From: Opitutia bacterium
GTDB lineage: Bacteria; Verrucomicrobiota; Verrucomicrobiia; Opitutales; Opitutaceae
Assembly (NCBI GenBank): GCA_003157575.1
Contig: PMKA01000311.1
Span: 1-19,322 of the forward strand
Direction: 5' to 3'
DNA length: 19,322 nucleotides
A program made the position numbers and the translations under genes. A model generated the notes under the pieces. That model was not told the origin of the DNA. It saw nothing but the letters and a program-made list of their open reading frames with translations, and searched no databases. Of this stretch, positions 1-19,322 are shown one piece after another. The stretch's first letter is position 1. Each line of letters opens with the position of its first letter.

Positions 1-12
1 CCCCCCGGCCGT

Positions 13-3000
13 ATGCCCCGGATCTTTTCGCTCCTGTTGAGCGGTGCGCTTGCGCTGGCCGCATCATCGGATGCCGCCGACACCGCCGCGCCGCCCCCCG
101 TGCGCACGGAGCGCGTGACACGCGAGATCGAAGGCGTGCGTTTTGAGTTTCCGAAGGACCAGTCTGCGCTCATCGAGGCGCTCGCGCCACGCGTCGCTGA
201 GCTGAATCGCGATGCGACCGCGACGTCGCCGGCCGCATGGTCCATGCCCCGGGACGACGGTCCGTTGAGCGCCCGCGATTTCCGGGAGAACCGGGATGCG
301 TGGCTTGCGGCCGCGGCCGGTGCGCTCGGCCTCGATTCGCCGACACCGCTGCAGATCGAATGTTTCGACCAATGCCTCCGACGGATCGCGGACATCGAGG
401 CGGAGACGGAGGCCTCGATCGTGAACGCGCGCTCCAACCGCGTCATCCGGGTGGTCACCCTTTGGAGCAAGGCCGAGCTGCGCCGGCGCCTGCTAACGGG
501 GGAAACCGTGCCCGGGTTTACGACGACGCAGGAGAAGGACGAGGTGCAGTTCAACTGGAACTTTCACGGCTCCCCGGCGTGGCCGGCGGAGGAGCTTGCC
601 CGGCGTCAGGCGCAGGAAGACGCGCTCCATCTGCGGTACGTGCTGGCAGCCGAGCCCGGGCGGTCTGGAATCGTCGTTCGCGGCCGCGCCACGCCGCACA
701 GGCCTGGAACGCCGGGCGAACGCCTTGCCGCGCAAGCCCCGGCCGCCGGACCGGCTCCGTTTCCGTTCGTGACAAAGCCGGAAGACGCGGGCCTGGCGCC
801 GCGCGACTTGGTCGAAAAGCTCTTCGACAAGACGGTGCGCGGAATGCGCGATTCGTTCGCCTCGATGACGGCGCCGGGTCTCGACCGGCGATCGGTCGCA
901 GGACTTGTCCTCGTCAATCTCATCGACGCGGGCCTGCGCGAGCGTGTGATCGCAAGCGCGGACCGGCGCTGGTTCACCGAAGGCGTGAGCCGCTATCTCG
1001 CCTGGCGCATCGCCCGGGACCGTGCCGGCGCGGATGCGGCGCGGCGCGTATTTGGGATCGACGAGGCCCTGCTTGAGTCCGCGGACCTCCGCTCCGCGGT
1101 GGACCTGCGAGGCTGGAGCGACCCGGACGGGGCGCCGGATTCCGCGCAGAACTCCGGGCGGCTCCCCGAGGCACAGGGCGCGTTTGCCGCGCATGCGGTC
1201 AAGTTGATGGTCGACCGCAACGGCGAGGATTTTCTTGCGCGTCTTCTCGCCGAGACAAGGAAGACTCCCGTCGCGAAGGCGGACATGCGCACCGTCGCGA
1301 AGGCGTACGGGAAGCTGACCGGGACGCAGCTCGACGCCCTGCTTCGCGACGCCGTCAGCGTGGATGCCGTCGTCCCGCTCGAACCGTCGTGGAACGCGCC
1401 GGGCGTGGGGCCGGCCCCTGCGGCGGCGCCCGCGCCCGCGGGGATCGCTCCGCGGGCGTTTCCGCACGAGCATAGCGACCTCGCGCCGGATGCGCGGATC
1501 ACCTGGGGGCGTCTCGAAAACGGGCTGCGTTACGCGATCTTCCCCCATCCGGTCCCCACGCGCCGAGCGAGCGCGTTCCTGCTCGTGGAGGCCGGCACCT
1601 ACAACGAACACGAGAATGAGCGGGGCTATGCGCACTACGTCGAGCACATGGCGTTCAAAGGCCTGCGCGACCTCCCAAGGCAGACGTTGATCAGCCGGCT
1701 CGGCGACCTCGGAGTCTCATTCGGCCCGCATGCCAACGCGACGACGACGCAGCTGGCGACCACCTACCATTTCGACGACATTCCGGCAGACGAGCCCGGG
1801 GCGCTGCGGACCGTGGCCGGCATCCTCCGCAACATCGCGGACGGGATGCTTTTCGACCCCAAGGACGTCGAACTGGAGTGCCCCGTGATCCTTCAGGAGG
1901 GCCGCGCCCGCGCCAGCTGGCTCAGCGAAAACTGGAGCGAGGAACTCGGCCATCTTCCTCCGCAGTCAAGGCCGCTCATGTCCGACGAGCTGACCGGCAT
2001 CTTCGGCGGCACGCGGCTCGAGTGGTGGATGATGGGGCCGCCCATCCGCAACATCAAGGGAGCGAATCCAAAGACGTTGCGCGCATTCTATGACCGCTGG
2101 TACAGGCCCGAACGCATGGTCGTCGTCGTGGCGGGGGATGTGTCCGCCGCGGAGATCGAGCCGACGCTTCGGGAAACGTTCGCGGGATTCGCCGGCCGCG
2201 GACCGGCGGAGATTCCGCCTGCGATACCCGATCCGCGCCTCGATCCCCGGGGCGATCCGGCGGTCAGCGTGGACGAGTGGCCGCAGGAGACGCGGGAGCG
2301 GGTGACCTTCGCCGACAGCATCCCGCGCTCGGGCGGCGATTCGATCGAACGCCGCCGGCAGCTGGTCACGCTCGACGCAGCGCTCGAAATGATCGAAGCC
2401 CGCGCCGCCGCCACGGCGGATATTCCGGCGTCGCTCGACGCCTGGACGGCCCATGACGTGCCAGGGTGGGACATCCCCCTCCTGCGGCTTTCCGGCCGGG
2501 CTGGGGATTTGCGGGAGGCCGCCCTGGCGATCGACCGCGAATTCCGACGGGCCTGGACGGACGGGTTCGACGAGCACGAACTCGCGGGCTACATCTCCAA
2601 GAAGCGCGAACTCGCGGCCACCCGTGCAATAGAGGCGGAAGGATACAGCGCCGCCGTGTGCGCACAGGGCATCGCCGTCGCAATCGCGAACGGCGTGGTG
2701 TTCATGTCCCCGGACGACGAGCGCGCCCTGCGCGAAAGGCTCCTCGCCGACCTGACGCCGGAGCGGTGTCGCGACGCGCTGCGCGCAGCCTGGCCGTGGC
2801 ACCGGCTGCGAATAATCGTATCCGGTCCGGCCAAAAAGAAATCCGTGGAGAAAGCCGGTCTTGCGAAGGCGGTGCTCGACGCGCGCAGCGCAGCGCTTGC
2901 GCCGGCGGACGCCCCGGCCGAGGTGGCGGCGTTCCCGTTCACGGATTTCGGGGCGCCGGGCGCCGTCTCATCGCGCCGCCACGATGAGTCGCTCGACGCG

Positions 3001-4233
3001 TGGTTCGTCACCTTTGCCAACGGAGTCCGGCTGAACATCAAACACACGGGGGCTGAGCGCGACTGGGTCCGCGTGAACCTGAACTTCGGCCACGGCATCC
3101 TCGGCGCGCCAAAAGAAAAGCCGGGGCTTGTGTACGCTTTTCTCACGCTGATGCGCGACGGCCTTGAGGGGCACCCGGAGTACGCGGGAGGCGTAAGGCC
3201 GGCCGGTTATGGATTCGACAACCGGTATGGTTACGACGCGGACCACTTCTCGCTCTCGGGCGATGTGCGGGCCGAGGCCGTGCCCCGCCTGCTCCAATAC
3301 TTCGCCGCCACGCTCACCCACCCCGGCAACCGCGGCCGCATCGAGGGGGAGGTCCGCACCTACATCGAATCGGAGGTCGCGCAGCGCCAGCGGGTGGCCC
3401 ACGCCGTCTCGGAGGAGACGATTCTCGAACGGATCTCGAACGGACATCCCGCCATGCACCGGGTGACGCTCGCCGAGGGGCTGGCTCCGTCGTGCGAGGA
3501 GATGCGCGCGTGGCTTGCGCCACAGCTTGCCCGGAGCCCGCTGGAAGTCGCGGTCGTGGGCGACTGCGACGTCGATGCCGTCATCGCCGCCGCCGCCTCG
3601 ACGCTCGGAGCCCTGCCCGCGCGGGACACGGCCGACGTCCTTGCCGGCGCGCGCGCAAGCACGGTGCGCACGGGATTTCGCGAACGAGTGGAGTTCGACG
3701 GCTTCACAAGCGTCGCGGCGACCACGCTTGCGTGGCCGATGGCGGTCCGGCGGGGACCGGAGGACAAGGCGGCGCTCGCGGTCCTGTCGCGCGTGCTTGA
3801 GACGCGCGTCTGGCGGCGCCTGCGTGAAGAAATGGGGGAAACCTATTCGCCCCGCATCGTCTGGCTGCACGACGACATCACAACACCCCACCGGCTCGTG
3901 CTGCGCTGCACTGTCGAGACCAAGCCGCGCGCCGCGAACCGATGCGCGAAGGCGTTGCGTCAGATCACGGCTACGCTCGCGTCCGGCGGGATTGCCGAGG
4001 ACGAATTCCAGCGCGCCCTGCGCCCGTTGCAGCGCGAGGCCGAAATCGACATGCGCACGAACACCTGGTGGCTTGATCGCCTCGCCGAGGCCCATGGCAA
4101 ACCGGAGCAGCTGGCCTCTGACGCAGCCCTCGCGTCCGCCTATGCCAGGGTGACGCGCATGGATGTCGAAGCTCTGGCTAAAACGCTGCTGTGCGAAGAA
4201 AACAGCGCCGAAATCGTCGCCATGCCGAGATAG
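13..4233 (+). CDS. Exported M16-family zinc metallopeptidase with long N-terminal extension
   Basis: A 1406-residue protein starting with a signal peptide (MPRIFSLLLSGALALAASSDA, cleavage near residue 21), so it probably acts outside the cytoplasm. The first M16 half begins near residue 496. The inverted zinc motif HYVEH is at 541-545, and a downstream pair E622/E629, seven residues apart, matches the conserved acidic pair of pitrilysin-type enzymes (E629 as third zinc ligand). The second half starts near residue 994. It carries R1271 and Y1278 in RLREEMGETYSPR, spaced like the substrate-binding Arg/Tyr of insulin-degrading enzyme. The protease therefore looks active, and the layout resembles PqqL-type two-half M16 proteins. 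Residues about 22-480 are extra and have no obvious M16 similarity; they contain WFTEGVSRYLAW near 320, reminiscent of gluzincin peptidases. The start is only 12 bases from the window edge but fits the signal peptide. Substrate unknown; M16 assignment confident. Confidence 0.93.
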   Translation: MPRIFSLLLSGALALAASSDAADTAAPPPVRTERVTREIEGVRFEFPKDQSALIEALAPRVAELNRDATATSPAAWSMPRDDGPLSARDFRENRDAWLAAAAGALGLDSPTPLQIECFDQCLRRIADIEAETEASIVNARSNRVIRVVTLWSKAELRRRLLTGETVPGFTTTQEKDEVQFNWNFHGSPAWPAEELARRQAQEDALHLRYVLAAEPGRSGIVVRGRATPHRPGTPGERLAAQAPAAGPAPFPFVTKPEDAGLAPRDLVEKLFDKTVRGMRDSFASMTAPGLDRRSVAGLVLVNLIDAGLRERVIASADRRWFTEGVSRYLAWRIARDRAGADAARRVFGIDEALLESADLRSAVDLRGWSDPDGAPDSAQNSGRLPEAQGAFAAHAVKLMVDRNGEDFLARLLAETRKTPVAKADMRTVAKAYGKLTGTQLDALLRDAVSVDAVVPLEPSWNAPGVGPAPAAAPAPAGIAPRAFPHEHSDLAPDARITWGRLENGLRYAIFPHPVPTRRASAFLLVEAGTYNEHENERGYAHYVEHMAFKGLRDLPRQTLISRLGDLGVSFGPHANATTTQLATTYHFDDIPADEPGALRTVAGILRNIADGMLFDPKDVELECPVILQEGRARASWLSENWSEELGHLPPQSRPLMSDELTGIFGGTRLEWWMMGPPIRNIKGANPKTLRAFYDRWYRPERMVVVVAGDVSAAEIEPTLRETFAGFAGRGPAEIPPAIPDPRLDPRGDPAVSVDEWPQETRERVTFADSIPRSGGDSIERRRQLVTLDAALEMIEARAAATADIPASLDAWTAHDVPGWDIPLLRLSGRAGDLREAALAIDREFRRAWTDGFDEHELAGYISKKRELAATRAIEAEGYSAAVCAQGIAVAIANGVVFMSPDDERALRERLLADLTPERCRDALRAAWPWHRLRIIVSGPAKKKSVEKAGLAKAVLDARSAALAPADAPAEVAAFPFTDFGAPGAVSSRRHDESLDAWFVTFANGVRLNIKHTGAERDWVRVNLNFGHGILGAPKEKPGLVYAFLTLMRDGLEGHPEYAGGVRPAGYGFDNRYGYDADHFSLSGDVRAEAVPRLLQYFAATLTHPGNRGRIEGEVRTYIESEVAQRQRVAHAVSEETILERISNGHPAMHRVTLAEGLAPSCEEMRAWLAPQLARSPLEVAVVGDCDVDAVIAAAASTLGALPARDTADVLAGARASTVRTGFRERVEFDGFTSVAATTLAWPMAVRRGPEDKAALAVLSRVLETRVWRRLREEMGETYSPRIVWLHDDITTPHRLVLRCTVETKPRAANRCAKALRQITATLASGGIAEDEFQRALRPLQREAEIDMRTNTWWLDRLAEAHGKPEQLASDAALASAYARVTRMDVEALAKTLLCEENSAEIVAMPR

Positions 4234-4252
4234 ATCTTGCGGCCATATCTGT

Positions 4253-4272
4253 CGGTCGACCGCCAGGCGGTC
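4253..4272. terminator. Overlapping palindromes downstream of the M16 gene
   Basis: Two palindromes overlap about 20-40 bases after the M16 stop codon. CGGTCGACCG lies at 4253-4262, and GACCGCC-A-GGCGGTC at 4258-4272 can form a GC-rich hairpin. No T-run follows, so intrinsic termination is uncertain; Rho-dependent termination or an operator are alternatives. Confidence 0.35.
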
Positions 4273-4423
4273 TGCGCCGCCCCCGTCGCCGGCCCGGAGC
4301 GCAACCTGCGCCAGCCGCGAGCCCCGGTAACCCGGCCGACCCGCAACCGTCTTTTGTTTTGTAGTGATCCACCGGCGGGTTATTCCAATTACTGCCAGGA
4401 AAACATTTCCGCTTTCGCTCCAA

Positions 4424-6064
4424 ATGAAAAATTTACGTTGGCTCCACATCCAAGATCTTTGCGCAGGACGATCTTCCCCGGGTTCCTCCAGCCCGGCAGC
4501 CGTTCTTGCATGTTTGTTTCCAGGGCGGACCGCCGCCCGGCTTTTCAGACCGGTCATCGCGGCCGCATTCGTCCTTCTCGCCGCCGGACTGAGCCTCAGA
4601 GGCGCACCGGTTGCGAACGCCGACATCGCCAAGCTTCTCGATGCAGGCATTTCCGAACAGGTCATCCTGCAGACTATAGCGGTCAGCCAGCCCAGTTTCG
4701 ACCTGAGCCCGGACGCGCTGATCGCGCTCAAGAACAAGGGAGCGACCCCGGCCATTCTCTCGGCGATGCTTTCGACCGCCGAGGGGGCCTCCGCGACAAC
4801 GGCGCCGGCCCCGTCGCAGCCGGCCGACGCCACCGCCCCATCCGCTGACGTTCCGGCGGCGCAACCCGTCCAGCCCGCGCCGACCGTAGTGGTGACCCAG
4901 CCCGCCCAGAACACGCCGGCTGTCGTGACGATCGTGGCTCCGCCTTCCGCCGAACCGGGCCAGGTTTCACTCGCCTATTTCCAAAACCAGCTCGATCCCT
5001 ACGGAAACTGGGTGCTGATCCCGCGCTACGGCTGGTGCTGGCAGCCGACCGTCGGCGTGCATGACGGCGCATGGCGCCCCTATTGCGACTCGGGGCATTG
5101 GAATTACACCGACGAGGGATGGTACTGGGAATCCGATTACCCCTGGGGCGATGTGGTCTTCCATTACGGCCGGTGGGCACGCACGCCCGGCTACGGCTGG
5201 ATCTGGGTGCCCGACTACACCTGGGCCCCCTCCTGGGTCGCATGGCGGCACGCGGAGTCCGAGGGATACGTCGGCTGGGCGCCTCTGCCCCCGGACGCCC
5301 GTTTTGTCGTCGGCGTCGGCCTGACCTGGGGCGGAAGAGCGGCCTTCGATGTCGATTTCGGCCTCGGACCGGACGACTTCTTCTTCATTGGGAGCGACTA
5401 TTATTGGGAGCACGATCTCCGCGCCCACCGTCTGATGCGGGAGCGCGCAGAGTTCCTCTGGCGCCACAGCGTGATCCACAACGGCTACCGCTTCAACAAC
5501 GGCCGCTTCATCGTCGAGGGCATCGGCCGCCAGCGAATCGAAGTTTTGACCCGCCATCCGGTCCGCCCGATCGGGGTGCGCGAGCTCGCGCGGCGGGATG
5601 AGCACGATCACTTTGTCGCCCGGGAAAGGGAAGTGGCCCGGCATTTCGAAGCCAGGCGCGACGCCCCACGGGCGGAAAACATGCGGCATGAGCCGGGACG
5701 GCCGGGGGAAATCCAGCACGGGAAACCCGTTCAACAGCACAACGACAACGTCCGAGTCCCGCCAACAGCGGAACCAGGCCGCCGCGCAGAGCCGGCCAGA
5801 CAGGCGCCGCCCGCAGTCAATCCGCCGAGGCAGGAACAGCACGCCCCCAATGCACAACGCCAACCTCCGGCCCAGGTCAACCAGCCGAGGCCAATCCAGC
5901 CTGCAGCGACTCCGCAGCGCCAGACCCCGCCAGTCCAGGCCAACCAGCCGAAACCAGCGCAGCCCGCGGCAGTCGTGCCGCAGCAAAAAGTGCAGCCTGC
6001 GCAGCCCGCAAGAACGCAGCCCGCCGCGAAGGGCGACGACAAGAAGGATCCGAACGCAAAGTAG
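4424..6064 (+). CDS. Exported DUF6600-like Trp/Tyr-rich protein with Pro/Gln-rich tail
   Basis: About 546 residues from the ATG at 4424. An in-frame ATG at 4364 adds 20 residues with no signal-like character, and a TTG at 4514 is also possible; none has a clear Shine-Dalgarno sequence. A hydrophobic stretch (VIAAAFVLLAAGLSL) near residues 43-60 suggests export or anchoring. It is followed by a short helical domain of the type IAKLLDAGISEQVILQTI, then an Ala/Pro linker. Residues about 185-345 are packed with Trp, Tyr and Gly (for example NWVLIPRYGWCWQP, GYGWIWVPDYTWAP, GYVGWAPLPPD), the hallmark of the DUF6600 family, whose function is unknown to me. An Arg/His/Glu-rich charged section follows. 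From about residue 430 the chain is Pro/Gln/Ala-rich and probably disordered, ending in KGDDKKDPNAK. Family call confident; role unknown, presumably envelope-associated. Confidence 0.82.
   Translation: MKNLRWLHIQDLCAGRSSPGSSSPAAVLACLFPGRTAARLFRPVIAAAFVLLAAGLSLRGAPVANADIAKLLDAGISEQVILQTIAVSQPSFDLSPDALIALKNKGATPAILSAMLSTAEGASATTAPAPSQPADATAPSADVPAAQPVQPAPTVVVTQPAQNTPAVVTIVAPPSAEPGQVSLAYFQNQLDPYGNWVLIPRYGWCWQPTVGVHDGAWRPYCDSGHWNYTDEGWYWESDYPWGDVVFHYGRWARTPGYGWIWVPDYTWAPSWVAWRHAESEGYVGWAPLPPDARFVVGVGLTWGGRAAFDVDFGLGPDDFFFIGSDYYWEHDLRAHRLMRERAEFLWRHSVIHNGYRFNNGRFIVEGIGRQRIEVLTRHPVRPIGVRELARRDEHDHFVAREREVARHFEARRDAPRAENMRHEPGRPGEIQHGKPVQQHNDNVRVPPTAEPGRRAEPARQAPPAVNPPRQEQHAPNAQRQPPAQVNQPRPIQPAATPQRQTPPVQANQPKPAQPAAVVPQQKVQPAQPARTQPAAKGDDKKDPNAK
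5864..5992 (+). repeat. Two imperfect tandem Pro/Gln-rich repeats in the DUF6600 tail
   Basis: Unit 1 (5864-5926) encodes a 21-residue segment beginning PPAQVNQPRPIQPAA. Unit 2 (5927-5992) encodes 22 residues beginning PPVQANQPKPAQPAA. The similarity is visible in both DNA and protein and suggests tandem duplication inside a low-complexity tail. Confidence 0.6.
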
Positions 6065-6086
6065 CCGGACCGGCCATATATCCCAT

Positions 6087-6114
6087 GGAGACGCGGCTCC
6101 TTTGCCGCGTTTCC
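6087..6114. terminator. Hairpin between convergent genes
   Basis: GGAGACGCGGC (6087-6097) pairs with GCCGCGTTTCC (6104-6114) around a 6-base loop, with one mismatch in 11. It lies 22 bases after the DUF6600 stop and before the converging stop of the SNF2 gene, so a terminator role, possibly for both directions, is reasonable. It lacks a long T-run. Confidence 0.45.
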
Positions 6115-6178
6115 GGGATGCGCGGACGGCGAGGGCGTCGCACCTCAAGAAAGCCGGCTGCACAAGCGGCGCATCCCG
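6114..6178. repeat. Wide inverted repeat in the DUF6600/SNF2 gap
   Basis: CGGGATGCGC at 6114-6123 is perfectly inverted as GCGCATCCCG at 6169-6178, with 45 bases between the arms. The left arm touches the preceding hairpin. The loop contains CGAGGGCGTCGC (6130-6141), whose reverse complement recurs in another gap at 14569-14580. It may be a decayed non-coding repeat or a structured 3' region. Confidence 0.4.
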
Positions 6179-6195
6179 CGCGTGAAATCTCCGGC

Positions 6196-8610
6196 CTACC
6201 GCAGGAGGCCGCGCAGATCGTCGAGGGACAGGAGGCCCGCCGCGGCCTCGCTCGCTTCGAACACGCCGGCGAGCAGCGCGCGTTTCGCCGCCTGCAGCTG
6301 CAGGACCTTTTCCTCCACGGTGCCGGCGCAGATCAGCTTGTAGCTCGTGACAACCCGCGACTGTCCGATCCGGTGAGCCCGGTCGGTCGCCTGCGCCTCC
6401 ACGGCCGGATTCCACCAGGGATCGTAATGCACGACCGTGTCAGCCCCGGTCAGATTGAGCCCGGTGCCGCCCGCCTTCAGCGACAGGAGGAACACCGGCA
6501 CGTCCGGCGACGACTGGAACCGGTCGACCTCCGCCTGGCGCGCGCGGGCGTTCATCGAGCCGTCGAGATAACAGCAGGCGACGGCCTGCTCCTCCAGTTC
6601 CCGGCGGAGCAGCGCCAGCAGGGACGTGAACTGGGAGAAGACGAGCAGCCGATGGCCGTCGTCGGTGGTTTCCTCCAGCAGCTCGCGGAACGCCTCCAGC
6701 TTCGCGGATGCGGGCGCCGGCTCCGCCGCCGGGCCGACCAGGCGCGGATCGCAGCAGATCTGGCGGAGGCGCAGCAGCTGGGTGAGGGCGGCCAGGCGCA
6801 GGCGTCCTTCGGAGGCGCCGTCCGCGGCGAGGGAGTCGAGCTCCCGCTCGCCCCTCTGCCGCCATTCGCGATAGAGCGCGGCCTGCTCCGGCGGAAACTC
6901 GCAATAGACGACCTGCTCGATCTTCGGCGGAAGCTCGGGGGCGACAACGGCCTTCGTGCGCCTCAGGACATAGGGGGCGGTCTGGGCGCGGAGCCGCTCA
7001 TCATGCCACGCCCTGTCCTCGCCGCGCAGGCCGGGCGGGAGCGGGGAGAGATGGCCGGGCATCAGAAAGGCAAAAAGCGAGCGCAGGTCGTCGAGACTGT
7101 TCTCCATCGGCGTTCCCGTGAGCAGAAAGCGTCCCTGCGCGCGGAGCGCGCAGAGCGCCCGGGCGTGCTGCGTGCGGCGGTTCTTGATGTGCTGGGCCTC
7201 GTCGCCGATCACACATGCGAACCCGATGGATTCGAACAGCGGCTGGTCCCGCACAAGCGTGCCATAGGAGGTGATCACGAGATCGACCGCGTCGAACGCC
7301 GCCGCCGAATCCGCACGCCCCGCTCCATGGTGGGCCACGACGCGAAACCCCGGGGTGAACCGCGCCGCCTCGCGCCGCCAGTTCTCGACCAGCGAGGCCG
7401 GACACACCACGAGGCTCGGACCCTGAACCGGCGGATCCGACAGCCGGAGCGCCGCAAGCAACGCCAGCGCCTCAACGGTCTTTCCCAGGCCCATCTCGTC
7501 CGCGAGAATGCCGCCGAGGCCGTTGCGGTAGAGGTGCCAGAGCCATGCCGCGCCGAGCCGCTGGTAGAGCCGCAGCCGCGCGTCGAGGTCCGGCGGCAGG
7601 GGCGCCGGCTCGAGCTTCGACAGGTTCCGCAGCGCGGCGCTGCGGGCGCGCCACGTCTCCGGCGGCTGGAAATCCGGGGCAAGCGACTCCAGCAGGCCCT
7701 CGGCCTCCACCGTATTTGATATTCCAATACGCACGGTCCGCTGCAGCGATGTCTGGGCCGAGGGCTCGGCGGCCAGGCTCCCCTGCGCCGCGGCAAGATG
7801 TTCGACGACGACGGCGGGCAGGAGCACCACCTCCCCCGCGTCCTCGACGTAACCGCGGCTGGAGGCGAGCGCCGCGCGCACGGCCTCCTCCGTGGCGCCG
7901 CCCGCCTTCAGCGCAAGCGTGACATCATAGCCGCCCGGGGCCTCGACCGCCGCGCACGCGACGCCCGCGATCCGGAGCCGGGCCGTGTTGCGCTCGAAAT
8001 TCGCCGTGAACCGCGCCCCGAAACCGTCCCGCAGCCGGCCCCAGTGCGCCGCAAGGAAGTTCAGCGTCTTGTGCCGGTCCCGCAGCCACCAGCGGCGGTT
8101 GGAAGGCTCCAGAACGAACCCGTTGTTCTTCGCCAGCGCCAGCGCGTCCTCGTAGCTCGGGTGTTCGCGCGCAGGGAGCGTGAACGCCAGAAAGTGCTCG
8201 CTGCCGTCGACCAGCAGGGGCTCGGCCGCCGCTGCGGCCGCCTTGGATTTCCCCGGCCGGGAGGGAACGGACCGGACGTCGGGGGACGACTCCGGGGAGG
8301 GCGCCGGCGCCTCGACATGCTCGCTCACCCCGGGGATCAGCCCGTCGTCCCAGGCGAGCGGCTGCGCGGGACGATTCACCCAAAAGAACACCGGCTGGTC
8401 CTCCGCGAGGGCGATGAGCTCGCGCAACTGGTCCCGCGACAGCTGCAGAAAAAGCGGCGGACGGGCCGGAGCGCCGGTCTGGCGCTGGAGCCAGGCAAGC
8501 GCGGGCAGAAGCGGGGATGGGACAGGACCGGGATCGATCTCAATCTTCACCGCGACGGCATTGCGGGCGGCCGCCGCGGCGAGATTGGGTGGAAGGAGGA
8601 CCCGAAGCAT
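6196..8610 (-). CDS. SNF2-family DEAD/DEAH-box helicase/translocase
   Basis: About 804 residues from the ATG at 8610. A longer reading from 8661 would overlap the upstream gene and adds an unremarkable MCRHLHTRGE leader, so the shorter start is preferred. The last 440 residues hold the full SNF2 ATPase: Walker A in DEMGLGKT (371-378), Walker B DEAQH (470-474), LTGTP (497-501), then the helicase C lobe with LVFSQF, SLKAGGTGLNLT and motif VI HRIGQ (746-750). The first 350 residues are a lineage-specific N-terminal region with an Ala-rich linker and no SWIM zinc-finger cysteines visible. SNF2 proteins use ATP to translocate on double-stranded DNA and remodel protein-DNA complexes; the bacterial partner here is unknown. 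It starts 22 bases after the SMP-30-like stop and is probably the last gene of a def-led operon. No motif appears damaged. Confidence 0.93.
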   Translation of the reverse strand: MLRVLLPPNLAAAAARNAVAVKIEIDPGPVPSPLLPALAWLQRQTGAPARPPLFLQLSRDQLRELIALAEDQPVFFWVNRPAQPLAWDDGLIPGVSEHVEAPAPSPESSPDVRSVPSRPGKSKAAAAAAEPLLVDGSEHFLAFTLPAREHPSYEDALALAKNNGFVLEPSNRRWWLRDRHKTLNFLAAHWGRLRDGFGARFTANFERNTARLRIAGVACAAVEAPGGYDVTLALKAGGATEEAVRAALASSRGYVEDAGEVVLLPAVVVEHLAAAQGSLAAEPSAQTSLQRTVRIGISNTVEAEGLLESLAPDFQPPETWRARSAALRNLSKLEPAPLPPDLDARLRLYQRLGAAWLWHLYRNGLGGILADEMGLGKTVEALALLAALRLSDPPVQGPSLVVCPASLVENWRREAARFTPGFRVVAHHGAGRADSAAAFDAVDLVITSYGTLVRDQPLFESIGFACVIGDEAQHIKNRRTQHARALCALRAQGRFLLTGTPMENSLDDLRSLFAFLMPGHLSPLPPGLRGEDRAWHDERLRAQTAPYVLRRTKAVVAPELPPKIEQVVYCEFPPEQAALYREWRQRGERELDSLAADGASEGRLRLAALTQLLRLRQICCDPRLVGPAAEPAPASAKLEAFRELLEETTDDGHRLLVFSQFTSLLALLRRELEEQAVACCYLDGSMNARARQAEVDRFQSSPDVPVFLLSLKAGGTGLNLTGADTVVHYDPWWNPAVEAQATDRAHRIGQSRVVTSYKLICAGTVEEKVLQLQAAKRALLAGVFEASEAAAGLLSLDDLRGLLR

Positions 8611-8632
8611 GGCGCAAAGGTTTTCGGAGGCC

Positions 8633-9523
8633 TCACCCCTGGTATGCAAATGCCGGCACACCGCGCGCCCCTGGTTTCACCCGGAAAAGACATCCGGCAA
8701 GCGGCTGTGCGGCCAGCTGCTCCGCGCTGAGGTAATGCCGCGCTGACGTGAGGTAGAGCGTATCGAGCTCCGGTCCGCCAAAGGCGCAGGAAGTGACGCG
8801 CGCCACGGGCAGACGGATGGTCTGCAGGAGCCCGCCCGTCCGCGGATTCCATTGCGTGACCGCCCAGCCTTCGTACATCGCAACCCACAACATCCCCTCG
8901 GCGTCGATCGTCGAACCGTCGGGACGCCCCATGTCCGCCGGGATCGAGATCACCGTGCGCCGGCTGGCGATCGCGCCCGTGGCATCGTCGTAATCAAAGG
9001 CGTCGACCCGCCGCAACGCGGTGTCGATGAAGTAGAGCGTGCGGCGGTCGAGGCTCCACGCGAGTCCGTTCGATGTGCCCACGTCCCTCAGCATCACCTG
9101 CATCGCGCCATCCGCGTCGAGGCGGTAGAGCCGTCCGAGCGGCCGCGGACCCTTCGTGAGCGCCATCGTACCCGCCCAGAACCGGCCCGACGGGTCGCAC
9201 TTGCCGTCGTTGAACCGGACAAGCGCAGGGTCGTGCCCGGGCGGGGGCGGCAGGAGCTCCATCCGGCCGCTTTCAAGATCGAGCGATGCGAAGCCCTCGT
9301 GCACCGCCAGCATAAGCCCGCCGCGGGCCCGGGGGACCACGGTTCCCACCATCCGCCCCACGTCGATCGCGCGATTTTCGCCGGTGGCCGGATCGTAGGT
9401 GAAAACGCTCTGCCCATCGATGTCGATCCAATGGAGGCGCTGGAGCGGGGCGTTCCAGATCGCGCCCTCGCCAAGCACCGCGCGGACGACGGCCACCGCC
9501 TCAAGCACGTTTTCATCGGCCAT
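8633..9523 (-). CDS. SMP-30/gluconolactonase/LRE-family protein
   Basis: A 296-residue protein from the ATG at 9523; a TTG at 9559 would add 12 residues and is less likely. It fits the six-bladed beta-propeller SMP-30 family, which are metal-dependent lactonases or related hydrolases. Expected metal ligands are present: E19 in LGEGAIW, N152 in GTSNGLAWS and D202 in GRPDGSTIDAEG. Substrate-side R103 and N105 (VRFNDGKCDPSGRFW) match the positions used in human SMP30. No signal peptide is seen, so it is probably cytosolic. A sugar lactone is a reasonable substrate class but the true one cannot be read from sequence. It lies 40 bases downstream of def and 22 bases upstream of the SNF2 gene on the same strand. 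The functional link to those neighbours is unclear. Confidence 0.9.
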   Translation of the reverse strand: MADENVLEAVAVVRAVLGEGAIWNAPLQRLHWIDIDGQSVFTYDPATGENRAIDVGRMVGTVVPRARGGLMLAVHEGFASLDLESGRMELLPPPPGHDPALVRFNDGKCDPSGRFWAGTMALTKGPRPLGRLYRLDADGAMQVMLRDVGTSNGLAWSLDRRTLYFIDTALRRVDAFDYDDATGAIASRRTVISIPADMGRPDGSTIDAEGMLWVAMYEGWAVTQWNPRTGGLLQTIRLPVARVTSCAFGGPELDTLYLTSARHYLSAEQLAAQPLAGCLFRVKPGARGVPAFAYQG

Positions 9524-9563
9524 GGCAAAAGAACGTTGCCCGGCGCCGGGGCGACGCAATCTC

Positions 9564-10133
9564 CTATTTCGCCTTCCTCGCCTCGCGAGTCTGCTTTTTC
9601 AGCGCCTTCAGGGCGGGATCGAGCCTCGTCAGGGTCTTCTTGTCCATGCGGTCGATGAAAAGAACCCCGTTGAGGTGATCCACCTCGTGCTGGACGCAGC
9701 GGGAAAGCAGGCCGGTGCATTCAAGGGCATGCGTGTGACCCTGCACGTCCTGGTAGCGCACCTGGATCTGGTCCGGCCGGACGACGTCGCCCCGGATGTC
9801 GGGAAACGACAGACAGCCCTCCTCGGATTCCGTGGTGGGCTTGGCCTCGGCGGCGACCGAGGGATTCACCAGCGCCATCGGCATGATCAGCTCCTTTGGA
9901 GGCTTCTTTCCGTCGAGACGCCAGGTGTAATCGACCTCCGCCTGCCGCAGGTCGACGACGCAGAGCTGAACGGCCTGTCCGATCTGCTGCGCGGCGAGCC
10001 CGATGCCGCCCGCCGCATGCATCGTTTCGATCATGTTGTCCGTCAGCTGCGCGAGGGCAGCATCGAAGGCGGCGATCTTTTCACCCTTCTTGCGAAGGAC
10101 GGGCTCGTTGTATTGAACAATTTGCAGCAGCAT
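9564..10133 (-). CDS. def: Peptide deformylase
   Basis: A 189-residue enzyme that removes the N-formyl group from new polypeptides. All three family motifs are intact: GIGLAAQQ (residues 43-50), EGCLS (105-109) with metal ligand C107, and HEVDH (149-153) with ligands H149 and H153 and catalytic E150. Length is within the usual 165-200 range, with a slightly long segment around residues 68-85 (YTWRLDGKKPPKELIMPM) before the EGCLS strand and a basic C-terminus. The ATG start gives the expected MLLQIVQYNEPVLR opening. It is the first gene of a minus-strand cluster (def, SMP-30-like, SNF2) and is divergent from the membrane protein gene at 10208. fmt, its common partner, is not in the window. Confidence 0.97.
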   Translation of the reverse strand: MLLQIVQYNEPVLRKKGEKIAAFDAALAQLTDNMIETMHAAGGIGLAAQQIGQAVQLCVVDLRQAEVDYTWRLDGKKPPKELIMPMALVNPSVAAEAKPTTESEEGCLSFPDIRGDVVRPDQIQVRYQDVQGHTHALECTGLLSRCVQHEVDHLNGVLFIDRMDKKTLTRLDPALKALKKQTREARKAK

Positions 10134-10207
10134 GGGTCGATGACATCACAAAAGTGCTGCCGGACTTCGACTCCGCAATTAAATTGTGGCCTTTTCAAAG
10201 TCCGCCA
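10134..10207. promoter_or_regulatory. Divergent promoter region between def and a membrane protein gene
   Basis: This 74-base gap separates two divergently transcribed genes, so it should hold both promoters. Its middle is AT-rich (CAATTAAATTGTGGCC) compared with the surroundings. I could not place convincing -35/-10 pairs. GGTCGAT at 10136-10142 is mirrored by ATCGACC at 10216-10222, so each gene carries ATCGACC just upstream of an ATG. Confidence 0.4.
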
Positions 10208-11917
10208 ATGTCCCAATCGACCATGAACGATCCTGTGCCGCCAGCCGCCGGGCCGCCCCCGGGCACCTCCCTTGCGCTGATTCTGGCCGGGGTGATCCTC
10301 CTTATGGGATCGTGGACGCTGCCGGTGAACCTGAAGTCGCTCAGCCCGGTGCTCCTGCAGGAGGCCGGTCGCGACACGCCATCGCTCACGGACTTTGGCC
10401 TGCAGCTCGTCGAATCGGAGAAACCCGGCCCCGCAGAAATGGTCCTCGCAGCCGCCCGGCAGGTCGGCGACCCGGGCGTTGCACGACTGGAGAACGCGCT
10501 GACCGCGTTTGGCGCGCGGCAGCGGGAATTCGTGGCCTGGGGCGGCTGGGATCCGTTTCTCGACCCGCTGTTCAATCTCAAGGAAAACACCGGCCGGACC
10601 GGGAGCACGCCGGTCCTCGAGTTCTTCATCACCGGGGAGGCGCGCGATTCGTTGCACCGCTATCTGGCGAAATCGCGCTCGCCGGGCGTCCAGGCCGTGA
10701 TGCAGACCCGGGACATCACCGGGATGGCGCGCTTCGTGCCGGCAAGCCTTCCCGGCGGGCAGGCCCTCGATTCCGTGATCCTCCTCACCGCGTTGCTCTA
10801 TCAGGGCGAACACCTGTCGCCGTCGCTTCAGCGCGAGATCAAGCGGCTCGCCGACGACGCGGTCCGGACGAACCACCTGGGCGACCTTGAATGGACCTTC
10901 CTCGACCTGCTGGCCCTGAGCCGCCGTCTCAACTGGATCCAGCTCTGCGAACTTCTCCGCATGACCAACGACACCCGGACGGTCAACGGGTTCGCACACC
11001 TGGCGCAGGTAGCGCCCGACCAGCTGCCGCTTCTCTATTCCGCCGCCCTTTTCACCGGATCGGCCGACAGCGTCGAGCGGTATCTTCTCGCCTATGGCAA
11101 GGCCGGCGCCGACGACCTCCGTCTCGCGCTGGGGCTCGGACAAGGGGCCGTCGAACAGTTGCTGCTCCGGCAGGTGCCGGTCAACCGGGGAATGACCGCT
11201 CCGCTCCATTTCACAGGAGCGTTTCCGCTGCTGCACCCGAGGCTCGCCCTCCTGGCAAAGTATGTCGGCTATCTGCTGGGCGCCTTTCTGCTTCTTCGCG
11301 GACTCGACCGGTGGCTGTTCGCCCCGCTGCGGCGGGCCGCGCGCAGGGCCGGGGACGCGAAGATGCTTCCGCGCGTGCAGAGCGGCGCCTTCGCGGTGCT
11401 CATCGCCTTCGTCATCGTCATCACGACCGAGCCTTTTCTCCTCCGCGCCGCGCCGCCCTCGGAATACCGGGTCAGGCTCGTCATCCCGGTTCTGGCCAAC
11501 GCCGCCGCGCCCGCTCCAACACCTTCAACATCGACTCCCCCCACCATGGACAAATCCACCATCATCTCCATCGGCGTCTTCGCACTGTTCCAGATCGTGA
11601 CCTACATGGTCTGCCTGATGAAAATCGCCGAGATCGACCGGCAGGACCTCACGCCCGCGCTCAAGCTGCGCCTCATGGAAAACGAGGAGAACCTTTTTGA
11701 CAGCGGCCTCTACGTCGGCATGACGGGCACCGCCACCGCTCTCGTCCTGCAGGTGGTGGGAGTGATCGAGCCCAACCTGCTCGCCGCCTACTCCTCCAAT
11801 CTGTTCGGCATCGTCTGCGTGGCCTTCGTCAAGATCCGCCACGTGCGGACCTACAAACGCCAGCTCATCCTCGCCGCCCAGCGGATCGCCGCCCCGGCCG
11901 CGCCGGTCGCGTCATGA
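10208..11917 (+). CDS. Multi-pass membrane protein of unknown family
   Basis: About 569 residues from the ATG at 10208; a second in-frame ATG at 10223 is equally possible. I do not recognise the family. Segment 1 (residues 21-40, LALILAGVILLMGSW) is followed by a roughly 300-residue soluble, mostly helical region rich in Leu and Arg. Hydrophobic segments then lie near 351-372, 394-414, 451-473, 501-521 and 526-545. Between segments 3 and 4 is a Pro/Ala/Thr linker (APAPTPSTSTPPT) followed by a Met codon at 11546 (MDKSTIISIGVF). This could mark a fusion of two formerly separate membrane proteins. The stop overlaps the next start by ATGA, implying translational coupling with the coiled-coil protein downstream. 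The function cannot be inferred; the layout suggests an envelope complex. Confidence 0.8.
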   Translation: MSQSTMNDPVPPAAGPPPGTSLALILAGVILLMGSWTLPVNLKSLSPVLLQEAGRDTPSLTDFGLQLVESEKPGPAEMVLAAARQVGDPGVARLENALTAFGARQREFVAWGGWDPFLDPLFNLKENTGRTGSTPVLEFFITGEARDSLHRYLAKSRSPGVQAVMQTRDITGMARFVPASLPGGQALDSVILLTALLYQGEHLSPSLQREIKRLADDAVRTNHLGDLEWTFLDLLALSRRLNWIQLCELLRMTNDTRTVNGFAHLAQVAPDQLPLLYSAALFTGSADSVERYLLAYGKAGADDLRLALGLGQGAVEQLLLRQVPVNRGMTAPLHFTGAFPLLHPRLALLAKYVGYLLGAFLLLRGLDRWLFAPLRRAARRAGDAKMLPRVQSGAFAVLIAFVIVITTEPFLLRAAPPSEYRVRLVIPVLANAAAPAPTPSTSTPPTMDKSTIISIGVFALFQIVTYMVCLMKIAEIDRQDLTPALKLRLMENEENLFDSGLYVGMTGTATALVLQVVGVIEPNLLAAYSSNLFGIVCVAFVKIRHVRTYKRQLILAAQRIAAPAAPVAS

Positions 11918-13320
11918 ACAAGACGCTCCTGCTGATCATCGTCGATTTCCTCTTCCTGAACCTCATCGCGCTCACGCGTTGGGAGAAGGCGGAGCCGTCC
12001 CGTCCGCAGCAGCTTCCGGTGCCGGAGATGGCCGGAAAGCCCGGCAAACTGCCGCCGCGCGACCAGGACCTCGTCGAGGTCATGCGCCTTTCGCTCGCCG
12101 ACGAGCAGAAGTCCCGTGAACAGACCTCCTCACAGCTTCAAGCGGCGCAGGCCGAGGTCCAGACGAAGGAGCAGGATCTCTCCCGGCTCCAGACCGCCCG
12201 GGTGCAGCTCGAGTCGTCGCTCGCCGGCACGCAGCAGAGCGTCCGCGACTTGAACGAACGGGTCGCCGCGGCCGCGCAGGAGCGGGACATGACTAAGGAG
12301 CGCCTCGCGAAGATCCAGCGACAGTTTGAGGACAAGCAGTCCGAGGCCGACCGCCAGAAACAGCAGCTCGCGGCCCTGGCGCAGCAGCAGAGCGACGCCC
12401 AGCAGCGCATCGAGGGCCTCAATGTCGCGGTCAGGGTCGCCGAACAGGAGAAGGCGCTCCTGCGCTCGAGCCTCGACGAGGCCAGACGAGAGGTGGAGAA
12501 CGAGCGTCTGGAGCGGCAGAAGGTGATGGCGCAGACCGGCCAGCTGGCTGAGGGCGTGGGACAGCTCGCGAAGAAATCCGGCGAGATCGCCCAGGAGATC
12601 CGCTCCAACCAGCCGATCAACGCCAACACCCTGTTCAACGATTTTCTCAACAACCGCGTGTCCGCCACCTTCTCCGCCTACCGGAAGGTTCTCATCGGAT
12701 CGGGCAACCACGTGAAGGACACCCGGACGGTGCTGGTGACGGACGGCAAGGCCGTTTACGCCTTGCTGCACGCGAACGAGACGCCGTTCCCCGTGAGCGC
12801 GACCGCGGAACCTCCCGACGACTGGGAGCGGATCACCGGGGAGTTCGGCCGGCCGCCCGTCATGGCGCCGGTCGGCGTGTTCCAGTTTCTCGCCCTCGAC
12901 CCGCGGTTGATCGTGATCCCCGTGGACGAAGAGCTCGCGGCGCGCATGGGCGTGAAGGTGTACAGGACCGCCGCCGAGCCGTTCAAATTTCCCGACGCGG
13001 TCCTTGTCAGCCGGGGCGGCGCCGGCTACGGCGAGGTTCCTTTCAAGGTCGATCCGCAGACGCCCCAATACGTCCGGATGGACAACCGGATCATCAAGCA
13101 CCTGATCGGCGAATTCACGCCGACCGCCGGAGACTTGGTGTTCTCGAAAACCGGTGATCTGATCGGGATGATGGTCAACAGCGACTATTGCGCCGTGGTC
13201 GACAGTTTTCTTCATACCCGGACGATCACGACGGGCGAAGACACCCTCGATCAGCATACCGGCAGCATCCTCGCCGAGAGAAATTCCCGTCTGCTGCGGC
13301 TGCCCTCCCGCCTGCAGTAG
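11914..13320 (+). CDS. Membrane-anchored coiled-coil protein with a possible inactive trypsin-like domain
   Basis: A 468-residue protein. An N-terminal anchor (residues 3-20, KTLLLIIVDFLFLNLIAL) precedes a Gln/Glu/Lys/Arg-rich heptad region from about residue 45 to 225, a long coiled coil. The final 220 residues are globular. They end with FTPTAGDLVFSKTGDLIGMM (around 401-420), which resembles the segment around the active-site serine of trypsin-like proteases (GNSGGPVF...G.viGi), but the Ser is replaced (TAGD, 404-407) and no clear His/Asp pair is seen. A catalytically dead protease-fold domain is therefore an inference, not a firm call. Translation probably couples to the membrane protein upstream through the 4-base overlap. 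The likely location is the cytoplasmic membrane with a large soluble part; the side facing out is undetermined. Confidence 0.8.
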   Translation: MNKTLLLIIVDFLFLNLIALTRWEKAEPSRPQQLPVPEMAGKPGKLPPRDQDLVEVMRLSLADEQKSREQTSSQLQAAQAEVQTKEQDLSRLQTARVQLESSLAGTQQSVRDLNERVAAAAQERDMTKERLAKIQRQFEDKQSEADRQKQQLAALAQQQSDAQQRIEGLNVAVRVAEQEKALLRSSLDEARREVENERLERQKVMAQTGQLAEGVGQLAKKSGEIAQEIRSNQPINANTLFNDFLNNRVSATFSAYRKVLIGSGNHVKDTRTVLVTDGKAVYALLHANETPFPVSATAEPPDDWERITGEFGRPPVMAPVGVFQFLALDPRLIVIPVDEELAARMGVKVYRTAAEPFKFPDAVLVSRGGAGYGEVPFKVDPQTPQYVRMDNRIIKHLIGEFTPTAGDLVFSKTGDLIGMMVNSDYCAVVDSFLHTRTITTGEDTLDQHTGSILAERNSRLLRLPSRLQ

Positions 13321-13514
13321 CGGCCTGCGCAGCTGCGGCGCTGGAGCATGTGTTTCCTTTTCCCGGCAGTTCTCTGCGAAAGCAAAATTTCGACGTCTGG
13401 ATGCAAACCAATTGCCATGCCGCCAACGAGTTAAAAAACTAATTAGATCCCTTCCAGCATTGCCAACTGATATGAAAACTACAAATTGACCACAGGTTTC
13501 CGTTCACCCCAATT
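13321..13514 (+). promoter_or_regulatory. AT-rich intergenic region, probable promoter of the Sel1/coiled-coil gene
   Basis: The 194 bases include a 10-base palindrome CGCAGCTGCG (13328-13337) soon after the upstream stop, then an unusually AT-rich stretch (13430-13515). TTGCCA at 13460-13465, 17 bases, then AAATTG at 13483-13488 is a weak sigma-70-like candidate 26 bases before the start codon. The -10 match is poor. Confidence 0.25.
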
Positions 13515-14531
13515 ATGAAAAGAGGATTCCCTGGCTTTGTTCTGGCCGTGGCATGCTTGAGTTTCGCCGTTTCTCTGTCTCCAGGGCTCAAGGCCGAGGA
13601 CGCCGATCTGGCGCAGCTTCGCGCAAAGGCCGAGAAGGGAAACGTCCTCGCCCAATATAATCTCGGGCTCGCCTATGCCGAAGGACGGGGGGTTCCGATG
13701 GATCTGGTCGAAGCCTACGTCTGGCTGCGCCTCGCCTCGGAAAACGGAGGCACGGGCACCGCGCTCAGTTCGGTGATCCATCAGATGTCAATCGGGCAGA
13801 TCGCCGCGGGGCGACTGCGCCTGGATGAGCGGCGGCAGGCCACGCCGGGCCTCGTCGGCGATCACCGGGCCGCATCGTCTGCAGGCGCTCCTCCCAATCC
13901 GCCCGCGGCCCCGCCCCCGGCTCCGACCGAAGACCGCTTCGCTTTGATGCAGGAGGAAATCTCGAATCTCCGGGTTGATAACGCCCGGCTGACACAGCAG
14001 CTTGCCTCTCTTCAGGGCAGCCAGGCCAAGCCCGCTGCCTCCGCCGCTTCGCTGGAAGTTCAGAAGAGGCTGGCCGGTCGGGAGGCCGAATTGGAGGCTG
14101 CCCGCAAGGAACTGGAGGCGATGAAGAGCCGCCAGGATGAGGTGGAACGCGACTTGCGGGATCAGCTGGCAAAAGCGCAGGCGGAAAATCAATCCCTGGC
14201 CGCGGCCATGCAGCGCCTCAAAGGCCAGGAACGCACCGGCACGGAGCTCTCCGGGCAGCTTGCGGAAGCTCAGTCGACGATCGAACAATTGAAGAAGGAA
14301 AATGCCGGGCTCCAGGCGCAGCGCGCAGCGCTTGCAGACCAGCCAGCCGCGGCGCCTTCCGTTCCAGCCGCAGCCCCGGCCGGCACAAGCGACGCCGATG
14401 AACTGGCCCGCTTGAAGGACGATCTCAAACGCGCCAACTCGAAGGTGGAGATGACCGTGCGCAGCTTCACTCTCCTTCAGCAGGAGAACGAGCGGCTCAA
14501 GGCCCAGCTCGCCCAGGCCAGGACGCCGTAG
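13515..14531 (+). CDS. Exported protein with one Sel1-like repeat and a coiled coil
   Basis: A 338-residue protein with a clear signal peptide (residues 1-27, FVLAVACLSFAVSLSPGLKA). Residues about 31-75 (LAQLRAKAEKGNVLAQYNLG, then LAYAEGRGVPMDLVEAYVWL) form one Sel1/TPR-like repeat, the consensus of alternating Ala/Gly and Tyr positions being easy to see. Sel1 repeats usually occur in arrays and mediate protein contacts, so a single copy is unusual. A Pro-rich linker (APPNPPAAPPPAP) separates it from a helical, Glu/Gln/Leu-rich coiled coil from about residue 140 to the end, broken by an Ala/Pro stretch near 275-290. It stands alone with its own promoter-like gap. The product is probably periplasmic and acts as a scaffold or partner-binding protein. 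Function not known. Confidence 0.85.
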   Translation: MKRGFPGFVLAVACLSFAVSLSPGLKAEDADLAQLRAKAEKGNVLAQYNLGLAYAEGRGVPMDLVEAYVWLRLASENGGTGTALSSVIHQMSIGQIAAGRLRLDERRQATPGLVGDHRAASSAGAPPNPPAAPPPAPTEDRFALMQEEISNLRVDNARLTQQLASLQGSQAKPAASAASLEVQKRLAGREAELEAARKELEAMKSRQDEVERDLRDQLAKAQAENQSLAAAMQRLKGQERTGTELSGQLAEAQSTIEQLKKENAGLQAQRAALADQPAAAPSVPAAAPAGTSDADELARLKDDLKRANSKVEMTVRSFTLLQQENERLKAQLAQARTP

Positions 14532-14568
14532 GAGCGTTTTGGACTACGTTCGCCTATTGTCTGGAGAG

Positions 14569-14606
14569 GCGACGCCCTCGTCGTGTGAGGTTCCAGAAAA
14601 CACGAC
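14569..14606. terminator. Alternative hairpins after the Sel1/coiled-coil gene
   Basis: CGACG-CCCT-CGTCG (14570-14583) and GTCGTGT (14580-14586) paired with ACACGAC (14600-14606) are mutually exclusive stems about 40 bases past the stop codon. GCGACGCCCTCG here (14569-14580) also occurs inverted at 6130-6141 in another gap. It may be a terminator or a small dispersed repeat; no T-run is present. Confidence 0.3.
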
Positions 14607-14707
14607 AGGGTTCGCGCCTTCGGGAATCGGCAGATGCACCCGCGATCCTCCCCGGCGCAATTTCGCGCTGGTGCGGAGTGCGATCGTCTGGAATCCTATG
14701 ATCCTTT

Positions 14708-15394
14708 ATGCCCGCTGAAACCGCTCTTCGCGAACCACCCTGGAAGGCCGGCCTTCGCGGTGCGCGCGCCAACATCCTGCCAGGCTTCGTGCTCCAGATC
14801 GTCGCGCTCGTCGTCGTTCTCGCCTACTACTATCACGCTCCGACGCGGGCGGCCTTCGAACGGCTGACGGCCTTCCGTGCGCACACAGGCTTTGCGTTTG
14901 GCATGGTCTCGACCGCGCTCTTTGGCGGACTCCTGCCGTTCCTTTATGTGCGCTTTAATTCGGCGCCTCGCCGAGAATACGGCTGGCGCCAGGGGTTGCT
15001 GTTGACCGCATTCTGGGGCTACAAAGGACTGGAGGTCGAAGCCTGGTACCGGCTTCTGGCGCGCGTCGTAGGCGAAGGGCACGACGCGACAACCGTCGTC
15101 ATCAAATCGGTCCTGGACCAGGCCGTCTATTGTCCGGTTCTGGCGGTTCCGCTGACGGTTCTGGTCTACAAGTGGGGTGCGGAGGGCTTCAACTTCCGGG
15201 CGGTGGCAGCCGATTTCCGGGCTCCCGGATGGTACGCACGCAGCGCCCTGCCGACGCTCATCGCCAACGCCGGGGTCTGGGTTCCCGCCGTGGCGATCAT
15301 CTATTCGCTTCCCACGCCTTTGCAGCTGCCGCTGCAGAACCTCGTCCTCGTGTTTTTCACTCTGCTGCTGGCTCACCTCAACGCCCGGCATTGA
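14708..15394 (+). CDS. Membrane protein resembling the Mpv17/PMP22 family
   Basis: A 228-residue protein with about four hydrophobic segments (near 24-41, 58-80, 136-158 and 185-224). The C-terminal half resembles eukaryotic Mpv17/PMP22 proteins of mitochondria and peroxisomes. KSVLDQAVYCPVLAVPL carries the D137-Q138 followed by Pro, matching the family LLDQ..FAP motif. GVWVPAVAIIYSLPTPLQLP, with W191 and P193, lines up with the family's W.vWP..q..NF..VP segment and is followed by a final hydrophobic helix and a basic end. The family's role is debated (channel-like). The alignment is by eye from memory, so the assignment is tentative; the family's conserved C-terminal WN is replaced. The ATG start has no strong Shine-Dalgarno. 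It is convergent with lnt. Confidence 0.75.
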   Translation: MPAETALREPPWKAGLRGARANILPGFVLQIVALVVVLAYYYHAPTRAAFERLTAFRAHTGFAFGMVSTALFGGLLPFLYVRFNSAPRREYGWRQGLLLTAFWGYKGLEVEAWYRLLARVVGEGHDATTVVIKSVLDQAVYCPVLAVPLTVLVYKWGAEGFNFRAVAADFRAPGWYARSALPTLIANAGVWVPAVAIIYSLPTPLQLPLQNLVLVFFTLLLAHLNARH

Positions 15395-15399
15395 GTTCA

Positions 15400-15449
15400 G
15401 GCGAACTGCGGATCGACTCGGAAACCCCCTTGCGATCCACCGGTTCGCC
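15400..15449. terminator. Interrupted hairpin between convergent genes
   Basis: GGCGAAC (15400-15406) pairs with GTTCGCC (15443-15449), and GGATCG (15410-15415) with CGATCC (15433-15438), giving 13 pairs with a small internal loop. It begins five bases after the Mpv17-like stop, and the lnt stop comes in from the other side. A terminator serving one or both genes is likely, although no T-run is present. Confidence 0.4.
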
Positions 15450-15500
15450 AGACGGCAGGCTGGATGTCTCCAACCGCCGGAAACCGTTCTGACTGGCGCT

Positions 15501-17213
15501 TCATCCTGAAGCACTGGGATTGCCGCCTTCATCCGGGGTCCTGGCCCCGGTCCGCAGGGTGAGCCATCCCAGCGCGGCCAGCGCCGCGCAGACCGCGACA
15601 AACCAGTCGCCGTGTTCGACGTAGAAGCTCCGGCGTCCGATCCAGCGCACATCGCGGGAAACGCCGATCGTGGCCTGGCCCTCGAAATAGACAGTTGCGC
15701 CGGCAATCCCCGGCCTTGTGTGGATCATTCCGTCCGCGTCGCGCGTGAGCACGTTGCGGATCGAGCCGAATTCGTCGATCCATCCGCTCCAGCCGTTGTT
15801 GCCGCAGCGCAGGACGGGCCGGCGTGTCTCGACGGCGCGGAGCACGGAATGCGCAGCATGCTGGTAGGCCGCGCCGCCCTCGCCATACCAGGCGTCGTTG
15901 GTCGCCACAAAAAGGATGTCGGCGCCATCGCGCACATCGGCGCAGGCAAGTGCGGGAAAGATGTCCTCGAAACAAATGAGGGGACCGATGGCCAGCGATT
16001 CCTTGTGCACCGGGACCAGCAGCGGGGCGGCCGTCCGGCCACGCGCAAAATCGTCGCCTATCGGCACGAACTTGTTCAGCCAGCCGAGCACGGGCCGCAG
16101 CGGAACATATTCGCCGAAGGGCACGAGATGCCGCTTGGAATAATACGCGGTCTGAAGGCCCAGATCGGGCGCCACAACGAACATTCCGTTGTACCAGGCC
16201 TCATCGGATTTTCCCGGGCTCTCGATCGCGATCGACCCGAGGACCAGCGGAGCCTTTGCGCGGGCCACAAGCGACTCGACCCATTCGCGAATCCGGTCGT
16301 CGCCGCGGACCGCCCACGGTGTGCACGCTTCCGGCCAGAGGATGAGATCGGGTTCGTTCATCGCCGCAAGCAGCGTGACTTTCTCCAGCGTTTCGAAGAT
16401 CGCCCCGCTCTTTGTCGGATCCCATTTCACATCCTGGGGAATCGCGGGCTGCACGAAGGCGACCCGGGCCGCCGGCAGCGAGAAGCGCGCGCGGTTGAAC
16501 GTCTCCTGCACCTGCACGCTGACGCACACCATCAACAGGAACAGGGCGAAAAGAAATTCAGGGCGTCGCAGCCGCCAGCCCGTCTGGCGGTCGTGGAAAA
16601 GGCTGTGGGCCACGGCGGCGAATCCGATGTTCACCGCGACGAGCACGAACGAGACGCCGCCCGCGCCCGTGAACGCCGCGATCTGAAGCACGCTTGTGCG
16701 CTGCCACTGGCTCGCCGCGAGCGGCAGCCACGGGAATCCGCCGAGCAGCCAGGTCCGCGTCCACTCGACGATCACCCACCCCGCCGCGAGCGCCGCCAGC
16801 CCCAGCAGACGCGTGGCAGCGGGCCGGCCGGTCATCCGCGGCATCGTCCACCACGCCGCCAGATACCACACGCCCACCCACGCGCCGACGACCGGGCCGA
16901 CGAGAAAAAGGCCGGCCCACGTGACCGGATGCAGCCACCACAGGATGGCGGTCCACGCCGCCGCCTGCGCCGCAAACAGCGTGCATGCGAACCGCCGGAA
17001 CGGGGGACGTCGGTAGGCCCACAACAGCGCCGGCACGGCAAACGCATAGGCGCATTGCGGAGCGTTGTAAGGCGGGAACGAGAGCACCGTGAGCACGGCG
17101 GTCAACACGCCGACGCTCACCGCCCACACCAAGTCGGAATGCCGCCTCCACCACGGCGGCGGCACATCGTAGGGATCGGGGGCGGAGGAGGTCACTTCAG
17201 GGTTCGTGGGCAC
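15501..17213 (-). CDS. lnt: Apolipoprotein N-acyltransferase
   Basis: A 570-residue inner-membrane enzyme that adds the third acyl chain to the N-terminal cysteine of lipoproteins. About the first 245 residues hold multiple transmembrane segments. A nitrilase-like periplasmic domain follows (RVAFVQPAIPQDVKWDP, from about 250), and a last hydrophobic helix (FVAVCAALAALGWLTL) is near the end. The catalytic triad is intact: E295 in LWPEACTPW, K360 in YYSKRHLVPFGEYVP and C414 in ICFEDIFP, equivalent to E267/K335/C387 of E. coli. The start is uncertain: a GTG at 17213 gives MPTNPEVTSSAPDPYD, and no ATG is available before the first membrane segment. A REP element lies 10 bases upstream of this GTG. 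In many bacteria lnt neighbours ybeX; here it lies beyond the RAYT gene from secA. Confidence 0.95.
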   Translation of the reverse strand: MPTNPEVTSSAPDPYDVPPPWWRRHSDLVWAVSVGVLTAVLTVLSFPPYNAPQCAYAFAVPALLWAYRRPPFRRFACTLFAAQAAAWTAILWWLHPVTWAGLFLVGPVVGAWVGVWYLAAWWTMPRMTGRPAATRLLGLAALAAGWVIVEWTRTWLLGGFPWLPLAASQWQRTSVLQIAAFTGAGGVSFVLVAVNIGFAAVAHSLFHDRQTGWRLRRPEFLFALFLLMVCVSVQVQETFNRARFSLPAARVAFVQPAIPQDVKWDPTKSGAIFETLEKVTLLAAMNEPDLILWPEACTPWAVRGDDRIREWVESLVARAKAPLVLGSIAIESPGKSDEAWYNGMFVVAPDLGLQTAYYSKRHLVPFGEYVPLRPVLGWLNKFVPIGDDFARGRTAAPLLVPVHKESLAIGPLICFEDIFPALACADVRDGADILFVATNDAWYGEGGAAYQHAAHSVLRAVETRRPVLRCGNNGWSGWIDEFGSIRNVLTRDADGMIHTRPGIAGATVYFEGQATIGVSRDVRWIGRRSFYVEHGDWFVAVCAALAALGWLTLRTGARTPDEGGNPSASG

Positions 17214-17223
17214 GTTCGCGGTT

Positions 17224-17246
17224 TGTAGGAGCCTGCTCGCAGGCGA
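17224..17246 (+). repeat. REP element, copy 1
   Basis: GTAG precedes the stem GCCTGC-TC-GCAGGC. It is followed by ATTCTGTGTCT, making a 33-base unit directly joined to copy 2. It lies 10 bases upstream of the lnt start codon. Confidence 0.9.
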
Positions 17247-17256
17247 TTCTGTGTCT

Positions 17257-17279
17257 TGTAGGAGCCTGTTTACAGGCGA
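17257..17279 (+). repeat. REP element, copy 2
   Basis: GTAG plus stem GCCTGT-TT-ACAGGC. Relative to copy 1, the terminal C:G pair of the stem is replaced by T:A on both arms, so pairing is preserved. It starts exactly 33 bases after copy 1. Confidence 0.9.
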
Positions 17280-17288
17280 ATGGAAGGA

Positions 17289-17311
17289 TCGCTTGCAAGC
17301 AAGCTCCTACA
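17289..17311 (-). repeat. REP element, copy 3 (inverted)
   Basis: It lies on the minus strand, with GTAG then GCTTGC-TT-GCAAGC. Here the third stem pair is T:A instead of C:G, again changed on both arms. Together with copies 1 and 2 it forms a head-to-tail and inverted cluster. Confidence 0.9.
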
Positions 17312-17345
17312 ACTCGCGTTGAATTCGGAGCCAGGATTCCGATCG

Positions 17346-17368
17346 TGTAGGAGCCTGCTTGCAGGCGA
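17346..17368 (+). repeat. REP element, copy 4
   Basis: GTAG plus GCCTGC-TT-GCAGGC, the apparent consensus form. It lies 25 bases beyond the stop codon of the RAYT gene. Confidence 0.9.
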
Positions 17369-17393
17369 AAATATGCCTCCGGCAGCCGGACGC

Positions 17394-17912
17394 CTACCCG
17401 GCAAGCCACTCCGGCGGCGGACGATCCTGATCGAGGTAGCTATGGAACCATTCCCAATCCTGCGGCCTGCAATAGAACCAAGGCCAGCGATCCATGCGCC
17501 TCGCAAGGTGAGCCCTGTATGGATTGAGATAGATGTAGAGGAAAACATCGAGAGCATCGTCTGACGCACGAAGGCGATGATCGAAGAAGTCGCGTTCCCA
17601 ATCGATCCTTTCAGCACGTAGACCCTCTGACGTCTTGGCCTTGAGACGTTGAATCGATCGACCGAGCGGGAGTCGCTCCCCGAGAATCGCCAAAACGTGA
17701 ATATGGTCCGGCATGATCCCGACACAGCGCAGTATCCACGTTCCATCGCGATCCATGGCCTTCAGCTCAAGCATGACGGCCTCGCCAACTTCCGTGGTTG
17801 TGAGGCCCACTCGTCGGCCATCGGTGCAGACCGTCAGAAAATACTCCGCTCCCGGCGCCGAGATCCGTCCGCGGCGGAGAGAAGCTCGACCTTTTGCCGG
17901 ATTCATGGTCAT
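17394..17912 (-). CDS. REP-associated tyrosine transposase (RAYT, Y1/HUH family)
   Basis: A 172-residue single-domain protein, close to the usual RAYT size. The HUH metal-binding motif is PDHIHVL with H70 and H72. The tyrosine helix is FLYIYLNPYRAHL (124-136), matching the family pattern Y-I-x-x-N-P-x-R-A, so Y126 is the likely nucleophile (Y128 is an alternative). The opening (RRGRISAPGAEYFLTVCTDG) is the typical beta-strand start. Such enzymes nick single-stranded DNA at a GTRG tetranucleotide beside a REP hairpin and are thought to spread REPs. The gene is flanked by four REPs on its 3' side and six on its 5' side, all with GTAG, a strong sign that enzyme and repeats match. It looks intact and is visibly less GC-rich than its neighbours, consistent with horizontal gain. 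ATG at 17912 (or 17906); a REP hairpin sits 5 bases upstream. Confidence 0.94.
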   Translation of the reverse strand: MTMNPAKGRASLRRGRISAPGAEYFLTVCTDGRRVGLTTTEVGEAVMLELKAMDRDGTWILRCVGIMPDHIHVLAILGERLPLGRSIQRLKAKTSEGLRAERIDWERDFFDHRLRASDDALDVFLYIYLNPYRAHLARRMDRWPWFYCRPQDWEWFHSYLDQDRPPPEWLAG

Positions 17913-17917
17913 CGAGC

Positions 17918-17940
17918 TGTAGGAGCCTGCTTGCGGGCGA
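17918..17940 (+). repeat. REP element, copy 5 at the RAYT start
   Basis: GTAG plus GCCTGC-TT-GCGGGC; the stem keeps pairing through one T:G wobble. It ends five bases from the RAYT ATG, in the untranslated leader if transcription begins upstream, where a hairpin could affect ribosome access. Confidence 0.88.
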
Positions 17941-18013
17941 AAATACTACAAGTACGTAATTTCCCCTAACGCGCTTTTCGCGGACACTACACACGAAGGG
18001 ATCGAGCCCCGGA

Positions 18014-18036
18014 TCGCTTGCGAGCAAGCTCCTACA
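18014..18036 (-). repeat. REP element, copy 6 (inverted)
   Basis: On the minus strand, GTAG plus GCTTGC-TC-GCAAGC. It shares with inverted copy 3 the T:A third stem pair and the plus-strand flank GGATCGCTTGC, so the two form a sub-class. Confidence 0.9.
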
Positions 18037-18065
18037 ATGCGGATCGCAATGCGGGGAGTCCGGCC

Positions 18066-18088
18066 TGTAGGAGCCTGTTTACAGGCGA
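18066..18088 (+). repeat. REP element, copy 7
   Basis: GTAG plus GCCTGT-TT-ACAGGC, identical in stem to copies 2, 8 and 9. It is the first of three direct repeats at 33-base spacing; its spacer is ATTCTGATTC. Confidence 0.9.
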
Positions 18089-18098
18089 TTCTGATTCT

Positions 18099-18121
18099 TG
18101 TAGGAGCCTGTTTACAGGCGA
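18099..18121 (+). repeat. REP element, copy 8
   Basis: GTAG plus GCCTGT-TT-ACAGGC. The spacer to copy 9 begins ATTCTGTGTC, the same as the spacer between copies 1 and 2 more than 800 bases away. Confidence 0.9.
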
Positions 18122-18131
18122 TTCTGTGTCT

Positions 18132-18154
18132 TGTAGGAGCCTGTTTACAGGCGA
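18132..18154 (+). repeat. REP element, copy 9
   Basis: GTAG plus GCCTGT-TT-ACAGGC, the third direct copy at 33-base spacing. It is followed nine bases later by an inverted copy, making a paired REP (BIME-like) unit. Confidence 0.9.
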
Positions 18155-18162
18155 AAATGACA

Positions 18163-18185
18163 TCGCCTGCAAGCAGGCTCCTACA
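18163..18185 (-). repeat. REP element, copy 10 (inverted)
   Basis: On the minus strand, GTAG plus GCCTGC-TT-GCAGGC, the consensus stem. It faces copy 9 across eight bases and is the outermost REP on the secA side. Confidence 0.9.
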
Positions 18186-18199
18186 GGGTCTCCGAAGAA

Positions 18200-18230
18200 C
18201 CGGCGGCGGTCGGTGGGTTCCCGCCGCCGG
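18200..18230 (-). terminator. secA: Strong hairpin after secA
   Basis: CCGGCGGCGG (18200-18209) pairs perfectly with CCGCCGCCGG (18221-18230) around an 11-base loop. It starts five bases past the secA stop. The RNA after the stem is only modestly U-rich (GTTCTTCGG as DNA), so it may end transcription imperfectly or protect the 3' end. It is not part of the REP family. Confidence 0.55.
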
Positions 18231-18235
18231 GGAGT

Positions 18236-19322
18236 TCACTTTCCGTGGCACTGCTTGTACTTCTTGCCGCTGCCGCAGGGACACGGATCGTTGCGGCCGA
18301 CCTTCGGGGCCTCGCGGCGGACGGTGACGCGCGGCAGCTGGATCTCGGGCTCGGCTGACGCCGGCCCCTGCCCGCCCTCGCCTTCCGCCTGGGGAATCTC
18401 ACCCCCGCCGTCCCGGCGGGGCGTCGCGCCGGGTGCGGCCGCCGGCGCAGGCCGCGGCGCCGCGGCTCCACCTCCGACGGGCGCCGCCGTCTCCGGCCCC
18501 TGCAGGCGCGCGCTGCGCGAGAGGATCGACAGCATGTTCTCGAACGCCTGCAGATTCGTGGTCGACCGGAAGAGCCCGGTGCAGATCTGGAGGCGCACAT
18601 TGTTCATCAGCTCCTCGAAAAAGCGATAGGCCTCGCCTTTGTACTCCTGCAGCGGGTCCTTCTGCCCGTAACTCCTCAGGCCGATCGAGCGGCGCAACTC
18701 TTCCATCTCGGTGAGGTGCTCCTGCCAGTGGTGGTCGATGGCGTTGATGACCACGTACCGTTCCAGCCCGGCAAGCGCCTCCGCAACCTCAACCGACTCC
18801 TTGACGGAATACGCCTTCTTGATCCGCTCCGACAGGAGCGCGAGCGCCGCCTTGCCGTCCTTCCCGTCGAATTCGGCGATCTTGAGGGCGATGGGAAAGT
18901 GCGAGTTCACCCAGCCGACCAGGCTCTCAACCGCGGCGGGCACGGGACCCGTCTTTGTGTCAAAGCCGGCGGCCTCGAGGCGCTCCGCAATCTCCTCCTC
19001 GACCATGTCGAAAATGATGTCCTTCGGCCGCTCGCTGTGGATCGCTCCGTTGCGGATCCCGTAGATGACCTCGCGCTGCTTGTTGAGGACGTCGTCGTAC
19101 TGCAGCAGCCGCTTGCGGATGGCGAAATTCTGCTGCTCGACCTTTTTCTGGGCGCTCTCGATCGAGCGGTTGAGCCATGGATGCTCCAGCTCCTCGCCCT
19201 CTTTCATCGAGCCCTCCATCAGCCGGGAGGCGATGTTGCCCTGGAGAAAGATGCGCAGCAACTCGTCCTCGAGCGAGAGGAAGAACTTGCTAAGGCCCGG
19301 GTCGCCCTGGCGCGCGCAACGG
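18236..19322 (-). CDS. secA: Preprotein translocase ATPase SecA, C-terminal part (truncated by window edge)
   Basis: The last 361 residues of SecA, the ATPase motor that drives unfolded proteins through SecYEG; the 5' part lies beyond the window. The visible start reads [20 protein letters not shown] then LLRIF, the end of the second nucleotide-binding fold and start of the helical region. In E. coli this stretch reads GRSGRQGDPGSSRFYLS; here S/G are replaced by C/A. The helical wing/scaffold region follows ([20 protein letters not shown] then [13 protein letters not shown]), with [20 protein letters not shown] and [15 protein letters not shown] Gly/Ala/Pro-rich linker of about 60 residues precedes the zinc-binding tail [18 protein letters not shown], the site that binds SecB/ribosome in other bacteria. 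It is followed by a strong hairpin and the REP cluster. Confidence 0.97.

Follow-up and report, generated by a model that had tools for sequence, protein, structure and literature searches.

The window analysed here is a stretch of 19,322 nucleotides from the genome of an uncultured, Opitutaceae-like relative of Opitutus (G000; 3.99 Mb in 546 contigs, 73.6% complete). Near its end it carries three co-directional genes on the minus strand: lnt (apolipoprotein N-acyltransferase, 15501..17213; TIGR00546, 278.5 bits), a gene for a TnpAREP-type HUH/Y1 protein of 172 aa, the RAYT (17394..17912), and the 3' part of secA (18236..19322, continuing past the window end; SecA_SW and SEC-C domains). The RAYT gene lies in the gap between lnt and the 3' end of secA, with secA as its upstream and lnt as its downstream neighbour, and these two genes serve as markers of the locus in the comparisons below.

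Ten 23-base REP elements resembling TGTAGGAGCYTGYTYRCARGCGA lie on both sides of the RAYT gene, seven on the plus and three on the minus strand, all of them where the original prediction had placed them around an intact RAYT. Nine follow exactly the 20-base core pattern GTAG-N2-GCYTGY-N2-RCARGC, which is the exact REP pattern of this work, and one has a T:G pair; the cores start at 17225, 17258, 17347, 17919, 18067, 18100 and 18133 on the plus strand and at 17291, 18016 and 18165 on the minus strand. On the lnt side, REP 1 (17224..17246, plus; stem GCCTGC/GCAGGC, loop TC) is followed by REP 2 (17257..17279, plus; GCCTGT/ACAGGC, loop TT) and REP 3 (17289..17311, minus; GCTTGC/GCAAGC, loop TT), which together form a head-out pair, i.e. 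a REPIN (17258-17310), while REP 4 (17346..17368, plus; GCCTGC/GCAGGC, loop TT) lies immediately beyond the RAYT stop codon. On the secA side, REP 5 (17918..17940, plus; GCCTGC/GCGGGC, with the single T:G pair) ends 5 bases upstream of the RAYT ATG and makes a head-out pair (17919-18035) with REP 6 (18014..18036, minus; GCTTGC/GCAAGC, loop TC). REP 7 (18066..18088), REP 8 (18099..18121) and REP 9 (18132..18154), all on the plus strand with the stem GCCTGT/ACAGGC, are units 1, 2 and partial unit 3 of a 33-bp head-to-tail tandem (18066-18154), beyond which lies REP 10 (18163..18185, minus; GCCTGC/GCAGGC, loop TT). The same 33-base head-to-tail step occurs on the other side of the RAYT gene (17225-17277), a pattern suggestive of local copying or conversion from one flank to the other. 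Elsewhere in the window (10235-13320), two adjacent genes with a four-base overlap encode proteins of 560 and 468 aa with no Pfam match at E 0.001, and the Rfam search of the window returned no RNA family at the gathering score.

The RAYT frame is open over all 172 aa, with no internal stop, and its product passes the profiles Y1_Tnp (PF01797; 25.4 bits, cut-off 23) and REP_Tyr_transpos, the NCBIfam model of REP-associated transposases (NF047646; 85.4 bits, cut-off 80). It exhibits the HUH motif as H70-I-H72 and a candidate catalytic tyrosine, Y126. Sequence comparison identified 4er8, the structure of E. coli TnpAREP with a bound REP hairpin (E 1e-6), and the fold search with the predicted model of the RAYT (pLDDT 87.9, from 15 sequences) returned the same structure at rank 1 (E 7.5e-8), followed by the IS608 and ISDra2 transposases. 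The HUH motif is present in 11 of 11 aligned RAYT copies and the tyrosine in 10, the exception being a copy from the relative G122 whose frame is broken near this residue. The HUH motif with the tyrosine, the NF047646 match and flanking REPs that recur genome-wide place the protein in the RAYT/TnpAREP family. A plain IS200/IS605 element, for which several near-identical transposase copies per genome would be expected, was rejected, as such a set of copies was not what was found. In G000 (73.6% complete) there are 5 matches to Y1_Tnp and 7 loose matches to NF047646, of which the window RAYT alone scores above the cut-off, and a search with the RAYT protein gave 2 matches, the window RAYT being the only one among the matches listed. 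Other Y1 or RAYT-like genes of G000 were also discarded as the source of the REPs: those on contigs C19, C126 and C492 have no exact REP in the flanks examined, and those on C219 and C350 have a REP on the same contig at a distance of more than 1 kb (C514 and C146 were left out of this comparison).

REP structure and dispersal in the host genome

With up to 3 mismatches, the REP pattern has 19 matches in the window, several of them the same palindromes seen from the opposite strand, versus a mean of 1.66 in shuffled sequences, and none of 200 shuffles reached 19. The exact pattern occurs in G000 in 58 + 51 = 109 copies, its reversed control in 1 + 0. Together with the flank controls described below, these results rule out chance palindromes; confinement of the element to the window locus, which the original prediction had named as evidence against itself, was not what was found.

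The pairing test was anchored on GTAGGA-N14-GA only, in regions picked for containing REPs, and identified a fully paired 6-bp stem at 98 of 108 places in G000 DNA and at 90 of 100 in the congener G005, with four stem types. In G000, stem pairs 3, 4 and 6 are variable and mostly still paired, and pair 6 covaries (96 C-G, 8 T-A, 1 C-A). The architecture first read from the window, i.e. GTAG, two bases and a 6-bp stem with compensated changes around a 2-base loop, therefore holds beyond it, and the accompanying claim that structure has been preserved agrees with both the genome-wide count and the covariation of the sixth pair; the four stem types represent a small set of inherited variants rather than a large number of independent events. 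Computed folding favours 5 pairs with a 4-base loop rather than 6 with 2. Folded singly as DNA, 8 of the 10 window REPs give -2.4 to -4.4 kcal/mol, and relative to shuffled sequences the outcome ranges from no better (94 of 200 shuffles as good) to clearly better (1 of 200). Around the stem, GA follows GTAG in 98-100% of copies, the tail has GA in 97-100% and T as the next base in 77-86% (GTAG itself belonged to the search pattern in these counts), and T occupies the first loop position in all 98 fully paired REPs of G000 and in 89 of 90 of G005. The elements thus display the features of GTAG-1-type REPs: GTAG, GW, a stem of at least 5 bp, a loop of at least 2 bases and a short unpaired tail. 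A search for a conserved CT cleavage site next to the REPs found none, the dinucleotide occurring in no more than 0.22 of copies at each offset considered.

The placement of REPs was analysed in 544,148 bases of G000 DNA (48 contig stretches and the window, picked for holding REPs), which contain 120 copies with up to 4 mismatches at 61 sites; 65 copies in this DNA match the 22-base consensus exactly. Outside predicted genes lie 117 of the 120 (26.2 expected) and 100 of 106 in the G005 DNA examined (23.4 expected), the genes being predicted by a simple home-made caller that missed the RAYT gene itself. The genome-wide count and the test of intergenic enrichment, both proposed with the original prediction, thus came out in its favour.

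Of the pairs formed by neighbouring REPs up to 200 bases apart, G000 has 44 of 59 in head-out arrangement and G005 all of its 40. Nine G000 REPINs of 77 bp, found in both directions, have a common 33-base spacer (mean pairwise identity 28.1/33 versus 9.4 shuffled); inverted head-out pairs are therefore dispersed here as units, and their common spacer at scattered places requires copying. G005 has 24 REPINs of one fixed spacing (L165-L217) with arms 94% identical and 14-base spacers that agree weakly (7.2/14 versus 4.3 shuffled), so that spacer length is constant and spacer content changes. Seven sites, drawn from 38 flank matches (L100 and L127, which are not collinear, were excluded), are collinear between G000 and G005. 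A REP is common to four of them, two being the RAYT flanks, and is confined to G000 at three, where G005 has none within 400 bases of the place; as the G005 regions were taken around its own REPs only, the comparison favours sharing. REP-filled and empty gaps of the two genomes do not align base by base, and insertion junctions are unreadable.

RAYTs and REP classes in relatives

Among the 95 genomes searched, the exact REP was found in 22 and a RAYT-like gene in 53, and RAYT types tend to have a REP of their own. One mechanical rule, applied to 77 RAYT loci from relatives and G000 (matches spanning fewer than 100 model positions left out), found matching REPs on both sides of 43, and at none of 188 control windows or 385 shuffled flanks. 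Loci of one REP class cluster on the RAYT tree, with 28 class changes versus a shuffled mean of 45.7 (0 of 200 shuffles as low), under class labels that were set by hand and are incomplete, since 22 of 69 rows are labelled 'none' although some of them, such as L134 and L136, have REP-like flanks.

The association between RAYT and REP number can be seen in the 61 genomes of family code f1, which were searched regardless of REP number. A GCYTGY-flanked RAYT was found only in G000, G005 and G034, with 109, 88 and 30 REPs, whereas the median of the remaining 58 is 0 (p 5e-4); 8 of these have at least 10 REPs and no GCYTGY-flanked RAYT found. For the TCGGGS class, the five f1 genomes with such a RAYT have 12 to 240 copies, versus a median of 0 in the remaining 56 (p 1e-6); in this comparison G024 (104 copies; RAYTs unread), G028 and G060 were treated as lacking a TCGGGS-flanked RAYT. 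The cross tests between GCYTGY and TCGGGS were not significant (p 0.08 and 0.83). GCYTGY-flanked RAYTs are known from 13 genomes in all (G000, G005, G034, G242, G196, G129, G122, G126, G116, G276, G277, G252 and G183), each with at least 11 REPs; because ten of these were found among genomes picked for having at least 11 REPs, only G000, G005 and G034 count as a test. The 36 family genomes with at least 10 exact REPs comprise 30 that were searched, five that had been examined earlier (G000, G005, G034, G030 and G004) and G163, which was left out.

The correspondence between REP class and RAYT lineage is not one to one. RAYTs of only 36-40% identity (G183, G242) have GCYTGY flanks, while others of 55-56% identity (G030, G160) have GCTCGC flanks, and the GCYTGY RAYTs form no supported clade on the tree. 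The RAYT of G242 (377 REPs), though distant (39.5% identity), is flanked by the same GCYTGY REP on both sides, which indicates that one REP class can pair with more than one RAYT lineage.

Several single loci deserve mention in their own right. The GCTCGC-flanked RAYT L017 (G030:C102) has Ser at the catalytic Tyr column (FRSIFLNP), so this copy may be inactive despite its flanking REPs. G126 has two close RAYTs with two REP classes, GCYTGY at secA-lnt and GCGAGC elsewhere (L333, L312). The TCGGGS REPs have GTGG, not GTAG, in every listed copy (42 of 104 listed in G024; 21 of 21 in G060), and the region G023:C7:258708-267902 contains seven GCGAGC-class REPs within ~9 kb, all on the plus strand.

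The original prediction had also named as evidence against itself relatives that carry many of these REPs and lack any RAYT of its subgroup. As far as the RAYT loci were read, such relatives do occur. No GCYTGY-flanked RAYT was found in G138 (138 REPs; 6 of 13 RAYT matches read), G200 (134 REPs, one contig; 12 of 13), G047 (101 REPs, 98% complete; 14 of 15 loose matches), G194 (49 REPs; 2 of 5), G195 (46; 1 of 1), G257 (29; 3 of 4), G124 (27; 3 of 10), G002 (23; 1 of 1), G060 (21; 1 of 6) and G148 (20; 1 of 6), and G021 (25 REPs, 97% complete) gave no RAYT match at E 1e-3. One RAYT of G200 (L344), with near flanks of another class, has a REP pair ~590 bases away. These genomes indicate that REPs can outlast, or do without, a cognate-flanked RAYT. 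REPs without a cognate RAYT are described as frequent in PMC3686654, where most such cases are explained by loss of the RAYT or by a change to another REP class; this limits the general claim and leaves the identification of the window locus unaffected.

The secA-lnt gap and the history of the RAYT

A RAYT with REPs lies between secA and lnt also in G005 and G034. In a survey of named genomes covering the best 80 of 264 lnt loci, secA is upstream in 60 (in two cases at a distance above 2 kb), the median secA-lnt gap is 55 bases and a RAYT is present at 3 of the 60, in G005, G034 and G277 (L292, Opitutaceae bacterium TGS_VER1); the other 57 are without a RAYT, and in 56 of these the gap also lacks an exact REP. 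Searching 30 REP-rich genomes brought further copies at this place in G129, G116, G252, G196 and G126, and the broken one of G122. Ten genomes in total thus exhibit secA-RAYT-lnt, all in the same orientation, under the genus codes g1, g30, g37, g39, g40, g41 and g45. G276 has a GCYTGY-flanked RAYT with neither secA nor lnt in the 1.5 kb examined on each side. No RAYT match was found in the secA-lnt gap of G001, G002, G003, G021 and G030 (less than ~80 bases), G004 (~180) and G047 (~590), G001-G004 being congeners of the window's genome. In the wide gap of G047 (L163, about 2140-2620) there are frames that resemble a HicB/HicA pair by eye. REP/RAYT systems as a kind are known, and what is new here is the secA-lnt residence and the REP/RAYT record of the relatives: in the literature searched by title and abstract, outside subscription journals, the secA-lnt residence was not found in print, and PMC3733652 was the only paper found on REPs of Verrucomicrobia.

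RAYT identity among the ten secA-lnt copies is 0.49-0.63 whatever the species distance, that of lnt 0.46-0.82, and the two correlate weakly (r 0.24, Mantel p 0.05); the window RAYT is 57-58% identical to the G005 copy, lnt 82%. Such a pattern, together with the congeners G001-G004 that have no RAYT at this place, is what would be expected if the RAYT had entered the secA-lnt gap several times, or had been swapped between species by recombination in the flanks, instead of being inherited. We regard this as possible, if somewhat doubtful, because all ten copies are in one orientation, RAYT identity follows that of secA more closely (r 0.50), and the G000-G005 divergence of the RAYT at fourfold sites (0.58 and 0.53 by two calculations) still falls within the range of other genes, at its upper end (0.28-0.59; rows below 0.2 were interpreted as shadow frames and unused). 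The RAYT tree is nearly unresolved; its best guess makes the G000 and G005 copies sisters (63/85), which also speaks, weakly, against repeated entry, as does the AU test, which rejects none of the species clades held (p-AU 0.41, 0.24, 0.21). Owing to this lack of resolution, a claim of demonstrated vertical descent was dropped. One old entry followed by many losses is the history we prefer to repeated entry, short of considering it shown. A fuller version of it can be offered tentatively: the secA-lnt RAYT might be an ancient resident of the Opitutaceae that entered once before the genera split, is read together with secA and lnt, was kept in its orientation by selection for a host function and was lost many times, with REPs as by-products that multiply while it is present and persist afterwards.

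Mechanism and relation to known systems

The identification of the locus as a REP/RAYT system stood up well: the RAYT passes the family profiles, and matching REPs flank its gene and recur throughout the genome. A RAYT with its REPs is called a REPtron in PMC3733652, where RAYTs are reported to adjoin GTAG repeats in most species having them. The locus is most probably a GTAG-type REPtron, a kind already known, carried by an Opitutaceae-like bacterium, with the REPIN as the spreading unit and the RAYT as a resident at secA-lnt. The RAYT would bind single-stranded REP hairpins located after GTAG, and its tyrosine would, by analogy with the studied TnpAREP enzymes, cut and join single-stranded DNA beside them. 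The unit that spreads would mostly be the REPIN, ending up in intergenic DNA. The RAYT itself shows no such spreading behaviour: in a number of genera it stays at secA-lnt, flanked on either side by REPs. Elsewhere REPs would come and go and, after RAYT loss, persist for a time. As to the cut site, the original prediction of nicking at GTRG next to the hairpin held only in part: the E. coli enzyme is said to cleave the GTAG motif (PMC3733652), whereas the group 3 enzyme of S. maltophilia cuts at a CT dinucleotide, with GTAG and a loop base required for cutting and changes of GTAG tolerated in binding (PMC8266576).

It is unlikely that the system is a fossil, in which the RAYT is no longer active and the REPs are slowly decaying relics inherited by descent. 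RAYT identity is low everywhere, and the fast divergence of the RAYT could be decay; several relatives have many REPs and no cognate-flanked RAYT found, and the G122 copy at secA-lnt is frame-broken near the tyrosine. The open 172-aa frame in the window, the near-invariant HUH and tyrosine residues of the aligned copies, the 65 G000 REPs identical to the consensus and the three collinear gaps filled in G000 and empty in G005 argue against this reading. That the REPs are kept as regulatory hairpins (terminators or mRNA ends) of the secA-RAYT-lnt string, with copying incidental, has very little probability, since the co-directional genes and the 6 terminator-like sites in 17130-18300 (1.0 expected; 4 are REPs) are countered by the absence of T-runs in the tails after the REPs, by their inconstant strand, by the many named secA-lnt loci that have neither RAYT nor exact REP and by the scattered REPINs whose common spacer needs copying.

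The REPtron reading agrees with earlier descriptions. GTAG REPs are known in the PVC group, and Opitutus terrae was reported in 2013 to be highly enriched in them (PMC3733652); by published traits, the window REPs are like the GTAG-1 REPs of that work in the GTAG end, the following GA ('GW'), the stem of at least 5 bp, the short loop and tail, the head-out dimers and the clusters. They also resemble the group 3 TnpAREP/REP duos of S. maltophilia and Marinomonas (PMC8266576), which combine a short perfect palindrome after GTAG and a fixed loop base with HUH and Tyr in the protein; this likeness is by traits, not phylogeny, and the stem is of 6 bp with a 2-base loop here, whereas that of S. maltophilia has 8 bp and a 3-base loop. 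The dispersal of REPs as head-out pairs corresponds to the REPINs of PMC3116915 and PMC8049555. RAYTs are described in the latter as single-copy, vertically inherited and domesticated; the present case differs from that literature in its Opitutaceae-like host, in the position of the RAYT beside secA and lnt, and in the several RAYT-like genes per genome, with REP classes of their own, in many relatives. The RAYT orthogroups of PMC3686654 are alike in their common chromosomal places, changing REP classes and REP-rich strains without RAYT, although those cases fall within Pseudomonas and Stenotrophomonas, whereas here the pattern extends across genera of one Verrucomicrobiota family.

These results extend the coupling of REPs and RAYTs, worked out in proteobacteria, to a verrucomicrobial family. 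The family offers a natural experiment, with many RAYT-like genes that have REP classes of their own and one that sits at a fixed locus in some genomes and is missing from the same gap in close relatives. In such a family the loss of RAYTs and the decay of REPs could be dated, and why bacteria keep RAYTs would be easier to test at one chromosomal site, between secA and lnt.
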